A stretch of 64,000 nucleotides of DNA. Origin: Tabrizicola flagellatus (GTDB lineage Bacteria > Pseudomonadota > Alphaproteobacteria > Rhodobacterales > Rhodobacteraceae). The notes under the pieces were generated by a model that saw only the letters and a program-made list of their open reading frames with translations, was not told the DNA's origin and did not search any database. Below are positions 1 to 64,000 of the stretch, piece by piece; position 1 is the stretch's first letter, and every line of letters starts with the position of its first letter. Made by a program: the position numbers and the translations under genes. The stretch covers positions 186,001-250,000 of the forward strand of contig NZ_VMDU01000004.1 of the NCBI RefSeq assembly GCF_008271465.1. Direction: 5' to 3'.

Positions 1-1293
1 CGAGGCCAGAGCCGGATCCATCCCCAGCCGGGTCAGCGTCAGGGGCACCAGCACGCCGCCCAGCGCCGCGACGATCTGATTCACGATCATGGCCATCGCC
101 AGCACCAGCCCCAGATGCCAGTCCCCGAAGATCAGCGTCCCCGCCACGCCCAGAATCAGCGCCAGGCCGACGCCGTTCAGGATTCCGGCCCCGAGCTCGC
201 GCCAGACCACGCGCGCGGCGTTGGCCTGGGTCAGGTCGCGCGTGGCCAGCGCCCGGACCGCCACTGCCAGCGACTGGGTGCCCGCGATCCCGCCCGTGGA
301 CGCCACGATGGGCATCAGCGCCGCCAGCGCCACCAGCGCCGCGATCGTCGCCTCGAACCGGCTGATCACCAACGCCGACAGCGAGGCGGTAGCGAGGTTC
401 ACCACCAGCCAGGGCAGGCGCTGCCGTGCCGTCTCGAACGCCCCGTCGTTCACGCTCGCCTCGTCGCCCACCCCGGCCAGGCGCAGCATGTCCTCCTCGT
501 GTTCTTCGTCCAGCACGTTCATCGCATCGTCGATGGTGATGACCCCGACCAGCCGGCCCGAGGCATCCACCACCGGACAGGAGATCAGGTGATACTGGTT
601 GAAGATGTAGGCCACGTCCGCTTCCGGGTCGGTGGCCTCGATGGTGCGGAAACTGTCCTCGGTGATCTCGGCCAGCTTCGCCTCGCGGCCCGAGGACAGG
701 ATGCGCCCCAGCGTGGCGTAGCCCACCGGCTTCATCCGCGGATCGACCAGGATCACGTGGTAGAACTGATCCGGCAGGTTGTCGGCCTTGCGCAGATAGT
801 CGATGGTCTCGCCCACGGTCCAGTGTTCGGGGGCCACCACCACCTCGCGCTGCATCAGACGGCCGGCGGAATACTCCGGATAGGACATCGCCTGCTCGAC
901 CGCCACGCGGTCGGCATCCTCCAGCGCGTCGAGGATCACCTCCTGCTGCGGCTGGTCAAGATCCTCCAGCAGGTCCACGACATCGTCGGTTTCCAGATCG
1001 CGCACCGCCTCGACAAGGACTTCGCGTGGCAGGGCCTCGACCACCTCCTCGCGGATGTCCTCGCTGATCTCGGAGAGGATCTCGCCGTCGATCTCGTGCG
1101 ACCACAGCGCCAGCAGAGCCTTGCGGTCGGCCGGTCCGATCTGTTCCAGCAGGTCGGCGATGTCGGCGGCATGCAGCGGCTCCAGCAGCGCATCGACGGC
1201 CTCGCGGTTGCCCGCCTCGACCGCCTCCAGCACCGCATCGATGCGCGCCTGGTCCAGCACCTCTTCCTCGGTCTCGGCCAGATCTTCCGCCAT
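1..1293 (-). CDS. mgtE: Magnesium transporter MgtE, 3' end cut by window edge
   Basis: Inner-membrane Mg2+ channel. The 431 codons in the window cover an acidic N-terminal superhelical domain (about residues 1-135), two CBS domains (about 140-260) that sense cytosolic Mg2+, and most of the membrane domain from about residue 280, including the family-type segment MPIVASTGGIAGTQ. The family is usually about 450-470 residues, so only some 25-40 C-terminal residues lie beyond base 1. The start codon at 1291-1293 gives an N-terminus beginning MAEDLAETEEE. It is divergent from the guanine deaminase gene, with about 120 bp between the two starts. No Mg2+-responsive leader was recognised upstream. 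Confidence 0.93.
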   Translation of the reverse strand, partial: MAEDLAETEEEVLDQARIDAVLEAVEAGNREAVDALLEPLHAADIADLLEQIGPADRKALLALWSHEIDGEILSEISEDIREEVVEALPREVLVEAVRDLETDDVVDLLEDLDQPQQEVILDALEDADRVAVEQAMSYPEYSAGRLMQREVVVAPEHWTVGETIDYLRKADNLPDQFYHVILVDPRMKPVGYATLGRILSSGREAKLAEITEDSFRTIEATDPEADVAYIFNQYHLISCPVVDASGRLVGVITIDDAMNVLDEEHEEDMLRLAGVGDEASVNDGAFETARQRLPWLVVNLATASLSALVISRFEATIAALVALAALMPIVASTGGIAGTQSLAVAVRALATRDLTQANAARVVWRELGAGILNGVGLALILGVAGTLIFGDWHLGLVLAMAMIVNQIVAALGGVLVPLTLTRLGMDPALAS

Positions 1294-1415
1294 GCTTCCC
1301 CCGTCCGATTGCCGCGTCCCCGGCGAAAACAGTTTCGCCGAAACCGAAGCAGCGGGCAAATTTACCCCGGACCGGAATGCCCTTAGTCTGCTGGCGTGGC
1401 AAGGGGATAACGTCC

Positions 1416-2690
1416 ATGGATCTACTGATCGGCCAGGTCATCCGCTTCGAGGGCGACCCGTTCCGCGACGGCATCGAGGCCGCGCGCCATCACCGCCGGG
1501 GCGCGGTCGCGGTGGATGGGGGCCGCATCGTCGCCGTGGGCGAGGCCGATGACCTGCGCGCCCGCTACCCGCAGGCGCAACGGCATGACCACGGCGACCG
1601 GCTGATCTCGGCCGGGTTCATCGACGCCCATGTCCACTATCCCCAGACGGCGATCATCGCCTCGTGGGGCAAGCGGCTGATCGACTGGCTGAACAGCTAC
1701 ACCTTCCCCGAAGAGATGCGCTTTGCCGATCCCGCCTATGCGCAAGAGATCGCGAACCGCTACCTCGACCTGGTTCTGGCGTGCGGGACCACTACCGTCT
1801 GCTCCTACGCCACGATCCACCCCGCCAGCGTGGATGCCTTCTTCACCGCGGCGCGGGCGCGCGGCCTGCGGGCCTTTGCCGGCAAGACCTGCATGGATCG
1901 CAACGCGCCAGAGAGCCTGCGCGACACGGCGCAATCGGCCTACGACGACTCGAAACGCCTGCTGGAGAAATGGCACGGGGTGGACCGCCTGTCCTATGTC
2001 ATCACCCCCCGCTTCTCGCCGACCTCGACGCCCGAACAATTGGCGGCCCTCGGCGCGCTCTGGCGGGAATATCCCGACTGCCTGATGCAGACCCACCTCT
2101 CCGAACAGACCGACGAGATCGCCTGGGTCCGCGACCTCTTTCCGCAATCGCGCGACTATCTCGACACCTACGAGGCGCAGGGCCTGTTGCGCGAAGGCGC
2201 GGTCTATGGCCATGCCATCCACCTGACCGACCGCGAACGCGCGCGGCTGGCCGAGGCGGGGGCCTCGCTCATTCATTGCCCGACCTCGAACACCTTCATC
2301 GGCTCGGGCCTCTTCGACATGACGCTGGCGCAGCACCTTCGCGTCGGGTTGGCCACCGACACCGGGGGCGGGTCGAACTTTTCCATGCTGCACACCATGG
2401 CCGCCGCCTACGAGGTGGCGCAGCTGCGCGGCCAGTCGCTGCATCCCGCGCAGCTCTGGTGGCTGGCGACGCAAGGCTCTGCCCGTGCGCTGCATGCCGA
2501 GGACAGGATCGGCAACATCGCCCCTGGGATGGAGGCAGATCTGGTGGTGATCGACCTCGCATCGACCCCAGCCATCGAACAGGCGACACGGCGGGCCGAG
2601 ACGCTCTGGCAGCAGCTTTTCCCGACGATCATGATGGGCGACGACCGCGCCGTGGCCGAGGTCTGGGTGGGTGGGCAAAGGCGCGGTTGA
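1416..2690 (+). CDS. guaD: Guanine deaminase
   Basis: Zinc amidohydrolase converting guanine to xanthine plus ammonia in purine salvage or catabolism. The 424-residue protein has the metal-binding HxH motif at H72/H74 (FIDAHVHYPQ), the family stretch around residues 83-100 (ASWGKRLIDWLNSYTFPEE), H227 and E230 in THLSE, H266 in GHAIHL and the metal or catalytic D315 in ATDTGGGSNFSM. All are hallmarks of the guanine deaminase branch. The ATG at 1416 is preceded by AAGGGG; an upstream in-frame start at 1377 would add 13 unconserved residues. An 8-oxoguanine deaminase is encoded 2.3 kb downstream on the other strand. Confidence 0.95.
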   Translation: MDLLIGQVIRFEGDPFRDGIEAARHHRRGAVAVDGGRIVAVGEADDLRARYPQAQRHDHGDRLISAGFIDAHVHYPQTAIIASWGKRLIDWLNSYTFPEEMRFADPAYAQEIANRYLDLVLACGTTTVCSYATIHPASVDAFFTAARARGLRAFAGKTCMDRNAPESLRDTAQSAYDDSKRLLEKWHGVDRLSYVITPRFSPTSTPEQLAALGALWREYPDCLMQTHLSEQTDEIAWVRDLFPQSRDYLDTYEAQGLLREGAVYGHAIHLTDRERARLAEAGASLIHCPTSNTFIGSGLFDMTLAQHLRVGLATDTGGGSNFSMLHTMAAAYEVAQLRGQSLHPAQLWWLATQGSARALHAEDRIGNIAPGMEADLVVIDLASTPAIEQATRRAETLWQQLFPTIMMGDDRAVAEVWVGGQRRG

Positions 2691-2769
2691 AAGTCGATCG
2701 AACCAGCGCCAATGTCTGGTGCATGGCGCGCCTTGGTGCCGATCACCCGCCCCCGGATGGCTGACACTC

Positions 2770-3801
2770 ATGGTCGACCGCAGATCCCTTTTGCTGAAGC
2801 ATATCGATGTTTCGGAACAAGGTATTGAAATTGCTCCATATTTCAATCCAACCCTTGCAAAGCGCGACGGCTACCGGGTTCTTACGGTCGATGTCTTCGA
2901 TACCGCCACTCTCCGGCAGAATGCGCTTGCGGATCCGGGTGTTCCCGACGACCGGATTGCCGAGATCGAGGAGGTCGACATCGTGTGCGATGCCTCCTCG
3001 CTGGGACAGGCCGTGACCGGCCTGGGCAAGCAGGGACAGTTCGGCTACGTCCTCTCGTCGCACAATTTCGAGCATCTTCCGGATCCGATCCGCTTCCTGC
3101 AAGGCTGCTCGATCGCCCTGGCGCCGGGTGGCGTCCTCAGCATGGCGGTGCCCGACGGGCGGGCCTGTTTCGATCATTTCCGGATGCCGACCCGCCTGTC
3201 CGACTGGCTGCAGGCCTACCATGGCCAGCGCAGCCAGCCGTCGCCCGAAACCATCTTCGATTCGCTCTCGAACCTGGCCCAATACGGCCGGGGCGGCAAT
3301 CTTGCCGTAGGCTGCGACATCAGCCTTGACGATCCGCGTCACTTCCAGCCCATGAATGATCTCGCCGCTGCCTATGCCGAATATCTGGAGCGGATCTCCT
3401 CGCCTCAGCCCTATCGTGACACGCATTGCACGGTCACCTTTGGCGCGGCACTGGAAAACATGCTTTGGGATCTGCGCTTTCTGGGCCTTGTCGATCTGGA
3501 GATCATCGAGGTCACCGAGACTCTGGGGCAGGAATTCTTTGTCCACATGCGAAAGCCCGTGACGTCCGCTCCTGTTGATTCCAAGGCCTTCTACGCGGCG
3601 CGTGCAGTTCGGCTTCGCAAGGTGGTGGACGGTCTGGGGACCGCCGGCTTCGGGCGGCCCGGTCCGGGGCAATCGGCGGTGTCGCTCACGGCGCAGCGGG
3701 CGGTCCGAAGGTCGAAGTCCTTCATCGAACGCCTGCTGCCGACAGGGACCGTCGCGTCGATCCGTTCCTGGAACCGCCGCCGCAAGGAACGCCGGCACTG
3801 A
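2770..3801 (+). CDS. Class I SAM-dependent methyltransferase-like protein
   Basis: The 343-residue protein contains a methyltransferase-fold signature: YVLSSHNFEHLPDPIRFL followed by ALAPGGVLSMAVPDGR (about residues 96-140), which match motif II/III strands of SAM-dependent methyltransferases. The usual glycine-rich motif I is not clear. The last 60 residues are basic and low in predicted structure. The substrate is unknown; related proteins often sit near glycan genes, but none are nearby. The start at 2770 was chosen because the N-terminal extension read from 2671 overlaps the guaD stop and looks non-coding. Base composition is less GC-biased than in the neighbours, suggesting possible acquisition. 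A hairpin follows the stop. Confidence 0.65.
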   Translation: MVDRRSLLLKHIDVSEQGIEIAPYFNPTLAKRDGYRVLTVDVFDTATLRQNALADPGVPDDRIAEIEEVDIVCDASSLGQAVTGLGKQGQFGYVLSSHNFEHLPDPIRFLQGCSIALAPGGVLSMAVPDGRACFDHFRMPTRLSDWLQAYHGQRSQPSPETIFDSLSNLAQYGRGGNLAVGCDISLDDPRHFQPMNDLAAAYAEYLERISSPQPYRDTHCTVTFGAALENMLWDLRFLGLVDLEIIEVTETLGQEFFVHMRKPVTSAPVDSKAFYAARAVRLRKVVDGLGTAGFGRPGPGQSAVSLTAQRAVRRSKSFIERLLPTGTVASIRSWNRRRKERRH

Positions 3802-3808
3802 ACCTGCC

Positions 3809-3830
3809 TTTCCTGGCCGAGGCCAGGAAA
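3809..3830 (+). terminator. Hairpin after the methyltransferase gene
   Basis: Arms TTTCCTGGCC (3809-3818) and GGCCAGGAAA (3821-3830) are perfectly complementary and start 8 nt after the stop codon. There is no T tract, so it is either a rho-assisted stop or a 3'-end stabiliser rather than a classic intrinsic terminator. Confidence 0.45.
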
Positions 3831-3850
3831 CCTGCGCGGTCCTGCGCGGT
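3831..3850 (+). repeat. Tandem duplication of a 10-mer
   Basis: CCTGCGCGGT occurs twice head to tail (3831-3840 and 3841-3850), directly after the hairpin. It lies in the 152-bp convergent gap between the methyltransferase and RraB-like genes, in which nothing else is recognisable. Confidence 0.8.
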
Positions 3851-3953
3851 ATCGGATCCGGGCCACGGCACCGCGCCTACCCACGCCGCAACAGGCCAGC
3901 CCGGCATCCCAAGTCCGAGGGTCGTCCTGTGCGTCGCACCGGATCCGGCCGGA

Positions 3954-4271
3954 TCACTCGGCCAGTTCCCAGCCGTCCGGATAGAAGTCGTGCCGCAGGG
4001 CGATCTCGGTGGCGATGCGTTCCCGCTCCCAGATCGCCTCGGGCGTCACCGGAATGGGGCCGATGGCGGCAATCAGCGTCTCGCCGTCCTTCAGCCGCCG
4101 GGTGCGGAAACCCGCCTGCCGCAAGGCCCGCTCGAAGGCCGGCCACGAGGCATCCAGCTCCTCGATGAAGAAGGCATATTCCACAACCGCCGTCTTCGGC
4201 AGGCTGACCCCCTTCGACATGCGGAAGGTCTGGAACGTCTCGCGCCGCTGGGCGGCATAGTCGTGCGGCAT
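3954..4271 (-). CDS. RraB-like (regulator of ribonuclease E activity B) domain protein
   Basis: Small cytoplasmic protein of 105 residues. The pattern of VVEYAFFIEELDASWPAFE, RQAGFRTRRLKDGETL and AIGPIPVTPEAIW resembles the RraB/DUF695-type fold common in Rhodobacterales. RraB of enterobacteria binds RNase E and modulates RNA decay; whether this homologue does so is inference. ATG at 4269-4271 is preceded on the minus strand by AGGAGGC. It is transcribed in the same direction as the secreted protein gene just upstream, separated by 26 bp, so co-transcription is likely. Confidence 0.65.
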   Translation of the reverse strand: MPHDYAAQRRETFQTFRMSKGVSLPKTAVVEYAFFIEELDASWPAFERALRQAGFRTRRLKDGETLIAAIGPIPVTPEAIWERERIATEIALRHDFYPDGWELAE

Positions 4272-4297
4272 GGGCGGCCTCCTGCGGCCGTTCTAGC

Positions 4298-4882
4298 CTA
4301 GTCGGCGCGTGTGCAGAAGCCCCGCTCGAAGGCCGCGTCCCAGGTCCAGTCGCTGGCGTTCAGCGCCTCGAACCCGACCGGTTCCAGTTGCCGCGTCGTC
4401 CCGTTCTCGGTCGAGGTCATCCGCCACAGATCCACCTCGCAGTCGCGGGTCTCGGGCGGGCCATCGAGCGCCTGGAAGGTCGAATGCCCGGCATAGCCGA
4501 CCACCGTGTACTGGTTGTCGATGAACTGAAGCTGCGTCACCGACCGGCCCTCGGCTTCTTCGTCGGCGTATTCGACCACGATCTGCAGGATCGCGCCGTC
4601 CGGGCCATCCAGCACCTCCAGCGCCTGCCGGGTGGCAAAGGCACCCAGCGCGATCGCGGGGTTGTCGAACTCCGGCTCGGCGTCGGGCGAAGGGACGCCC
4701 TCCATCGCCCCGTTCCAGATCGTCAGCCGCAGCTTGTCCTCGTTCTGGGTCAGGCGCGCCAGGAAGAAGAACCCCTGGTTCGACGCCCCCGCCCAGTTGC
4801 CGCTGGCCTCGGACAGGACGGTCTGCGCACCGGCGGGCAGGGCGAGGATCATCGACAGGATCAGGGCGGACAGCTTGTGCAT
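4298..4882 (-). CDS. Secreted protein of unknown function
   Basis: The 194-residue protein begins with a typical Sec signal peptide (MHKLSALILSMILALPAGAQ, cleavage probably after AGA), then a soluble periplasmic domain rich in acidic and aromatic residues. Two cysteines (RDCEVDLW near residue 150 and GFCTRAD at the C-terminus) could form a disulfide in the periplasm. No family with a known function was recognised. It lies upstream of and co-directional with the RraB-like gene, and downstream of the 8-oxoguanine deaminase gene on the same strand with a 75-bp gap. Confidence 0.75.
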   Translation of the reverse strand: MHKLSALILSMILALPAGAQTVLSEASGNWAGASNQGFFFLARLTQNEDKLRLTIWNGAMEGVPSPDAEPEFDNPAIALGAFATRQALEVLDGPDGAILQIVVEYADEEAEGRSVTQLQFIDNQYTVVGYAGHSTFQALDGPPETRDCEVDLWRMTSTENGTTRQLEPVGFEALNASDWTWDAAFERGFCTRAD

Positions 4883-4957
4883 TGGGGTCTCCGGTTGCAG
4901 GTGGCCGGAGAATGCCCGGCCCGGGCCGCTGGCGAAAAGGCCGGAAAACCCGATGCG

Positions 4958-6298
4958 CTAGCCGGCAAGCCGGACGGCCAGCCGACGCTGCTGCTCCAGC
5001 AGACGCGGAAGGTCCAGCGTGATCAGCTGACCGTCCCGCACGATCTGCCGTCCCTCGACGATCAGGTCGCGCACCCGGCTCGGCCCGCACAGGATCAGCG
5101 CCGCCACCGGATCCCAGGCGCCTGCCGCCTCGACGCCCCGAAGGTCCCAGATCGCCAGATCGGCACGCTTGCCCGGCTCGACCGAACCCAGGTCATCCCG
5201 CCCCAGCACCTGCGCACCACCCAACGTGGCGATCTCCAGCGCCTCGCGCGCTCCCATCGCGTCTGCCCCCCGCGCCACGCGCTGCAAGAGCATGGCCATC
5301 CGCGCTTCGGAAATGAGGTTGCCCGCATCGTTCGACGCCGAGCCGTCCACGCCCAGCCCCACCCGGCACCCCGCGTCCCGCATCGCCCGGATCGGCGCGA
5401 TGCCGGATCCGAGTCTACAATTCGAACATGGGCAATGGGAAATTCCGGTCCGTGACCGGTTGAAAAGTTCAATTTCCGAACCATCCAGCTTGACGCAATG
5501 GGCATGCCAGACATCGGCACCGGTCCAGCCCAGGTCCTGGGCATACTGGCCCGGACGACAGCCGAAGCGTTCCAGCGAATAGGCGATGTCCTCGTCGTTC
5601 TCGGCCAGATGGGTATGCAGCATCACCCGCTTGTCGCGCGCTAGCAGGGCGGAATCGCGCATCAGCTCGCGGCTGACCGAGAAGGGCGAACAGGGCGCGA
5701 GGCCCACCCGCACCATCGCCCCCGGCCGGGGATCGTGGAAACGGTCCACCACCCGGATCATGTCCTCGAGGATCGCCGTCTCCGTCTCGACCAGGCTGTC
5801 CGGCGGCAGGCCCCCGGCGCTTTCGCCGATCGACATCGCGCCGCGCGTGGGGTGGAAGCGCAGGCCGACCTCCCCTGCCGCGGCGATGGTGTCGTCCAGC
5901 CTTGCCCCGTTGGGAAAGAGATACAGGTGGTCCGAGGTCAGGGTGCAGCCCGACAGCGCAAGCTCGGCAAGCCCGACCTGGGCCGAGACGAACATCTCCT
6001 CCGGCCCGAAACGCGCCCAGATCGGATACAGCGTCTTCAGCCAGCCGAACAGCAGCGAATCCTGCCCGCCCGGCACCGCCCGTGTCAGCGTCTGGTAAAG
6101 GTGATGATGCGTGTTCACCAGCCCCGGCGTGACCACGCAGCCCCGCGCCTCGATCACTTCGACGCCTTCGTCAGACAGGCTCGGCCCAACCCCGGCAATG
6201 ATGCCGCCGCGGATCAGCACGTCTGCCCCACGCAGTTCGGACCGCCGGGCGTCCATCGTCGCCACCACATCGGCATTGCGGATCAGGATGTCGGGCAT
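4958..6298 (-). CDS. 8-oxoguanine deaminase (amidohydrolase family)
   Basis: Zinc amidohydrolase of 446 residues, predicted to deaminate 8-oxoguanine to urate. Metal ligands are H64/H66 in NTHHHLYQ, H230 in HTHLAE (with E233), H267 in HAHCVK and D318 in VDGSASND. The segment LYQTLTRAVPGGQDSLLFGW and the cysteine-rich HCPCSNCRLGSG are typical of the 8-oxoguanine deaminase group and differ from guanine deaminase. Other members of the clade act on hydroxydechloroatrazine or isoxanthopterin, so substrate is known only by family. The start ATG is preceded by AAAGGTG. Its presence 2.3 kb from guaD suggests local clustering of purine deaminases. Confidence 0.85.
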   Translation of the reverse strand: MPDILIRNADVVATMDARRSELRGADVLIRGGIIAGVGPSLSDEGVEVIEARGCVVTPGLVNTHHHLYQTLTRAVPGGQDSLLFGWLKTLYPIWARFGPEEMFVSAQVGLAELALSGCTLTSDHLYLFPNGARLDDTIAAAGEVGLRFHPTRGAMSIGESAGGLPPDSLVETETAILEDMIRVVDRFHDPRPGAMVRVGLAPCSPFSVSRELMRDSALLARDKRVMLHTHLAENDEDIAYSLERFGCRPGQYAQDLGWTGADVWHAHCVKLDGSEIELFNRSRTGISHCPCSNCRLGSGIAPIRAMRDAGCRVGLGVDGSASNDAGNLISEARMAMLLQRVARGADAMGAREALEIATLGGAQVLGRDDLGSVEPGKRADLAIWDLRGVEAAGAWDPVAALILCGPSRVRDLIVEGRQIVRDGQLITLDLPRLLEQQRRLAVRLAG

Positions 6299-6472
6299 CG
6301 GTGCACCTTTTGCGCACCCTTCGGTTTCATGGGAAACCCTGGCGGGTCGTCAGAAGGGCGAAGGACACGACCGGCACAGGCAGGATAGCCCGCGACCGGG
6401 CAGGCCGGCAACCTTCCGCTCCGGAGGAAGGTGCTTCAAACGCAGCCGAAAGGCGCGAGCTGCCAGCGGGCC

Positions 6473-7270
6473 TCAGCCGTTCAGCAGCGCCAGCGCCTCG
6501 GCGTGCAGCTCGCGGCTCGCCGCTGCCAGGATCTGCCCGCCGTCCAGCGCCGGACGACCCTGCCAGTCGGTGACGATACCGCCCGCCGCCTCGATCACCG
6601 CGATCGGGGCCTGCACGTCATAGGCCTGCAATCCCGCCTCGATCACCAGGTCGATCTGGCCCGCCGCGATCAGCGCATAGGCGTAGCAGTCCGTCCCGTA
6701 GCGCACCAGCCTTGCCCCCGCCGCGACGCGGCGGAAGGCCGCGCCCTCCTCGGGCGTGCCGACTTCGGGGAAGGTGCTGAACAAGAGCGCCTCGCGCAGG
6801 GGCCGCGCCGCGCGCACGCCCAGCGCCGCCTCGCCCATCGGGCCCTTCATGCGGGCCCGGCCAAGCCCGCCCTCGAAGCGTTCGCCGATATAGGGCTGGT
6901 CGATGATGCCATAGAGCACCCCTTCCGCATCGCGGACCGAGATCAGCACGCCCCATGTCGGCGTGCCGGCCAGATAGCTGCGCGTCCCGTCGATCGGATC
7001 CAGCACCCAGGTCAGACCGCTCGATCCGGGGACCGTGCCGAATTCCTCGCCGAGGATCCCGTCGTCCGGGCGGCGGCGCGCAAGAACCTCGCGCATCCGC
7101 TCTTCGGACAGACGGTCCGCGGCAGTCACCGGATCGAACCGGTCGGTTTCCTTGTTTTCGGCCACCAGCGCGCGAGTCCTGAAATGCGACAGGGTGGCAA
7201 CGCGCGCGACATCGGCCAGTTCATGCGCCGTGGCGACCAATTCCGCCGCAAGCGCCGCTGAAACCCGCAT
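6473..7270 (-). CDS. hisN: Histidinol-phosphatase, inositol monophosphatase family
   Basis: Cytoplasmic Mg2+-dependent phosphatase; the HisN subgroup performs the penultimate step of histidine synthesis (L-histidinol phosphate to L-histidinol). The 265-residue protein carries the family motifs GEEFG (E75/E76), WVLDPIDGTRSY (D91/D94) and YDVQAPIAVIEAAGG (D218), which bind the metal ions. The segment LVAENKETDRFDPVTAAD is more HisN-like than SuhB-like, but a general inositol phosphatase cannot be excluded by eye. It lies 76 bp downstream of the XRE regulator gene on the same strand. The 174-bp gap after its stop holds only a weak ACCTTCC/GGAAGGT hairpin (6411-6432). Confidence 0.85.
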   Translation of the reverse strand: MRVSAALAAELVATAHELADVARVATLSHFRTRALVAENKETDRFDPVTAADRLSEERMREVLARRRPDDGILGEEFGTVPGSSGLTWVLDPIDGTRSYLAGTPTWGVLISVRDAEGVLYGIIDQPYIGERFEGGLGRARMKGPMGEAALGVRAARPLREALLFSTFPEVGTPEEGAAFRRVAAGARLVRYGTDCYAYALIAAGQIDLVIEAGLQAYDVQAPIAVIEAAGGIVTDWQGRPALDGGQILAAASRELHAEALALLNG

Positions 7271-7346
7271 GATTCCTCTCCGACCTTGAAGGGGCCCGTG
7301 GCCCCGCCCCCGGCGCTAATGGCGCGCGGGGGCAAGGTCAAGGCAG

Positions 7347-7709
7347 TCAGGCGGCTTCCGAGAGAACCCGGGCCAGGTCGAACAGCCGACGACGCTGCGC
7401 CTCGGGGATGGCGTAGTAGGAGCGCACCAGTTCCAGCGCCTCCTTGTCCGACATCATGTCGCCGTGGGCATAGGTCGTCGCGACCTGACCATCGGCGAGA
7501 CCTTCGAAGAAGAACGAGATCGACACGCCCAACGCATCGGCGATGTCCCAAAGCCGGGAGGCGCTGACCCGGTTCATGCCGGTCTCGTACTTCTGGATCT
7601 GCTGAAACTTGATTCCGACCTTGTCGGCCAGTTGCTGCTGCGTCATGCCAACCATCCAGCGGCGGTGACGGATGCGCTTGCCGACATGTGCGTCTACGGG
7701 ATGCTTCAT
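7347..7709 (-). CDS. XRE/Cro-type helix-turn-helix transcriptional regulator
   Basis: A 120-residue DNA-binding protein with an N-terminal HTH (about residues 10-65: GKRIRHRRWMVGMTQQQLAD then KVGIKFQQIQKYETGMNRV) and a short helical C-terminal tail (EALELVRSYYAIPEAQRRRL). This architecture is frequent in Rhodobacterales. The ATG at 7707-7709 has GGAG at good spacing; the upstream in-frame extension to 7862 would read through the structured leader and is rejected. It is divergent from the quinone oxidoreductase gene across a 368-bp region full of palindromes, some of which may be its operators. Targets are unknown. Confidence 0.85.
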   Translation of the reverse strand: MKHPVDAHVGKRIRHRRWMVGMTQQQLADKVGIKFQQIQKYETGMNRVSASRLWDIADALGVSISFFFEGLADGQVATTYAHGDMMSDKEALELVRSYYAIPEAQRRRLFDLARVLSEAA

Positions 7710-7795
7710 TCTATACTCCAACAACGAGTGTCTATTCCCCTCGCAGTCCTCTAAGCAAGTTCCATGCCAACTCCGCGGAATGGACAGAGCCCCAG

Positions 7796-7820
7796 AAAAA
7801 AATCTTCGGCCGCCCGAAAA
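7796..7820 (-). terminator. Terminator-like hairpin in the XRE leader
   Basis: On the minus strand TTCGG and CCGAA (plus positions 7805-7809 and 7814-7818) flank a 4-nt loop and are followed by GATTTTTTT. It lies about 90-110 nt upstream of the XRE start codon and downstream of the candidate TATAAT box, so it could attenuate leader transcription or end a very short RNA. Confidence 0.45.
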
Positions 7821-7843
7821 CCTGTCCTTTTGGACAAGTCGAA

Positions 7844-7859
7844 TTATACGCGCGTATAA
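7844..7859. promoter_or_regulatory. 16-bp perfect palindrome with embedded -10 box
   Basis: TTATACGCGCGTATAA is fully self-complementary. On the minus strand it ends in TATAATTC, a consensus -10 hexamer for transcription toward the XRE gene; no good -35 is seen. A protein binding here would block that promoter, so it is a candidate operator, perhaps autoregulatory. Confidence 0.5.
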
Positions 7860-7930
7860 CACACGGTGTGGTTGTCCTTACCGGGCGAAGAAACGCACAA
7901 GACCGAATCAGAACTCTCCTCAAAGTGGTA

Positions 7931-8010
7931 TCGCATTTCGCATTGCATTTTGCACGTGCCCCACAGGGTCTTTTGCAGAATGCGAATAAACGGGTCGTGG
8001 CATTGCAAGA
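7931..8010. promoter_or_regulatory. Cluster of TGCAAA/TGCGAA-type half sites
   Basis: Reading the minus strand, TGCAAAA, TGCAA, TGCGAAA and TGCGA follow one another (7931-7954); TTGCAGAATGCGAA is at 7974-7987 on the plus strand and ATTGCAAG at 8002-8009. Tandem TTGC-rich half sites at 7-8-bp spacing resemble the operators of RamB/ScfR-type regulators, but which regulator binds is inference. Confidence 0.4.
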
Positions 8011-8011
8011 A

Positions 8012-8041
8012 ACGGTGTAGCAGCCAAAGATCTTACACCGT
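8012..8041. promoter_or_regulatory. 8-bp inverted repeat upstream of quinone oxidoreductase
   Basis: Arms ACGGTGTA (8012-8019) and TACACCGT (8034-8041) are separated by 14 nt and end 36 bp before the oxidoreductase start. This could be an operator for a dimeric repressor or a hairpin in the 5' leader. Confidence 0.45.
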
Positions 8042-8077
8042 AAGTAGTAGAAACAACCCTTCGAATTGGAGCCAATC

Positions 8078-9046
8078 ATGCAGGCCTGGCAGGTCAGCGA
8101 ACCCGGCGGCGCCCCGACGCTCGGCTCGATCGACACCCCGGTTCCCGTTAAAGGCGAAATCGTTGTCCGCGTGGAAGCAGTCGGGCTCAACTTCGCGGAT
8201 ATGCTCTCGATCCAGGGCAAGTACCAGGTCCGACACCCGTTTCCCTATGTGCCGGGCATGGAACTCTCGGGCGTGGTCGAGACGCTGGGCCCGGAGACCG
8301 ACGGGCCGGCTCCCGGCACCCGGATCTTGTCCACCTGTCCCTCCGGCGCCCTTGCCGAACGTGTGGCCCTGCCCGCTACCCGGGTCTGCCCGCTTCCCGA
8401 TTGCATGAGCTTTGTCGAAGCCGCCGGTTTTCCCATCGCCTACGGAACCTCGCATCTGGCACTGACGCATACGGCGCGGCTGCGGGCGGGCGAGACCCTG
8501 TTCGTGACCGGCGCCGCCGGCGGCGTGGGGCTGACGGCGGTCGAGATCGGCAAGCGGCTGGGCGCAAGGGTCATCGCCTCCGCCCGCGGGAAAGACCGGC
8601 TGGAGATCGCCCGTGCCGCGGGGGCGGACGTGCTGATCGACAGCGAGGCGCCCGGACTGAAAGAGGCGCTGCGGGCCGAAGGCGGCGTCGATGTCGTCTA
8701 TGACGCTGTCGGCGGGCCGGCCTTCGATGCCGCGCTGCGCGCCTGCCGACCCGAGGGGCGGCTTCTTGCGATCGGTTTCGCCTCGGGCGAGGTTCCGCAG
8801 ATCCCGGCGAACCTCCTTCTGGTGAAGAACCTCACCGTTTCGGGATTCTGGTATGGAGGGATGGAGACACACGCTCCGTCCCTGGTCGCCGCCAGCTTGG
8901 CCGAGCTTCTGCGCTGGCGGGCCGAGGGGCTGATCCGTCCCCATGTCAGCCACGTCCTGCCCTTTGACGCCTTTCCCGAGGGTCTGGCACTCTTGCGCGA
9001 CCGCAGGGCGACCGGAAAGGTCGTGATCCGGGTTCAGCAGCAGTAG
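8078..9046 (+). CDS. NADPH:quinone oxidoreductase family protein (zinc-free MDR)
   Basis: Medium-chain dehydrogenase/reductase of 322 residues, probably reducing quinones or enones with NADPH in the cytosol. It has an N-terminal GroES-like domain (VGLNFADMLSIQGKYQ, typical of QOR) and a Rossmann domain with the NADP motif GAAGGVGLTAVEIGK near residues 148-162. No zinc-binding cysteine cluster is present. ATG at 8078 has GGAG 7 nt upstream; the in-frame TTG at 8066 overlaps that site and is less likely. Its 3' end overlaps the convergent LysR gene by 13 bp. A palindrome-rich region upstream suggests regulation. Confidence 0.85.
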   Translation: MQAWQVSEPGGAPTLGSIDTPVPVKGEIVVRVEAVGLNFADMLSIQGKYQVRHPFPYVPGMELSGVVETLGPETDGPAPGTRILSTCPSGALAERVALPATRVCPLPDCMSFVEAAGFPIAYGTSHLALTHTARLRAGETLFVTGAAGGVGLTAVEIGKRLGARVIASARGKDRLEIARAAGADVLIDSEAPGLKEALRAEGGVDVVYDAVGGPAFDAALRACRPEGRLLAIGFASGEVPQIPANLLLVKNLTVSGFWYGGMETHAPSLVAASLAELLRWRAEGLIRPHVSHVLPFDAFPEGLALLRDRRATGKVVIRVQQQ

Positions 9047-9885
9047 GCCAGGCGCAGCTCGGCCATGAGCATGTCCACCGCCTCGCCCGTCGCCGCCGGC
9101 GAACGGTAGAGCGCAAGCTTCATCTCGCCCAGCGCCGGCAGCTGGTTCTCGGCCTCGATCACCTCGGTATCGGCCGGGATGTTGCCCAGCATCCGGGCCG
9201 AGACCGCCAGGTCGGCGGCCACCATCGCCTCGACCGCCTGCTCGCTTTCCCCGCCAGTCGCCAGCTCCCACGAGATCCCGGCCCGGTCCAGCGCCGCCTG
9301 AGCCGCCGGGCGAAAGATGCAGCCGTCCTTGAAGCCCAGGCGCAGCGGCCGGCGCTGCCAGGCGGTGCCTTCCGGAGCGCCGACCCAGACCAGCGGCCGC
9401 GCGCCCAGAACCTCGGCGCCGGGATCGGGGCTGTCCTCGGTGGTCACGATCACGTCGAACCCGCCGCGGGCGAACTCCTGCTTCATGGCAATGGTGAAGG
9501 ACGAGACCAGGTTCACCTGCACCCGGGGATAGGTCTGCGCCATCCGCTTCAGGATGCCGGGGATCGCCGGATAGACCACGTCATGCGGCACCCCCAGCCG
9601 GATCGTGCCACAGCAGGCCGTGGCGTTGAAGCGCGACAGCGCCTCGTCGTTCAGGGCCAGCATCCGGCGGCCGTAGGACAGAAGCTGCTCGCCCTCCGGC
9701 GAAAGCGCCAGCTTGCGCGCCGCGCGCAAGAACAGCTGCATCCCCAGCGACTCCTCCAGCCGCTTGATCTGCATGGAGACGGCGGATTGCGTCAGGTTCA
9801 GATAGCCCGCCGCCCGCGTCACCCCGCCCACATCGGCGACGGTGACGAAGGACCGCAGGGCGGCAAGGTCGAGATTGCGCGGCAT
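9034..9885 (-). CDS. LysR family transcriptional regulator
   Basis: The 283-residue protein has a winged HTH (residues about 4-62: LDLAALRSFVTVADVGGVTR, then LNLTQSAVSMQIKRLEESLG) and a LysR substrate-binding domain from about residue 88. Its sequence is closest in feel to LrhA-type regulators. ATG at 9883-9885 gives the canonical N-terminus; the 21-residue upstream extension is not LysR-like. It is divergent from the DUF1127 gene, a pairing I know from other Rhodobacterales, so the DUF1127 gene is a plausible target. The effector is unknown. Confidence 0.9.
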   Translation of the reverse strand: MPRNLDLAALRSFVTVADVGGVTRAAGYLNLTQSAVSMQIKRLEESLGMQLFLRAARKLALSPEGEQLLSYGRRMLALNDEALSRFNATACCGTIRLGVPHDVVYPAIPGILKRMAQTYPRVQVNLVSSFTIAMKQEFARGGFDVIVTTEDSPDPGAEVLGARPLVWVGAPEGTAWQRRPLRLGFKDGCIFRPAAQAALDRAGISWELATGGESEQAVEAMVAADLAVSARMLGNIPADTEVIEAENQLPALGEMKLALYRSPAATGEAVDMLMAELRLAYCC

Positions 9886-9927
9886 ATCACAAATCCTGAT
9901 GGATGGCGTCACGATCATTCGTTTCCA

Positions 9928-9937
9928 TGATGCATCA
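9928..9937. promoter_or_regulatory. 10-bp palindrome in the LysR/DUF1127 intergenic region
   Basis: TGATGCATCA is self-complementary and sits 43 bp from the LysR start and 73 bp from the DUF1127 start. Further GCATC half sites lie at 9945-9949 and 9956-9960. It is a candidate LysR operator controlling both genes; this is inference from position. Confidence 0.4.
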
Positions 9938-10009
9938 GAGTCTGGCATCGTTCAAGCATCCTGATCGACCCTGACACCGCCATCACGGAAACCGATGAAA
10001 GGCCCCGCC

Positions 10010-10225
10010 ATGCGCTCCTTCGCCCTGTCCCGCACGCTTCGTTCCGCCCCGCCCCGCCTCTCCCTGCCGCGCCGGATCTGGCATGCCCTGATGCTGGCCC
10101 GGACCCGCCGCGCCCTTGCGCGTCTCGACGACCACCTCCTTGCCGACATCGGCCTCAGCCGCGAAGACGCCGAAGCCGAGGCGCGGCGGCCCCTCTGGGA
10201 TGCGCCGTCGCATTGGCAGGACTGA
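10010..10225 (+). CDS. DUF1127 domain-containing small protein
   Basis: A 71-residue, arginine-rich protein. The C-terminal half contains the DUF1127 signature: RRALARLDDHLLADIGLSRE (about residues 33-52). Small DUF1127 proteins in alphaproteobacteria have been linked to RNA binding and turnover; the role of this one is unknown. ATG at 10010 follows AAAGG; an alternative ATG at 9995 would add five residues. It is divergent from the LysR gene and is probably monocistronic, since a promoter and the BI-1 gene follow. Confidence 0.8.
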   Translation: MRSFALSRTLRSAPPRLSLPRRIWHALMLARTRRALARLDDHLLADIGLSREDAEAEARRPLWDAPSHWQD

Positions 10226-10264
10226 AAGGTTGACAGTTTTCGGCATGATCCGGGCCGGAAACGC

Positions 10265-10293
10265 TTGAAATGAACCTGTGCGATACCGATATT
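10265..10293 (+). promoter_or_regulatory. Candidate sigma-70 promoter of the BI-1 family gene
   Basis: TTGAAA (10265-10270), a 17-nt spacer, then GATATT (10288-10293), 64 bp before the start codon. An additional TTGACA at 10230 lacks a partner -10. Confidence 0.4.
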
Positions 10294-10356
10294 CGACCCA
10301 CGAGGTCGCGCCGGTTCCCCCGGCGTTGCCCTTAGGGACAACATCGGAGGCTTCAC

Positions 10357-11094
10357 ATGGCTCAATTTGACACGGTCCGCAGCGTAGGCGTCGGCGCCCG
10401 CGCGCAGATCGACGAAGGGCTTCGCGCCCACATGAACAAGGTTTACGGGCTGATGTCCGTGGCGATGCTGGTCACCGCCGGCGTTGCCTGGGCGGTCGGC
10501 TCGTCCGAACAGCTGTTCTCGATCCTGCGGAACCCCGCGACCGGCTCGATGACCATCCTCGGCTGGGTGGCGATGTTCCTGCCGCTGATCATGGTCTTCG
10601 CCTTCGGCGCGCTGATCAACCGGATGTCGGCCGCGGCCGCACAGCTGTTCTTCTACGCCTTCGCGGCGGCGATGGGCCTGTCGCTGGCCTGGATCTTCCA
10701 GGTGTTCACCGGCGTCTCCATCGCGCAGACCTTCCTCATCACCGCGATCTCCTTCGCAGGCCTGTCGCTCTACGGCTACACGACCAAGCGTGACCTGAGC
10801 GGCATGGGCACCTTCCTGATGATGGGTCTGATCGGCCTGATCGTCGCGATGATCGTGAACCTGTTCCTCGCCTCCTCGGCGCTGGCCTTCGCGATCTCGG
10901 TGATCGGCGTGCTGATCTTCGCCGGCCTGACCGCCTTCGACACCCAGCGGATCAAGACCGACTACATCCAGCATTCGGTGGCGATGGACCAGGAATGGCT
11001 GGGCAAGTCCGCGATCATGGGCGCGCTGACGCTCTATCTGGACTTCATCAACCTGTTCATGTTCCTGCTCCAGTTCCTGGGCAACCGGGAATAG
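10357..11094 (+). CDS. Bax inhibitor-1/YccA family membrane protein
   Basis: Integral inner-membrane protein of 245 residues with about seven hydrophobic segments from residue 28 onward (first VYGLMSVAMLVTAGVAWAVG). The family includes YccA, which modulates FtsH, and YetJ-type pH-dependent Ca2+ leak channels. The second-last conserved segment, ALTAFDTQRIK-like (AGLTAFDTQRIKTDY), carries the aspartate typical of the family. The cytosolic N-terminus is polar. GGAGG at 10346-10350 precedes the ATG. It is flanked by its own candidate promoter and a strong terminator, so it is monocistronic. Confidence 0.92.
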   Translation: MAQFDTVRSVGVGARAQIDEGLRAHMNKVYGLMSVAMLVTAGVAWAVGSSEQLFSILRNPATGSMTILGWVAMFLPLIMVFAFGALINRMSAAAAQLFFYAFAAAMGLSLAWIFQVFTGVSIAQTFLITAISFAGLSLYGYTTKRDLSGMGTFLMMGLIGLIVAMIVNLFLASSALAFAISVIGVLIFAGLTAFDTQRIKTDYIQHSVAMDQEWLGKSAIMGALTLYLDFINLFMFLLQFLGNRE

Positions 11095-11118
11095 GGCAGG
11101 CGGAAGCACCCTTGGGCG

Positions 11119-11144
11119 GGGCCGGTCTTCGGACCGGCCCTTTT
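11119..11144 (+). terminator. Rho-independent terminator of the BI-1 family gene
   Basis: GGGCCGGTC (11119-11127), tetraloop TTCG, GACCGGCCC (11132-11140), then TTTT. A UUCG-capped 9-bp GC stem 24 nt after the stop codon is a textbook intrinsic terminator. Confidence 0.92.
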
Positions 11145-11156
11145 CCATTCCGGCGC

Positions 11157-11678
11157 TCAGATTGCGGTCTGGCGCAGGTTGGCCATCATCCTGATCGCAG
11201 GAAAGACGATCCCGGGCGCCAGCGGCACGTCGACCGGATGCAAGGCCCTGAACCCAAGCGCCTGGTAGAAGGGCACCGCCGTCCGGGTGGACAGGCAATC
11301 CAGCCATTCCACCCCCGCCTTCCGAGCATCCAGCATCACCCTGCCCATCAGCGCCCGGCCGATCCCCCTCCGGGTCAGGTCGGGGTCGGTCGCAACATGC
11401 CGGACGTGGCCGCTGCCACCGCTGCCCTCTGGTCCCAGCGGATTTCCCCGGGTCCACCCCCCTGCCGCCAGCACCCTGCCTGCCCCGTCCTCGGCCAGGA
11501 AATAGTTCCCCGAGGCCAGAAGCTCGGGCCGGGCCCGGGCGATCCTCGGAATCGCCAGCACCATGATCGAGGGGGGATAGTCCGCCGCCAGCAGACGCGG
11601 ATAGCTGCGGGCCAGCAAGGCGTCCACGGCAGCGATGTCGGCCGGAGAGGCCTGCCGGACAGAGAGTGTAGGTGTCAT
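11157..11678 (-). CDS. GNAT family N-acetyltransferase
   Basis: The 173-residue protein carries the GNAT acetyl-CoA-binding motif A in RHVATDPDLTRRGIGRALMG (about residues 95-114, Q/RxxGxG/A pattern RRGIGRA) and a motif B-like PFYQALGF. The acceptor substrate is unknown. Start ATG at 11676-11678 leaves out a 27-residue arginine-rich upstream extension. It is convergent with the BI-1 gene across the terminator and lies downstream of the VIT1/CCC1 gene on the same strand, with 46 bp between them. Confidence 0.85.
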   Translation of the reverse strand: MTPTLSVRQASPADIAAVDALLARSYPRLLAADYPPSIMVLAIPRIARARPELLASGNYFLAEDGAGRVLAAGGWTRGNPLGPEGSGGSGHVRHVATDPDLTRRGIGRALMGRVMLDARKAGVEWLDCLSTRTAVPFYQALGFRALHPVDVPLAPGIVFPAIRMMANLRQTAI

Positions 11679-11724
11679 CTTCCGGCAAATGGAGCGCCGG
11701 CACCAAAAGGAAAGGGCTGCCGGG

Positions 11725-12417
11725 TCAGACGACCGCGCCGAAGAGGCGCCCCACGCCAAAGGTCACGGCCATGGCCACCGCACCCCAGAAGGTGACCCGC
11801 GCCACCGCGCGCGGGATGCTCGCTCCGCCCGCCCGCGCTCCCACGGCACCAAGCAGCGCCAGGAACACCAGCGCAAGCCCGGTGACCCACAGCGCGATCT
11901 GCGCCTCGGGGGCAAGGGCGGCAGCGGCCAGCGGCAGGGCCGCCCCCACTGCAAAGGTCAGCGCCGAGGCCCCCGCCGCCACCAGCGGCCGCGCCTCGGT
12001 ATGCTCGAAGATGCCCAGCTCGTCGCGCACATGCGCGGCCAGCGGGTCCTTCGCATGCAGGGCTGCGGCCACCTGCTGCGCCAGATCGGACGGCACGCCG
12101 CGGGCCTCGTAGATGCCGGCCAGGGCGCGCAGCTCCTCCTCCGGGTCGGCTGCGATCTCGGCCCTTTCGCGCGCGATGTCGGCGGCTTCAGTGTCCGATT
12201 GGGACGAGACGCTGACATATTCCCCTGCCGCCATCGACAGCGCCCCGGCCGCCAGCCCGGCCGCACCCGCGACCAGCACCTCGGCCCGACCCGAGGCTGC
12301 CGCGACGCCGACGATCAGCGCGGCGGTCGAGACGATGCCGTCATTCGCGCCCAGGACCGCCGCGCGCAGCCAGCCGACACGTGCGACGTAATGCTCTTCC
12401 CGGTGATTGCGTTCCAT
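11725..12417 (-). CDS. VIT1/CCC1 family metal transporter
   Basis: Membrane protein of 230 residues related to vacuolar iron/manganese transporters and nodulin-21 proteins. The N-terminal signature AAVLGANDGIVSTAALIVGVAAA (about residues 19-41) and AAGALSMAAGEYVSVSSQSDTE (about 56-77) are diagnostic. A cytosolic acidic helical segment (residues about 76-140) precedes the last three hydrophobic helices. Such bacterial proteins are thought to move Fe2+ or Mn2+; substrate is not determined here. It may be co-transcribed with the downstream acetyltransferase. Confidence 0.9.
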   Translation of the reverse strand: MERNHREEHYVARVGWLRAAVLGANDGIVSTAALIVGVAAASGRAEVLVAGAAGLAAGALSMAAGEYVSVSSQSDTEAADIARERAEIAADPEEELRALAGIYEARGVPSDLAQQVAAALHAKDPLAAHVRDELGIFEHTEARPLVAAGASALTFAVGAALPLAAAALAPEAQIALWVTGLALVFLALLGAVGARAGGASIPRAVARVTFWGAVAMAVTFGVGRLFGAVV

Positions 12418-12520
12418 GGCGCCTCTCCTCTGACTTCAGCCAGAAAGGACGGCAAACGGCCGCCGGGTCAATGACATAGGTCAGGACAACGCAAGCGCGG
12501 GCTTAACAGGACCAAAAACT

Positions 12521-12549
12521 CAAAAGGCCGCGCCCCGGAAGGCACGGCC
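12521..12549 (-). terminator. Rho-independent terminator downstream of rpmG
   Basis: On the minus strand GGCCGTGCC (plus 12541-12549) pairs with GGCGCGGCC (plus 12526-12534), one G-T pair, and is followed by TTTTGAGTTTTT. It lies 25 nt past the rpmG stop. Confidence 0.85.
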
Positions 12550-12573
12550 CCTGAAACGACAGAACGGCAGATC

Positions 12574-12741
12574 CTACTTGATCTTGCCTTCCTTGTACTC
12601 GACGTGCTCCCGCTTCACGGGATCGTATTTCTTGACGACCATCTTCTCGGTCATCGTCTTGGCGTTCTTCTTGGTCACGTAGAAGTGGCCCGTGCCCGCG
12701 GTCGAGTTCAGGCGGATCTTGATGGTGGCGGGCTTCGCCAT
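12574..12741 (-). CDS. rpmG: 50S ribosomal protein L33
   Basis: A 55-residue basic protein, [20 protein letters not shown] onward, matching the alphaproteobacterial L33 that lacks the zinc-binding cysteines. The conserved [11 protein letters not shown] and [18 protein letters not shown] stretches are present. The start at 12739-12741 has AGGAGAT upstream. It is flanked by a rho-independent terminator and appears monocistronic. Confidence 0.97.
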
Positions 12742-12843
12742 GGTCGTATCTCCTGCATCGGGGAATCCCCATGGGCCCCGGTAAAATCCTTGAAGCCCGC
12801 CTTTTAGCCAAGCGGACGGCAGAGTCAACCGGTATCGGCGCGC

Positions 12844-13518
12844 TTATTGCCACATCGCGGCGCGCAGTTCCCAGGGCGTGACCTTCCCGTCGCCGTCGCT
12901 GTCGGCGGCATCGTACTGCGCCTTCTCGGCGGCCAGGAATTCCGCCGCCGTGACCTTGCCGTCGCCGTCCGCATCCTTCGCGGCAAAGCGCGCGGCATGG
13001 CGCTCCTGCATGGCCTGCGACATGGCTCGGGGGTTCATCATCCCCATTCGGCCCGCGCCCATCTCGTCCGGCGTCAGCGCGCCGTCACCGTCGGCATCCA
13101 TCGCGGCGAACATCGCCTCGGCATGGGCCGAAGCCTCTTCGGCCGAGACATCGCCGCTCTGATCGGTATCGATGGCCGCCATCATGCCGCCGCCCGGCCC
13201 CATTCCGCCCGGTCCCATTCCGCCCGGTCCCATGCCAAAGCCCGGAGCCTGACCATAGCCGGGACCACCGCCCCAGCCCTGCCCCATGCCGGGCGACATG
13301 CCCGGCCCCATTCCGGGACCCATGCCCGGCCCCATGCCCTGCCCCGGCATCTGCCCGTATCCGGGACCCTGCCCATATCCCGGACCGCCGGCCCAGCCCT
13401 GACCCATGTTCCAGCCGGGACCATTGCCCCACCAGCCCCATCCGGGCTGGCCCTGCGCCAACGCCGGCACGGCGCCGGACAGTCCCAGTACGGCAACCAC
13501 TGCAAAAGTCCTGAACAT
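12844..13518 (-). CDS. Secreted EF-hand protein with Gly-Met-Pro repeat region
   Basis: The 224-residue protein has a Sec signal peptide (residues 1-22, cleavage after ALA). A low-complexity region of Gly, Met, Pro, Gln and Trp follows (about 25-112), with GMGP units repeated. Then come four canonical EF-hand loops at residues 117-128 (DTDQSGDVSAEE), 141-152 (DADGDGALTPDE), 182-193 (DADGDGKVTAAE) and 206-217 (DSDGDGKVTPWE). All have Asp/Asn at positions 1, 3 and 5 and Glu at 12, so Ca2+ binding is likely. The protein probably acts in the periplasm; the methionine-rich section might also bind copper or be a flexible linker. The function is otherwise unknown. Confidence 0.88.
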   Translation of the reverse strand: MFRTFAVVAVLGLSGAVPALAQGQPGWGWWGNGPGWNMGQGWAGGPGYGQGPGYGQMPGQGMGPGMGPGMGPGMSPGMGQGWGGGPGYGQAPGFGMGPGGMGPGGMGPGGGMMAAIDTDQSGDVSAEEASAHAEAMFAAMDADGDGALTPDEMGAGRMGMMNPRAMSQAMQERHAARFAAKDADGDGKVTAAEFLAAEKAQYDAADSDGDGKVTPWELRAAMWQ

Positions 13519-13649
13519 CGCGCGCTCTCCTGTCTCTGGCGTCGGATTGACACCGCGCGGTCAGACAACAACGCTCATGCGCCACCCGCGTTGACGCAGG
13601 TCAAGCACACGGCATCGTGACCGCCCCCTGACCGGAGAGGAAGGCAGAA

Positions 13650-14068
13650 CTGCGCGGAGAGCCTGTAAGCCGGATTCTGTCCGGGGCCACACCTTGCGGC
13701 GGTTCCCCTGGATGACCATTCCTCTGCCGACCGTGTCGCCACGGCGGTCAAGCTGCCAACCCGGGCCTCTCGGGCGTTGGCATCCCTGCGGGCGGTATCC
13801 CGGACCAAGATCCGGGACCAGCCCCCGCGCGAGGCCCCTATTTGGCATTGCTCCGGGTGGGGCTTGCCGTGCCGGTCCGGTTGCCCGTCCCGCGGTGGGC
13901 TCTTGCCCCACCGTTTCACCATCGCCCTGCATGCAGGGCAGTCTGTTCTCTGTGGCGCTTTCCCTGGGGTTGCCCCCGCCGGGCATTACCCGGCACCCTT
14001 GCCAACGGGAGTCCGGACTTTCCTCGAGTGTCGCCACCCGCGGCCATCCAGCCCTCCGCGCGCGGCTC
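13650..14068 (-). ncRNA. rnpB: RNase P RNA component (class A)
   Basis: On the minus strand the conserved 5' region reads GAGGAAAGTCCGGACTCC (about 14010-14027), followed by GGGTAATGCCCGGCGGGGGC, CCACAGAGAACAGACTGCC, GGTGAAACGGTGGGGCAAGA and, near the 3' end, GACAGAATCCGGCTTACAGG (about 13663-13682). These are the universally conserved CRI, CRIV and CRV segments of bacterial type A RNase P RNA, the catalytic subunit that matures tRNA 5' ends. Length about 420 nt is typical. Ends are estimated from P1 pairing (GCCGCGCGCGG-like 5' strand against the CTCTCCGCGC region) and may be off by a few bases. Confidence 0.96.
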
Positions 14069-14070
14069 AG

Positions 14071-14793
14071 TTAGGCGCTGACCGCCGCCCCGTCAACCGC
14101 TATCCGCCGCAGACCCGCCGCAAGCGCGCGGTCTTTTGCGTCCAGCGGGCCGGTCGCCCAGGGGCGAAAGCGCAGCCGGAAGGCCGCAAGCAAGACGTCC
14201 GGCGCGGCCTCCGGGTAGCCGAAGGCGCGAAGATCGGCCAGAAAGCCCGCCATGTCCGGCGCAGAACCTCCCTCTCCCCCCGTGGGGGGGGGATGGGGTG
14301 GGGGGGCTTCCGAGGCCGGGGACTCGGGCCAGACCGCCAGCCCCTGCAGGGCCAGCCGCCGCCAGTCGAAGCGTGGTCCGGGGTCGCCCTTGCGCTCGGG
14401 CGCCATGTCGCTGTGGCCGATCACCGCCTGCGGCGGCAGTCCGTGGCGCTTCAGCACAGCGGCCAGCAGACCCTCCAGTGCCCGCATCTGCGGCTCGGCG
14501 AAGGGCCGATTGCCCGGGTTGGCCAGTTCGATCCCGATCGACCGCGAGTTCACGTCCCCCTCTCCCGCCCAGGCCCCCGCACCGGCATGCCAGGCGCGAA
14601 GGGCCTCGTCCACCAGCGCGTGCAGAGTGCCGTCCTCGTCGATCAGGTAATGCGCCGAGACCTCGGCCGCAGGGTCGCACAGCCGCTCCAGCGCCTCGGC
14701 ACAGCTGGCCATGGCGGTGTAATGCAGCACCACCAGCTCGACCCGCCTGCCCCGCCGGTCCCCGAAATTCGGCGACAGGCGCGTCAGGCTCAC
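14071..14793 (-). CDS. N-acetylmuramoyl-L-alanine amidase, AmpD family
   Basis: Zinc amidase cleaving muropeptides in peptidoglycan recycling. The 240-residue protein has zinc ligands H24 (VVLHYTAM), H127 (GHSDMAPERKGDPG) and D137, with catalytic-type E89 in SIGIEL. It has no signal peptide, as expected for cytosolic AmpD. A 17-residue insertion (about 161-177, PPPHPPPTGGEGG) comes from an in-frame GC-tract palindrome. Translation starts with GTG at 14793 overlapping the lipoprotein stop (GTGA), implying coupling. Its TAA stop lies only 2 nt from the estimated 5' end of rnpB, so the rnpB promoter must lie inside this gene or rnpB is processed from a longer transcript. Confidence 0.88.
   Translation of the reverse strand: MSLTRLSPNFGDRRGRRVELVVLHYTAMASCAEALERLCDPAAEVSAHYLIDEDGTLHALVDEALRAWHAGAGAWAGEGDVNSRSIGIELANPGNRPFAEPQMRALEGLLAAVLKRHGLPPQAVIGHSDMAPERKGDPGPRFDWRRLALQGLAVWPESPASEAPPPHPPPTGGEGGSAPDMAGFLADLRAFGYPEAAPDVLLAAFRLRFRPWATGPLDAKDRALAAGLRRIAVDGAAVSA
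14264..14312 (-). repeat. G/C-tract palindromic element inserted in frame in the amidase gene
   Basis: Homopolymeric C and G runs flank a short centre (GAACCTCCCTCTC...GTGGGGGGGGGATGGGGTGGGGGGG). It encodes residues about 161-177 of the amidase without breaking frame, in the linker after the catalytic domain. A related but non-coding copy is at 39908-39970. Confidence 0.65.
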
Positions 14794-15557
14794 TGCAGGG
14801 CGGTGCGGAACGGGCGCGGATCCCAGGCGCAGGCAAAGCCGTCACCGTCGGGATCAACGCCCAACCGGTCGCGCTCCGGCCCGCCCTTGGCCAGGAAATC
14901 CTGTTGCGCCTTGTCGGACGAGGGATACTTGGCGCAGGCCGCGTTCACGTCGCGGACCCCGAGGCCGGACCGCTTGTACATCTGCACGCCCGGCGCATGC
15001 TTGGTCGCCAGCGCGAACTCCACGATGTTCGGACCGGTATCGCCCGGACGCGTCGGCAGGTCCCTGGGCTGCACCACGACGTATTCGGCGCGGTTCCGTG
15101 CGATCCGCTCGGCGTCGCTCTCGATGGTCTCGCGCGCCGAGACCGCGCTGAAATCCTGTTCGTCCGAGATGCCGGCGTGGCTCGCGACCTCGCCCGATTC
15201 CACCTTGATTCCGGCCGGCGGCCCGCCGCGCGGACGGGACGAGCTGTCCGCCAGGGTGGGCGCGGCGGCGGGCGCTGCCGCCGGGGCCACCGGCGCTGCG
15301 GCAAGCGGCGCCGATGCGACGGGGGCGACACCCTGCGCGCGGTCGATCGCCGCTGCGGCGGCGGCCGGGTCGAAGCCTCCGCCCGGCGGCGGCACGGTGA
15401 CGGGGGCGCCGACCGGGCCCGGGGCGGCACCGCGAACATAGCTGTTGTAGTCCTGGAATCCGACACCCGACCCGCTGTCGGTCGTCGTCGGGGTGCAGGC
15501 GGCCAGCATCAGCGCAGCAGAAGTTACGCCAGCGGCGGAAAGAAAGGTTCGGCTCAT
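14790..15557 (-). CDS. Lipoprotein with C-terminal excalibur-like Ca2+-binding motif
   Basis: The 255-residue precursor has a lipobox LAAC with C21 as the lipidation site (MSRTFLSAAGVTSAALMLAA precedes it), so it is probably anchored in a membrane facing the periplasm. A long Ala/Pro-rich low-complexity linker (about 45-105) leads to a domain with RAEYVVVQPRDLPTRPG. The C-terminus DVNAACAKYPSSDKAQQDFL ... DPDGDGFACAWDP is excalibur-like, with two conserved cysteines and a DxDxDG loop. ATG at 15555-15557 was chosen over the upstream frame, which overlaps gatA. Its stop overlaps the amidase start by 4 nt. Function unknown; a cell-envelope role is suggested by the coupled amidase. Confidence 0.8.
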   Translation of the reverse strand: MSRTFLSAAGVTSAALMLAACTPTTTDSGSGVGFQDYNSYVRGAAPGPVGAPVTVPPPGGGFDPAAAAAAIDRAQGVAPVASAPLAAAPVAPAAAPAAAPTLADSSSRPRGGPPAGIKVESGEVASHAGISDEQDFSAVSARETIESDAERIARNRAEYVVVQPRDLPTRPGDTGPNIVEFALATKHAPGVQMYKRSGLGVRDVNAACAKYPSSDKAQQDFLAKGGPERDRLGVDPDGDGFACAWDPRPFRTALQ

Positions 15558-15588
15558 TACTGCCTCGACGGGTGCATTTCGGCGCCCA

Positions 15589-17067
15589 TTACCACCATTT
15601 TTCCGGCTTGGCCACAAAGCCCGCCCGCGATTCCAACACATGTGCGTAATTCAGCAACTGCGCTTCCTCCCAGGGGCGGCCGATCAGCTGCAAGCCCAGC
15701 GGCAGGCCCTGCGTGTCCAGACCGACCGGCACCGCCACGCCTGGAAGCCCCGCAAGGTTCACCGTGACGGTAAAGACATCGTTCAGATACATCTGCACCG
15801 GATCGGCATCCGCCATCTCGCCCAGACCGAAGGCCGCGGATGGCGTGGCCGGGGTCAGGATCGCGTCCACCCCCTCGGCAAACACCGTCTCGAAATCGCG
15901 CTTGATGAGGGCGCGGACCTTGCGCGCGCGGTTGTAATAGGCGTCGTAGAACCCGGCCGACAGCACATAGGTGCCAACCATCACCCGGCGCTGCACCTCG
16001 GGGCCGAAGCCCTCGGCCCGGGTCTTTTCGTACATCTCTGTGACGCCGTCGCCGGCCGCCAGCTTCGCCCGGTGGCCATAGCGCACCCCGTCATAGCGGG
16101 CGAGGTTCGATGACGCCTCGGCCGGCGCGATCACATAGTAAGCGGGCAGCGCGTATTTCGTGTGCGGCAGGCTGATGTCGCGCACCTCGGCGCCCGCGTC
16201 CCGCATCATCTCGATGCCGCGCGCCCACAGCGCCTCGATCTCCGCCGGCATGCCGTCCATCCGGTATTCCTTCGGGATCCCGATGACCTTGCCGCGGATG
16301 TCCCCGGTCAGCGCCGCCTCGAAATCCGGCACCGGAATGTCGGCGCTGGTCGAATCCTTCGGGTCGTGCCCCGCCATCGCCTGCAACATGATCGCCGCAT
16401 CGCGCACCGATTTCGTCATCGGCCCGGCCTGATCCAGCGACGAGGCAAAGGCCACGATCCCCCAGCGGCTGACCCGCCCGTAGGTCGGCTTGATCCCGAC
16501 GATCCCGGTGAAGGCCGCAGGCTGCCGGATCGACCCGCCCGTGTCGGTCCCCGTGGCGCCCAGACACAGGTCCGCCGCCACCGCCGCCGCCGAGCCGCCC
16601 GAGGATCCGCCCGGCGTCAGCAGCCGATCATCCACCTTCCACGGGTTCACCGCATTGCCATAGCAGCTCGTCTCGTTGCTGGAGCCCATGGCGAATTCGT
16701 CCATGTTCAGCTTGCCCAGCATCACCGCGCCGGCCTCGAACAGCTTCGACGTGACCGTGGATTCATACTCGGGCCGGAACCCCTTCAGGATGTTGGACGC
16801 CGCCTGGCTCGGCACGCCCTTCGTGCAGAACAGGTCCTTGATCCCCAGCGGAATCCCGCACATCGAGGGCGCATCTCCCGCCTTCAGCCGCGCATCCGCC
16901 GCCCGCGCCTGTTCCAGCGCGATCTCGGGCGTCTTGTGGACGAAGGCGTTCAGCCCGTCGCCCGCGTCGATCGCCGTCAGGCAGGCCATGGTCAGATCGA
17001 CCGCCGAGATCTCGCCCTTGCGCAGCGCATCCCGCGCCGCCGCGATGGTCCAGCTGTTCGCGCTCAT
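15589..17067 (-). CDS. gatA: Asp-tRNA(Asn)/Glu-tRNA(Gln) amidotransferase subunit A
   Basis: Glutamine-hydrolysing subunit of GatCAB, which converts misacylated Glu-tRNA(Gln) or Asp-tRNA(Asn) to the correct amide form. The 492-residue protein contains the amidase-signature triad: K77 (PLGIKDLF), cis-Ser S155 ([13 protein letters not shown]) and nucleophile S179 ([14 protein letters not shown]). Full family length. It overlaps gatC by 4 nt (ATGA), so the two are translationally coupled. No gatB is in the window. The downstream lipoprotein gene starts 31 bp after its stop. Confidence 0.96.
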
Positions 17068-17351
17068 TCCACCACCTTCGGCACCGCAAAGAACCCCTCG
17101 CGCGCGTCCGGCGCGTTCTTCAGCACCTGCGCCTGGATATTGCCGTCCGTCACCACGTCCGGCCGCCGCTTCAGCCGCATCGGCGTCACGCTGACCATCG
17201 GCTCGACCCCGGTCACGTCCACCTCGTTCAGCTGCTCCATGAAGCCCAGGATGCCGGACAGCTTCTCCGCCAGCGCGGGCAGATCGCCTTCCTCCACCCG
17301 GATGCGCGCCAGCTTGGCCACCTTGCGCGCGGTGTCGATATCAATGGCCAT
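17064..17351 (-). CDS. gatC: Asp-tRNA(Asn)/Glu-tRNA(Gln) amidotransferase subunit C
   Basis: Small subunit (95 residues) that stabilises GatA in the GatCAB complex. The N-terminus [20 protein letters not shown] and the segment [25 protein letters not shown] are diagnostic for GatC. The ATG is 28 bp from the preceding ceramidase-like stop on the same strand, preceded by a GGAGGGGC ribosome-binding site. Confidence 0.96.
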
Positions 17352-17378
17352 GGGGCCCCTCCAACGGTTTGGCCCCGT

Positions 17379-18050
17379 TTAGCCGGGGGGCTGGCCCTTC
17401 GCAAGCATGTGACGCCGATAGACCTCGATCATCCAGCCCAGCATCAGCGCGTTCAGAAGATGCCACAGGAAATGCGTGCCCAGCGGCAGGGCCGCGCAGA
17501 CCGGCCCGTCCAGCGTGCGGAAGGTCAGGCTGGCGACCAGGATCGCCGCCCCCAGCGCCAGCCCCCGCCCCGTCCTTCTCCCCGTCCCGGGCGCCACCCG
17601 ACCCACGGCCCAGGCATAGGCCAGGATCAGGGGCGGGATCGGCGCATAGGCGGCGGACGATCCCAGCGGCAACAGCGCCCCGAGCACCGCCCCGGCGCCC
17701 GCGGCATAGGGCAGGAACCCGGCCACCGCGATCCAGGGCCACCAGCCGCGCCGGCCCAAGAGGTCGCGGGTCGCCGCATACAGGTAAAGCAGGATGAAGC
17801 CCAGAATCGGCAGCACGTCCATCAGCGCGGTCAGGCGGTTGGCATGGGTGTGGAACAGCCACGACCCCAGCCCGATCACCCCCAGCACCCCGCACATCGC
17901 CCGCGCCAGCGGCAACCCCGCCGTCCGCCGCCACATGATCAGGGCCGCGACCAGGAAGGCCACGTTCGTCAGCGCGTTCACCGGCTCGGCCCAGTAGGCG
18001 GCCGAGGTCCGCTCGCAGTAGGCGTCGATGGGCTGGAACATGGTTGTCAT
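17379..18050 (-). CDS. Ceramidase-family integral membrane protein
   Basis: The 223-residue protein has about seven hydrophobic segments, and its N-terminal region (IDAYCERTSAAYWAEPVNAL then TNVAFLVAALIMW) matches the alkaline ceramidase (aPHC/CREST) family. Conserved residues include the histidine in GSWLFHTHANRLTALMDVLP (about residues 62-80) and C-terminal HFLWHLLNALMLGWM, whose histidines would bind zinc. Substrate is unknown; many alphaproteobacteria make sphingolipid-like or other amide lipids. It is divergent from the UPF0173 hydrolase gene (68 bp between starts) and upstream of gatC on the same strand. Confidence 0.8.
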   Translation of the reverse strand: MTTMFQPIDAYCERTSAAYWAEPVNALTNVAFLVAALIMWRRTAGLPLARAMCGVLGVIGLGSWLFHTHANRLTALMDVLPILGFILLYLYAATRDLLGRRGWWPWIAVAGFLPYAAGAGAVLGALLPLGSSAAYAPIPPLILAYAWAVGRVAPGTGRRTGRGLALGAAILVASLTFRTLDGPVCAALPLGTHFLWHLLNALMLGWMIEVYRRHMLAKGQPPG

Positions 18051-18118
18051 CTCTCCGTCAGCCCTAGATGGTAGCGCCGGTCGGGATCGTCATCCCGAAA
18101 GACCAGAAGGAGAGACCC

Positions 18119-18817
18119 ATGCAGATCACCTGGCTCGGCCATTCAGGCTTCCGCATCGAGATCGAAGAGGCCGTCCTGCTGATCGACCCCTGGCTTACCG
18201 GCAACCCGGTTTTCCCCGCCGGAAAGGAGGACGAGGCCGTCGCCGGGACCACCCATATCCTCTTGACCCACGCCCATGGCGACCACGCCTCCGACGCCGC
18301 ACGGCTGGCGCGCAAGCTGGGGGTCAAGGTCCATTGCATCCACGAGGTCTCGGAATGGCTGAACGCCCAGGGCGGCGTCGAAACCGTGGGCTTCGGCAAA
18401 GGCGGCACGCTGATGCTGAACGGCGCGAAGGTGACGATGGTCCACGCCGTCCACTCCGCCTCGATCGACTTTGCCGGCAAGGGCCTTCTGCCCGCGGGCT
18501 CGGCCGCCGGGTTCATGATCGCAGGCGAAGGCCACACGATCTATGTCTCGGGCGATACCGACATCATGGCCGACATGGCCTGGATGGCCGAATACCACCA
18601 GCCCGACATCGGCATCCTGTCCTGCGGCGGGCACTACACGATGGACATGGAGCGCGCCGCCTGGGCCGCGCGCAAGTATTTCAACTTCCGCTGGGTGATC
18701 CCCTGCCACTACAAGACCTTCCCGATCCTCGCCCAGGATGCCTCTGCGCTGCGGGCGGGGCTGCCCCCGGGGATCGAGGTGATCGAACACGATGTGCTGG
18801 ACCCGATCGCATTCTGA
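18119..18817 (+). CDS. UPF0173 metal-dependent hydrolase (metallo-beta-lactamase fold)
   Basis: A 232-residue cytosolic protein with the metallo-beta-lactamase HxHxDH motif THAHGDH (about residues 58-64), the N-terminal MQITWLGHSGFRIE and SGDTDIMADMAW typical of the UPF0173/YtkL group. Substrate is not established. ATG at 18119 has AGAAGGAGAG just upstream; the 17-residue extension from 18068 is not conserved. It is divergent from the ceramidase-like gene. The 88-bp convergent gap to tadA holds nothing recognisable. Confidence 0.9.
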   Translation: MQITWLGHSGFRIEIEEAVLLIDPWLTGNPVFPAGKEDEAVAGTTHILLTHAHGDHASDAARLARKLGVKVHCIHEVSEWLNAQGGVETVGFGKGGTLMLNGAKVTMVHAVHSASIDFAGKGLLPAGSAAGFMIAGEGHTIYVSGDTDIMADMAWMAEYHQPDIGILSCGGHYTMDMERAAWAARKYFNFRWVIPCHYKTFPILAQDASALRAGLPPGIEVIEHDVLDPIAF

Positions 18818-18905
18818 GCCGGCGGTCCCGACATGGTTTACGGATGCCTGACGTACGCACCCATGTCTTTGCAATCATTTCGGTTTGCCGGAGTGTCCAG
18901 CGTGG

Positions 18906-19373
18906 TCACTGACCGCGCCGTCCGGCAAAGAACCCCTTCAGCAGCGCCTCGGCCTCCGCCGCCCCGATCCCGTCATAGACTTCGGGGACGTGGTGGCACT
19001 GGGGATGGCTGAACACCCGCGCCCCTACCGCCACGCCCCCAGACTTCGGGTCCGCCGCCCCGTAGTACAGCCGCCCCACCCGGGCCGCACTGATCGCGGC
19101 GGCACACATCGGACAGGGTTCCAACGAGACATAGAGATCGCAGCCGACCAGCCTTTCCGAGCCCAGCACCCCGCAGGCCGCGCGGATCGCCAGCATCTCC
19201 GCATGGGCGGTGGGATCGGCCAGTTCCCGCGTCCGGTTTCCCGCCCGCGCCACCACCGCCCCGTCCCGCACCACAACCGCACCCACCGGCACCTCGCCCC
19301 TGGCCGCAGCCGCCCGCGCCTCCTCCAGTGCCAGGTCCATGAACGACCGGAACCCTTCGCGTTGCTCTTTCAT
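18906..19373 (-). CDS. tadA: tRNA-specific adenosine deaminase
   Basis: Zinc enzyme converting A34 to inosine in tRNA-Arg(ACG). In the 155-residue protein the zinc and catalytic residues are H57 and E59 (TAHAEM) and C87/C90 (EPCPMCAAA). Length and motifs match TadA. The annotated ATG (19371-19373) lies inside a dispersed repeat (GGACAGATGAAA), so the first 11 residues may be repeat-derived; an internal ATG at 19338-19340 (FMDLALEEAR) is the alternative start. It is divergent from rluB across the repeat. Confidence 0.93.
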   Translation of the reverse strand: MKEQREGFRSFMDLALEEARAAAARGEVPVGAVVVRDGAVVARAGNRTRELADPTAHAEMLAIRAACGVLGSERLVGCDLYVSLEPCPMCAAAISAARVGRLYYGAADPKSGGVAVGARVFSHPQCHHVPEVYDGIGAAEAEALLKGFFAGRRGQ

Positions 19374-19425
19374 CTGTCCTCAAATATCCTCGGGGGTCCG
19401 GGGGTGGAAAACCCCCGGGGCTGGC
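19368..19425 (+). repeat. Dispersed repeat, copy 1, with GGGGG/CCCCC hairpin
   Basis: TTTCATCTGTCC is followed by CAAATATCCTCGGGGG, then a hairpin of CCGGGGGT and ACCCCCGG. It occupies nearly all of the tadA-rluB divergent region, and its first bases form the tadA start codon on the minus strand. Same core as the copies near 29.4, 29.5, 32.3, 34.3, 36.5, 39.8, 41.6 and 46.1 kb. Confidence 0.85.
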
Positions 19426-19450
19426 CACCCCGCGCCCAAGGATCACCGTG

Positions 19451-20485
19451 ATGGCGCCGAAAGACAAGCTGCCCCCCGCGAAGGACTCCCCCGAGGGCGA
19501 GCGCATCGCCAAGGTCCTGTCCCGCGCCGGCATCGCCTCGCGCCGCGAGGCCGAGCGGCTGATCGAACTGGGCGAGGTCAAGGTCAACGGCAAGGTCATC
19601 ACCTCGCCCGCCCTGAACGTCACCGCGAAGGACCGCATCACCGTCCGCGGGGAACCGGTCGGCCAGCCCGAACCGCCCCGCCTCTGGCTCTATTACAAGC
19701 CCGAGGGCCTCGTGACCTCGGCCGCCGACGAAAAGGGCCGCGACACCGTCTTCGACCACCTGCCCGAGAACATGCCCCGCGTCATGTCGATCGGCCGGCT
19801 CGACCTCAATTCCGAGGGCCTCCTGCTCCTGACGAACGACGGCGAACTCAAGCGGCGCCTCGAACTCCCCTCGACCGGCTGGCTGCGGAAATACCGGGTG
19901 CGGGTCAAGGGCAACCCCACCGACCCCGACCTCGAACCGCTGCGCAAGGGCGTGACCATCGACGGCGAGAAATTCCAGCCGATGGAGGTCAGGCTCGACC
20001 GCCACCAGGGCGCCAATGCCTGGCTGACGGTGGGCCTGCGCGAGGGCAAGAACCGCGAGATCCGCCGCGCGATGGCCCATATCGGCCTGACGGTGAACCG
20101 GCTGATCCGCATCTCCTACGGCCCCTTCCGCCTGAACGAGCTGAAGCCGGGCGAGGTCGAGGAGGTCAAGCCCCGCATCCTGCGCGACCAGCTCGGGCTG
20201 GGCGAAAGCAGTGCTCCGGCAAGGCCCGCGCGAAAGACGGCGGGCGGACCCGCGGCCAAGCCGGCTCCGAAGCCGGCCGCGCGCCCGGTCGCGAAACCCG
20301 CCGGTTCGACCGTCTCGGCAAAGCCGGCCAAGCCCCGGCTCAAGCCGGGCGAGGGCTTGCGCCAGTTGTCCGACGCCTGGGCCGAGGCGACCCGACCGTC
20401 GGCCCGCAAGAACAGCGACCGCGCAGAAGGCGGGCGCCCCCCTCGGCCCGGTGCCCAGCGCCCGGGCGGGCCTCGGAAGGGCTGA
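19451..20485 (+). CDS. rluB: 23S rRNA pseudouridine synthase, RluB/RsuA family
   Basis: The 344-residue protein has an N-terminal S4 RNA-binding domain (about 18-65, RIAKVLSRAGIASRREAERL) and a catalytic domain with D118 in GRLDLNSEGLLLLTNDG. The RluB-like KYRVRVKG and GKNREIRR motifs are present. It isomerises a uridine in 23S rRNA (E. coli RluB: U2605). A basic Ala/Pro/Lys-rich tail (about 245-344) extends beyond the fold, common in alphaproteobacterial homologues. ATG at 19451 directly follows GTG at 19448, which could also serve as start. Divergent from tadA. Confidence 0.9.
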   Translation: MAPKDKLPPAKDSPEGERIAKVLSRAGIASRREAERLIELGEVKVNGKVITSPALNVTAKDRITVRGEPVGQPEPPRLWLYYKPEGLVTSAADEKGRDTVFDHLPENMPRVMSIGRLDLNSEGLLLLTNDGELKRRLELPSTGWLRKYRVRVKGNPTDPDLEPLRKGVTIDGEKFQPMEVRLDRHQGANAWLTVGLREGKNREIRRAMAHIGLTVNRLIRISYGPFRLNELKPGEVEEVKPRILRDQLGLGESSAPARPARKTAGGPAAKPAPKPAARPVAKPAGSTVSAKPAKPRLKPGEGLRQLSDAWAEATRPSARKNSDRAEGGRPPRPGAQRPGGPRKG

Positions 20486-20520
20486 GCAGGCGGCTCCACA
20501 GGCCCGGCCTGGACGCTCCG

Positions 20521-20556
20521 TGCCGGGGGAGAAATCCTGCCGAATTCCCCCCGGCA
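20521..20556 (+). terminator. Hairpin downstream of rluB
   Basis: TGCCGGGGG (20521-20529) pairs with CCCCCGGCA (20548-20556) across an 18-nt loop. No T run follows, so termination is uncertain. It separates rluB from the next operon. Confidence 0.4.
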
Positions 20557-20620
20557 ATGCTGGCAAGGCATCGACTCCTCGGCTAATGTCGAAGCGGTCG
20601 CAATGGCAGGAGGTCACGCA

Positions 20621-20704
20621 ATGTCGGGAACCGGGCTCCGGAACCTCTCGCTGGTCCTTCTGGTGTTGCTTGTGGCCTACGTCGCCTGGTCCGGGGGCGC
20701 GTGA
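20621..20704 (+). CDS. 27-residue single-span membrane peptide
   Basis: ATG at 20621 is preceded by a consensus AGGAGG (20608-20613) at 7-nt spacing, one of the best ribosome-binding sites in the window. The peptide reads MSGTGLRNLSLVLLVLLVAY, then VAWSGGA; residues about 8-23 form one membrane helix. Its TGA (20702-20704) overlaps the ATG of the XpaC-like gene (TGATG), so the XpaC-like protein is probably translationally coupled to it. No similar protein is recognised. It may be a true small membrane component or a coupling leader. Confidence 0.6.
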   Translation: MSGTGLRNLSLVLLVLLVAYVAWSGGA

Positions 20705-21567
20705 TGGCCGAACGCTACGGCGGCAAGTATTCGCCCCAGTCCAACCGTCCTCCGGTTCAGCCCCCTGCCCCCGCCGACATCCGGCCCAGGGGCGGCTGGC
20801 GTACCTCCGTCCTGTTCCTGACCGCCTTCCTGTTCCTGTTTCCCGCCTTCGGCGACGGCCCGCGCGAGATGCTGATGGGCCTTGCCGCCGGCGGCCTCCT
20901 GATCCTTTCCGCCTGGCTCACGCGCGAGGGGCAAAGGGCCGAGGCTGCCTACGACGCCCGCAGGATCGCCCGCCGTCCGGCCTTGCCGCGCAAGCTGGTC
21001 GGAGCGGTGCTGACCGGGGCGGCTTTGCTTGTCGGCGGGCTGATCGCGGACCACGGGGTCGTCTATCCGCTGCTCTTCGCGCTTGTGGGCGCCGGCCTGC
21101 ATCTGGGGGCCTTCGGGCTGGACCCGATGGCCGACAAGGGGATGGAAGGGATCGACGCCTTCCAGACCGGGCGGGTTGCAAAGGCGGTGGAGGAGGGCGA
21201 GGCCCATCTCGCCGCCATGCGCGACGCCATCCTGCGCGCCGGCGACCGGGCTCTGGAGCGGCGGGTGGACCAGTTCGCCGCGACCGCACGCGGCCTGTTC
21301 CGCACCATCGAATCCGACCCGGGCGACCTGACGGCCGCACGCAAGTACCTGTCGGTCTATCTGATGGGCGCGCGGGACGCGACGGTGAAGTTCGCCGACC
21401 ATTACGCGCGCAGCCGCGATGCCGCAGCTCGCACGGATTACGAGACGCTCTTGTCCGATCTCGAAACGACCTTCGCAGAAAAGTCGAAGACCTTCCTTAC
21501 GAACAGTCGCAGCGACCTGGACGTCGAGATCGCCGTCCTGCGCGACCGACTCAAGCTTGACCATTGA
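20704..21567 (+). CDS. XpaC-like membrane protein (5-bromo-4-chloroindolyl phosphate hydrolysis family)
   Basis: The 287-residue protein has a polar proline-rich N-terminus, two or three hydrophobic segments between about residues 34 and 130, and a cytosolic helical C-terminal half (LMGARDATVKFADHYARSRD, ETLLSDLETTFAEKSKTFL) typical of XpaC. XpaC proteins are found next to TelA proteins in many bacteria; biochemical activity is poorly defined. ATG at 20704 overlaps the stop of the 27-residue peptide. The telA gene starts 18 bp downstream in the same operon. Confidence 0.82.
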   Translation: MAERYGGKYSPQSNRPPVQPPAPADIRPRGGWRTSVLFLTAFLFLFPAFGDGPREMLMGLAAGGLLILSAWLTREGQRAEAAYDARRIARRPALPRKLVGAVLTGAALLVGGLIADHGVVYPLLFALVGAGLHLGAFGLDPMADKGMEGIDAFQTGRVAKAVEEGEAHLAAMRDAILRAGDRALERRVDQFAATARGLFRTIESDPGDLTAARKYLSVYLMGARDATVKFADHYARSRDAAARTDYETLLSDLETTFAEKSKTFLTNSRSDLDVEIAVLRDRLKLDH

Positions 21568-21585
21568 CCTGAAGGGAAAAATCCG

Positions 21586-22758
21586 ATGTCCGAATCCGTC
21601 CAAGCCAATGCCCAGGCCCTTCTGACCGAGGTCGAGAAGGTCAGCGCCGTCATCCTGCCCGAACCCATGGCCGAGGTCGTGCCGCTGGAAGAGGCCCCCG
21701 CGCCCCAGGCCGAAGCGATCCGCAAGCGCATGGCCGAGGTGGACCTGACCAGCACGCAGTCGATCATCTCCTTCGGCTCCTCGGCCCAGGCCGAGCTTCA
21801 GGTCATCAGCCAGGCGATGTTGCAGGATGTAAAGAACAAGGATGTGGGCCCTGCGGGCGACTCCCTGCGCAAGATCGTGACCACGATCCGCGGCTTCGCC
21901 GCCGAGGAGCTGGACCTGCGCCGCGAGGCCAGCTGGTGGGAACGCCTGCTGGGCCGCGCCGCGCCCTTCGCCGAATTCGTCGCGAAGTACGAGGAAGTCC
22001 AGGGCCAGATCGACCGGATCACCAGCGAGCTCCTGACCCACGAGCATACCCTGCTCAAGGATATCAAGAGCCTGGATTTGCTGTATGAAAAGACGCTGGG
22101 CTTCTACAACGAGCTTGCGCTTTACATCGCGGCCGGCGAGGCCAAGCTGGCCGAGACCGACACGGTCACGATCCCGGCGAAAGAGGCCGAGGTCGCCGCC
22201 GCGCCCGAGGCCGACAAGGTGATGAAGGCGCAGGAACTGCGCGACCTGCGCGCCGCGCGCGACGATCTGGAACGGCGGGTGCATGACCTGCGGCTGACGC
22301 GGCAGGTGACGATGCAGTCCTTGCCCTCGATCCGGCTGGTGCAGGAAAATGACAAGTCGCTGGTCACCAAGATCAACTCGACGCTGGTGAACACGGTGCC
22401 CCTGTGGGAAACCCAGCTGGCCCAGGCGGTGACGATCCAGCGCTCCAAGGAGGCAGCCGAGGCGGTGCGCGACGCCAACGACCTGACCAACGAACTCCTG
22501 AAGTCGAACGCCGAGAACCTGCAACAGGCCAACAAGGTCGTGCGCGAGGAGATGGAGCGTGGTGTCTTCGACATCGAGACGGTCCGCGAGGCCAATGCGA
22601 CGCTGATCGCCACGATCAACGAAAGCCTGGCCATTGCCGACGAAGGCAAGGCGCGGCGCGCGGCGGCCGAGGCCGAACTGGTGAGGATGGAGGCGGAACT
22701 GCGCGACACCCTGGCGGCGGCGAAGGCGCGTCAGTCCGCCCCGCAGGCTTCGGCCTGA
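21586..22758 (+). CDS. telA: Toxic anion resistance protein, TelA/KlaA family
   Basis: Cytosolic, largely helical protein of 390 residues with the TelA hallmarks WWERLLGRAAPFAEFVAKYE (about 125-144), LDLLYEKTLGFYNELALYIAAG and MQSLPSIRLVQENDKSLVTK. Founding members were linked to tellurite resistance on plasmids, while chromosomal homologues act in envelope stress. The operon context with XpaC-like and SPFH proteins supports a membrane-stress role, which is inference. AAGGGAAAAATCCG precedes the ATG. Confidence 0.9.
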   Translation: MSESVQANAQALLTEVEKVSAVILPEPMAEVVPLEEAPAPQAEAIRKRMAEVDLTSTQSIISFGSSAQAELQVISQAMLQDVKNKDVGPAGDSLRKIVTTIRGFAAEELDLRREASWWERLLGRAAPFAEFVAKYEEVQGQIDRITSELLTHEHTLLKDIKSLDLLYEKTLGFYNELALYIAAGEAKLAETDTVTIPAKEAEVAAAPEADKVMKAQELRDLRAARDDLERRVHDLRLTRQVTMQSLPSIRLVQENDKSLVTKINSTLVNTVPLWETQLAQAVTIQRSKEAAEAVRDANDLTNELLKSNAENLQQANKVVREEMERGVFDIETVREANATLIATINESLAIADEGKARRAAAEAELVRMEAELRDTLAAAKARQSAPQASA

Positions 22759-22774
22759 GGCCCGGCGCGACGGC

Positions 22775-23713
22775 ATGGCACGCGGAAGGACAGCCAGATC
22801 GCTCTTGACCGGCGCTGCGTGCCTTGCCCTGTCGGGCTGCATTGCCTCGGCGCCCGGCACCGGCACCGCGCCGCCGGTGCCGGAACCCCCGGCGCAACCG
22901 CTTCCCCCCACGCCGAAAAGTGCCGCCGCCATCGCCTATTTCGCCCAGGTGCAGCAATCGCTCCTGTCCCAGGGCATGATGCGGACCGATCCCGGCACCG
23001 ACATCCCCTTCACCGACCGGTTGCTGGCCGAGAACTTCATGCGCATCGCGCTCTTCGACGAATACCGCCGTGACGCGGGCGGCTTCGTGCGGGCGGAAAC
23101 CGAAAGCAGCCTGCGCCGCTGGGAAATCCCGATCCGGATCGGCCTGCGCTTCGGCGCTACGGTTCCGCCCGAACGACAGGCCACCGACCGGGCGCGCGTC
23201 GCCAGTTTCGCCGCGCGCCTGTCGCGGATCACCGGCCATCCGATCTCGATCGACGACCGCGCGCCGAACTTCCTGATCCACTTCGTCTCGGAAGACGAAC
23301 GCGAGGCGCTGGGGCCCGTGATCCGCGCCGCCCTCCCGGGGCTCGGCCCGGCCGAGGTCGCCGGAATCACCGCCATGCCGCGCTCCACCTACTGCCTCGT
23401 CTATGCGCTGGCCGACAGCCGGACGGGCGCCTATACCCGCGCCTTCGCGGTGATCCGCGCCGAACATCCCGACCTGTTGCGCCTCTCCTGCCTGCACGAG
23501 GAACTGACGCAAGGCCTTGGACTGCCGAACGATTCCCCCCGCGCGCGGCCCTCGATCTTCAACGACGACGAGGAATTCGCGCTCTTGACCGATCACGACG
23601 AGCTTCTCCTGCGCATCCTCTACAGCCCCGAGCTTCGCCCCGGCATGTCAGCGGCCGAGGCCCGCCCCATCGTCAATTCCCTTGCGCGCCGGCTGACCGG
23701 CGGCGACAGTTGA
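22775..23713 (+). CDS. DUF2927 domain lipoprotein
   Basis: The 312-residue precursor has a lipobox LSGC with C22 as the lipidation site, then a proline-rich stretch and the DUF2927 domain (about 75-280). Recognisable segments are RWEIPIRIGLRFGATVP, NFLIHFVSEDEREALG and LSCLHEELTQGLGLPNDS. The HEELTQGLGL segment looks like the helix of a metallopeptidase (HExxxxxLG), typical for DUF2927, so zinc-dependent proteolysis is possible but unproven. It is co-directional within the telA operon (16 bp after telA). Confidence 0.85.
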   Translation: MARGRTARSLLTGAACLALSGCIASAPGTGTAPPVPEPPAQPLPPTPKSAAAIAYFAQVQQSLLSQGMMRTDPGTDIPFTDRLLAENFMRIALFDEYRRDAGGFVRAETESSLRRWEIPIRIGLRFGATVPPERQATDRARVASFAARLSRITGHPISIDDRAPNFLIHFVSEDEREALGPVIRAALPGLGPAEVAGITAMPRSTYCLVYALADSRTGAYTRAFAVIRAEHPDLLRLSCLHEELTQGLGLPNDSPRARPSIFNDDEEFALLTDHDELLLRILYSPELRPGMSAAEARPIVNSLARRLTGGDS

Positions 23714-23732
23714 TCCAGAAACGGAGGGTCCC

Positions 23733-24833
23733 ATGGTCTTCGATTTCCTCAAGGGCGAATTCATCGACGTCATCTCCTGGCTGGATGACACGCGCGACAC
23801 GATGGTCTGGCGGTTCGACCGGCGCGGCCAGGCGATCAAGTATGGCGCCAAGCTCACGGTGCGCGAAGGCCAGGCGGCGGTCTTCATCCACGAAGGCCAG
23901 CTGGCCGACGTGTTCGGCCCCGGCCTCTACATGCTGGAAACCAACAACCTGCCGATCCTGACCACGCTCCAGCACTGGGACCACGGCTTCCAGTCGCCCT
24001 TCAAGTCCGAGATCTATTTCGTCAACACCACGCGCTTCTACGACCTGAAATGGGGCACCAAGAACCCGATCATGGCGCGCGACCCCGAATTCGGCCCGGT
24101 GCGGCTCCGCGCCTTCGGCACCTATTCGATGCGCGTGACCGACCCCGGCAAATTCATGACCGAGATCGTGGGCACGGACGGCGAGTTCACCGCCGACGAG
24201 ATCAGCTTCCAGATCCGCAACGTGATCGTGCAGGAGGCGTCGCAGGTGCTGGCCAAGTCCGGCATCCCGGTCCTCGACATGGCGGCGAACCTGAAGGACC
24301 TCGGCAAGATCATCGCCAATGCGATCGCCCCGCAGGTCGGCGAATACGGGTTGTCGATCCCGGAATTCTACATCGAGAACATCAGCCTGCCGGAAGAGGT
24401 GGAAAAGGCGCTGGACAAGCGCACCTCGATGGGCGTGGTGGGCGACCTGAACCGCTACATGCAGTTCAACGCGGCCGAAAGCATGTCGCAGCCGGGCAGC
24501 GCCATGGGCTCGGCCATGGGCGCCGGGATGGGCATGGGCATGGGCGCCGAAATGGCCAGGAACATGGGGCCCTGGGGCGCCCAGCCCGGCGCGGCCGCCG
24601 CACCGCCGCCTCCGCCCCCGCCGCCGCCCGCGGGCAAGCAATGGCATCTGGCGGTCGATGGCGCGACCTCAGGCCCCTTCGGCGAAGGCGACCTCGCGCG
24701 CATGGCTTCCGAGGGTCGGCTTGGCCGCGCGACCATGGTCTGGACCCCCGGCCAGGACGGCTGGAAGATGGCCGCCGAGACCGAGCTTGCCCGCCTTCTG
24801 GACCAGGTGCCGCCCCCGCCGCCGAAACCCTGA
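23733..24833 (+). CDS. SPFH domain protein with C-terminal GYF-like domain
   Basis: The 366-residue protein starts with an SPFH (band-7/YdjI-type) domain (about 1-240: EGQAAVFIHEGQLADVFGPG, then LKWGTKNPIMARDPEFGPVR). A Gly/Met/Ala hinge (about 255-280) and a polyproline run (about 290-299) follow, and a GYF_2-type domain ends it (about 301-356, GKQWHLAVDGATSGPFGEGD, then MVWTPGQDGWKMA). YdjI-like SPFH proteins assemble into large membrane-associated scaffolds, and GYF domains bind proline-rich peptides. The polyproline run next to a GYF domain could allow self-association. It is probably co-transcribed with the zinc-ribbon gene 6 bp downstream. Confidence 0.88.
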   Translation: MVFDFLKGEFIDVISWLDDTRDTMVWRFDRRGQAIKYGAKLTVREGQAAVFIHEGQLADVFGPGLYMLETNNLPILTTLQHWDHGFQSPFKSEIYFVNTTRFYDLKWGTKNPIMARDPEFGPVRLRAFGTYSMRVTDPGKFMTEIVGTDGEFTADEISFQIRNVIVQEASQVLAKSGIPVLDMAANLKDLGKIIANAIAPQVGEYGLSIPEFYIENISLPEEVEKALDKRTSMGVVGDLNRYMQFNAAESMSQPGSAMGSAMGAGMGMGMGAEMARNMGPWGAQPGAAAAPPPPPPPPPAGKQWHLAVDGATSGPFGEGDLARMASEGRLGRATMVWTPGQDGWKMAAETELARLLDQVPPPPPKP

Positions 24834-24839
24834 TTTCCC

Positions 24840-25976
24840 ATGCCGCAGGACGAATACCGCTGGCCCTGCTCGCAGTGCGGCGCCCAGTTGCGCTATGCGC
24901 CGGGCCAGACGCATCTGGTCTGCGCCCACTGCGGCCATGAACAGGACATCCCGGCCGAGCCGCCCCGCAGTCGCGCGCGCGCGTTGCAGGAACTGGACCT
25001 CGCCCGGGGCCTGCGGGACGATCTGTCCAGCGCCGACATGGTCGAGGTGCGCACAACCTCCTGCCCCAGCTGCGGCGCCAAGGTCGAGGTCACGGGCGCG
25101 ACCCACGCCACCTCCTGCCCGTTCTGCGACACGCCGGTCGTGCTGGATACCGGGACCGAACGCCACATCAAGCCGCAGGCGCTGGTGCCTTTCGTTCTCA
25201 GCGAATCCGAGGCGCGGCAACGGATGATCGCCTGGATGGGCAGCCTCTGGTTCGCGCCCGGCACGCTTCTGGAATATGCGCGCAAGGGCCGCGCGCTGAC
25301 CGGGATCTATGTGCCCTTCTGGACCTTCGACGCTGCGACCGCCAGCCGCTACACCGGCGAACGCGGCGAATACTATTACGAGACGCGGACCGTGCAGGTG
25401 CGCGTCAACGGCCGGATGGAGACGCGGCAAGAACAGGTCCGCCGCACGCGCTGGTATCCCGCCTCGGGCCGCGTGGCGCGGGATTTCGACGACATGCTGG
25501 TCATGGCCTCGCGCAGCCTGCCGAAGAGGCTGGGCGACGAGCTGACCCCCTGGGACCTCGGCGCGCTGGTGCCCTATGCGCCGGACTATCTCGCGGGCTT
25601 CCAGGCCGAGGGCTACACCGTGCCCCTGGCCGAGGGCCACAGCGAGGCGCGCGGCAGGATGGAGAACGTGATCCGCAGCGACGTGCGCCGCGACATCGGC
25701 GGCGACGAACAGCGCATCCACCAGATCGAGACCCGCTGGTCGGACGAGACCTTCAAGCACATCCTCCTGCCGGTCTGGATGGCTGCCTACAAGTACAACG
25801 GGAAAAGCTACCGCTTCCTCGTCAACGGCCAGACCGGCGAGGTGCAGGGCGAACGCCCCTGGTCGGTCTGGAAGATCGCCTTCGCGGTGCTGCTGGTGGC
25901 AGTGCTGGCGCTGGGGGCGGTCTATCTGTCGGACCCGCAGGCCTTCGGGCTGCCGGAACCGGACTGGATGAACTGA
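24840..25976 (+). CDS. Double zinc-ribbon membrane protein, partner of the SPFH protein
   Basis: The 378-residue protein has two zinc ribbons: C10/C13 with C28/C31 (WPCSQCGA ... LVCAHCGH), and a second in TTSCPSCGAKVEV ... SCPFCDTPVV (about residues 75-98). A central domain has FWTFDAATASRYTGERGEYY, and one C-terminal transmembrane helix spans about 345-362. Homologues are often mislabelled as primosomal protein N' or helicase; no helicase motif is present. The fixed position behind the SPFH gene suggests a complex. The function is unknown. Confidence 0.8.
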   Translation: MPQDEYRWPCSQCGAQLRYAPGQTHLVCAHCGHEQDIPAEPPRSRARALQELDLARGLRDDLSSADMVEVRTTSCPSCGAKVEVTGATHATSCPFCDTPVVLDTGTERHIKPQALVPFVLSESEARQRMIAWMGSLWFAPGTLLEYARKGRALTGIYVPFWTFDAATASRYTGERGEYYYETRTVQVRVNGRMETRQEQVRRTRWYPASGRVARDFDDMLVMASRSLPKRLGDELTPWDLGALVPYAPDYLAGFQAEGYTVPLAEGHSEARGRMENVIRSDVRRDIGGDEQRIHQIETRWSDETFKHILLPVWMAAYKYNGKSYRFLVNGQTGEVQGERPWSVWKIAFAVLLVAVLALGAVYLSDPQAFGLPEPDWMN

Positions 25977-25979
25977 CCG

Positions 25980-26168
25980 TCACTCCTTGTCGCGCTGGAA
26001 GAACAGCATGTAGCCCGCATAGGCCCCGGCGGCCAGGAACATCACGCCCCAGAACGGCGCCTGCATCCAGACGAACTCGACCACGCCCCAGGCCAGCGGC
26101 AGGATCACCACCAGCCAGCGCACCCAGGCGTGGCGGAAGAACGGGTCGTTCGGATCAAGAAATTTCAT
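25980..26168 (-). CDS. Small two-helix membrane protein
   Basis: The 62-residue protein begins MKFLDPNDPFFRHAWVRWLV and contains two hydrophobic segments (about 18-34 and 38-56), ending FFQRDKE. It resembles short uncharacterised membrane proteins of Rhodobacterales (pattern DPNDPFFRHxWVRW). It is convergent with the zinc-ribbon gene, with 3 bp between the stops, and divergent from the monooxygenase-like gene with 51 bp between the starts. Confidence 0.75.
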   Translation of the reverse strand: MKFLDPNDPFFRHAWVRWLVVILPLAWGVVEFVWMQAPFWGVMFLAAGAYAGYMLFFQRDKE

Positions 26169-26219
26169 GGCCCTTGGCCCCCCGTTCATGGCATCCTGAG
26201 TAGGTCAAGGGAGGACGAC

Positions 26220-26537
26220 ATGCCCCAGATTGTCAAGGATTTCCAAGGACAAACCGTCATCACCACCTTCGAGACCACCCCGGCCATGGCCTTCGACCTG
26301 GCCGAGGCGCTGGAAGCCGCCTACCGCGACTGCATCAGCCGCCAGCCCGGCTTCATCGCGGCAGGCCTGCACATGAACGACGCCCGGACGCGCATCTGCA
26401 ACTATTCCCAGTGGCGCTCGCGCGAGGATTACCAGGCCATGCTGCGCACCCCCGAGATGCGCGAGAGGAACCGCCGGATCAACGAGCTCTGCCGCGGCTT
26501 CGAGCCGGTGATGTACGAGGTGACGGGCGTGTTCTGA
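26220..26537 (+). CDS. Antibiotic biosynthesis monooxygenase (ABM) family protein
   Basis: A 105-residue ferredoxin-like dimeric fold protein. LEAAYRDCISRQPGFIAAGL, then HMNDARTRICNYSQWRSRED, fits the ABM family, where the Trp in the QW motif and a Phe/His shape the pocket. Substrate is unknown; such proteins handle quinones, heme or small aromatics. ATG at 26220 is preceded by AGGGAGGA. It is convergent with the caiD-like gene, with 5 bp between the stops. Confidence 0.75.
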   Translation: MPQIVKDFQGQTVITTFETTPAMAFDLAEALEAAYRDCISRQPGFIAAGLHMNDARTRICNYSQWRSREDYQAMLRTPEMRERNRRINELCRGFEPVMYEVTGVF

Positions 26538-26542
26538 CGCCC

Positions 26543-27346
26543 CTACCGCCCCTTCCAGACCGGATCGCGCTTTTCGGCAAAGGCGCGGGCGCCCTCCAGC
26601 TGGTCCTCGCTGGAATACAGCCGGTCCACCGTGGCGAACTGGCGCTTGGTGATCCGGTTCAGCGCGTCCTGAAACCGCATGTCCTCGGCCTCGCGCACGA
26701 TCTCCTTGATCGCCGCATAGACCAGCGGCGGGCCGGATTCCAGCAGGCGGGCAAGGTCCCAGGTTTTCGCCAGAAGATCCTCGGGCGCGCAGATTTCCTT
26801 GATGAGACCCCAGCGATGCGCCTCCTCGGCATCGAACCAGCGCCCCGTCAGCAGAAGGTCCATGGCGACGTGATAGGGGATGCGCTTCGGGAGCTTGATA
26901 CTGGCCGCGTCCGCCACGGTGCCCGACCGGATTTCGGGAAGGGCGAAGGTGGCGGTCGTCGAACACAGGATCAGGTCGGCCGACAGCGCCAGTTCCAGCC
27001 CCCCGCCGCAGCAGATGCCCTGAACGGCCGCGATCACCGGTTTGTTCAGGTTCGGCAGTTCCTGCAGCCCGCCGAAGCCGCCGACGCCATAGTCGCCGTC
27101 CACGGCATCGCCATCGGCGGCGGCCTTGAGGTCCCAGCCGGGGCAGAAGAACTTCTCGCCCGCCGCGCGCAGGATGCAGACGCGCAAGCTGTCATCGTCG
27201 CGGAAGTCGCGGAACACCAGCCCCATGATCCGGCTGGTCTTGAGGTCGATCGCGTTGGCCTTGGGCCGGTCGAGCGTGACCTCCAGGATGGCGCCCTCGC
27301 GCCGGGTCAGGATCGGACCCTCGGTTCGCATCTGCATCTCGGCCAT
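26543..27346 (-). CDS. caiD: Carnitinyl-CoA dehydratase-like enoyl-CoA hydratase
   Basis: Crotonase-fold enzyme of 267 residues with high similarity by eye to E. coli CaiD: ILEVTLDRPKANAID, LRAAGEKFFCPGWDLKAA, GGGLELALSADLIL and the identical C-terminus FAEKRDPVWKGR. The catalytic glutamates of CaiD correspond to E118 (GGGLELA) and E138 (FALPEIR), both present. It would interconvert crotonobetainyl-CoA and L-carnitinyl-CoA. ATG at 27346 overlaps the stop of the upstream acyl-CoA synthetase by 1 nt. It is the last gene of the five-gene carnitine operon. Confidence 0.85.
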   Translation of the reverse strand: MAEMQMRTEGPILTRREGAILEVTLDRPKANAIDLKTSRIMGLVFRDFRDDDSLRVCILRAAGEKFFCPGWDLKAAADGDAVDGDYGVGGFGGLQELPNLNKPVIAAVQGICCGGGLELALSADLILCSTTATFALPEIRSGTVADAASIKLPKRIPYHVAMDLLLTGRWFDAEEAHRWGLIKEICAPEDLLAKTWDLARLLESGPPLVYAAIKEIVREAEDMRFQDALNRITKRQFATVDRLYSSEDQLEGARAFAEKRDPVWKGR

Positions 27347-29331
27347 CACACCCTCCTGACCAAAGCGTCCACCGCCACGGCGCCCTGTTCGCGCACCATG
27401 ACCGGATTGATCTCGATTTCCTCAAGGCTCTCGTCCGCCAGCATCAAGGCACCCAGCCGCACCGCCATTTCGGCAACCGCCGCCATGTCCGCCCTGGGCC
27501 TCCCGCGATAGCCGGCGAGCAGCGGCCAGAGCCGCAACCCCTTCGCCGCCTCCAGCACCTGCGCCTCGGTCACCGGCAGGACGAGGGTCACCTTATCCGC
27601 CAGGACCTCCGCCGTCACGCCGCCCATTCCAAGGGTCAGCGTCACGCCATAGACCGGATCGCGGCGCAGGCCGAGCAGGACTTCGGCCACCGCGCCGGTC
27701 ACCATCTCCTCGACCAGATAGCCCGTCGCGCCCGGCATGGCGGCCTGCCCCGCGAGGCTGGACAGGCCCAGCCGCACCGCTCCGGCCTCGGTCTTGTGGG
27801 CGAAGCCCAGGCCCTTCAGCGCAAAGGGCGGGGTCAGCCCGGACAGGTCCAGCGCCTCCAGCCGCGCGGCCGTCGCCGACTTCGGCACCGCAACCCCTGC
27901 GGCGGCCAGAAGCGCCTTTCCCTCGGCCTCGCTCAGAAGCCGCGTCTCGCGCGGCGGCAGCGCGACCGCCGGCCGCCACCCCGCCAGGCCCGGCGGCGTC
28001 TGCGCCGCCCTGACCGCCGCCAGCGCCGTCTCCAGCCCGAGAAGCGCGCAGACGCCCTCCGCCATCATCGCCAGCACGCGCCCCTCGCCGAAGTTCTCGG
28101 CCATCGAGGCGACAGGGAAGGCAGGTTTGCCGGTGGCCTTCTGCGCCGCGATGATCGCCCGGAAGGCCGGATCATAGCCGGAAGGATCGCAGCGGTCGGC
28201 GCGCGGGCTGTCGATGATGTAGAGCCCCGCGTCATAGGCCTCGAGCATGGCGCTGAAGACCTCGGTCGTCTTCGGACCGTCTCCCCAGATGAAGGTGTGA
28301 TAATCCAACGGGTTGCTGATCGTCGGGATCTCGCCCAGCACGGCGAACAGCCGGTCGTGCGTGGCCTGCGGCACAGGGGGAAAGTCGAGCCCGAACGGTG
28401 CCGCCAGGTCCGCCACCAGCCCCGCCTCGCCCCCCGAACAGGACAGCGAACAGATCCGCGTCCCGATCTGCGGCCCGTGGACGTGGAAGATCTTCAGCGT
28501 CTCGATCAGCTCGCTGGGCGTATTGACCTCCGCCACCCCGATCTGCCGCAGGAAGGCCGAGGACGCCGCCCCTCCGCCCGCAAGCGAAGCCGTATGCGAA
28601 GCCGCAGCCGTCCGCGACAATTCGGTCTTCCCCGACTTGATCGCCACCACACCCTTGCCCATCGCGCGGGCCTTCTCGGCCAGCGCGGCAAAGGCCGGGG
28701 CATCGTCGATCCCCTCGATATACAGCCCGACGGCGGTGACGCGCGGATCGTCCAGAAGCGCCCCGGTCAGCTCGGCCAGGCCCACCACGGCGGCATTGCC
28801 CAGACAGGCAACATAGGCCACCGGCAGCCCGCGCTGCTGCATGCCCATATTGATGACGATGTTCGACGACTGGCTGACCAGCGCCACGCCCTTGTCCACG
28901 CGGATGCCGCCGTGCTGGTCGGGCCAGAGAAGCGCGCCGTCCAGGTAGTTGATGACGCCATAACAGTTCGGGCCGAGGATCGGCATATCCCCCGCTGCGG
29001 CGACCAGCCGGTCCTGCAACCCGGGCTCGCCCGCCTCGGTCCAGCCCGAGGCGAAACAGATCGCGCCCCCCGCCCCCATCGCGGCAAGCTCTGCCACCAC
29101 GTCGAGGGTGGCAAAGCGGTTGACGCCGATGAAGGTGGCATCGGGGGCCTCGGGCAGGTCGGCAAGGCTCGGATAAGCCTTGAGACCCCCGATTTCCGCC
29201 TTGGTCGGATGCACCGGCCAGACCGGCCCCCGGAACCCCATCTTGCGGCATTGTTCGATGACGTTCAGCGCCCAGCCGGCACCCAGGACGGCGATGTGTC
29301 GCGGGCGGAGCAGGCGGTCGAGGCGGCTCAT
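27346..29331 (-). CDS. Acyl-CoA synthetase, ADP-forming type (acetate--CoA ligase family)
   Basis: The 661-residue protein has an N-terminal CoA-binding Rossmann domain (1-125, IAVLGAGW and ILGPNCYGVIN), two flavodoxin-like CoA-ligase domains and a C-terminal ATP-grasp domain (about 440-661). The relay histidine is H246 in AAASHTASLAGG. Such ADP-forming synthetases activate carboxylic acids. The position between the acyl-CoA dehydrogenase and caiD-like genes suggests that carnitine, gamma-butyrobetaine or crotonobetaine is the substrate, replacing CaiC or CaiB; this is inference. The 250-bp gap before it contains two inverted copies of the dispersed repeat. Confidence 0.88.
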   Translation of the reverse strand: MSRLDRLLRPRHIAVLGAGWALNVIEQCRKMGFRGPVWPVHPTKAEIGGLKAYPSLADLPEAPDATFIGVNRFATLDVVAELAAMGAGGAICFASGWTEAGEPGLQDRLVAAAGDMPILGPNCYGVINYLDGALLWPDQHGGIRVDKGVALVSQSSNIVINMGMQQRGLPVAYVACLGNAAVVGLAELTGALLDDPRVTAVGLYIEGIDDAPAFAALAEKARAMGKGVVAIKSGKTELSRTAAASHTASLAGGGAASSAFLRQIGVAEVNTPSELIETLKIFHVHGPQIGTRICSLSCSGGEAGLVADLAAPFGLDFPPVPQATHDRLFAVLGEIPTISNPLDYHTFIWGDGPKTTEVFSAMLEAYDAGLYIIDSPRADRCDPSGYDPAFRAIIAAQKATGKPAFPVASMAENFGEGRVLAMMAEGVCALLGLETALAAVRAAQTPPGLAGWRPAVALPPRETRLLSEAEGKALLAAAGVAVPKSATAARLEALDLSGLTPPFALKGLGFAHKTEAGAVRLGLSSLAGQAAMPGATGYLVEEMVTGAVAEVLLGLRRDPVYGVTLTLGMGGVTAEVLADKVTLVLPVTEAQVLEAAKGLRLWPLLAGYRGRPRADMAAVAEMAVRLGALMLADESLEEIEINPVMVREQGAVAVDALVRRV

Positions 29332-29360
29332 GTCCGGCCTCGCCTTGCGGCATCAAGCGC

Positions 29361-29406
29361 CGGGGGCCAGCCCCCGGACCCCCGGGATATTTCTGGACAG
29401 ATGAAA
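29361..29406 (-). repeat. Dispersed repeat, copy 2 (reverse orientation)
   Basis: On the plus strand CCGGGGGC and GCCCCCGG form a tight hairpin, then CCCCCGGGATATTTCTGGACAG and ATGAAA follow, the reverse complement of the common core. It faces copy 3, which lies 115 bp away. Confidence 0.8.
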
Positions 29407-29520
29407 TGGGAAGAGAGGCGCCCTGCCCCGGCATGCCGAGGCAGGGTTTCACCTGTCGCGGTCATCGGCGTCCCCGCCTGTACCGCCCGATCACTCTTGC
29501 AGGCCAAGGTTAAGAAACCC

Positions 29521-29574
29521 TTTCATCTGTCCACAAATATCCCACGGGGGTCCGGGGGTGTGAAACCCCCGGTC
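29521..29574 (+). repeat. Dispersed repeat, copy 3, with GGGGG/CCCCC hairpin
   Basis: TTTCATCTGTCCACAAATAT continues into CCCACGGGGGTCC, then a hairpin CCGGGGGT/ACCCCCGG with a GTGAA loop, closely resembling copy 1. It ends 8 bp before the acyl-CoA dehydrogenase stop. Confidence 0.85.
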
Positions 29575-29581
29575 CGACGCA

Positions 29582-30745
29582 TCAGCCCCCGACCGCCCGC
29601 AGCAATTCGCGGCTGATGATGTGCCGCTGGATCTCGGACGTACCTTCCCAGATCCGCTCCACGCGGCTGTCGCGCCAGATCCGTTCCAGCGGCAGCTCGT
29701 CCATCAGCCCCATGCCGCCGTGGATCTGGATGGCCTCGTCGGCGACATGGGCCAGGACCTCGGTCGCCTTCAGCTTGGCCATCGACATGTCCGCCTCGGT
29801 CACCGTGCCCTGGTCGTATTTCCAGGCCGCCTCGCGCGTGAGCAGTTCCGCCGCCTTCAGCTCCATCGCCATGTCCGCAAGCTTGAAGCTGATCCCCTGG
29901 AACTTGCCGATCTGCTGGCCGAACTGCTTCCGTTCCGCCGCATAGGAAATCGCATGGCCCAGCGCCCGTTCCGCCCGCCCCAGGCAGGTCGAGGCCACCT
30001 GCAGGCGCGTCGCGCCCAGCCAGGAGTTCGCGACCTCGAAGCCCTTGTGCACCTCGCCCAGCACGTTGGCCGCCGGCACCCGGCAATCGTCGAACTCCAG
30101 CACCGAATTGGTGTAGCCGCGATGGCTGACGTTGCGATACCCCTCGCGCACGGTGAAGCCGGGCGTGCCCTTGTCCACGAAGAAGGCGGTGATCAGCTTC
30201 TTCGGCCCGCGCGGGGTCTGTTCCTCCCCCGATGCCATGAACACGATGGCGAAACCGGCCAGATCGGCATGGCTGATGAAATGCTTCGTCCCGTTCAGCA
30301 CCCAGTCGCCGCCCTCCTGCCGCGCCGAGGCCTTCATCCCCCGCAGGTCCGACCCCGCGCCGGGTTCGGTCATGGCGAGACAATCCCAGGTCTCGCCCCG
30401 GATGCAGGGCATCAGGTAGCGCTCGCGCTGGTCGGCATTGCCGGCAAGAAGGATGTTCGAGGGCCGCGCCACGCAGGTCCAGTGCAGCGCATAGTTCGCG
30501 CGGCCCAGCTCCTTTTCGTAGAGAAGCCAGGACAGCGTATCGAGCCCCGCCCCCCCGACCTCGACCGGCATGTTCGCCGCGTAAAGCCCCGCCGCCATGG
30601 CCTTCTGCTGGATCTCGCGGATCAGCTCCAGGGGCAGGTGGCCGGTGCGTTCGACCATCTGCTCGTGCGGGTAAAGCTCGGTCTCCACGAAGGCGCGCGT
30701 GGTGTCCACGATCATCCGCTGTTCTTCGGTCAGGCCGAAATCCAT
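29582..30745 (-). CDS. Acyl-CoA dehydrogenase (candidate gamma-butyrobetainyl-CoA dehydrogenase)
   Basis: FAD flavoprotein of 387 residues: MDFGLTEEQRMIVDTTRAFV, then AMTEPGAGSDLRGMK (flavin site), and ERIWEGTSEIQRHIISREL with the catalytic base probably E367. It oxidises an acyl-CoA to the 2-enoyl-CoA and passes electrons to ETF. The gene neighbours (carnitine 3-dehydrogenase, caiD-like) point to gamma-butyrobetainyl-CoA to crotonobetainyl-CoA, as for CaiA; the exact substrate is inference. The ATG is 4 bp from the stop of the carnitine dehydrogenase gene, so they are one transcript. Confidence 0.88.
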   Translation of the reverse strand: MDFGLTEEQRMIVDTTRAFVETELYPHEQMVERTGHLPLELIREIQQKAMAAGLYAANMPVEVGGAGLDTLSWLLYEKELGRANYALHWTCVARPSNILLAGNADQRERYLMPCIRGETWDCLAMTEPGAGSDLRGMKASARQEGGDWVLNGTKHFISHADLAGFAIVFMASGEEQTPRGPKKLITAFFVDKGTPGFTVREGYRNVSHRGYTNSVLEFDDCRVPAANVLGEVHKGFEVANSWLGATRLQVASTCLGRAERALGHAISYAAERKQFGQQIGKFQGISFKLADMAMELKAAELLTREAAWKYDQGTVTEADMSMAKLKATEVLAHVADEAIQIHGGMGLMDELPLERIWRDSRVERIWEGTSEIQRHIISRELLRAVGG

Positions 30746-30749
30746 CGCG

Positions 30750-32228
30750 CTACTCCTTCTTCTGGCCCACGGCGCGGCCGGCGCCCTCGGGCAGTGGCAG
30801 GCCGGCATGGGCGTCGGCGATGGCCTTGAGGTTCCGCCAGACTTCGGGCGCCGCCGGCACGGTCTTGCCCGCCTTAATGTCGACGTGCAGGCACAGCTGT
30901 TCGACCGTCGCCACGCAGGTTTCACCGCGCTTGATCCAGACAAAGCTGCGGAACCGCTTTTCGTCGGCCGAAATGATCTGCAGCTCGCCGCGCAGCTGGT
31001 CGCCCAGCTTCGCTTCGCCCAGATGGCGGATATGGGTTTCGGCGGTATAGTAGCTGTGCCCTGCCGCCACGTAGTCCATCCCCGCGCCGATCATCCGCAG
31101 GAAGTTGTCGACCGTCTCGGAGCAGGCGAAGAGATAGCGGCTTTCGGTCATGTGGCCGTTGTAGTCGATCCAGCCGGGCAGCACCTGGCCATGCCACATG
31201 ACCAGCGGCGCGGGTTTCGCGCCGGTGTCGAGGCCCTTCTGCATCTCGGCATGGAAGGCCGCCGCGCGGCGTTCGTCGTGCTCTTTCAGAACCTTGCCCG
31301 CGCCCCAGTTCCGCTCCTTGAGCGCGCGCAGGAAGCCCACCAGGTTCCGGTCGCGGATGCGTTCAAGCTCCCGGATGCCATACATGCCGGACTGCGCGTC
31401 GGACTGGCTGGCCACCAGGTCCACGAGTTCGTCGTTGAACTCGGGCACGTCCATGAGCTTCGTCCAGGGCCATTTCAGCGCCGGGCCGAACTGGGCCATG
31501 AAATGCCGCATCCCGGCCTCGCCCCCGGCGATGCGGTAGGTCTCGAAGAGGCCCATCTGCCCCCAGCGCAGGCCAAAGCCCATGCGGATCGCCTCGTCGA
31601 TCTCCTCGGTCGTGGCGATGCCGTCCTTCAGCATCCACAAGGCCTCGCGCCAGACGGCCTCCAGAAAGCGGTTGCCGATGAAGGCGTCGATCTCGTGCCG
31701 GATCACCAGCGGGAACATCCCGATGTCCTTCATGATCTGCACCGTCTTCTCGACCACCTCGGGCGGGTTGGCAGCAGAGCCGGAGATTTCGGAAAGGGGA
31801 AGCAGATAGACCGGGTTGAACGGATGCGCGACGATGATGTTTTCCGGCGCAACGCTCGATTTCTGCAAGTCGCTGGCCTTGAATCCGCTCGTGGACGAGC
31901 CGATCAGCACGCCAGGGTTCGATTGTTGCAACTGGGCATAGACCTTGTGCTTCAGCTCGATCCGCTCGCTGACCGACTCCTGCACATATTCCGCGCCCTC
32001 GACCGCCTCGCCGATGGTGCCGTGGAAGGTGAGCTTGCCTTCGGGCGGCATGGGCACGTCCGACAGGGCCGGCAGCGCCGCCCGCGCGTTCGCCAGCACG
32101 GCGGCGATCTTGCGTTCCGCCTCGGGGTCGGGGTCGAAGACGCCCACGTCCCAGCCGTTCAACAGGAACCGCGCGGCCCAGCCGCCGCCGATGACCCCAC
32201 CCCCGATGATTGCCGCCTTGCGCACCAT
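30750..32228 (-). CDS. lcdH: L-carnitine 3-dehydrogenase fused to a hot-dog thioesterase
   Basis: The 492-residue bifunctional protein has a 3-hydroxyacyl-CoA dehydrogenase-like part (residues 1-320; NAD motif GGGVIGGGWAARF at 9-21; catalytic H135 in VAHPFNPVYLLPL) and a C-terminal hot-dog domain from about 340 with D355 in WIDYNGHMTESRY. The first half oxidises L-carnitine to 3-dehydrocarnitine with NAD+. The second half resembles betainyl-CoA thioesterase, which releases glycine betaine after the BKACE step. Fused forms occur in other alphaproteobacteria. Full-length and intact. Confidence 0.9.
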   Translation of the reverse strand: MVRKAAIIGGGVIGGGWAARFLLNGWDVGVFDPDPEAERKIAAVLANARAALPALSDVPMPPEGKLTFHGTIGEAVEGAEYVQESVSERIELKHKVYAQLQQSNPGVLIGSSTSGFKASDLQKSSVAPENIIVAHPFNPVYLLPLSEISGSAANPPEVVEKTVQIMKDIGMFPLVIRHEIDAFIGNRFLEAVWREALWMLKDGIATTEEIDEAIRMGFGLRWGQMGLFETYRIAGGEAGMRHFMAQFGPALKWPWTKLMDVPEFNDELVDLVASQSDAQSGMYGIRELERIRDRNLVGFLRALKERNWGAGKVLKEHDERRAAAFHAEMQKGLDTGAKPAPLVMWHGQVLPGWIDYNGHMTESRYLFACSETVDNFLRMIGAGMDYVAAGHSYYTAETHIRHLGEAKLGDQLRGELQIISADEKRFRSFVWIKRGETCVATVEQLCLHVDIKAGKTVPAAPEVWRNLKAIADAHAGLPLPEGAGRAVGQKKE

Positions 32229-32265
32229 GTCAGTCCTCTCCCGGCCCCCGCCTCGAGGGCTTCCC

Positions 32266-32300
32266 TTTCATACTGGCCCATTTATCCCCGCCCGAGGCAC
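32266..32300 (+). repeat. Degenerate dispersed repeat, copy 4, inside the carnitine operon
   Basis: TTTCATACTGGCCCATTT then ATCCCCGCCCGAGGCAC aligns with the common core with several mismatches. It lies in the 99-bp space between the BKACE and carnitine dehydrogenase genes, so it is transcribed with them. Confidence 0.55.
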
Positions 32301-32327
32301 AGGTTCCCCCGGGCGCCGCCGGCCACC

Positions 32328-33242
32328 CTACTTCGCCACCGGCGCCCGCTTTTCCAGCTTGAGTTTCGCCCGCACCTCGGCCGGAGTGATGACCCGCGCG
32401 CCCATGTTCTCGATGATCGTCGCCGCGCGTTCGACCAGCTGGGCGTTGGTCGCCAGCACCCCCTTCTCCAGCCAGAGGTTGTCCTCCAGCCCCACCCGGA
32501 CGTTCCCGCCCGCAAGGGTCGCGGCGGCGACATAGGCCATCTCGTTGCGGCCAAGGCCGAAGGCGCTGAAATGCCAGCCCTGGGGCACGTTGTTCACCAT
32601 CGCCATGAAGGTGTTGAGGTCGTCCGGCGCCCCCCACGGCACTCCCATGCACAACTGCACCAGCACCGGCTCGGGGATCACGCCCTCCGACACCAGCTGC
32701 TTTGCCAGCCAGAGGTGACCCGTGTCGAAGGCCTCGATCTCGATGCGCGCGCCCGCCGCCGTCATCCGCCGGGCCATGTCGCGCAGCATGCCCGGCGTGT
32801 TGACCATCACATAGTCGGCCTCGGCAAAGTTCATCGTGCCGCAGTCGAGCGTGCAGATCTCGGGCCGACACTCGACGATATGCGCCACCCGCTCCTCGGC
32901 CCCGCACATGTCCGAGATGGCTGCCATCTCGGTCATCTTCTCGGTGCCGTCGAAATACATGTCGCCGCCCATGCCGGCGGTCAGGTTCAGCACCACGTCG
33001 GTTTCACTGTCGCGGATGCGGTCGGTCACCTCGCGGTAGTATTCCAGCTTGCGGGAGGGCTTGCCCGTCTCGGGGTCCCGCACATGGCAGTGCACCACCG
33101 CCGCACCGGCCTTCGCCGCAGCAATCGCGGCATCGGCGATCTGCCTGGGGCTGCGCGGCACATGCGGGCTGCGGTCCTGCGTCCCGCCCGCCCCCGTGAC
33201 GGCACAGGTGATGAAGACTTCCTTGTTCATGTTCAACGGCAT
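32328..33242 (-). CDS. Dehydrocarnitine cleavage enzyme (BKACE, 3-keto-5-aminohexanoate cleavage family)
   Basis: Zinc enzyme of 304 residues. Metal ligands are H51 and H53 in VVHCHVRDPETGKPS, with E253 in GLEDNLW as the third conserved residue. BKACE enzymes condense a beta-keto acid with acetyl-CoA; with dehydrocarnitine they give acetoacetate and betainyl-CoA. Placement directly before lcdH identifies the carnitine branch. The start at 33242 has GGAGGT upstream. It is the first gene of the operon, divergent from the CdhR-like regulator with a 73-bp intergenic space. Confidence 0.88.
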   Translation of the reverse strand: MPLNMNKEVFITCAVTGAGGTQDRSPHVPRSPRQIADAAIAAAKAGAAVVHCHVRDPETGKPSRKLEYYREVTDRIRDSETDVVLNLTAGMGGDMYFDGTEKMTEMAAISDMCGAEERVAHIVECRPEICTLDCGTMNFAEADYVMVNTPGMLRDMARRMTAAGARIEIEAFDTGHLWLAKQLVSEGVIPEPVLVQLCMGVPWGAPDDLNTFMAMVNNVPQGWHFSAFGLGRNEMAYVAAATLAGGNVRVGLEDNLWLEKGVLATNAQLVERAATIIENMGARVITPAEVRAKLKLEKRAPVAK

Positions 33243-33315
33243 TGCGGACCTCCCCGGATGTGCGCCCCAGCATAGCCCGCTTGCCAGCGCACGCTTTGCA
33301 TTCTACGAAATCCCG

Positions 33316-34275
33316 ATGACGGAAAATGCGATCTTTCGGCCCACTCGCGCCCCCCTGACCATCGCGATCCTGGTCCTGCCGCAGGCCTCCATCCTCGAGG
33401 TGGCAAGCGCGCTGGACCCCCTGCGCAGCGCCAACCGCCACCTCGGTCACGAGGCCTACCGCTGGCGCGTCGTCTCGCCCGACGGAGCCCCTGTGCCCCT
33501 GACCTGCGGGATCGAACTGCCCTCATCCGGCCCGCTGGCGCATGCAGCAGAGGCCGAGGCGCTGATCGTCATCGCCGGGTATCGCCTCGCCGAAGTCGCG
33601 ACAAGCCCGCTCATCCGCGATCTCCGCCGCATCGCCCCGCGCTTCCAGCTTGTGGGAGGCATCGACGCCGCCCCGTGGGTCCTCGCCCGCGCGGGTCTCC
33701 TCGACGGTTACCGCGCCACGGTCCACTGGGAGGACCTCGAGGATCTCGCCGCCGCCCATCCGCATGTGGACGTCGTGCCCGACCGCTTCGTGATCGATCG
33801 CAACCGCGTGACGATCAGCGGGGCCGCGCCCGCGCAGGATTTCATGCTGCACCTGATCCGCGCGCGGCACGGGGCGGCGCTGGCGCGTCAGGTCGCCGCC
33901 AGCTTCCTCGCCACCGTCCGCAGCGGCCACGAACCCCAGATCGCGCGCGGCCAGGACCCGAGCCTCGACCCGCGCGTCGCCGCCGCTCTCGCCCGGATGG
34001 AAGCGCGGATCGACGCCCCCGAACCGGCCGTGCAAACCGCCCGCGCCGTGGGCCTTTCGCCCCGCCGCCTCGAGACTCTGTTCCGCGCCGCCCTCGGCAC
34101 CACCCCGGCCGCCCATGCGCTCGACCTGCGTCTCCAGACGGCGCGGCGGATGCTCACCGACACGCGCCATCCCGTCGCCGAGGTCGCGCTACGCACCGGC
34201 TTTTCCAGCCCCTCCACCCTGTCGCGCGCCTTCCGGGCCCGGTTCGGCCAGTCGCCGGGCAGCCTGCGCCGCTGA
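33316..34275 (+). CDS. GlxA/CdhR-type AraC family regulator of carnitine catabolism
   Basis: The 319-residue protein has an N-terminal DJ-1/PfpI-like ligand domain (about 14-185: LTIAILVLPQASILEVASAL, LVGGIDAAPWVLARAG) and a C-terminal AraC DNA-binding domain (about 220-319: ARAVGLSPRRLETLFRAALG, then TGFSSPSTLSRAFRARFGQS). This architecture matches CdhR and GbdR, activators of carnitine and glycine betaine catabolism in pseudomonads. Divergent placement beside the BKACE-lcdH operon makes it the likely activator, with carnitine or a derivative as inducer (inference). ATG at 33316. Confidence 0.88.
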   Translation: MTENAIFRPTRAPLTIAILVLPQASILEVASALDPLRSANRHLGHEAYRWRVVSPDGAPVPLTCGIELPSSGPLAHAAEAEALIVIAGYRLAEVATSPLIRDLRRIAPRFQLVGGIDAAPWVLARAGLLDGYRATVHWEDLEDLAAAHPHVDVVPDRFVIDRNRVTISGAAPAQDFMLHLIRARHGAALARQVAASFLATVRSGHEPQIARGQDPSLDPRVAAALARMEARIDAPEPAVQTARAVGLSPRRLETLFRAALGTTPAAHALDLRLQTARRMLTDTRHPVAEVALRTGFSSPSTLSRAFRARFGQSPGSLRR

Positions 34276-34283
34276 CCCCGGTC

Positions 34284-34317
34284 CTTCATCTGTCCACAAA
34301 TATCCCCGGGGGGGGTG
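34284..34317 (+). repeat. Dispersed repeat, copy 5
   Basis: CTTCATCTGTCCACAAATAT then CCCCGGGGGGGG, 8 bp after the regulator stop, in the 133-bp convergent space before the M3 peptidase stop. Confidence 0.8.
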
Positions 34318-34408
34318 ATGAGCGATCAGAAACCCTCCAGCAGAGGGTTTCCGCGAAGAACGCCCGGCCCGTGGCCGGGCCGGACCGGGGGGGGGCTGCC
34401 CCCCCGAC

Positions 34409-36418
34409 TCAGGCCGCGTCCAGAAGCCCCCGGCCCTTCAACAGCGCCTCGACCCCGGGCATCTTGCCGCGGAACTTCAGATACAGCGCCTCGGCCTCCT
34501 CCGACCCGCCGGCCGAGAGGATAAAGCGCTCCAGCCGGGCCGCGGTGGCCGGATCGAAGGGATCGCCCGCCTCCTCGAAGGCGGCGAAGGCGTCGGCATC
34601 CATCACCTCGGACCACATGTAGCTGTAGTAACCCGCCGAATAGCCATCGCCGCTGAACACATGCGCGAAATGCGGCGTTGCATGCCGCATGCGGATCGCG
34701 CGCGGCATGCCCAGCGCCTCCAGCACCTCGGCCTGGCGCTGCATCGGGTCGGCAGGCGGCTGGCCGGTGTGGAACTCCAGGTCCACCATGGCAGACGCCA
34801 CGAATTCCACCGTGGCAAAGCCCTGGTCATAGGTGCCCGCGTCCAGCAGCCGCTTCAACATGTCGGCTGGCATCGGCTCCCCGGTCTCATGGTGCCGCGC
34901 ATGGGCTGCCAGCACCTGCGGCACCTCCAGCCAGTGTTCGTAAAGCTGGCTCGGCAGTTCCACGAAGTCGCGCGCCACGGATGTCCCGCTGATGAAGCCG
35001 TAGGTCACGTCCGACAGCATCTGGTGCAGCGCATGGCCGAATTCGTGGAACAGGGTCCGCGCATCGTCATAGGACAGAAGCGCCGGGTCGCCCTTGGCGA
35101 AGTTGCAGACGTTCACGACGATCGGCCGCTGGTCCCCCCCGAGCTTGCGCTGCGACCGCATCGCCGAACACCAGGCGCCCGAGCGTTTCGACCCCCGCGC
35201 GAAGTAATCGCCCAGGAAGACCGCGACATGCGCGCCGTTCCGGGTGACTTCCCAGCCCCGCACGTCCGGGTGATAGAAGGGCCCGTCGATCTCGCGGAAC
35301 TCCAGTCCGAAAAGCCGCGTCGCGCAGTCGAACATCGCCCCCAGCATCGCCTCCAGCGACAGGTAAGGCTTGAGCGCCGCCTCATCCAGGTCATGCTCGG
35401 CCTTGCGCCGCTTCTCGCTGTAGTAACGCCAGTCCCAGGGTTCCAGCGGCCCCGCGAATCCGTCCGCCCGCAGCATCGCCTCCAGCACCGCGGCATCCGC
35501 AAGCGCCTTGGCCCGGGCCGGCGCCCAGACCCGCAGCAACAGGTCGCGCACCGCGTCGGGCGTCTTGGCCATCTCGGGCTCCAGCTTGTAGGCCGCGAAA
35601 TCCGTGTACCCCAACAACTGCGCCCGTTCATGGCGCAGCGCGAGGATTTCGGCCGCGATCCCCCGGTTGTCCGTCGCCCCCCCGTTGGCCCCCCGCGCCA
35701 CCCAGGCCTCATAGGCCTGCTGCCGCAAGGCGCGGTTGGGCGAGAACTGCAGGACCGGCACGATGAGGGAGCGGTTCAGCGTCACCACCGGCCCCAGCCC
35801 CTTTTCCGCCCCCGCCGCGCGGGCCGCGTCCTGCACGAAGCCCGGCAACGCGGCCAGATCGTCCGGCGCAAGTTCCATGTGCCAGGACCGCTCGTCCGCC
35901 AGAAGGTTCTGGCCAAACTGAGTGCCCAGCACCGCCAGCCGCGCCTTCACTTCCGTCAGCCGCTCCGCTGCGGCACCCTCCAGCGCCGCACCAGAGCGGA
36001 CGAACATCTGCCGGTACAGATCCAGCACGCGCCGCTGTTCCGCCGTCAGCCCCAGCCCCTCGCGGCCCTGCCACAAGGCCTCGATCTTGGCCCAGAGCCG
36101 CTTGTTGTTAGTGATTTCGGACGAGAACTGGGACATCTTCGGCGCCAGATCCCGCATCAGCGCCTCGCGCGCGTCGTTACTGTCCGCGCCCGCGAGGTTG
36201 TAGAACACCCCCGCCACCCGGTCGAGATCGCCCTCCGCCAGTTCCAGCGCCTCGATAACCTCGGCAAAGGAGGCGCCCGGCCCTTCCGCAATCGCGGATA
36301 TGGCCGCCCGCGCCCGCGCCAGCGCCTCATCGAAGGCCGGCCCGAAATCCTCGTCCCGGATCGCGGCAAAGGGCGGCAGGCCGAAAAGCGTATTCCATGG
36401 TTCCAGAAGCGCGTTCAT
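34409..36418 (-). CDS. prlC: Oligopeptidase A-like M3 family metallopeptidase
   Basis: Cytosolic zinc oligopeptidase of 669 residues. The gluzincin motif HEFGH in DDARTLFHEFGHALHQML is at about residue 458, with the downstream glutamate in the LYEHWLE region. The family (PrlC/Dcp/thimet) degrades short peptides, including cleaved signal peptides. Length is typical. It starts with ATG at 36416-36418; the closest in-frame upstream sequence is not conserved. It shares no obvious operon with the ABC genes upstream, from which it is separated by an extended dispersed repeat. Confidence 0.92.
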   Translation of the reverse strand: MNALLEPWNTLFGLPPFAAIRDEDFGPAFDEALARARAAISAIAEGPGASFAEVIEALELAEGDLDRVAGVFYNLAGADSNDAREALMRDLAPKMSQFSSEITNNKRLWAKIEALWQGREGLGLTAEQRRVLDLYRQMFVRSGAALEGAAAERLTEVKARLAVLGTQFGQNLLADERSWHMELAPDDLAALPGFVQDAARAAGAEKGLGPVVTLNRSLIVPVLQFSPNRALRQQAYEAWVARGANGGATDNRGIAAEILALRHERAQLLGYTDFAAYKLEPEMAKTPDAVRDLLLRVWAPARAKALADAAVLEAMLRADGFAGPLEPWDWRYYSEKRRKAEHDLDEAALKPYLSLEAMLGAMFDCATRLFGLEFREIDGPFYHPDVRGWEVTRNGAHVAVFLGDYFARGSKRSGAWCSAMRSQRKLGGDQRPIVVNVCNFAKGDPALLSYDDARTLFHEFGHALHQMLSDVTYGFISGTSVARDFVELPSQLYEHWLEVPQVLAAHARHHETGEPMPADMLKRLLDAGTYDQGFATVEFVASAMVDLEFHTGQPPADPMQRQAEVLEALGMPRAIRMRHATPHFAHVFSGDGYSAGYYSYMWSEVMDADAFAAFEEAGDPFDPATAARLERFILSAGGSEEAEALYLKFRGKMPGVEALLKGRGLLDAA

Positions 36419-36480
36419 CCCGGTTCTCCTTTGCCCGGCAGGCTAGGCCCGGACCAGGCCAAGGTCCAGCCTTGCCCTTT

Positions 36481-36590
36481 GCCGAAATACTCCCGCCGGA
36501 GGCCGACCGAGCCGGTTGTGCCGCAGGCACAGAGGCGAGAGAAAAGTCTTGCGCCCGCAAGGGCGCGCAATTCGTCAGCCGTCCCGCCCG
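36481..36590 (+). repeat. Dispersed repeat, copy 6, extended form
   Basis: GAAATACTCCCGCCGGAGGC leads into CCGAGCCGGTTG, hairpin 1 TGTGCC/GGCACA (36517-36522, 36526-36531, loop GCA), then AGAGGCGAGAG, and hairpin 2 GCGCCC/GGGCGC (36551-36556, 36561-36566). The end runs past the permease stop at 36575. The stretch occupies almost the entire gap before prlC. The 5' TTTCATCTGTCC part is missing. Confidence 0.8.
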
Positions 36591-37366
36591 CGCATTCGCA
36601 TCCTCGCCTCGAACCTGCGCAACAGAAGCGACAGGCCGATGGTCATGACCAGGTAGAGGAAGGCCGCGACATTGTAGGTCTCGAAATAGCGGAAGTTGCC
36701 GGCTGCCGTGACCTTGGCCAGCTGCGCCACATCCGACACACCCAGCACGGCGACCAACGAACTGTCTTTCACCATTGCAACAAAATCATTGCCCAATGGC
36801 GGCAGGATCAGCCGTATCGCTTGCGGAAATCGAACATGGCGAAACCTCTGCCACCCGTTCAGCCCCAGCGCCTGCGCGGCCTCGATCTGGCCCTTGTCCA
36901 CCGCCTGAAGCCCGGCGCGGAAGATCTCGGCGAGAAAGGCCGAATAGGCCAGCATCAAGGCCAGCACCGCCCGCCACAACAGCGGCACATCGCGGGTGCG
37001 CACCAGTTCCTCTCCCGCCAGCGCGTTCACCCCGGCCACCACCCCCGGCACCAGCACGAAGGCGACGTAAAGCAGCAGCACCACGATCGGCACGCCTCGC
37101 ATCACCTCGATGTAGAGCCGCGCGATCTGCCGCACGACCACGAACCGCGACATCCCCATGACCGCGAGCCCCAGGCCCATCGCGCAGGCCCCCAGATAGG
37201 CCACGACCGCCACCGTCAACGTGACCGCCAGGCCCTTCGACAGCACCCGCAGCGCCGAGGCATAGACCTCGTCGGCCAGCATCTCGTACAAAAGCCAAAG
37301 GCCGGTGACGCACAGGATCACCAGCCACCAGGGAAAGTCCTTGTCGGGATCGGCGTTCGGGGCCAT
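36575..37366 (-). CDS. Amino-acid ABC transporter permease (HisM/GlnP type)
   Basis: Inner-membrane protein of 263 residues with a long N-terminal hydrophobic segment, a second at about 47-70, and the permease EAA loop ALGLNGWQRFRHVRFPQAIR (about 165-184) that contacts the ATPase. The RGVPIVVLLLYVAFVLVPG motif is typical of polar amino-acid importers. No ATP-binding gene is adjacent, so it must share an ATPase encoded elsewhere. It is 34 bp downstream of the binding-protein gene. Its stop codon lies inside the extended dispersed repeat. Confidence 0.88.
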   Translation of the reverse strand: MAPNADPDKDFPWWLVILCVTGLWLLYEMLADEVYASALRVLSKGLAVTLTVAVVAYLGACAMGLGLAVMGMSRFVVVRQIARLYIEVMRGVPIVVLLLYVAFVLVPGVVAGVNALAGEELVRTRDVPLLWRAVLALMLAYSAFLAEIFRAGLQAVDKGQIEAAQALGLNGWQRFRHVRFPQAIRLILPPLGNDFVAMVKDSSLVAVLGVSDVAQLAKVTAAGNFRYFETYNVAAFLYLVMTIGLSLLLRRFEARMRMRGRDG

Positions 37367-37400
37367 CGGATCGCCCCCGGCCCGCGCCGGGGGCTGTCCT

Positions 37401-38186
37401 TCACTCGCCCATCTTGTACTCGACGAACCACTTCTGGTTCAGCGCATCCAGCGTGCCGTCCGCCTTCATGCTCGCGATCGCCGCGTTGATCGGCGCGACC
37501 AGTTCCGAACCCTTCGGGAAGATGAAGCCGAAATCCTCCGAGGCCAGCGGTTCGCCGATGATCTTCAACCCGCCGTTCGAGGCCTGCACATAGCCGTTCG
37601 CCGCCGTCGAATCCGACAGGGTCAGGTCCACGTCGCCGGCCTTCAGCGCCTCGAGCCCCGCCCCAAAGGTTTCGAACTTGATGATCCGCGGGTTCTCCTC
37701 GTTGCCGTCCAGGATGTTGTAGACCGCCGCATAGAAGGGCGACGTCCCCGGCTGGGCCGAGATCAGAAGGTCCGGGTTCGCCGCAAAGCTTGCCGCATCG
37801 GTGAACCGCGCCTCATCCCCCCGCACGATCATCAGCATCTCCGACCGCATGTAGGGGTCGCTGAAATCGACCTTCTCCTTGCGCTCGTCCTTGATGGTGA
37901 TCCCTGTCATGCCGATGTCGTACTGCCCTTCGCTGACCGCCGGGATCATCGCGTCCCAGCTGGTGTTCTCATACTTGACCGTGATGTTCAGCCGCTTGGC
38001 GATCTCGGCCATGGCGTCGTATTCCCAGCCGATCGCCTTGCCCTCCTTGTCCAGGAACTGCAGCGGCGGGTAGGCGTTCTCGGTCACCACGACCACCTCC
38101 TTCCCGCCAAGGTCCGGCAGGTCCTGCGCCAGCGCGGGCGCAGTCAGGGCGGCAAGTCCAAGCAAGGCAGCAGCAGTCAGTTTCAT
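37401..38186 (-). CDS. Amino-acid ABC transporter substrate-binding protein
   Basis: Periplasmic binding protein of 261 residues: signal peptide 1-20 (cleavage after ALA), then a SBP_bac_3 domain with [33 protein letters not shown] and [20 protein letters not shown], characteristic of the glutamine/arginine/lysine-type family. The ligand is not determined; polar or basic amino acids are most likely. It precedes the permease gene in one operon. The divergent amidase gene starts 140 bp upstream, so a bidirectional promoter region lies between. Confidence 0.9.
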
Positions 38187-38326
38187 CGGTCCGTCTCCGG
38201 GGCTGATTGATCAAATCCCGACTATGCCATGCCCATGCGCCGATGCAAGGCGGGCCTTTGTCCGGCCGGTTCCCCCTTTTCAACCCGGCCGAACCGGTCC
38301 ACCCTGCCCGCAGAATGGAGCCGCCC

Positions 38327-39700
38327 ATGGACCCCGCCACGCTCACTGCCACCGCTCTGACCGACCTCATCCGCGCAAGGCAGCTGTCCGCGGTCGAGGC
38401 GGTGCAGGCGACGCTCGCGCGGATCGACCGGCTGAACCCCGCGCTCAACGCCATCGTCCAGCGGATGGATGACCAGGCCCTTGCCGCCGCCCGCGCCATC
38501 GACGCGCAGATCGCAAAGGGAGAGGATCCCGGCCCCCTCGCCGGCGTCCCCGTCACCGTCAAGGTGAACATCGACCAGGCCGGCTTCGCCACGACGAACG
38601 GCCTGAAGATCCAGTCCGACCTGATTGCGACCGAGGACAGCCCGCCGGTCGCGAACCTCCGCCGCGCCGGGGCCGTCATCGTCGGACGCACCAACACGCC
38701 CGCCTTCAGCTTGCGCTGGTTCACCCGCAACAGCCTGCACGGCGCGACGCGAAACCCCGCCTTCCCCGGCCTCACCCCCGGCGGATCATCCGGGGGCGCC
38801 GCGGCCGCAGCTGCCGCCGGCCTCGGCCCCATCGCCCATGGCACCGACATCGCGGGCTCCATCCGCTACCCCGCCCATGCCTGCGGCATCCATGGTCTCC
38901 GCCCCGGCCTCGGCCGTGTCCCCGCCTTCAACGCCACCGCGGGCGACCGGCTGATCGGCGGGCAGCTGATGGCCGTCTCCGGCCCCCTCGCTCGGTCGGC
39001 GGCCGACCTCCGCCTCGGCCACGCCGCGCTCTCGCAGCCAGACCCGCGCGATCCGTGGTGGACCCCCGCCACCTTCGCCCCCTACCGCAAACGCGCCGCC
39101 CTCGCCCTCGCACCGGACGGGTTGCAAACCGACCCCGCGATCCGGCAGACCCTGACCGCCGCCGCCCGAACTCTGGAAGCGAACGGATGGGAGATCGGCA
39201 CCCCGCCCCTCCCTCCCTTCCGCGAGGCGATGGAGCTGCAACTCACCCTCTGGCTCTCCGAATTCGGCCTCGGCGGCGCCGATGCCGTGGCCCGGGAAGG
39301 CGACCCCGACGCCAGCTTCGTCCACCGCGAACTCACGAAACTCGCCCCGCCGCCCACGCTCGAAAGCTTCATGCGCGCGCTTCAGTCCCGCGCCCGCCTC
39401 GCCCGCCTCTGGCGCGGCTTCTTCGCCGACTGGCCGGTCCTCCTGACCCCGGTCTCAGGGCAACTCCCCTTCCCCGACCACTACGACACCTCCAGCCCCG
39501 AGGCCTTCGCCGCCGTCATCGAAGCGCAAATGCCCCAGATCGCGCCCCCCTTCATGGGCTTTCCCGGCCTGACCGTCACCACGGGCCACACTCCAACCCA
39601 CCCCCTCGGCATCCAGGCCCTCGCCGACCGGGGGAACGAGCATATCCTCCTCGACCTCGCCGACCTCCTCGCCCCCGAAATCCCCGCCGTGACCCCGTAG
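38327..39700 (+). CDS. Amidase-signature family enzyme
   Basis: The 457-residue hydrolase has the Ser-cisSer-Lys triad: K79 (GVPVTVKVNID), S154 ([11 protein letters not shown]) and S178 (GTDIAGSIRYPA). The usual GTDTGGSIR reads GTDIAGSIR here, a double change in the oxyanion-hole loop. It probably hydrolyses a small amide; the substrate is unknown. ATG at 38327 has GGAG 6 nt upstream; an in-frame ATG at 38315 is less well placed. It is divergent from the binding-protein gene, so it may act on an amide taken up by that transporter. Confidence 0.85.
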   Translation: MDPATLTATALTDLIRARQLSAVEAVQATLARIDRLNPALNAIVQRMDDQALAAARAIDAQIAKGEDPGPLAGVPVTVKVNIDQAGFATTNGLKIQSDLIATEDSPPVANLRRAGAVIVGRTNTPAFSLRWFTRNSLHGATRNPAFPGLTPGGSSGGAAAAAAAGLGPIAHGTDIAGSIRYPAHACGIHGLRPGLGRVPAFNATAGDRLIGGQLMAVSGPLARSAADLRLGHAALSQPDPRDPWWTPATFAPYRKRAALALAPDGLQTDPAIRQTLTAAARTLEANGWEIGTPPLPPFREAMELQLTLWLSEFGLGGADAVAREGDPDASFVHRELTKLAPPPTLESFMRALQSRARLARLWRGFFADWPVLLTPVSGQLPFPDHYDTSSPEAFAAVIEAQMPQIAPPFMGFPGLTVTTGHTPTHPLGIQALADRGNEHILLDLADLLAPEIPAVTP

Positions 39701-39771
39701 GCCGGGCATCAGCCCGACTCTCCCCAAGCAAAAGACCACGTTCCCCGACGCAAGGCGTCCGATCCTCCCAG

Positions 39772-39897
39772 CTTCATCTGTCCAGAAATATCCCCGCCGG
39801 AGGCACGCCCGAGCCGGTTGGCGCGCAGCGCCAGAGGCGAGACAACAGGCTCGCGCGCAGCGCGCGATTCTGCAGCCGTTCCAACCCGCAAGACGCC
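39772..39897 (+). repeat. Dispersed repeat, copy 7, extended form
   Basis: CTTCATCTGTCCAGAAATAT, CCCCGCCGGAGGC, CCGAGCCGGTTG, hairpin 1 TGGCGC/GCGCCA (39819-39824 and 39828-39833, loop GCA), AGAGGCGAGAC, hairpin 2 TCGCGCG/CGCGCGA (39851-39857 and 39861-39867, loop CAG), then TTCCAACCCGCAAG. Compare the copies at 36481 and 46086. Confidence 0.88.
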
Positions 39898-39907
39898 CCT
39901 GCCCAAG

Positions 39908-39970
39908 GCGCCTCCCCTCCCCCTCCGTGGCGGTCGGGGCACTGCCACGACGATGGGGGTGAGGGGCCAG
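39908..39970 (+). repeat. G/C-tract palindromic element, intergenic copy
   Basis: CGCCTCCCCTCCCCCTCCGT, a central hairpin TGGCGGTCGGGGCACTGCCA, then GATGGGGGTGAGGGGCCAG. The flanks are roughly complementary C and G tracts and resemble the in-frame insertion at 14264-14312. Confidence 0.55.
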
Positions 39971-39980
39971 CGCGACTATC

Positions 39981-40053
39981 CTTAAGACCAGGTAAACGAA
40001 AAATGCCAAGCCTTTGATTTCAAAATGACTCCGGCGATTGTCCACCGTGGACA
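39981..40053 (-). repeat. Stop-proximal palindrome element, copy A
   Basis: Reading the minus strand it starts TGTCCACGGTGGACA 3 nt after the MoeB-like stop codon. GGAGTC, TTTTGAAA, CTTG and ATTTTTCGTTTA follow in the same order and spacing as in copy B at 62497. The first 15 bases are identical in both copies. Confidence 0.8.
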
Positions 40054-40056
40054 GAT

Positions 40057-41097
40057 TCAGTGCCGCCCCCCGCAGACCTCGCAATCGGCCCGCTTCTTCA
40101 CCCCGATCACCCGGGTCTCCATGTAGAGGGCATCGTGGATCATCAGCCGCCCCGCCAGCGTCTCCCCGGCCCCGGTGACCCACTTGACCGCCTCCATCGC
40201 CATCATCGACCCGATCACGCCGGGAAGCGGGGCCGCAACGCCCGCCTCGGCGCAGGTCGGCACCAGACCGGGGGCGGGCCTCACCGGGAAGACGCAGGCA
40301 TAGCACGGCCCCCCCTTCGCCGGATCGAACAGGCTGATCTGCCCCTCCCACTGGGTGATCGCCCCGGAAATCAGCGGCACCCCCGCCGCCACACAGGCCC
40401 GGTTGACCAGATAGCGGGTGTCGAAATCATCGGTCCCGTCCAGCACCAGATCGTAGTCCCGGACCAGGTCCACCGCGATCTCCTCGGTCAGCTTCCGATG
40501 ATAGGGCCGCACCTCGATGAACGGGTTCAAGGCCCGCATCGCGACCTCGGCCGAGAAGACCTTCGGCATCCCGATCCGCCCGTCGGTATGGATCACCTGC
40601 CGCTGCAGGTTCGACCCCTCGACCACGTCATGATCGATCACCCCGATCGTCCCCACCCCCGCCGCCGCCAGGTAAAGCAGGACCGGAGAGCCCAGTCCCC
40701 CCGCCCCCACGACCAGAACCTTCGCCCCCTTCAGCCGCTTCTGCCCCGGGCCGCCGATCTCGCGCAGGATGATGTGGCGGGCATAGCGGTCCAGCTCCGC
40801 CTCGCGGAAGGTCCCCGAGGGCGCCAGCGGTGCGGCAGGTTCCGGGGCCTTGCGCCGCCGCAGCGCCCGCAGCAGTTCGCGATAGCCAAGGACGACAGCC
40901 GCAAGCAGCCCGAACACCGTCCAGCCCGGCAAGTCTCCCCCGACGACCCTCGCCATCGGGTTTTCCACCTGAGACGGCAGATGCACGACCATCAGGATCG
41001 CCCACCAGCCTGCCGCCAGCAGCAGCAGCCATCGCTCGCCCCACCCGCGCCACCGGGCCAAAGCCCAAAGCCCGATGAACCCCAGAAGTCCGATCAC
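40057..41097 (-). CDS. ThiF/MoeB/HesA family adenylyltransferase with N-terminal membrane segments
   Basis: E1-like enzyme of 346 residues that would adenylate the C-terminus of a small sulfur carrier (MoaD or ThiS type). Two or three hydrophobic helices (about 3-14, 22-40, 58-72) precede the catalytic domain ([15 protein letters not shown], nucleotide loop GAGGLGSP at 131-138, [13 protein letters not shown]). Zinc cysteines are in CYACVFP and CEVCGGRH. The membrane anchor is unusual for MoeB, though it recurs in related bacteria. The 5' end overlaps the dut stop by 4 nt (ATGA). Its 3' side carries a stop-proximal repeat. Confidence 0.85.
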
Positions 41098-41564
41098 GAC
41101 CGCATCCCGGTCGAGCCGAACCCGCCCGTCCCCCGCGCCGTCTCGTCCAGCAACTCGACCACCGCAAAGCCCACCTGCACTACCGGCGCCACCACGACCT
41201 GCGCCACCCGGTCGCCATGCCGCACCGTGTAGGCTTCCGTCCCGAGGTTGACCAGCGACACCCCCAGCGGCCCCCGGTAATCGCTGTCGATCGTGCCGGG
41301 AGTGTTCGGCAGGGTGATCCCGTGCTTCGACGCCAGACCCGAGCGCGGCCGCACCTGCATCTCATACCCTTCGGGCACCGCCACCCGGATCCCCGTCGGA
41401 CAGATCGCCCGCTGCATCGGCGCCAGCGTCAAGCCGGCCGCGCGCGCCTCGACGGGGAAGTTCGCGCACAGATCCGCCCCCGCCGCCCCTGCAGTCTGAT
41501 AGGCGGGCAAGGGCAGGCTACGGTCGGCCCAGTCTTCCCACACCACCTGAACAACCGGCCCCAT
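41094..41564 (-). CDS. dut: Deoxyuridine 5'-triphosphate nucleotidohydrolase
   Basis: Trimeric dUTPase (dUTP to dUMP plus PPi), 156 residues. Motifs in order: [32 protein letters not shown] (catalytic Asp), GDRVAQVVV and the C-terminal P-loop-like [13 protein letters not shown] at 41562-41564 has AGGTGGGG just upstream; that site directly follows the dispersed repeat (GGACAGATGAAA), so the repeat forms the 5' leader. dut lies downstream of coaBC on the same strand, 56 bp away, and overlaps the MoeB-like gene. Confidence 0.95.
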
Positions 41565-41573
41565 CGCCCCACC

Positions 41574-41610
41574 TTTCATCTGTCCGCAAATATCCCCGCC
41601 GGAGGCTCCC
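41574..41610 (+). repeat. Dispersed repeat, copy 8
   Basis: TTTCATCTGTCCGCAAATAT then CCCCGCCGGAGGC. It fills most of the 56-bp space between coaBC and dut, both on the minus strand, so it is transcribed as part of the dut leader. Confidence 0.85.
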
Positions 41611-41620
41611 GCAGCCGCAA

Positions 41621-42814
41621 TCAGCGCAAGGCCTCGGCGATCCGCGCCGCCAGCTTCCGCGCGACCTCGTCCTTGCCCATCCGGGGCCAAGCCTCGGCGC
41701 CCACCTCCGAGATCAGCACCACCGCATTCTCGGCCCCGCCCATGATCCCGGTCCCGGGCGAGACGTCATTCGCCACGATCCAGTCGCAACCCTTGCGCGC
41801 CCGCTTGGCCGTGGCATGGGCCACGATATCCGTAGTCTCAGCCGCGAAGCCCACCACCAGCCGGGGCCGCCTCGCCCCCTTCGAGACCGTGGCCAGAATG
41901 TCCGGGTTCTCGGCGAACTCCAGCGCCGGGGCCTTGCCCGACCCGTCCTTCTTCAGCTTCTGCCCGCTCGCATTGGCCACCCGCCAGTCCGCCACCGCCG
42001 CTGCCATCACCGCCGCGTCGGCCGGCAGCGCCGCCTCGACCGCCGCCGCCATTTCCTGCGCCGTCTCCACTCGCACGACCTCCACTCCGCCGGGCGGAGG
42101 CACGGTCGCGGGCCCCGTCACGAACGTCACGCGGGCGCCAAGATCGCGCAGCGCGGCGGCCAGCGCCGTCCCCTGCGCACCCGAAGACCGGTTGGCGATG
42201 TAGCGCACCGGATCGATCGGCTCATGCGTCGGACCCGAGGTCACGACCACATGCTTCCCCGCCAAGGGCCCACCCCCAAGCGCCGCGCCGATGGCCTGAA
42301 CGATCGCCGCCGGCTCCGCCATCCGCCCCGGCCCGTATTCGCCGCAGGCCATCTCGCCCTCGTCCGGGCCGACGAACAGCACCCCGTCGCCCCGCAGCAC
42401 CGCAAGGTTCCGTTGCGTCGCTGGATGCTGCCACATTCGCACGTTCATCGCCGGCGCCACCAGCACCCGCTTGTCCGTCGCCAGAAGCAGCGTCGAGGCC
42501 AGATCGTCGGCCCTCCCCCCCGCCATCTTCGCCAGCAGATCCGCCGTCGCCGGGGCCACGACCAGCAGGTCCGCCGCACGCGACAGCTCGATATGCCCCA
42601 TCTCGGCCTCGGAGGTCAGGTCGAACAGCGCCTCGTGCACCTTCGACTTCGCCAGCGCCCCCACCGACAGGGGCGTCACGAATTCCGCCCCCGCACGGGT
42701 CAGGACCGGAACCACCGTCCCGCCCGCCTTCTGGATCAGCCGGATCAGCTCCAGCATCTTGTAAGCCGCGATCCCGCCCCCGATCACCAGAAGTATGCGC
42801 TTGCCAGACAACAT
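41621..42814 (-). CDS. coaBC: Bifunctional phosphopantothenoylcysteine decarboxylase/synthetase
   Basis: Coenzyme A biosynthesis enzyme of 397 residues. The N-terminal CoaC flavoprotein domain (1 to about 180) has [33 protein letters not shown] and the active-site cysteine in [14 protein letters not shown]. The C-terminal CoaB domain (about 185-397) has [20 protein letters not shown] and the catalytic lysine region QKLKKDG. ATG at 42812-42814 has GGAGA 7 nt upstream; an earlier in-frame ATG at 42829 is possible. Confidence 0.95.
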
Positions 42815-42904
42815 CGGCAGGTCTCCCATGGCCTGCCATCAGGTGTAGGGGGCACGGGGGCCAACATCAACACCCTGCCCGCCCCGCACGAGACGCCGAG
42901 CCAC

Positions 42905-42925
42905 CTGCGCGTCCTTCACGCGCAG
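42905..42925 (-). terminator. Hairpin between rpoH and coaBC
   Basis: CTGCGCGT (42905-42912) pairs with ACGCGCAG (42918-42925) around a 5-nt loop, 80 nt after the rpoH stop and 90 nt before coaBC. No T run. It may end or process the rpoH transcript. The rest of this 190-bp gap is featureless. Confidence 0.35.
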
Positions 42926-43004
42926 GCTGCAAGACACAGGCTTGCACCGCAAGGTGCTCGATTCGGCAGGCGTCCGGGAGTGAACAGCGTCAGGGCCGGA
43001 GCGG

Positions 43005-43883
43005 TCAGGCCAGGAAATGCCGCACCTCGCGCGACTGCATCTCCAGCGACCGGCGCATCTTGGCGAAGGCCGCGGCCTCAAGCTGGCGAACGCGTTCCTT
43101 GGACAGTCCCAGTTCCTCGCCGAGCGATTCCAGCGTCCGGCCTTCATCCTTCAGCTTGCGTTCGGAAACGATGTAGCGCTCGCGCGCGTTCAGGCCCTGC
43201 ATCGCCTTGACCAGCCAGCCCCGCAACCGTGCACCGTCATGCGCATCCTCGACCGCTTCGGCGGCCTGTTGGCCCTCATCCTCCAGCGCGTCGATCCATT
43301 CGCGCCCGTCCTCGTCGGACGATTGCGTCGCGTTCAACGAAAAATCCGTGCCTGAAAGCCGACCTTCCATCATTTCCACATCGGCCACCGGCACACCAAT
43401 GTCGGCTGCCACCATCTGCCGCAGCTGGTGCTGGTCCAGCACCTCGCCGCGCTGCGAGGCCTCGCGTTCCAGCTTGGCCTGGACCCGCCGCAGGTTGAAG
43501 AACAGCGCCTTCTGGCTGGATGTGGACCCGGTCCGCACCATCGACCAGTTGCGCATCACATAGTCCTGGATCGAGGCCTTGATCCACCAGACGGCATAGG
43601 TGGAAAAGCGCACGCCGCGTTCGGGGTCGAACTTGTCGGCGGCCTTCATCAGGCCAAGGCTCGCCTCCTGGATCAGGTCGTTCATCGGTGCGCCGTAGCG
43701 GCGGAACTTCGCGGCCATGCTGATCGCCAGGCGCATGTAAGCGGTGATCAGCCGGTGCAAGGCGCGTTCGTCTCGCCGGTCCCGCCAGGCGCGGGCCAGT
43801 TGCAGCTCGGTCTCGGCATCGAGAAGCTCGGCCTTCATCGCTTGGCGCGACACGTTCAGATCGGTATATCCGTCAAGAGCCAT
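43005..43883 (-). CDS. rpoH2: RNA polymerase sigma-32 family factor, RpoHII type
   Basis: Alternative sigma factor of 292 residues. Region 2 has AYMRLAISMAAKFRRYGAPM, LIQEASLGLMKAADKFDPER and GVRFSTYAVWWIKASIQDYV. The RpoH box QKALFFNLRR follows, and region 4 ends LGLSKERVRQLEAAAFAKMR. Rhodobacterales carry two RpoH proteins; the sequence MALDGYTDLNVSRQAMKAEL and the region between 2 and 4 look like the RpoHII branch linked to singlet-oxygen and heat stress. ATG at 43881-43883 has GGAGGTGG upstream. Divergent from cobU. Confidence 0.9.
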   Translation of the reverse strand: MALDGYTDLNVSRQAMKAELLDAETELQLARAWRDRRDERALHRLITAYMRLAISMAAKFRRYGAPMNDLIQEASLGLMKAADKFDPERGVRFSTYAVWWIKASIQDYVMRNWSMVRTGSTSSQKALFFNLRRVQAKLEREASQRGEVLDQHQLRQMVAADIGVPVADVEMMEGRLSGTDFSLNATQSSDEDGREWIDALEDEGQQAAEAVEDAHDGARLRGWLVKAMQGLNARERYIVSERKLKDEGRTLESLGEELGLSKERVRQLEAAAFAKMRRSLEMQSREVRHFLA

Positions 43884-43949
43884 GACCACCTCCAGATCAT
43901 CCTGCCGCGGCGGTTCCGCCTGTTCTTGTCCGTCTTACGAGGCCAAACC

Positions 43950-44480
43950 GTGACTGGATCACTTCCGCCCCTCACTTTGGTCATCGGCGGCGCGCGGTCG
44001 GGCAAATCCGCCTTCGCCGAAGGCCTGGTCGCCGGCTCTGGCCGCCCCCGCCGCTATATCGCCACGGCCGAAGCCTGGGACGACGAGATGCGCGACCGCA
44101 TTGCCCGGCACCGCGCCGACCGGGGCACCGGCTGGATCACCGTTGAGGCCCCGCTCGACCTGGCCGCCGCCCTGGCCGCGGTCCGGGCCGAGGAGGCGGT
44201 GCTGGTCGATTGCGCCACGCTCTGGCTGACCAACCATCTGCTCGCCGACCACGACATTGCCGCCGAGACCGGGCGCCTGCTTGCCGCCCTGTCCGACTGC
44301 CCGGCCCCGGTCGTCATCGTCAGCAACGAAACGGGATGGGGAATCGTTCCCGAGAACGCGCTCGCCCGACGGTTTCGGGACGAACAGGGCCGGCTGAACC
44401 AGCGGCTTGCCGGCGACGCGGACCTGGTGGTTGCCGTCATGGCCGGCCTCCCCATGGTCCTGAAGAGCAGTCTTCCGTGA
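43950..44480 (+). CDS. cobU: Adenosylcobinamide kinase/adenosylcobinamide-phosphate guanylyltransferase
   Basis: Bifunctional enzyme of cobalamin nucleotide-loop assembly, 176 residues. P-loop GGARSGKS at 13-20, then RRYIATAEAWDDEMRDRIARH, including the guanylyl-accepting histidine, and VIVSNETGWGIVPEN near the C-terminus. GTG at 43950 is the start; the long in-frame extension 5' of it is antisense to rpoH. Its stop overlaps the start of the next gene (GTGA). Other cob genes are not in the window. Confidence 0.92.
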   Translation: MTGSLPPLTLVIGGARSGKSAFAEGLVAGSGRPRRYIATAEAWDDEMRDRIARHRADRGTGWITVEAPLDLAAALAAVRAEEAVLVDCATLWLTNHLLADHDIAAETGRLLAALSDCPAPVVIVSNETGWGIVPENALARRFRDEQGRLNQRLAGDADLVVAVMAGLPMVLKSSLP

Positions 44481-45043
44481 CCCGGTTCTGGCTCGTCCGC
44501 CACGGACCGACCCATGCGAGGACGATGATCGGCTGGACCGACCTGCCGGCCGACCTCTCGGACCGCGCCGCGCTCGCCCGACTGTCCGCGCATCTTCCCG
44601 CGGGGGCGCCCGTCATCTCCTCCGACCTGTCCCGCGCCATCGCCACCGCCGATGCGCTGGGGAACCGCCCGCGCCTGCCGCACGACCCGGACCTGCGCGA
44701 GATCCATTTCGGCGCGTGGGAGGCCCGCGGTTTCGCCGAGGTCGAGGCCGAGCAGCCCGATCTGATCCGCGCCTTCTGGGACCAGCCGGGCGAGGTGCGC
44801 CCGCCCGGCGGCGAAAGCTGGAACGCGCTGACCGCGCGCACCTGGTCGGCGCTGGACCGCCTGCGGGGCGCTGCCCAGGACATCGTTGTCGTCGCCCATT
44901 TCGGCCCGATCCTCGCCGCCCTGCAACGCGCCGAGGGCCTGACGCCCGGGCAGGTCTTCGCCCATCGCATCGACACCCTATCGGTCACCTGTCTCACCTA
45001 CGGCCCCCCGCCCCGCGTGTTCGCAATCAATCACCGTCCGTGA
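44477..45043 (+). CDS. Histidine phosphatase family protein, CobC-like
   Basis: The 188-residue protein has the phosphohistidine RHG motif (residues 8-10 in FWLVRHGPTH), SSDLSRAIATADAL and VVVAHFGPI with the second catalytic His. The family includes CobC (alpha-ribazole-5'-phosphate phosphatase) and phosphoglycerate mutase-like phosphatases. Translational coupling to cobU (GTG overlapping TGA) supports a role in cobalamin assembly. The start GTG encodes the first residue of a canonical fold, so no upstream start is needed. Confidence 0.8.
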   Translation: MTRFWLVRHGPTHARTMIGWTDLPADLSDRAALARLSAHLPAGAPVISSDLSRAIATADALGNRPRLPHDPDLREIHFGAWEARGFAEVEAEQPDLIRAFWDQPGEVRPPGGESWNALTARTWSALDRLRGAAQDIVVVAHFGPILAALQRAEGLTPGQVFAHRIDTLSVTCLTYGPPPRVFAINHRP

Positions 45044-45116
45044 TGCAACCGGCCACGATTCTTCGTTTCCCTTGCCCGACGCCGCAGGGTTCAATGCGCG
45101 GGAAAGGACAACAGAC

Positions 45117-45989
45117 ATGACCTATGACCTCGTGATCGGCGACCGCGCCTATTCCAGCTGGAGCCTGCGCGGCTGGCTGCTCTTCGACGCCTTCGGCATC
45201 CCCGTGCGCACGATCTCGGCCCGGCTCTACACCGACGAGCTGGCGACCGTGCTGCGCGATTTTCCCCCGGCGCGCACCGCCCCCACGATGCGCACCCCCG
45301 AAGGCTCCGTCGTCCCCGAGACCATCGCCATCGCCGAGGAACTCGCCACCCGCCACCCGGAGGCCGGGATCTGGCCGCAAGAGCCGCAAGCCCGCGCCAC
45401 CGCCCGGGTCCTCGCTGCCGAGATGCACGCCGGCTTCAGCGCGCTCCGCAGCCATTGCCCGATGAACCTGCGGGTCAGCTACACCGACTGCCAGCCGCCT
45501 CAGGAGGTCCTGGCCGACCTCCGCCGCCTGGAGACGCTATGGTCCTGGGCACGTCGGACGACGCGGTCCACCACGCCCTGGCTCTGCGGCGCCTATTCCG
45601 CGGTGGATGCCTTCTTCGCCCCCGTCGCCAGCCGGATCGCCACCTATAACCTGCCGGTCGATGCCGAGGCCATGCTCTACGTCAACGCGCACCTCGCCCA
45701 TCCGAGTTTCCGCCGCTGGCGCGCGATGGGGATGGTGGACGGCGCCGACCAGGAGTTCTACCGCCGCGACTGGCCCCGCCGCGACTGGCCCGGCCCGGTG
45801 CCCCTGCCCGCGCGCGCGGTCGACTGCGCCGACACCGTGAACGCGGCCTGCCCCTATTCCGGCAAGCCTGTCACCCATGCGCTCGAGCTTTACGGGCGCC
45901 GCTTCGGCTTCTGCAACGCCTTCTGCCGCGACAAGACCCTGGCCGACGCCGAGGCCTGGCCGAAATTCATGGCGCTTTACCACTCGTAA
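45117..45989 (+). CDS. Glutathione S-transferase-like protein
   Basis: The 290-residue protein has an N-terminal thioredoxin-fold domain (about 1-80: YSSWSLRGWLLFDAFGIPVR, then EGSVVPETIAIAEELATRHP) and an all-helical C-terminal domain with LCGAYSAVDAFFAPV. The Ser in YSSWS takes the GST catalytic position. A C-terminal extension (about 230-290) contains four cysteines (CADTVNAACPYSG and CNAFCRDK) in a YHS-like arrangement, which is not part of a usual GST. ATG at 45117 has GGAAAGGAC upstream. Confidence 0.82.
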   Translation: MTYDLVIGDRAYSSWSLRGWLLFDAFGIPVRTISARLYTDELATVLRDFPPARTAPTMRTPEGSVVPETIAIAEELATRHPEAGIWPQEPQARATARVLAAEMHAGFSALRSHCPMNLRVSYTDCQPPQEVLADLRRLETLWSWARRTTRSTTPWLCGAYSAVDAFFAPVASRIATYNLPVDAEAMLYVNAHLAHPSFRRWRAMGMVDGADQEFYRRDWPRRDWPGPVPLPARAVDCADTVNAACPYSGKPVTHALELYGRRFGFCNAFCRDKTLADAEAWPKFMALYHS

Positions 45990-46085
45990 ACCAATTCGCC
46001 CTACCCGTTAACCAAGGTGAATCGGGTGGGGCGCCATGCAGGGACGTCACGACAACAGGTCTCGAACGGCGGCCGCGGCCCCGGC

Positions 46086-46215
46086 CTTTCATCTGTCCGC
46101 AAATATCCCCGCCGGAGGCACCGCCCGAGCCGGTTGCGCGCCTCTGGCGCGCAGAGGCGAGACAAAAGGCTTGCGCGAAGCGCGCATTTCCGTACCCGGT
46201 CCAACCCGCGAGGCG
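46086..46215 (+). repeat. Dispersed repeat, copy 9, extended form
   Basis: TTTCATCTGTCCGCAAATAT, CCCCGCCGGAGGC, CCGAGCCGGTTG, hairpin 1 TGCGCGCC/GGCGCGCA (46135-46142 and 46146-46153, loop TCT), AGAGGCGAGAC, hairpin 2 TGCGCG/CGCGCA (46172-46177 and 46181-46186, loop AAG), then GTCCAACCCGCGAG. It fills most of the GST-yifB gap and ends 5 bp before the yifB start. Confidence 0.88.
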
Positions 46216-46220
46216 CCGCG

Positions 46221-47738
46221 ATGACCGCCCGCGCCTATACCGTCGCCTTCGAAGGGGTGGAGGCCCGCCTGGTCGAGGTCCAGTGCGCCGTCTCGCCCGG
46301 TGCCCCGGCCTTCATGCTGGTCGGCCTGCCCGACAAGGCGGTCTCCGAGGCGCGGGAGAGGGTCCGCGCCGCCTTGCAGGCCCTGTCCATCGCCCTGCCG
46401 GCCAAGCGCATCACCGTCAATCTTTCGCCCGCCGATCTGCCCAAGGAAGGGTCGCATTTCGACCTGCCCATCGCGCTCGCGCTCCTCGCCGCGCTCGACA
46501 TCGTCCCGCGGGAAGAGGTCGAGGGCACAGTGGCCCTCGGCGAGCTGTCGCTCGATGGCCGGCTGATCGCCGTGGCCGGGGCCTTGCCGGCGGCGATGGC
46601 GGCGGCGGTCGAGGAGCGGACGCTTCTCTGCCCCAGGGCCTGCGGGGCCGAGGCCGCCTGGGTCGGCGCGACCACGGTCCTCGCCCCCGCCTCGCTGGAC
46701 GAGGTCTTGCAGCACTACACCGGTCGCCGCCCGCTGATACCGGCCGAGGCAGGCGAGGTCCGCGCCGGCGCCCCGCCCCGCGATTTCCGCGAGGTGAAGG
46801 GCCAGGAACGCGCCAAGCGCGCGATGGAGATCGCCGCCGCCGGTCGCCACCACCTGTTCCTGGTGGGCACACCCGGCTCGGGCAAGTCGATGCTGGCCGC
46901 GCGCCTGCCCGGCATCCTGCCGCCCCTGTCCGCGCCCGAGGCGCTAGAGACTTCGATGATCCATTCGCTTGCGGGGCTTCTGACCGAAGGCGGCATCTCG
47001 CGCGAGCGGCCGTTTCGCGAGCCGCATCATACCGCCTCGATGGCCGCGATCATCGGCGGCGGGCGCGGGGCGAAACCGGGCGAGATCAGCCTGGCGCACA
47101 ACGGCGTCCTGTTCCTGGACGAGTTCCCTGAATTTCCCCGCATGGTGCTCGACACGCTGCGACAGCCGATCGAGACCGGAAGCGTCATGGTCGCGCGCGC
47201 CAATGCCCATGTCCGCTATCCCTGCCGCTTCCTGCTGATCGCCGCCGCCAATCCCTGCAAGTGCGGCTACCTGACCGACCCCGCCCGCGCCTGCGGCCGG
47301 ACGCCGATCTGCGGCGAAGACTACCTCGGCCGCATTTCAGGACCGCTGATGGACCGGTTCGACCTGCGGGTGGAAGTCCCGCCTGTCGCCTTCGCCGATC
47401 TCGACCTGCCAGCGAACGGCGAAAGCTCGGCCAGCATCGCCGCCCGCGTCGCCGCCGCCCGCGACCGGCAGACCGCCCGCTTCAAGGACAGCCCCACCCT
47501 GCGCGTGAACGCCGATCTGGAAGGCGCGGCGCTGGAGGATCATGCCGCCCCCGATGCCGAAGGCCGCGCCCTGATCGGCCGGGTGGCCGAGCGCATGGGG
47601 CTTTCGGCACGCGGCTACCATCGCGTCCTGCGCGTCGCACGCACCATCGCCGACCTGGACGGCAGCGCATCGGTCCGCAAGCCGCATGTGGCCGAGGCGA
47701 TCAGCTTCCGCCTCGCCTCGGCCACGGGCGGGCTTTAG
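46221..47738 (+). CDS. YifB family magnesium chelatase-like AAA+ ATPase
   Basis: The 505-residue protein has an N-terminal ChlI/Lon-like domain (about 20-170: FMLVGLPDKAVSEARERVRA, KRITVNLSPADLPKEGSHFD), an AAA+ core with Walker A GTPGSGKSM (about 218-226) and Walker B NGVLFLDEFPEF, and a C-terminal YifB domain with zinc-like cysteines (CKCGYL, CGRTPICGEDY). Related to ComM, a branch-migration helicase in natural transformation. ATG at 46221 directly follows the extended repeat. Its TAG overlaps the convergent dimethylglycine dehydrogenase stop by 4 bp. Confidence 0.92.
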   Translation: MTARAYTVAFEGVEARLVEVQCAVSPGAPAFMLVGLPDKAVSEARERVRAALQALSIALPAKRITVNLSPADLPKEGSHFDLPIALALLAALDIVPREEVEGTVALGELSLDGRLIAVAGALPAAMAAAVEERTLLCPRACGAEAAWVGATTVLAPASLDEVLQHYTGRRPLIPAEAGEVRAGAPPRDFREVKGQERAKRAMEIAAAGRHHLFLVGTPGSGKSMLAARLPGILPPLSAPEALETSMIHSLAGLLTEGGISRERPFREPHHTASMAAIIGGGRGAKPGEISLAHNGVLFLDEFPEFPRMVLDTLRQPIETGSVMVARANAHVRYPCRFLLIAAANPCKCGYLTDPARACGRTPICGEDYLGRISGPLMDRFDLRVEVPPVAFADLDLPANGESSASIAARVAAARDRQTARFKDSPTLRVNADLEGAALEDHAAPDAEGRALIGRVAERMGLSARGYHRVLRVARTIADLDGSASVRKPHVAEAISFRLASATGGL

Positions 47739-50182
47739 GCCCTGATCCGCTCCATCTTCGGATCGTAGAGCGGCGCCAGCGTCACCTCGGCAGGCACCCG
47801 TTCGGTGGCGACCTCCAGCTCGTAGCGGCCCGACAGGACCCAGTCCGCAGTCACGCCTTCGGGATTGCGGACATAGCCCATGCCGATCGAGCGGTTGACG
47901 GTGAAGCCGAAGCCGCCGGAACTGAGCCAGCCCACGCGCTGGCCGTCGCGGTAGATCGTCTCGCGGCCGTATAGGATGACCTCGGGCGCAGTCGTGAAGG
48001 TGGCCATCAGCTTCTTCACGCCTTGCGCGCGCTGCGCGAAAACGGCCTCGCGGCCCTTGAAGGGGATGTCCTTCTTCAGCTTGACCGCCCAGCCCAGCCC
48101 CGCCTCGTCGGGGGTATGGTCCGGCCCGATGTCCGCGGCCCAGGCGCGATAGCCCTTTTCCAGCCGCAAGGTCTCGATCGCGCGGTAACCCGCGTTGCGG
48201 ATGCCGAAGGGCGCCCCGGCCTCGCGCAAGGCAGCATAAACGGCGGTGGCATATTCGACCGGGAAGTGCAGCTCCCAGCCCAGTTCGCCGACATAGGTCA
48301 CGCGCAGCGCCAGGACCGGGCAACCGGCGATGCCGATCACCTGAGCGGTGCCGAAGGGGAAGGCCGCGTTCGAAAGGTCCGCCCGGGTGACGGCCTGCAA
48401 CACCTCGCGCGAGCAGGGCCCCATCAGCGACAGGACCGAATGGGCCGAGGTGATGTCGAAAAGCTGCGCATTGGCGCCTGCCGGAATGTTGCGCGAAATC
48501 CAGTCGAAGTCATGCGTGGCAAAACCCGTGCCGGTGACGATGTAGTATTCGTCCCGTGCCCGGCGGACCACCGTCACATCGGCCTCGATCCCGCCGCGGT
48601 CGTTCAGCATCTGGGTATAGGTCAGGCTGCCCACCGGGCGCGCCACGTCATTGGCGCAGATCCAGGACAGGGCGGCCTCGGCATCCGGCCCCTTCAGCGC
48701 GAACTTGGCAAAGGAGGTCTGGTCGAAGATCACCACGCCCTCGCGGCAGGCGCGGTGCTCGCGCCCCACGGCCGCATGCCAGTTCGGCCGCTGATAGGTG
48801 TAGATGTCGCGCGGCTCTTCCCCCGCCGCAAGGTCGGCGAACCAGTTCGGACGCTCCCAGCCCAGCTTCTCGCCGAAGACCGAGCCATCGGCCTTGAGGA
48901 TCTCGTAGAGCGGCGACTTGCGGCAGGGCCGGCCCGAATGGTGCTCTTCCCCCGGCCAGGCCATGGTGTAGTGCTTGCCATAGGCCTCGTAGGTGCGCTT
49001 GCGGATCCAGTCGAGGTCGAAATGCGGCCGGCCGAAGCGGCGGATGTCGGCGGGCCAGAGGTCGAAGGGCGCCTCGCCCTTGGCCACCCATTCCGCCAGG
49101 CACATGCCCGCCCCGCCGCCCGAGGCGATGCCGAAGGCGTTGAAGCCCGCGCCCACGAAGAAGTTCCGCTGCTCGGGCGCCTCGCCCAGGATGAACATGC
49201 CGTCGGGGGTAAAGCTTTCCGGCCCGTTGATCATCTGCTTGATGCCCGCCGTCTCCATCGCCGGGACGCGGCCCAGCGCCTGTTCCATCAGCGGCGTGAA
49301 ATGGTCGAAGTCGTTGTCAAGGAGCGTGAAATGGAAGCCCGGCGGCAGCGTCCCGTCGCGCCAGAGTTTCGGGTTCGGCTCGTAGCCGCCCATCACGAGG
49401 CCGCCCACCTCTTCCTTCCAGTAGGTCAGCCGGTCGGGGTCGCGCAGAGTGGGCAGGTTCGGGGTCACGCCCTCGATGCGTTCGGTCACGATATACTGGT
49501 GCTCGACCGGGACCAGCGGCACGTTCACCCCATGCGCCGCGCAGAAGGGCCGCGTCCACATCCCGGCGCAGACCACGACCTTCTCGCAGTCGATCCGGCC
49601 GCCGTCTTCCAGGATCACGCCCTTGACCACGCCGTCGCGGATATCGACCGAGCGGACCTTGGTCTCCTCGAAGATCTGCGCCCCGGCCATGCGCGCGCCC
49701 TTGGCGAGCGACAGGGTGATGTCGGACGGATTCGCCTGTCCGTCCGTTGGCAGGAAGGCCGCGCCCACCAGATCGTCGATCGCCATCAAGGGCCAGAGTT
49801 CCTGCGCCTCCTTCGGGGTCAGCAGGTGCATCTCCAGCCCGAAGCTGTGCGCCGTGGTGGCCTGGCGCTTCACTTCCGTCCATCTCTCCTGGTTGCAGGC
49901 CAGCCGCATGCCGCCGTTCATCTTCCAGCCGGTCGCCTGGCCGGTCTCGGCCTCGAGCCGCTTGTAGAGGTCCACCGAATAGCCCAGAAGCTGCGTGACG
50001 TTCGCGCTGGTGCGCAACTGGCCGACAAGGCCCGCGGCGTGGAACGTGGTGCCCGAGGTCAGCTTCTTGCGTTCCAGAAGCACGACCTCCACCCCCATCC
50101 TGGCCAGATGGTAGGCGGTGGAGCAGCCGACGATGCCGCCCCCGATGACGACGACCTTCGATGCGGAGGGGAGTTCAGACAT
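47735..50182 (-). CDS. FAD-dependent dimethylglycine dehydrogenase-like oxidoreductase
   Basis: The 815-residue protein has an N-terminal DAO-type FAD domain (GGGIVG at 14-19, H48 in SGTTFHAAGLVGQLR, the position used for covalent FAD in the family) and a C-terminal GcvT domain (about 430-815) that binds tetrahydrofolate. It oxidises an N-methyl group of dimethylglycine (or sarcosine) to formaldehyde or 5,10-methylene-THF. Closest by architecture is DMGDH; sarcosine dehydrogenase is the alternative. Downstream of choline-kinase-like and ProVWX-type genes on the same strand, consistent with catabolism of imported betaine. Confidence 0.82.
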   Translation of the reverse strand: MSELPSASKVVVIGGGIVGCSTAYHLARMGVEVVLLERKKLTSGTTFHAAGLVGQLRTSANVTQLLGYSVDLYKRLEAETGQATGWKMNGGMRLACNQERWTEVKRQATTAHSFGLEMHLLTPKEAQELWPLMAIDDLVGAAFLPTDGQANPSDITLSLAKGARMAGAQIFEETKVRSVDIRDGVVKGVILEDGGRIDCEKVVVCAGMWTRPFCAAHGVNVPLVPVEHQYIVTERIEGVTPNLPTLRDPDRLTYWKEEVGGLVMGGYEPNPKLWRDGTLPPGFHFTLLDNDFDHFTPLMEQALGRVPAMETAGIKQMINGPESFTPDGMFILGEAPEQRNFFVGAGFNAFGIASGGGAGMCLAEWVAKGEAPFDLWPADIRRFGRPHFDLDWIRKRTYEAYGKHYTMAWPGEEHHSGRPCRKSPLYEILKADGSVFGEKLGWERPNWFADLAAGEEPRDIYTYQRPNWHAAVGREHRACREGVVIFDQTSFAKFALKGPDAEAALSWICANDVARPVGSLTYTQMLNDRGGIEADVTVVRRARDEYYIVTGTGFATHDFDWISRNIPAGANAQLFDITSAHSVLSLMGPCSREVLQAVTRADLSNAAFPFGTAQVIGIAGCPVLALRVTYVGELGWELHFPVEYATAVYAALREAGAPFGIRNAGYRAIETLRLEKGYRAWAADIGPDHTPDEAGLGWAVKLKKDIPFKGREAVFAQRAQGVKKLMATFTTAPEVILYGRETIYRDGQRVGWLSSGGFGFTVNRSIGMGYVRNPEGVTADWVLSGRYELEVATERVPAEVTLAPLYDPKMERIRA

Positions 50183-50191
50183 GATCGGTCC

Positions 50192-51079
50192 TTACAATCT
50201 GCGGAAGTCCTGAAGGGCCGCGCGATAGGCGGCCAGGTTTTCGGCGGTATAGGCGGCGTAGTCGAAATCGAGGCTCGAAGTCAGTTCGCTGACCATGCTC
50301 CAAAGCGTCTCGCGCAACAGCGAGGCGCATTTCATCGCCGTGTAGCTGCGCCAGAGCGCATCGGTCAGCGGGCGGTCGTGATAGGCTTCGAGCAGCAGCC
50401 GCTCTTCGGCCGGCGCAAAGCCGTTGTTCGAGGCGATGCCGCCCAGATCGAACAGGGGATTGCCGAAGCCGCCATATTCCCAGTCGATCAGCCAGATGTC
50501 CCCCGACCCGATCAGGATGTTGCCGGGCAGAAGGTCGTTGTGGCAGAGGCGCAGGTCGGACGGGCCGATGGCGCGGTCGAGTTCCCCGGCCTCGGCCATC
50601 AGACCCGGCAGAAGGGGGCCGTGCGGCGAGCCGCGCGCGGTCAGGAGCCGGGCGTAGTCGCGCAGGATGTGCGGGACGGAAAAGCACAGGACCGGGCCGG
50701 TGACGGCCTCGGTCACGTCGCGGTGGACGCGCGCCACCAGATCGGCGAGGCGCGGGATCAGCAGCTTGTCGGCGCGGTCCTCGGGCGTCAGGGGGCGGGC
50801 CTCGACGAAATCGAGGACCAGAAGGCCCGGCTCGGCATGGCGAACGGCGGGGCCGACCCCGGCGGCCTCGGCCGCGCGGGTGATCGCCAGTTCGTTCCAG
50901 CGCAGGATGCCGTGTTCGGGAATGTCGGTGCCGAAGCGCACGACGTAGCGGCGTCCCTGATCCTCGACCAGCACGTTGTGGTTGGTCTTGCCGCCCTCCA
51001 GCAGTTCGACGTTGGACGGGCCGGCAAAGCAGGACAGGCGGCGGGCGGCCTCGATCAGGCGGGATGCGGTGTCAGGCAT
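50192..51079 (-). CDS. Choline kinase-like aminoglycoside phosphotransferase-fold protein
   Basis: The 295-residue kinase-fold enzyme has the catalytic loop LCHNDLLPGNIL (H180-N181-D182) and the Mg2+ motif LIDWEYGGFGNP (D199), typical of choline/ethanolamine kinases. Location between the ProVWX-type transporter and the DMGDH-like gene suggests phosphorylation of choline or another quaternary alcohol, but this is inference. The start overlaps the permease stop by 8 bp, and the downstream DMGDH gene starts 9 bp after its stop, so this is one operon. Confidence 0.8.
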   Translation of the reverse strand: MPDTASRLIEAARRLSCFAGPSNVELLEGGKTNHNVLVEDQGRRYVVRFGTDIPEHGILRWNELAITRAAEAAGVGPAVRHAEPGLLVLDFVEARPLTPEDRADKLLIPRLADLVARVHRDVTEAVTGPVLCFSVPHILRDYARLLTARGSPHGPLLPGLMAEAGELDRAIGPSDLRLCHNDLLPGNILIGSGDIWLIDWEYGGFGNPLFDLGGIASNNGFAPAEERLLLEAYHDRPLTDALWRSYTAMKCASLLRETLWSMVSELTSSLDFDYAAYTAENLAAYRAALQDFRRL

Positions 51080-53060
51080 GGGTCTCCCTCGCGGCGGTGC
51101 GGCGGGCGATGGCGGCGGTGATGATGCGGTCGCTCATCATGGCGATGAAGGCCACGGCCAGGCCGGCGACGATGCCCTTGCCGGCATTGGCCTTGGTCAG
51201 CGCGATATAGACCTCCTGCCCGAGGTCGCGGGTGCCGACCAGCGCGGTGATGACCAGCATCGAGATCGCCAGCATGATGGTCTGGTTCAGGCCCAGAAGG
51301 ATCGAAGGCATGGCCAGCGGCAGCTTGACCTTGCGGATCAGCTGGCCCCTGGTGCAGCCCGAGACGATGCCCGCCTCGACCAGCTGCGGGTCCACCCCCC
51401 GGATGCCCACGGCCGCATAGCGGATGGCCGGGACGATGGCATACATCACCACCGCGATCATGGCCGAGAAGTCGCCGACCTTGAACAGCATCACCACCGG
51501 GATCAGGTAGACGAAGCTCGGCAGGGTCTGCAGCGTGTCGAGGATCAGCGTCACCACGCCATAGGCGCGGTCGTTCTGCCCGGCGAGGATCCCGATGGGT
51601 ACGCCGATCAGCATGGCGATCACGACCGAGACGCCGCAGAGGTAGATGGTGATCATCGCCTCGGGCCAGAGCCCGGCCGTGATGATGAAGCCGGTCATCA
51701 GGACCGCCATCACCCCCAGCCGCCAGCCGCCGATCCCGCCCGCGATTGTCCCGGCCAGGACCAGCCCCCAGGCCCAGGGGATGCCGAGGAGGAAGGTCTT
51801 GACCGGCACCAGCACCCAGGTCAGCGCGGCGACCTTCACCGCCTCGATCTGGTCGTAGAGGTTCAGGTTGATCCACGAGACGACCGCGCTCCAGAACCCG
51901 CCCGTCGAAAGCTGCCAGCCTGCGGGATAGACCGCGAGCGGCGGGATCGCCATGGCGAGAGGGTAGCTCGCCACGACCACCGCCGCCCAGGCCAGAATCC
52001 AGCGGTGGCGATACAGCCAGGATCCGCCTGAGGGGTCGCGCGGGCCGCGGTTGGCGGCGGCCTGGCTCAGCTTGTCCAGCGCGATGGCAAGGACCACGAT
52101 GCCGAAGCCCGCCTCGACCCCGCGGCCCACGTCCAGCTTGCGCAAGGCTGTCAGCACGTCATAGCCAAGGCCCCCCGCGCCGATCATCGAGGCGATGATG
52201 ACCATGTTCAGCGTCAGCATGATGACCTGGTTCACGCCCACCATCATCATCCGCCGCGCCGAGGGCAGCTGGACCTTCCACAGCAGTTGCCGCCGGGTGC
52301 AGCCGGCCATGCGCCCGGCCTCGACCACCTCTTCCGGCACACCCCTCAGGCCGATCGTGGTGATCCGCACCATGGGCGGCATGGCATAGATGACCGTGGC
52401 GACCAGCGCCGCCATGGGGCCGAAGCCGAACAGGAACAGGATCGGCACCAGATAGGCAAAGACCGGCACGGTCTGCATCAGGTCCAGCACCGGGCGCAGC
52501 GCGCGGTCGATCCAGCGCACCCGGAAGGCCAGGATCCCCAGCGCCGCCCCGCCCAGCACCCCCAGCGGCACCGCGATCACCACCGAGACCAGCGTCACCA
52601 TCGCCGATTGCCAGAGCCCGAAGAGGAGCAGGTAGAGGAAAGCCGCCGTCACCAGCACCGCGAGCCTTGCCCCGCCCAGCCGCAGGGCCAGAAGGCCGAA
52701 GCCCAGGATCACCGGCAACCAGGCCATCGGCGGCAGGATGGGCACGGCCTGCTGTCCCCGCCCCCAGGCAAAGCCGTCCACGACGAGGTTGCGCAAGAGG
52801 GTATAGGGCGCCTCGATCAGGGCCGAGAGCAACCGCGTGAAATCGCGGAACTGGAATGGCCCGAAGGTCGCCTCCTCGAGAAGCCATTTCAGCGCGGCCG
52901 AGATCTGGCGGTCGAGGTGGAGTTGCCAGGCTTGCGGATACTTCGTCAGCCACGACAAGCCGGTCGCCTGCGCGATCTCCTTGCCGTTCAGCGACAGGAC
53001 CGCGGTGATCCCCGCCAGCCCCAGCCAGAAGGCCCAGCTTGCGGCGCGTCCGCGGATCAT
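51072..53060 (-). CDS. Fused double-module glycine betaine/choline-type ABC permease
   Basis: The 662-residue inner-membrane protein contains two ProW-like permease modules in tandem. The first spans about residues 110-310 (VIYAMPPMVRITTIGLRGVP, then GVNQVIMLTLNMVIIASMIG), the second about 430-640 (VMYAIVPAIRYAAVGIRGVD, then GLNQTIMLAISMLVITALVG). Each has the conserved glutamate loop for ATPase contact. Such a fusion would form the whole channel in one chain. It overlaps the ATPase gene by 4 nt upstream and the kinase gene downstream. The ligand is inferred from the ProX homologue. Confidence 0.88.
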   Translation of the reverse strand: MIRGRAASWAFWLGLAGITAVLSLNGKEIAQATGLSWLTKYPQAWQLHLDRQISAALKWLLEEATFGPFQFRDFTRLLSALIEAPYTLLRNLVVDGFAWGRGQQAVPILPPMAWLPVILGFGLLALRLGGARLAVLVTAAFLYLLLFGLWQSAMVTLVSVVIAVPLGVLGGAALGILAFRVRWIDRALRPVLDLMQTVPVFAYLVPILFLFGFGPMAALVATVIYAMPPMVRITTIGLRGVPEEVVEAGRMAGCTRRQLLWKVQLPSARRMMMVGVNQVIMLTLNMVIIASMIGAGGLGYDVLTALRKLDVGRGVEAGFGIVVLAIALDKLSQAAANRGPRDPSGGSWLYRHRWILAWAAVVVASYPLAMAIPPLAVYPAGWQLSTGGFWSAVVSWINLNLYDQIEAVKVAALTWVLVPVKTFLLGIPWAWGLVLAGTIAGGIGGWRLGVMAVLMTGFIITAGLWPEAMITIYLCGVSVVIAMLIGVPIGILAGQNDRAYGVVTLILDTLQTLPSFVYLIPVVMLFKVGDFSAMIAVVMYAIVPAIRYAAVGIRGVDPQLVEAGIVSGCTRGQLIRKVKLPLAMPSILLGLNQTIMLAISMLVITALVGTRDLGQEVYIALTKANAGKGIVAGLAVAFIAMMSDRIITAAIARRTAARETHA

Positions 53061-54085
53061 GCGGGCAGGTCCCGCCCGATCAGGATGTCCACGATGGTGC
53101 GCGCATCGACCTGGCCCAGGACCTCTCCGGCCGCGCCGATCACCCGGAAGGGCTTGCCGGCGGCCTCGATCCGGTCGGCCACGGCGGCGACAAGTGCGGT
53201 GGCCGGCAGGTCCCCCGCGAAGTCGCTGCCAATCAGGGGCCGGGCGGCGGTGCCCAGGCGCATGACCTTGGCGCGGGGGATATGACGGGTGAATTCGGCC
53301 ACATAATCGGTCGCCGGGCGCAGCACCAGTTCCTCGGGCGTCGCGGTCTGCACGATGGCCCCGTCGCGCATCACCGCGATCCGGTCGGCCAGCCGGATCG
53401 CCTCGTCGAAATCGTGGGTGATGAAGACGATGGTCTTCTGCAACCGCCCCTGAAGCCGCAGGAGTTCATCCTGCATCTCGCGCCGGATCAGAGGGTCGAG
53501 CGCCGAGAAGGGCTCGTCCAGGAACCACAGGTCCGGCTCGACGATCAGCGACCGCGCGATGCCCACCCGCTGCTGCTGCCCGCCCGAAAGCTGATGCGGA
53601 TAGCGCATTTCGCGCCCGGTCAGGCCGACGAGTTCGATCACCTGCCGCGCGCGGTCCAGCCGCGTCCGGCGATCGACGCCCTGCACCTCCAGCGGGAAGG
53701 CCGCGTTTTCCAGCACGGTCAGATGCGGCAGAAGCGCGAAGTGCTGGAACACCATGCCCATCTTGTGCCGGCGCAGATCGATCAGCTCGGCCTCGGACAT
53801 CTTCAGAAGATCGCGCCCCTCGAAGCGGATCTCGCCGGCCGTGGGCTCGATCAGCCGCGACAGGCAGCGCACCAGCGTCGATTTGCCCGATCCCGACAGG
53901 CCCATGATGACGAAGATCTCGCCCTTCGCGACCGTCACATCCGCCTGCCGCACCGCCGGGACGATGCCCGCCTCGCGCAGCGCCTCGGGCGAGGGGGCGC
54001 CGCCGTGGCGGGAAAGGACGCTCTCCGCCTGCGGGCCGTAAAGCTTCCAGACATTGCGGCATTCAAGGACGGTCGGGCGGTCCAT
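53057..54085 (-). CDS. proV: Glycine betaine/proline-type ABC transporter ATP-binding protein
   Basis: The 342-residue ATPase has Walker A GLSGSGKST (62-70), LSGGQQQRVGIARSL, Walker B LWFLDEPFSALD and the ProV-type ITHDFDEAIRLADRI. A C-terminal regulatory region follows the ATPase (about 270-342: VDARTIVDILIGRDLPA), CBS-like and shorter than in OpuA. ATG at 54083-54085 was chosen, since the N-terminal extension read from 54133 is proline/arginine-rich and not conserved. Its 3' end overlaps the permease start by 4 nt (ATGA). Confidence 0.92.
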   Translation of the reverse strand: MDRPTVLECRNVWKLYGPQAESVLSRHGGAPSPEALREAGIVPAVRQADVTVAKGEIFVIMGLSGSGKSTLVRCLSRLIEPTAGEIRFEGRDLLKMSEAELIDLRRHKMGMVFQHFALLPHLTVLENAAFPLEVQGVDRRTRLDRARQVIELVGLTGREMRYPHQLSGGQQQRVGIARSLIVEPDLWFLDEPFSALDPLIRREMQDELLRLQGRLQKTIVFITHDFDEAIRLADRIAVMRDGAIVQTATPEELVLRPATDYVAEFTRHIPRAKVMRLGTAARPLIGSDFAGDLPATALVAAVADRIEAAGKPFRVIGAAGEVLGQVDARTIVDILIGRDLPA

Positions 54086-54151
54086 CGGGACAGGGCATTC
54101 CGTGCGGCTGGGGATCGGACGGCCCCGGGGCAACCGGGGCCGCGGCGGCGG

Positions 54152-55099
54152 TCACTGGATCCAGGCCTGCCACTTGGCCTCGTTCGCGGCCATCCATTCC
54201 GCGACGACCGCCTCGATGCTCATCCCCTCGACATCGGCCTTGTAGACCATGGCCCCCATCTCGTCGTTGGTGACGGTGAAGTTGCGGATGATCTTCGCGG
54301 CACCGGGCCATTTCTTCTCCAGCCCCACCCAGCCGGCCTTCCAGATCGGCCCCAGGGGCTTGCCGCAGTCGTAGGCCATGTCGGGGTTCTCGCCCCAGGC
54401 CGGGTCGGAATAGCAGGCGGGCTCGTAGGGCGGGAATTCGATGAACTTGCCCTCGTATTTCGCCGGCGCCCAGTGCGGCTGGTAGATCCACAGGATGATC
54501 GGATCCTTGCGTTCGTAGGCTGCCTGCAATTCGGCAAAGAGCGCGGCATCGGTGCCGGCATGGACGACTTCGAAGGGCAGGCCCAGCGCCTCGACCCGTT
54601 CCTCGTCATAGCCGCCCCAGGTCACCGGCCCGCCCAGGTAGCGCCCGTTCGGCGCGGTTTCGGGGGTGGCGAAGGCATCCGCGCAGTCCAGCAGCGCGCG
54701 CCAGTCCGGCAGGCCGGGGCAGCGTTCCTCCATGTAGGCGGGATACCACCATTCCTCGCGCGAGATCATGCCGGTCTCGCCGAAGTTCACCACGTTGCCG
54801 GTGGCCACGGCCTCTTCCAGCGCATCCGTGCCGGTGGTGGCCCAGATCTCCATCGCCAGGTCCAGATCGCCGGTCTTGAGACCCGCGAACTGCGCCAGGT
54901 AATCCGCCTGCACCAGTTCCGTGTTGTAACCGGCCTTGCGCAGCACCTCGGACATGATGTTGGCGCTGATGATGTTGCCCGACCAGTCATGCGTGGTGAT
55001 CTTGATCGGGTCCTGGCTTTCGACCTCGGCCAGCGCGCCGCCGTCCGTCACGGCCTGCGCCAGCACCAAGGCTACCGAAGCGAGCAGCATCTTCTTCAT
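54152..55099 (-). CDS. proX: Glycine betaine/choline-type ABC transporter substrate-binding protein
   Basis: Periplasmic binding protein of 315 residues: signal peptide 1-24 (MKKMLLASVALVLAQAV ... ALA), then an OpuAC/ProX-type domain with KITTHDWSGNIISANIMSEV and aromatic-rich stretches (EIWATTG, YPAYMEERCPGLPDWR, WIYQPHWAPAKYEGK) that would form the cation-pi cage for quaternary ammonium. It is the first gene of the proXVW-kinase-DMGDH operon. The ligand could be glycine betaine, choline, dimethylglycine or carnitine. ATG at 55097-55099. Confidence 0.88.
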   Translation of the reverse strand: MKKMLLASVALVLAQAVTDGGALAEVESQDPIKITTHDWSGNIISANIMSEVLRKAGYNTELVQADYLAQFAGLKTGDLDLAMEIWATTGTDALEEAVATGNVVNFGETGMISREEWWYPAYMEERCPGLPDWRALLDCADAFATPETAPNGRYLGGPVTWGGYDEERVEALGLPFEVVHAGTDAALFAELQAAYERKDPIILWIYQPHWAPAKYEGKFIEFPPYEPACYSDPAWGENPDMAYDCGKPLGPIWKAGWVGLEKKWPGAAKIIRNFTVTNDEMGAMVYKADVEGMSIEAVVAEWMAANEAKWQAWIQ

Positions 55100-55230
55100 C
55101 CGTCGACTCCCTGTTTTCCGGTTCTTGTGACGCAGGGTGATTCCCCGATACGATGGGTCGAAGGTAACACCAACCCAACACGTCGCAACGAATTTCCAAC
55201 ATATCCCTCGTAATTCCCGCGTGGGATGTG

Positions 55231-55276
55231 GCTTTCCGTGGGTTCCTGCGCTAGATTTCAACAGATCCACGAAAGC
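55231..55276. promoter_or_regulatory. Imperfect inverted repeat before the DeoR-family gene
   Basis: CTTTCCGTGG and CCACGAAAG face each other 9-54 bp before the regulator start, differing by one base in the arm. DeoR-family operators often have TTTC/GAAA arms, so this could be autoregulatory. The rest of the 185-bp proX-DeoR gap is featureless. Confidence 0.35.
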
Positions 55277-55284
55277 GGGCACCG

Positions 55285-56064
55285 ATGAGCGATCTCGACA
55301 GCACCTCGAACCACCGCCAGGCCGAGATCCTCGAGGCGCTGCGCAAGGCGGGCGGATCGGCGCGGATCCAGAGCCTCGCCAGCGCGCTGGAAGTGTCGGA
55401 CGAAACCATCCGGCGGAACCTGCGGCGACTGGTCGAGGGCGGTCTGGTGCAGAAGCACCACGGCGGGGCGCGGCTGGTGGAACGCGCGGTCGAGGCCGAC
55501 CTGAACACCCGGCTCCAGGAACATGCCGAACCCAAGCGTCGCATCGCCGAAGAGGTCGCGCGGCTGGTCGAGGACGGCACCTCGCTGTTTCTCGACGTGG
55601 GCTCCACCACCAGCCTGATTGCCGAGGCGTTGCAGCGCAATTCCGGGTTGAACGTGGTGACGAATTCGGTGGCGGTCGCCTACCGGCTGGCGATGCGCAA
55701 CGGCAACCGGGTGTTCTTCGCCGGGGGCGAGCTGCGCGCCAATGACGGCGGCAGCTTCGGGCCCGAGGCGCTGGCCTTCGTGCAGAACTTCCGGCTGGAC
55801 CTGGCGGTGATCTCGACCTCCGGCATCTGTCCGCAGCGCGGGCTGATGTTCTCCGACCTGTCCGAGGCGCAGCTGGCACGCGCGATGGTCAGCCAAGCCG
55901 CACGCTGCATCGTCGCGGCGGACAGCCGCAAGTTCCACCGTACCGCGCCGATCCTGCTGGGCGATCCGCGCGACATCGACATCCTCGTCACCGACGAGGA
56001 CCCGCCCGAGGACCTCGCCGCCGCCGCCCGCCACTGGGGGACAGTGATCCGGGTGGCGCCTTAG
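55285..56064 (+). CDS. DeoR/GlpR family transcriptional regulator
   Basis: The 259-residue repressor has an N-terminal HTH (about 8-60: NHRQAEILEALRKAGGSARI, then VSDETIRRNLRRLVEGGLVQ) and a C-terminal sugar-phosphate sensing domain (DVGSTTSLIAEAL and TNSVAVAYRLA) typical of DeorC. It probably controls the adjacent sugar genes in response to a phosphorylated sugar. It overlaps the ribokinase stop by 4 bp (convergent). A palindrome at 58585 is a candidate operator. Confidence 0.88.
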   Translation: MSDLDSTSNHRQAEILEALRKAGGSARIQSLASALEVSDETIRRNLRRLVEGGLVQKHHGGARLVERAVEADLNTRLQEHAEPKRRIAEEVARLVEDGTSLFLDVGSTTSLIAEALQRNSGLNVVTNSVAVAYRLAMRNGNRVFFAGGELRANDGGSFGPEALAFVQNFRLDLAVISTSGICPQRGLMFSDLSEAQLARAMVSQAARCIVAADSRKFHRTAPILLGDPRDIDILVTDEDPPEDLAAAARHWGTVIRVAP

Positions 56065-56987
56065 CCCGCAACCCGCGCCAGCAGCGCCTCGATCTCGGAC
56101 CGCGACGGCATGGCCGGGGCCGTGCCGGGGCGGGTGACGGAAATCCCCGCCGTAGCGCAGCCGAAGCGCACCGCATCGATCACGTCGCGTCCCTCGGCCA
56201 GTGCCACGGCGAAGCCGCCGTTGAAGGCATCGCCCGCCCCCGTCGTCTCGACCACCGGGCCGGCCGAGATGACGGGCACATGCACCGTGCGGGTCGCGTC
56301 GTGATAGAGCGCGCCCTTGTCGCCCAGCGTGATGACAACGGCCCCCACGCCTTTTGCCAGAAGCGCAGATGCTGCCGCCTTCGCCTCATCGACCGTGCTC
56401 ACCGGCAGACCGGTCAGAGCCTCGGCCTCGGATTCGTTCGGGGTTAGGTAGTCACACAGCGCCAGCATCTCGTCGGGCAGGCTGGCGGCGGGCGCGGGGT
56501 TCAGGATCGTCGTGACGCCCGCCGCGCGCGCGATCTGAAGCGCGCGCAGCGCGGCCGGGATCGGCTGTTCCAGCTGCGTGACGAAGATCGAGGCTGACCG
56601 GATCAGCTCGGCCTTCTCCTCCACATCCTCGGCCGAGACGCGCCCCGCCGCACCCGGCGCGACGATGATCGCGTTGTTGCCGGTGGCGTTCTCGATGAAG
56701 ATGTAGGCGGCCCCCGTGTAGCTTTCGCGGTCCACCTTCACTTCGGGCATGACCCCCGCCTTGGCCCAGGTCGCCTGTGCGATGTCGGCGAAGGCATCGG
56801 CACCGAGGCGGGTGATGAAATGCACGCGCCCCCCTGCCATGGCGGCGGCGACCGACTGGTTCGAGCCCTTGCCCCCCGGCCCCAGCACGAAGGAGGTGCC
56901 GAGGATGGTCTCGCCCATCTTCGGCTGGCGCTCGGCGCGGTAGGCGGTGTCGGCGACGAAGATGCCGAGGATCACGATGGGTTTCAT
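56061..56987 (-). CDS. rbsK: Ribokinase/PfkB family sugar kinase
   Basis: The 308-residue PfkB-family kinase has an N-terminal PfkB signature (GETILGTSFVLGPGGKGSNQ, about residues 24-43) and a C-terminal TTGAGDAFNGGFAVAL with the catalytic Asp and anion-hole GAGD. It is ribokinase-like and would phosphorylate ribose or a related free sugar. It is third in the minus-strand operon after the ABC ATPase and the RbsD/FucU-like gene (3-bp gap from the latter). Confidence 0.85.
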   Translation of the reverse strand: MKPIVILGIFVADTAYRAERQPKMGETILGTSFVLGPGGKGSNQSVAAAMAGGRVHFITRLGADAFADIAQATWAKAGVMPEVKVDRESYTGAAYIFIENATGNNAIIVAPGAAGRVSAEDVEEKAELIRSASIFVTQLEQPIPAALRALQIARAAGVTTILNPAPAASLPDEMLALCDYLTPNESEAEALTGLPVSTVDEAKAAASALLAKGVGAVVITLGDKGALYHDATRTVHVPVISAGPVVETTGAGDAFNGGFAVALAEGRDVIDAVRFGCATAGISVTRPGTAPAMPSRSEIEALLARVAG

Positions 56988-56990
56988 GGG

Positions 56991-57443
56991 TCAGGCCTCC
57001 GGCGGGATCACGCCCTTGCGGAACATGAAGCAGCCGTAGAACCGCCGCTCGCCGGTCTGGATCACGGCATAGGACTTGCGCGCCATGTCGTAGAAGGCAA
57101 AGCGTTCGATGCCGATCATCGGGCGATGGCGGCCCTCGGCGCGGTCGATCTCGGCCTGGACCTCGGCCTGGACGGGCGGGACGGTGGCGGGGTCGCCCAC
57201 GATCTCCATCCGGCCGGCGAAATCGTCCACGAAAGTGTCCAGCGGCAGGACGGACAGGATCGCCTGCACCGCCTGGGCGGCGGTCAGGTTCTCCATCCGC
57301 AGCAGTTCGCCCGTGACCGTGGCCCGCGCCACCGAATCGGAGGGGAAATTGGTATCGGCGACGATCAGCACGTCGCCATGCCCCATCGCGCGCAAGACGC
57401 GCAGCACATCGGCATTCAGCCGGTTGTCGATCCCTTTCAGCAT
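56991..57443 (-). CDS. RbsD/FucU family sugar mutarotase, first paralogue
   Basis: The 150-residue protein begins MLKGIDNRLNADVLRVLRAM followed by GHGD, the FucU/RbsD signature with the catalytic His. It interconverts alpha and beta anomers of a sugar such as fucose or ribose. Pair with rbsK downstream and the ABC ATPase upstream suggests handling of the sugar on import. A second paralogue (about 38% identical by eye) lies at 62583. The 18-bp gap to ugpC is short. Confidence 0.85.
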   Translation of the reverse strand: MLKGIDNRLNADVLRVLRAMGHGDVLIVADTNFPSDSVARATVTGELLRMENLTAAQAVQAILSVLPLDTFVDDFAGRMEIVGDPATVPPVQAEVQAEIDRAEGRHRPMIGIERFAFYDMARKSYAVIQTGERRFYGCFMFRKGVIPPEA

Positions 57444-57461
57444 GTCTCCCCCCGTTTGGTC

Positions 57462-58511
57462 CTAAAGGCGCTGGCCGGTGGCCTTGTCGAATAGATGCGC
57501 CAAGCCCGCGTCGGGCGCCAGAGTGATCCTGTCCCCCGGCCCGAAGGCAACCCGGTTGCGGAACACCGCCGTCAACTCGCGCCCCTCGAGGCGGACGACG
57601 ACATGGGTTTCCGACCCCGTGGGTTCGACCACCGCGACCGTGCCGGACAGCCCCTCGCCGGCCAGGGCCAGATGCTCGGGCCGGATGCCGTAGATCACCT
57701 CGCGCCCTTCCCCGGCCTGCGCCCCCGCCGGCAGCGGCAGGCGCGCGCCCGCGACCTCGACCATCCCGCCGCCGATCCGCCCCTCGAGAAGGTTCATCGA
57801 GGGACTGCCGATGAAGGCCGCGACGAATGTGTTCGCCGGCCGGTCATAGAGGTCCAGCGGCGCGCCGACCTGTTCGATCCGGCCGCCCTGCATGACCACG
57901 ATCCGGTCGGCCATGGTCATCGCCTCGATCTGGTCGTGAGTGACATAGACCGTGGTGGTCTTCAGCCGCTGGTGCAGTTCCTTGATCTCGGCCCGCATCT
58001 GCACCCGCAGCTTGGCGTCGAGGTTCGACAGGGGTTCGTCGAACAGGAACACCTGCGGGTCGCGCACTATGGCCCGGCCCATGGCGACCCGCTGGCGCTG
58101 GCCGCCGGACAGCGCCCGGGGATAGCGGTCGAGATAGGGCGTCAGCCCCAGGATCGCCGCCGCCTGTTCGACCTTGGCCCGAATCGCGCCCCTGTCCATG
58201 CCGCGCATCTTCAGCGCAAAGCCCATGTTCGCGGCCACCGTCTTGTGCGGATAAAGCGCGTAGTTCTGGAAGACCATGGCAATGTCGCGCTCGGACGGGG
58301 GCAGGTTGTTCACCCGCCGCGCGCCGATGCGGATGTCGCCGGCGCTGATCTCCTCCAGCCCCGCGATCATCCGCAGAAGCGTGGACTTGCCGCAGCCCGA
58401 AGGCCCCACCAGCACCACGAAGGCCCCGTCCGGAATGTCCAGATCCAGCCCGTGAATGACCTTCAGCCCGCCATAGGATTTCTCCAGCGCCCGGATCGTC
58501 ACTTCGGCCAT
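57462..58511 (-). CDS. ugpC: Sugar ABC transporter ATP-binding protein, UgpC/MsmK family
   Basis: The 349-residue ATPase has Walker A GPSGCGKST (36-44), LSGGQRQRVAMGRAI, Walker B LFDEPLSNLD, and a C-terminal TOBE/OB-like regulatory domain (about 240-349: EVIYGIRPEHLALAGEGLSG, MsmK type). It powers a CUT1 sugar importer. It is divergent from the binding-protein gene with 203 bp between the starts, so the importer is split over two divergent operons. Confidence 0.92.
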   Translation of the reverse strand: MAEVTIRALEKSYGGLKVIHGLDLDIPDGAFVVLVGPSGCGKSTLLRMIAGLEEISAGDIRIGARRVNNLPPSERDIAMVFQNYALYPHKTVAANMGFALKMRGMDRGAIRAKVEQAAAILGLTPYLDRYPRALSGGQRQRVAMGRAIVRDPQVFLFDEPLSNLDAKLRVQMRAEIKELHQRLKTTTVYVTHDQIEAMTMADRIVVMQGGRIEQVGAPLDLYDRPANTFVAAFIGSPSMNLLEGRIGGGMVEVAGARLPLPAGAQAGEGREVIYGIRPEHLALAGEGLSGTVAVVEPTGSETHVVVRLEGRELTAVFRNRVAFGPGDRITLAPDAGLAHLFDKATGQRL

Positions 58512-58584
58512 CGGCCACCCTCTCCCCGTTTCCCTGCGGCCAGACTAAGCGCAGGCGCAAGCCGCTGTCCATCCGCTGAACATA

Positions 58585-58596
58585 CTAACATGTTAG
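58585..58596. promoter_or_regulatory. 12-bp palindrome in the ugpC/SBP divergent promoter region
   Basis: CTAACATGTTAG is perfectly self-complementary, 74 bp upstream of ugpC and 119 bp upstream of the binding-protein gene. It is followed by TTGACA (58601-58606), a possible -35 for the plus strand without a clear -10. The most likely binder is the DeoR-family protein encoded nearby, which could repress both operons. Confidence 0.5.
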
Positions 58597-58714
58597 AAAC
58601 TTGACAGAGGCCCGACCGGGCTGCGAAGGTTGCCGCAAGGGCAGCCGACGGCTGAACCGCAAAAGCGAGACGACCCCGAAAAGGGGCACCAAGCCAACCT
58701 AGGGAGGACCAACC

Positions 58715-60343
58715 GTGAAACCAGGACTTTACGAATACGCAAGCCGCCTCAGCCGGCGCCGCTTTCTGATGGGCGCAACGGCGCTGGGTGCCGCCGGCGC
58801 CCTGCCCGCGGGACTTGCGCCGAAACCGGCCTCGGCCCAGGACAACCTGCGGGCCGAAATCCTCAAGATCCCGGGCGTCGGCGCCGGCAGCCCCACCGAT
58901 GCCGACTGGCAGAAGGTGGGCGAGATGTGCCTCGGCCCGGTCAAGAAGTTCGTTTCCGAAGGCGAGTTCGCCGGCGTGGAGCTGACCTTCCTCGGCCTGA
59001 ACAACCAGAACCTGCACAACGTGCTGTTCCGCGGCTTCCTGAAGCCCTGGGAGGCCTATACCGGCGCCAAGATCAACTGGATCGACCTGGCGCAGGCCGA
59101 CTACAACCCGCGCCTGCAGCAGTCGATCGCAACCGGCACGGTGGACTTCGACATCATCGAGATGGGCGCGCCCTTCGAGGGCGACACCGCAGGCCGCGGC
59201 CTGCTTGACCCGATGCCCGACTGGGTCAAGGAACAGATCGAGGCCGACGACCTCGTGGCCTATCTGCAACCCCCGGTCGGCACCTGGGACGGCAAGTCCT
59301 ACCGCATCACCATCGACGGCGACTGCCACACGCTGGCCTATCGGAAGGACTATTTCGGCGAGGGCTCGATCACCGGGATGGCCGACATGCCGAAGCACTG
59401 GGACGAGGTCAACGCGATGTCGGTCGCGCTCAAGGGCCAGACCGATCCGCTCACCGGCCTGCCGGCCTACGGCTTCCTCGACCCGCTGAAGGGCTGGGGC
59501 GGCTTCGGCTTCTACTTCCTCGAGGACCGCGCCTCGGCCTATGCCAAGCACCCGGACGATCCGGCCTGGCTCTTCGACCCCGACACGATGAAGCCGCGCG
59601 TCAACAACCCGGCCTGGGTGCAGGCGATCCAGGACGTGATTGACCTGATCGCCGCCGGTGCCTATCCGCCGGACCAGATCAACGCCGACCCCGGCACCAC
59701 CGCCTTCCAGCAGTTCCTCGCCGGCACCGGCGCGGCGCTGACCTGGTGGGGCGACGTGGGTTCGAATGCGCGCACCTCGGACACCTCGGTGGTGGGCGAC
59801 GTGGTGGGCTTCGACATCAACCCCGGCGCGAAGAAGGTTTACAACTCGAAGACCGGCGCCTGGGAAGAGAAGGAGAACTTCGCGCCGAACCTCGCCTATC
59901 TCGGCTGGGGGATCTATGTCACCAACCGCGTCTCGGGCGACGAGAAGAAGCGCAAGGCGGCCTGGTCGGCGGCGGCGCATCTGGGCGGCAAGGACATCTC
60001 GCTGTGGATGGCGGCCTATCCGTCCGGGTTCCAGCCCTACCGCAACTCGCACTTCAACTTCGACGAATGGGAAGCCGCGGGTTACGACCGGGCCTTCATC
60101 GAGGATTACCTCGGCTCGAACCGCGACAGCTACAACCACCCCAACGCCGCGATCGAGCCGCGGATTCCGGGCATCTTCCAGTATTACTCGGTGGCCGAGG
60201 ACGAGTTGGCAAAGGGCTTTGCCGGCCAATACAAGTCGGCCCAGGAAACCGCGGACGCCATCGCCGCCGCCTGGGAGAAGATCACCGATCAGATCGGCCG
60301 CGACAGCCAGATCGCGCTCTACAAGGCGTCTCTGGGGATGTGA
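58715..60343 (+). CDS. Sugar ABC transporter substrate-binding protein with Tat signal
   Basis: The 542-residue periplasmic protein has a twin-arginine signal with SRRRFLMG (S13-R14-R15-x-F17-L18) followed by a hydrophobic segment and cleavage probably after ASA near residue 41. The rest is a long SBP_bac_1 fold (YFGEGSITGMADMPKHWDEV, then LTWWGDVGSNARTSDTS). Tat export implies folding before secretion. The length is above the usual 400-430 residues of CUT1 binding proteins. The ligand is unknown. AGGGAGGA lies upstream of the ATG. A hairpin with a T run follows the stop. Confidence 0.88.
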   Translation: MKPGLYEYASRLSRRRFLMGATALGAAGALPAGLAPKPASAQDNLRAEILKIPGVGAGSPTDADWQKVGEMCLGPVKKFVSEGEFAGVELTFLGLNNQNLHNVLFRGFLKPWEAYTGAKINWIDLAQADYNPRLQQSIATGTVDFDIIEMGAPFEGDTAGRGLLDPMPDWVKEQIEADDLVAYLQPPVGTWDGKSYRITIDGDCHTLAYRKDYFGEGSITGMADMPKHWDEVNAMSVALKGQTDPLTGLPAYGFLDPLKGWGGFGFYFLEDRASAYAKHPDDPAWLFDPDTMKPRVNNPAWVQAIQDVIDLIAAGAYPPDQINADPGTTAFQQFLAGTGAALTWWGDVGSNARTSDTSVVGDVVGFDINPGAKKVYNSKTGAWEEKENFAPNLAYLGWGIYVTNRVSGDEKKRKAAWSAAAHLGGKDISLWMAAYPSGFQPYRNSHFNFDEWEAAGYDRAFIEDYLGSNRDSYNHPNAAIEPRIPGIFQYYSVAEDELAKGFAGQYKSAQETADAIAAAWEKITDQIGRDSQIALYKASLGM

Positions 60344-60361
60344 TCCCGTCCAAGACAGACC

Positions 60362-60392
60362 GGGGCGCGCGGACGGACCGCGCGCCCCTTTT
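60362..60392 (+). terminator. Intra-operon hairpin after the binding-protein gene
   Basis: GGGGCGCGCGG (60362-60372) pairs with CCGCGCGCCCC (60378-60388) around ACGGA, followed by TTTT. A leaky terminator here would raise binding-protein mRNA over permease mRNA, as in many ABC operons. Confidence 0.85.
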
Positions 60393-60413
60393 CTCCAGAA
60401 GCAGGGCTGAGCG

Positions 60414-61517
60414 TTGAGCGGCGGCGACCAACTTCACGTCGTGACCAGCGACGACATTTCCGACAACCGGCGCCGGATCGGGCGGGGGCTGATCTGGGGC
60501 TCGGCCGGGCTTCTGGCGCTGGTAGCGCTGGCGCAGGCCGCGCAGGTTCTGGGCTGGCGCGACTTCGGCTTCGCCAACTGGCGGCCGACGCTTTATGCCT
60601 ACTGCCTCTTTGCGACCTGCCTGTGCTGGGCGCAGGTCATCATCCGGGGCGAGCAGGGCAAGCGGACCCTCTTCGTCCTGCCCGCCGCGCTGTTCGTGGT
60701 CTCGCTGACGATCTTTCCGCTGCTCTTCGGCCTGCTGATCGCCTTTTCCAACTGGAACCTCTCCAGTCTTTCCGGGCGGCAGTTCAACGGCACGGCGAAC
60801 CTCGTGCAGATGTGGCACGATCCGTTCTACTGGAACGCGCTGGGCAACATGGTGATCTATGTCGCGGCGATCGTTGTGGAATACGCCATCGCCTTCGGTC
60901 TTGCACTGATCCTGGCCGGGCAGATCCGGGCGCGGAAGTTCTGGCGGGTGGCGTTCCTGATGCCGCTCATGCTGTCGCCCGTGGCCGTGTCGTGGATGAT
61001 CGGCAAGTCGATGCTGGAACCCCGCTTCGGTCCCCTCGCCCGCCTTGCCCGTGCGCTGGGGGTAGAGCAGCCGAGCTTCTTCGAAAGCCCCTGGATGGCG
61101 AAGCTCACCATCATGGTGCTGGATGCCTGGACCTTCATCCCCTTCATGATGATCATGTTGCTGGCCGGCCTCCAGGCCATTCCGAAGGAGTTGCAGGAGG
61201 CCAGCCGCGTCGATGGCGCGACGGGCTGGAAGTCGTTCTGGGAGATCACTTTCCCGCTGATGCTGCCGGTCTCGGTTACGGCCATCCTGATCCGCATCAT
61301 CTTCAAGCTGAAGCTCGCCGACATCGTCATCACCATCACCTCCGGCGGGCCGGGGGGCGCGACGGACACGGTGACCAGCTTCATCTTCCGCGAATACCGG
61401 GAGCGGTCGAACGTCGGCTACGGCACCATGCTGGCCATGGTCTATCTGGTCCTGATCGTGATCGGCATGACGATCCTGATGAAACTCGCCGCGCGCCTGA
61501 CGCGGCCGCGCACCTGA
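60414..61517 (+). CDS. Sugar ABC transporter permease, CUT1 family, first subunit
   Basis: The 367-residue membrane protein has two N-terminal hydrophobic helices before the usual fold, then about six more. The EAA loop appears in ELQEASRVDGATGWKSFWEI (about 262-281), followed by TFPLMLPVSVTAILIR. TTG at 60414 is the start; no ATG in frame lies nearby and AGGG is upstream. The protein is about 60-70 residues longer than typical (about 295) because of the N-terminal extension. It is co-transcribed with the second permease, 13 bp downstream. Confidence 0.85.
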   Translation: MSGGDQLHVVTSDDISDNRRRIGRGLIWGSAGLLALVALAQAAQVLGWRDFGFANWRPTLYAYCLFATCLCWAQVIIRGEQGKRTLFVLPAALFVVSLTIFPLLFGLLIAFSNWNLSSLSGRQFNGTANLVQMWHDPFYWNALGNMVIYVAAIVVEYAIAFGLALILAGQIRARKFWRVAFLMPLMLSPVAVSWMIGKSMLEPRFGPLARLARALGVEQPSFFESPWMAKLTIMVLDAWTFIPFMMIMLLAGLQAIPKELQEASRVDGATGWKSFWEITFPLMLPVSVTAILIRIIFKLKLADIVITITSGGPGGATDTVTSFIFREYRERSNVGYGTMLAMVYLVLIVIGMTILMKLAARLTRPRT

Positions 61518-61530
61518 GTGGGACGCCGCG

Positions 61531-62496
61531 ATGACCGATACCCCCGCGCAGATCTTCCGCGACAGCGACAGCGACCGCGGCTTCCGCATGAAATGGTGGG
61601 CCGGGCGGACGGCGATCTACGGCGTCCTCGCGCTCTGGGCGGTGATCTGCCTGTTCCCGATCTACTGGACCGCCACCACCAGCTTCAAGATGGCCCCGAA
61701 CGTGATGCAGGGCCAGATGATCCCCTGGCCCGCCGAATGGACGCCCGAGGGCGACTGGGCGAAGAAGCTGTTCTACGAGCCGAAGTGGAAGGGATGGGAA
61801 TCGATCGGGCTTTCGCCCTCGACCATCGGACAGGAAAGCACGGTCCGGGCCGAGTTCCTGAAACGCTTCGGCAATTCCGCCATCGTGGCGCTGTCGGCCT
61901 CGACGCTGGCGGTGGTGCTGGGGTCGCTGGCGGCCTATGGGCTGTCGCGGTTCCGCTACCGCTTCGGCTTCATGAAGAACGACGACATCTCGTTCTTCTT
62001 CCTGTCGCAGCTGATCCTGCCGCCCGTCGTGCTCGCCCTGCCCTTCCTCGTCCTCTACAAGGAACTGGCGCTCCTCGACACGCGGATCGGGCTGATCCTT
62101 CTCTACACCCTGACGGTCCTGCCCATCGTGATCTGGATCATGAAGGATCAGTTCGAGACCATACCGACCGAGCTGGAAGAGGCCGCGCTGGTCGATGGGC
62201 TGTCGATCTGGGGGGCCTTCCTGACCATCATCCTGCCCATCGCCCTGCCCGGCATGGTGGCAGCCTTCATCCTGAGTCTCGTGCTGACCTGGAACGAGTA
62301 TTTCTTCGCCGCGCTCCTGACCTCGACCCATGCCAATACCCTGCCGGTGATGGTGGCGAGCCAGACCGGGTCGCAGGGGATCAACTGGTGGGCCATGGCG
62401 GCCCTGTCCTTCGCGGCGATCCTGCCGCTGGTCATCATCGGGGTGCTGCTGGAGCGGTTCATCATCAAGGGGATGGCCGCGGGGGCGGTCAAGTAG
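61531..62496 (+). CDS. Sugar ABC transporter permease, CUT1 family, second subunit
   Basis: The 321-residue membrane protein has six helices with the MalG-type EAA motif ELEEAALVDGLSIWGAFLTI (about 211-230) and LVLTWNEYFFAALLTS. It pairs with the first permease and the UgpC-like ATPase to import a sugar. GGGACGCCGCG precedes the ATG. The stop-proximal palindrome element starts immediately after its TAG stop. Confidence 0.9.
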   Translation: MTDTPAQIFRDSDSDRGFRMKWWAGRTAIYGVLALWAVICLFPIYWTATTSFKMAPNVMQGQMIPWPAEWTPEGDWAKKLFYEPKWKGWESIGLSPSTIGQESTVRAEFLKRFGNSAIVALSASTLAVVLGSLAAYGLSRFRYRFGFMKNDDISFFFLSQLILPPVVLALPFLVLYKELALLDTRIGLILLYTLTVLPIVIWIMKDQFETIPTELEEAALVDGLSIWGAFLTIILPIALPGMVAAFILSLVLTWNEYFFAALLTSTHANTLPVMVASQTGSQGINWWAMAALSFAAILPLVIIGVLLERFIIKGMAAGAVK

Positions 62497-62572
62497 TGTC
62501 CACGGTGGACAAAACCCAGGAGTCCTTTTGAAACAGGGACTTGCGATTTTTTGTTAGGGATTTCTTCACCTT
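62497..62572 (+). repeat. Stop-proximal palindrome element, copy B
   Basis: TGTCCACGGTGGACA (62497-62511) starts on the base after the permease stop. GGAGTC (62519-62524), TTTTGAAA (62526-62533), CTTG and ATTTTTTGTTA follow in the order seen in copy A. It occupies the gap before the second FucU gene. Confidence 0.8.
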
Positions 62573-62582
62573 TGGAGAGGCC

Positions 62583-63038
62583 ATGCTGAAGGGGATCGAC
62601 CAGCGGCTTTCGGCAGAGGTCGTGCATGTCCTGATGCTGATGGGGCATGGCGACGATCTGGTGCTTTGCGACGTGAACCACCCGGCGGCGACCATCGCAG
62701 CCGAAACGACCCATGGCCGGCTGATCGACATGGCAGGCTGCGACCTGCCCACCGCCGCACGGGCGATCCTGAGCCTGATGCCGCTGGATACCTTCGTTCC
62801 CGCCCCCGTCACCCGGATGCAGGTGGTGGGCGATCCGGAGGCCCAGATGCCGGTCTTTGCCCGGATGCAGGCGGTGCTGGATCGGGCCGAAGGCCGCCCC
62901 GTCGCCATGCAGGCGCTGGAGCGGTTCGAGTTCTACGCTGCTGCCAAGCGGGCCTTTGCGATCATCCGCACCTCGGATTCCGGGCCCTATGGCTGTTTCA
63001 TCCTGAAGAAGGGCGTGGTGGACCTGCCGGAGGTGTGA
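62583..63038 (+). CDS. RbsD/FucU family sugar mutarotase, second paralogue
   Basis: The 151-residue protein begins MLKGIDQRLSAEVVHVLMLM followed by GHGD, with the same signature as the paralogue at 56991. The C-terminal GPYGCFILKKGV is conserved too (compare RFYGCFMFRKGV). ATG at 62583 has GGAGAGG upstream; the in-frame TTG at 62541 would start inside the palindrome element. Two mutarotases in one locus suggest that two sugars or two steps are handled. Confidence 0.88.
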   Translation: MLKGIDQRLSAEVVHVLMLMGHGDDLVLCDVNHPAATIAAETTHGRLIDMAGCDLPTAARAILSLMPLDTFVPAPVTRMQVVGDPEAQMPVFARMQAVLDRAEGRPVAMQALERFEFYAAAKRAFAIIRTSDSGPYGCFILKKGVVDLPEV

Positions 63039-63048
63039 GGCGGGCAAA

Positions 63049-63100
63049 CCTCCTCGTGCGCCTTCGGCTTCTCGTCGGAGAACCGACGGCAGCGAGGAGG
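63049..63100. repeat. Nested inverted repeat in a convergent gap
   Basis: Outer arms CCTCCTCG (63049-63056) and CGAGGAGG (63093-63100) enclose an inner hairpin CGTCGG/CCGACG (63073-63078, 63083-63088). It lies between the convergent fucU-like and creatininase genes and could stop transcription from both sides, although T runs are missing. Confidence 0.5.
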
Positions 63101-63126
63101 GACGAAGTCCACCGACGAGCGGGGTT

Positions 63127-63864
63127 TCAGTTCAGGGCGAGCACCTGCCGCAGGTGGGCCAGGGCGATCTGGACGCCTGCCTCGCCGAGTTCGGCGGAAG
63201 CTTCTCCGGCATCCGCTGTGTACCAGTGGTCGCCCTCTTTGGCGCGGGCCATTTCCACCGTATCCGGCGCCAGCGCCTGCATCAGCGCGGTCTCGCCCTT
63301 TCCGGCATGGTCGAAGGGATAGGCCGCGCCTTTGGGAAACAGCGGATGGATCCGGATCCAGTTGAACGGATCGGCCCCTTCCGCCTGCCGGGCGTAATAG
63401 TCCTGCATCGCCCGGTCGCCCCACCAGCCGGAGCCGCGCGTCGCCTCGAGAAACCGCATGATCGCGTTACGGCCCGCGAGGCGGAAGGCGAGGTCGGTGG
63501 GCATCCCCTGGTCGAAGCCTTCGGTCTGGTGGTGGATCACCCCGTGGATGTTGCGGAAGCCTGCGCGCAGAAGCGCCATGAACAGCCCCTCGGCCAGAGG
63601 CAGGATCGCGCCTGCGTCGATGTGGAGCGTGCCCTTACCCTCTGGCCCCGCGACGGCATGGGAGGCCGCGCCATAGGCGAAGGGGGGCAGCGTGATGATC
63701 CGGTCGCCCAGCCGGTCGAGGACTTGCGTGACGGCCAGCAGGTCCACCCCGGCGGGCAGATGCTGGCCGTGGTATTCGAGGACCCCGATGGGCAGGACGA
63801 CCGGGGTATTCGCCGCGATCGCCGCTTGCAGCTGGTGCGGGCGGAGGCGGGCGAATTCGGTCAC
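63127..63864 (-). CDS. Creatininase family amidohydrolase
   Basis: The 245-residue protein has the creatininase-family metal motif VLPIGVLEYHGQHLPAGVDL (about residues 23-42, with E and H ligands). A later stretch reads NIHGVIHHQTEGFDQGMPTD, where the usual NGHGGN is replaced by HHQTEG, so activity may be altered. Family members act on creatinine, formamidopyrimidines or mycofactocin precursors. GTG at 63864 overlaps the stop of the FGGY kinase gene (GTGA). In a sugar locus its function is unclear. Confidence 0.75.
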   Translation of the reverse strand: MTEFARLRPHQLQAAIAANTPVVLPIGVLEYHGQHLPAGVDLLAVTQVLDRLGDRIITLPPFAYGAASHAVAGPEGKGTLHIDAGAILPLAEGLFMALLRAGFRNIHGVIHHQTEGFDQGMPTDLAFRLAGRNAIMRFLEATRGSGWWGDRAMQDYYARQAEGADPFNWIRIHPLFPKGAAYPFDHAGKGETALMQALAPDTVEMARAKEGDHWYTADAGEASAELGEAGVQIALAHLRQVLALN

Positions 63865-64000
63865 GGCAAGGCCTGCATCAGATCCTTGGTCTGCGTATAG
63901 AGACGCTTCCAGAGCGGGTATTGCCTGGCATAGGCGGGGACATGTTCGGGCTGGACCGTCGTCACTTCCGGGTTCCAGGCCCGGATGTCCTGCGGCTCCG
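63861..64000 (-). CDS. FGGY-family carbohydrate kinase, C-terminal fragment (cut by window edge)
   Basis: The last 45 residues are visible, ending EHVPAYARQYPLWKRLYTQT, then KDLMQALP. This resembles the C-terminal helix of xylulokinase/FGGY kinases (Y...YPLYRRLYP pattern). The family phosphorylates pentuloses, glycerol or polyols. It precedes and is translationally coupled to the creatininase gene. The call rests on a short segment. Confidence 0.6.
   Translation of the reverse strand, partial: EPQDIRAWNPEVTTVQPEHVPAYARQYPLWKRLYTQTKDLMQALP

Follow-up and report, generated by a model that had tools for sequence, protein, structure and literature searches.

A dispersed REP/BIME-like intergenic element of Tabrizicola that keeps its hairpins while their letters change

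In the intergenic element described here the hairpins hold their shape although their sequence varies, a sign of a folded, functional structure. We demonstrate its pairing, its position and its inheritance in place: it mostly abuts the 3′ ends of genes or fills the gap between genes of the same direction. It is found in bacteria related to Rhodobacter and resembles the REP/BIME kind of repeat, without a matching description found in Rfam or in the literature searched. The best explanation, to which we give a little less than an even chance, is a modular, REP/BIME-like, clade-specific structure of the plus strand that would be transcribed as mRNA 3′ UTR or intercistronic RNA and serve as exonuclease block and recognition site.

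Architecture and distribution

On the plus strand the order of parts is head, small hairpin 0, CCGAG, hairpin 1, CGAGACAAAAGG and hairpin 2 (Table 1). The head upstream of the core reads AAATACTCCC in copy 1 and, in both copy 2 and copy 3, TTCATCTGTCCNNAAATATCC; between head and core all three have CCGCCGGAGGC, a sequence able to fold into a 3-bp hairpin (GCC-GGA-GGC, hairpin 0). The three copies and all six stems of the original prediction were found again in a sequence check, and the window (the whole stretch of 64,000 nucleotides analysed) has a fourth, diverged copy beyond them. Hairpin 1 probably extends beyond its first description, in that GCC and GGC of the linkers taken as constant also pair; its outer pairs are G-C, C-G and C-G, and in one locus (L275) this outer stem GCC/GGC is compensated to GCG/CGC. 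The copies had been placed between genes in the same orientation: the elements are indeed all on the plus strand, but the neighbouring genes, called with a custom ORF script, differ in arrangement, copy 1 lying between two minus-strand genes, copy 2 between convergent genes and copy 3 between two plus-strand genes. Copy 3 is shortly upstream of a Mg-chelatase-like gene with its ATG at 46221 (Pfam Mg_chelatase match), described here as ComM-like.

Table 1. Copies and partial copies of the element in the window
Feature	Positions	Strand	Basis	Parts and context
Head with large GC hairpin, without core	19369..19419	+
Two facing heads, without core	29387..29540	29387-29405 on -, 29522-29540 on +
Copy 1, head end and hairpin 0	36481..36503	+	sequence	AAATACTCCC; GCC-GGA-GGC
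Copy 1, core	36505..36585	+	model R1, 78 bits	CCGAG; hairpin 1 TGTGCC-GCA-GGCACA; CGAGA linker; hairpin 2 GCGCCC-GCAA-GGGCGC (36551-36566)
Copy 2, head and hairpin 0	39773..39804	+		TTCATCTGTCC..AAATAT
Copy 2, core	39807..39882	+	model R1, 73.6 bits	hairpin 1 TGGCGC-GCA-GCGCCA; hairpin 2 TCGCGCG-CAG-CGCGCGA (39851-39867)
Head and hairpin 0, without core	41575..41606	+
Fourth copy	42894..42976	+	model R1, 37.3 bits, E 8e-7; stems by eye	hairpin 1 CCTGCGCGT/ACGCGCAGG; hairpin 2 GCACC-GCAA-GGTGC; between two minus-strand genes
Copy 3, head and hairpin 0	46088..46119	+
Copy 3, core	46123..46202	+	model R1, 75.4 bits	hairpin 1 TGCGCGCC/GGCGCGCA; hairpin 2 TGCGCG-AAG-CGCGCA (46172-46186)

Copies are dispersed over both strands of the genome, with 17 strong model matches in the organism's own genome and 32 at E up to 0.1. 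The motif GAGCCGGTTG-N8-36-AGAGGCGAGA occurs there 14 times and its reversed control not at all, and the element is therefore more than chance; the motif is present in 32/32 genomes of the genus Tabrizicola examined. Counts given below for 132 copies refer to 135 motif matches minus three (L074, L075 and L165) removed as chance. At gathering scores only RNase P was matched by Rfam in the window, the element remaining unmatched, and a search of the copy 2 region with a threshold of E 1 matched no family, so that a known RNA family is rejected. In the literature search no paper was recognised as naming the element, subscription papers being mostly outside it and absence in print thus not implied. 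The earlier statement that no named element matches accordingly agrees with both searches.

Pairing, covariation and inheritance in place

Hairpin 1 occurs as 61 distinct sequences among the 132 copies. These retain a mean of 4.38 contiguous Watson-Crick pairs, compared with 1.27 when their 3′ halves are redealt (maximum 2.16 in 2000 deals), a count made without the length selection behind the covariation set, and they bear out the proposal that pairing is kept while sequence changes. Covariation was scored against shuffled and partner-slid controls, R-scape itself not being used, and lies above background: in a chosen set of 81 copies, those of 119 references with ordinary hairpin lengths, which also served for the model, the score of 0.416 compares with 0.089 for shuffles and no more than 0.090 for slid partners. 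In the alignments A2 and A3, which are made up solely of loci matched by the model and were fitted to it, covariation in place at orthologous sites is 0.158 versus 0.044 and 0.276 versus 0.066 (control second). It should be noted, however, that pairs changed on both sides are not above control in the 81 chosen copies (484/500 shuffles as high) and only weakly so at the orthologous site with the score of 0.276 (43/500 shuffles as high). A covariance-model test of this kind had been proposed. Template-switch repair of palindromes could be the source of part of the covariation. Taken over the copies and in place, covariation supports the suggested selection on a folded RNA or on palindromic DNA.

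Sites located via a neighbouring protein are occupied by the element in 25/30 genus loci for the ComM-like (copy 3) site and in 24/30 for the copy-1 site; outside the 24, the element was seen by eye at the copy-1 site of one further locus (L298). Among the 25 model matches at the ComM-like site, 22 retain CGAG and all 25 CGAGA; the sequence framing the base of hairpin 1, in alignment A1 as at orthologous sites, is CCGAG...CGAGA. Hairpin-1 designs have been swapped at one site. In L266, L276 and L284 the GGTT/AGA region pairs throughout.

Position, folding strand and possible function

For 116 copies the gene context could be classified: 46 are convergent, 37 sense, 29 antisense and 4 divergent, the divergent share being 4/116 compared with 106/364 background gaps. 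A minus-strand gene is faced by 74 copies, and in 55 of these its stop is at most 60 bases from AGAGGCGAGA; 21 of the 37 sense copies have the next start 42-74 bases past AGAGGCGAGA. Because the element lies mostly beside stop codons or fills gaps between same-direction genes, it would most likely be transcribed as mRNA 3′ UTR or intercistronic RNA.

Which strand folds is suggested by the loops and flanks. On the plus strand the hairpin-2 loop is GNA or GNNA in 98 of the 131 copies with this hairpin and of the mirror type TNC/TNNC once, the copies being partly orthologous and so not independent; the hairpin-0 loop is GGA in 63/115. Since hairpin 2 has these loop types and hairpin 1 the near-constant flanks CCGAG...CGAGA, which by their sequence may form tandem G-A pairs, the plus strand is supported as the folding strand. 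The energy gap between the strands has the expected direction and is only slight (plus lower in 75/131 with RNA parameters and in 93/131 with DNA parameters).

In the 3′ UTR or intercistronic reading, the serial GC-rich hairpins would most likely stop 3′-to-5′ exonucleases and fix where mRNAs end, and a recognition site would probably be provided by the near-constant flanks on either side of hairpin 1. For R. sphaeroides, the authors of one study suggest that structured RNA may halt decay by PNPase (PMC7866481). Several observations count against this reading: the 37 sense versus 29 antisense copies among same-direction genes are not predicted by a one-strand RNA function alone, hairpin-1 loops are mixed (GCA 37, GAA 12, CTTG 22, CCTTC 17 and TCTTC 8 of 132 copies), the plus strand is barely favoured in folding energy, and an exonuclease barrier by itself needs no near-constant flanks. 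A bolder version, which we regard as possible but rather doubtful, is a genome-wide mRNA 3′-end system and new class of structured RNA, in which freely evolving hairpins would present a constant motif to a putative clade-specific RNA-binding protein or nuclease setting many 3′ ends. The constant motif would then be tandem sheared G-A pairs (CGAG/CGAG) plus the linker ACAAAAGG, and three interchangeable designs of hairpin 1 (an internal loop GGU/GA, three G-A units, or fully paired) would have the same role.

A terminator, perhaps in both directions, formed by the hairpin-2 region with a minus-strand U-run from CAAAAGG and by long hairpins from two facing heads, is somewhat unlikely. Between 33000 and 48000 of the window there are six terminator-like sites, overall no more than in shuffles (mean 5.9). 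Three of them, on the minus strand, overlie the hairpin-2 region in copies 1, 3 and 4, those of copies 1 and 4 with an alternative stem (CTTGC/GCAAG); copy 2 is not flagged, and another site ends inside the copy 3 head. An inverted head partner stands upstream in 23/90 testable copies versus 0/450 simple shuffles (11/32 convergent, 7/22 antisense, 3/32 sense, 2/4 divergent), and the scarcity between divergent genes would also fit. Tuning to context, however, was negative: the A-run (U-run on minus) is not longer where a minus-strand gene ends at the hairpin (3.18, n=55, versus 3.27, n=41, permutation p 0.74), nor does the T-run after hairpin 2 differ (p 0.42), and the close next start in sense copies leaves little room for a promoter.

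It is improbable that the element is a REP/MITE-like selfish repeat spread by a transposase on single-stranded hairpins, without host function. Its dispersal on both strands, the exchange of hairpin-1 designs at one site and a location pattern like that of REPs (PMC3733652) agree with this, but the same sites are occupied in most genus loci, stems change more than flanks at a site located independently of the motif, and a Y1 transposase (PF01797) is over cut-off in 0 of the 28 genus genomes searched (of 32), with two matches below it, which rejects a REP moved by its own (RAYT) transposase. With copy 2 as sole query there was no phage match and the head alone matched two plasmids, and a phage- or plasmid-borne element is likewise rejected. 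Equally improbable is a DNA palindrome whose perfection is maintained through template-switch repair, or a protein-bound DNA site as cruciform or single strand: the stems are near-perfect and GC-rich, DNA parameters favour the plus strand and GNA triloops are stable in DNA as well, but repair alone explains neither the near-constant flanks nor the one-sided hairpin-2 loops nor the rarity between divergent genes.

Meaning and comparison with known systems

The element records in nature how a folded structure evolves by compensatory change at fixed sites, with one hairpin design exchanged for another at one place. No REP-type transposase was found in the genus (28 genomes searched). The element makes testable whether REP-like palindromes at 3′ ends are host structures under selection or remnants of mobile DNA, and it can serve as the basis of a covariance model for annotation (here R1).

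BIMEs of enterobacteria and RIME/ABC elements of rhizobia are intergenic mosaics assembled from palindromic units with constant joints; the REPs that make up BIMEs have a link to RAYT transposases. The present element is alike in its mosaic build, a likeness by description and not by sequence. According to PMC8632094, the HRC-8-4 motif of Rhodobacterales is also an intergenic, terminator-like hairpin with conserved letters, but it lies mainly between cco operons, whereas the present element is genome-wide and without a strong U-tract. HRC-8-4 and the SAM/SAH RNA upstream of metK, both from Rhodobacterales, were considered and rejected as candidates; each is tied to particular loci.

Like the REP superfamily in general, the element is multi-copy, extragenic, near gene 3′ ends and rare between divergent genes (pattern in PMC3733652). 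The element is also close to the CGTC-tagged REPs of alphaproteobacteria, small multi-copy palindromes with stem variants and without a dedicated transposase, which lie mostly between unidirectional or convergent genes near the 3′ end of the upstream gene (PMC3733652); their mostly head-to-head dimers are listed as a shared feature too (PMC3733652). They are defined by an unpaired CGTC (or TGTC/CCTC) tag at one end of the palindrome (PMC3733652), which the present element lacks, as it lacks A/T pairs at the stem start. Unlike them it consists of two or three distinct hairpins that follow a fixed order and are joined by constant linkers, and CGAG...CGAG frames the base of its hairpin 1.

Copies, anatomy and predicted fold

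On its + strand the element begins with a pyrimidine-rich head terminating in AAATATCCCC or AAATACTCCC, followed by a small hairpin 0 (most commonly GCC-GGA-GGC, 53 copies; in some copies a large GC hairpin), CCGAG, hairpin 1, CGAGA, often CAAAAGG, and hairpin 2, 3′ of which TC and an A/T-rich stretch are often found. The sequence contains the three copies, with the stems that the original prediction had described, and R1, a covariance model of the core (11 pairs, 78 positions, built from 81 chosen copies), also finds a fourth, diverged one (see table).

Coordinates of core copies and other features in the window
Feature	Position	Strand	Remark
Copy 1 core	36505–36585	+	R1 match
Copy 2 core	39807–39882	+	R1 match
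Copy 4, diverged	42894–42976	+	R1 match
Copy 3 core	46123–46202	+	R1 match
Facing head without core	29387–29405	−	
Facing head without core	29522–29540	+	
Head with large GC hairpin (example)	19369–19419		
RNase P RNA gene, class A	13650–14059	−	246.5 bits

The exact pattern GAGCCGGTTG-N8-36-AGAGGCGAGA occurs 14 times in the own genome (nine on one strand, five on the opposite), where its reversed control has no match. R1 finds 32 matches there at E up to 0.1, the weakest of which may be chance; 17 score at least 62 bits and the next best 44.8 bits. The exact pattern is found in 32/32 genomes of the genus, in 0/5 from other genera of the family and in 0/24 from other families of the class. A family-wide R1 search of 246 genomes (E up to 0.001, stricter filters) gave matches in 23: 19 each in the own genome and one genus relative, 6–12 in six, 2–4 in three and one in each of 12, most of these single matches being weak, some perhaps due to chance. 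A scan of named genomes yielded at least 117 stretches with the motif, and almost all of the 80 source names among the matches listed belong to Rhodobacter, Tabrizicola or other related Rhodobacterales; with the own genome the set holds at least 135 copies, and 132 (14 own, 118 others) after removal of three chance matches.

RNAalifold without a supplied structure paired GCC-GGC and C4-G39 around hairpin 1, and GCC/GGC is closed in the minimum-energy fold of all 61 hairpin-1 strings when joined to canonical flanks. In agreement with this outer pairing, one locus (L275) has GCG/CGC instead, and three (L266, L276, L284) are fully paired where canonical copies show GGTT opposite AGA. The 5′-CGAG...CGAG-3′ flanks could form the pairs C-G, G.A, A.G and G-C, a candidate tandem sheared G-A motif. 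A second hairpin-1 design, CCGAGGAGGA...GACGACGAGA, could have room for three predicted sheared G-A units; at the copy-1 site it is found at 17 of 24 matched loci (two with a one-letter change), the usual design at seven. Among 20 stretches from six genomes of other genera, the ten from G150 and G158 show by eye different purine-rich internal loops (e.g., GGA/GGA, GGA/GCA, GAAA/GAAA); the other four genomes keep the usual form, or nearly.

Covariation and inheritance in place

Among the matches listed, the 132 copies carry 61 distinct hairpin-1 strings, with a mean of 4.38 contiguous Watson-Crick pairs vs. 1.27 in the dealt control (2000 deals, maximum 2.16). The covariation proposed in the original prediction was borne out in the covariance-model alignment of chosen copies (A1), which scored 0.416 vs. 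0.089 when shuffled and at most 0.090 with partners slid. Pairs changed on both sides numbered six in A1, not above shuffles, and the constancy of its linkers is uninformative because they were fixed by the search pattern.

Two orthologous sites were chosen independently of the motif, through the genes beside copies 3 and 1. The former, Mg-chelatase/ComM-like by Pfam, was matched in 31/32 genus genomes, with the element at 25/30 loci compared; the latter, an ABC-transporter permease gene, in 32/32, with an R1 match at 24/30. In-place covariation, measured on R1 matches only and fitted to R1, was 0.158 vs. 0.044 at one site and 0.276 vs. 0.066 at the other, each equalled by 0/500 shuffles; in the latter case the number of pairs changed on both sides was equalled by 43/500. 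Of the 25 elements at the ComM-like site, 22 retain CGAG and all 25 retain CGAGA. The 165 motif-ascertained copies include 33 groups whose members have one or both flanks in common at a matching distance. By eye, one copy-1-site locus (L298) has tandem GACGACGAGAC-like units confined to the 3′ side, and another (L303), lacking an R1 match, has in its place the CGTC-REP-like palindrome CCGTCCCGGACGCGATGCCGGGACG.

Heads with and without the core

A head of the tested form precedes 120/162 copies, the remainder having other heads. Heads also occur apart from the core: the own genome has 29 exact heads (intergenic placement: sense 12, antisense 11, convergent 3, divergent 2, unclassed 1), six with the usual core behind and one (L023) with a fully paired core variant; behind most of the others stands a large GC hairpin. 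By eye, many of these hairpins have a single C run and a pair of G runs (GGGGGTNNGGGGG...CCCCC), which could allow competition between alternative stems. An inverted head partner lies upstream in 23/90 testable copies vs. 0/450 simple shuffles, and such partners recur in the clade. Head-only matches on plasmids of Salipiger (NZ_CP014598.1, 86.0 percent) and Leisingera (NZ_CP081095.1, 91.7 percent) suggest that the head may have a broader distribution than the core. At seven loci (L052, L084, L088, L089, L117, L130, L158; six from Rhodobacter sp. Har01) a different upstream part, in most resembling AAGCGTCGCGTCGATGCCGGGCGGCC, precedes the same core, which judged by eye is a putative exchange of head.

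Strand, gene context and possible role

There are signs that one strand of the element folds. Among the matches listed, hairpin 2 is missing in one of 132 copies, and its loops are GNA or GNNA in 98/131 and of the mirror type in 1/131; hairpin-1 loops are mixed (GCA 37, CTTG 22, CCTTC 17, GAA 12, TCTTC 8 of 132). The energy gap between strands is small, + being lower in 75/131 of these copies with RNA and 93/131 with DNA parameters.

With an ORF caller trained on element loci, 116 of the 132 copies among the matches listed were classed (13 were too close to a locus edge, three within a predicted ORF): 46 convergent, 37 sense, 29 antisense and four divergent; 106/364 background gaps of 100–800 bp, element-bearing gaps included, were divergent. 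Where a − gene lies on the hairpin-2 side (74 copies), no more than 60 bases separate its stop from AGAGGCGAGA in 55. Among the 37 sense copies, 19 have the stop before them 46–67 bases 5′ of GAGCC, and 21 have the next start 42–74 bases 3′ of AGAGGCGAGA.

The data show kept pairing, placement at gene ends and inheritance in place, and we tentatively favor a role at the mRNA 3′ end or between cistrons. That the element is a transcription terminator is unlikely; the test expected to favor it, tuning to gene context, came out negative. A selfish repeat and a structure acting as DNA are both improbable, each to the same degree. Among known kinds the nearest comparison is with the CGTC REPs (PMC3733652): the two are alike in location, in the pairing of units and in the lack of a transposase, none having passed the cut-off in the 28 genus genomes searched for one, but the element has neither the tag nor the stem start that define CGTC REPs.
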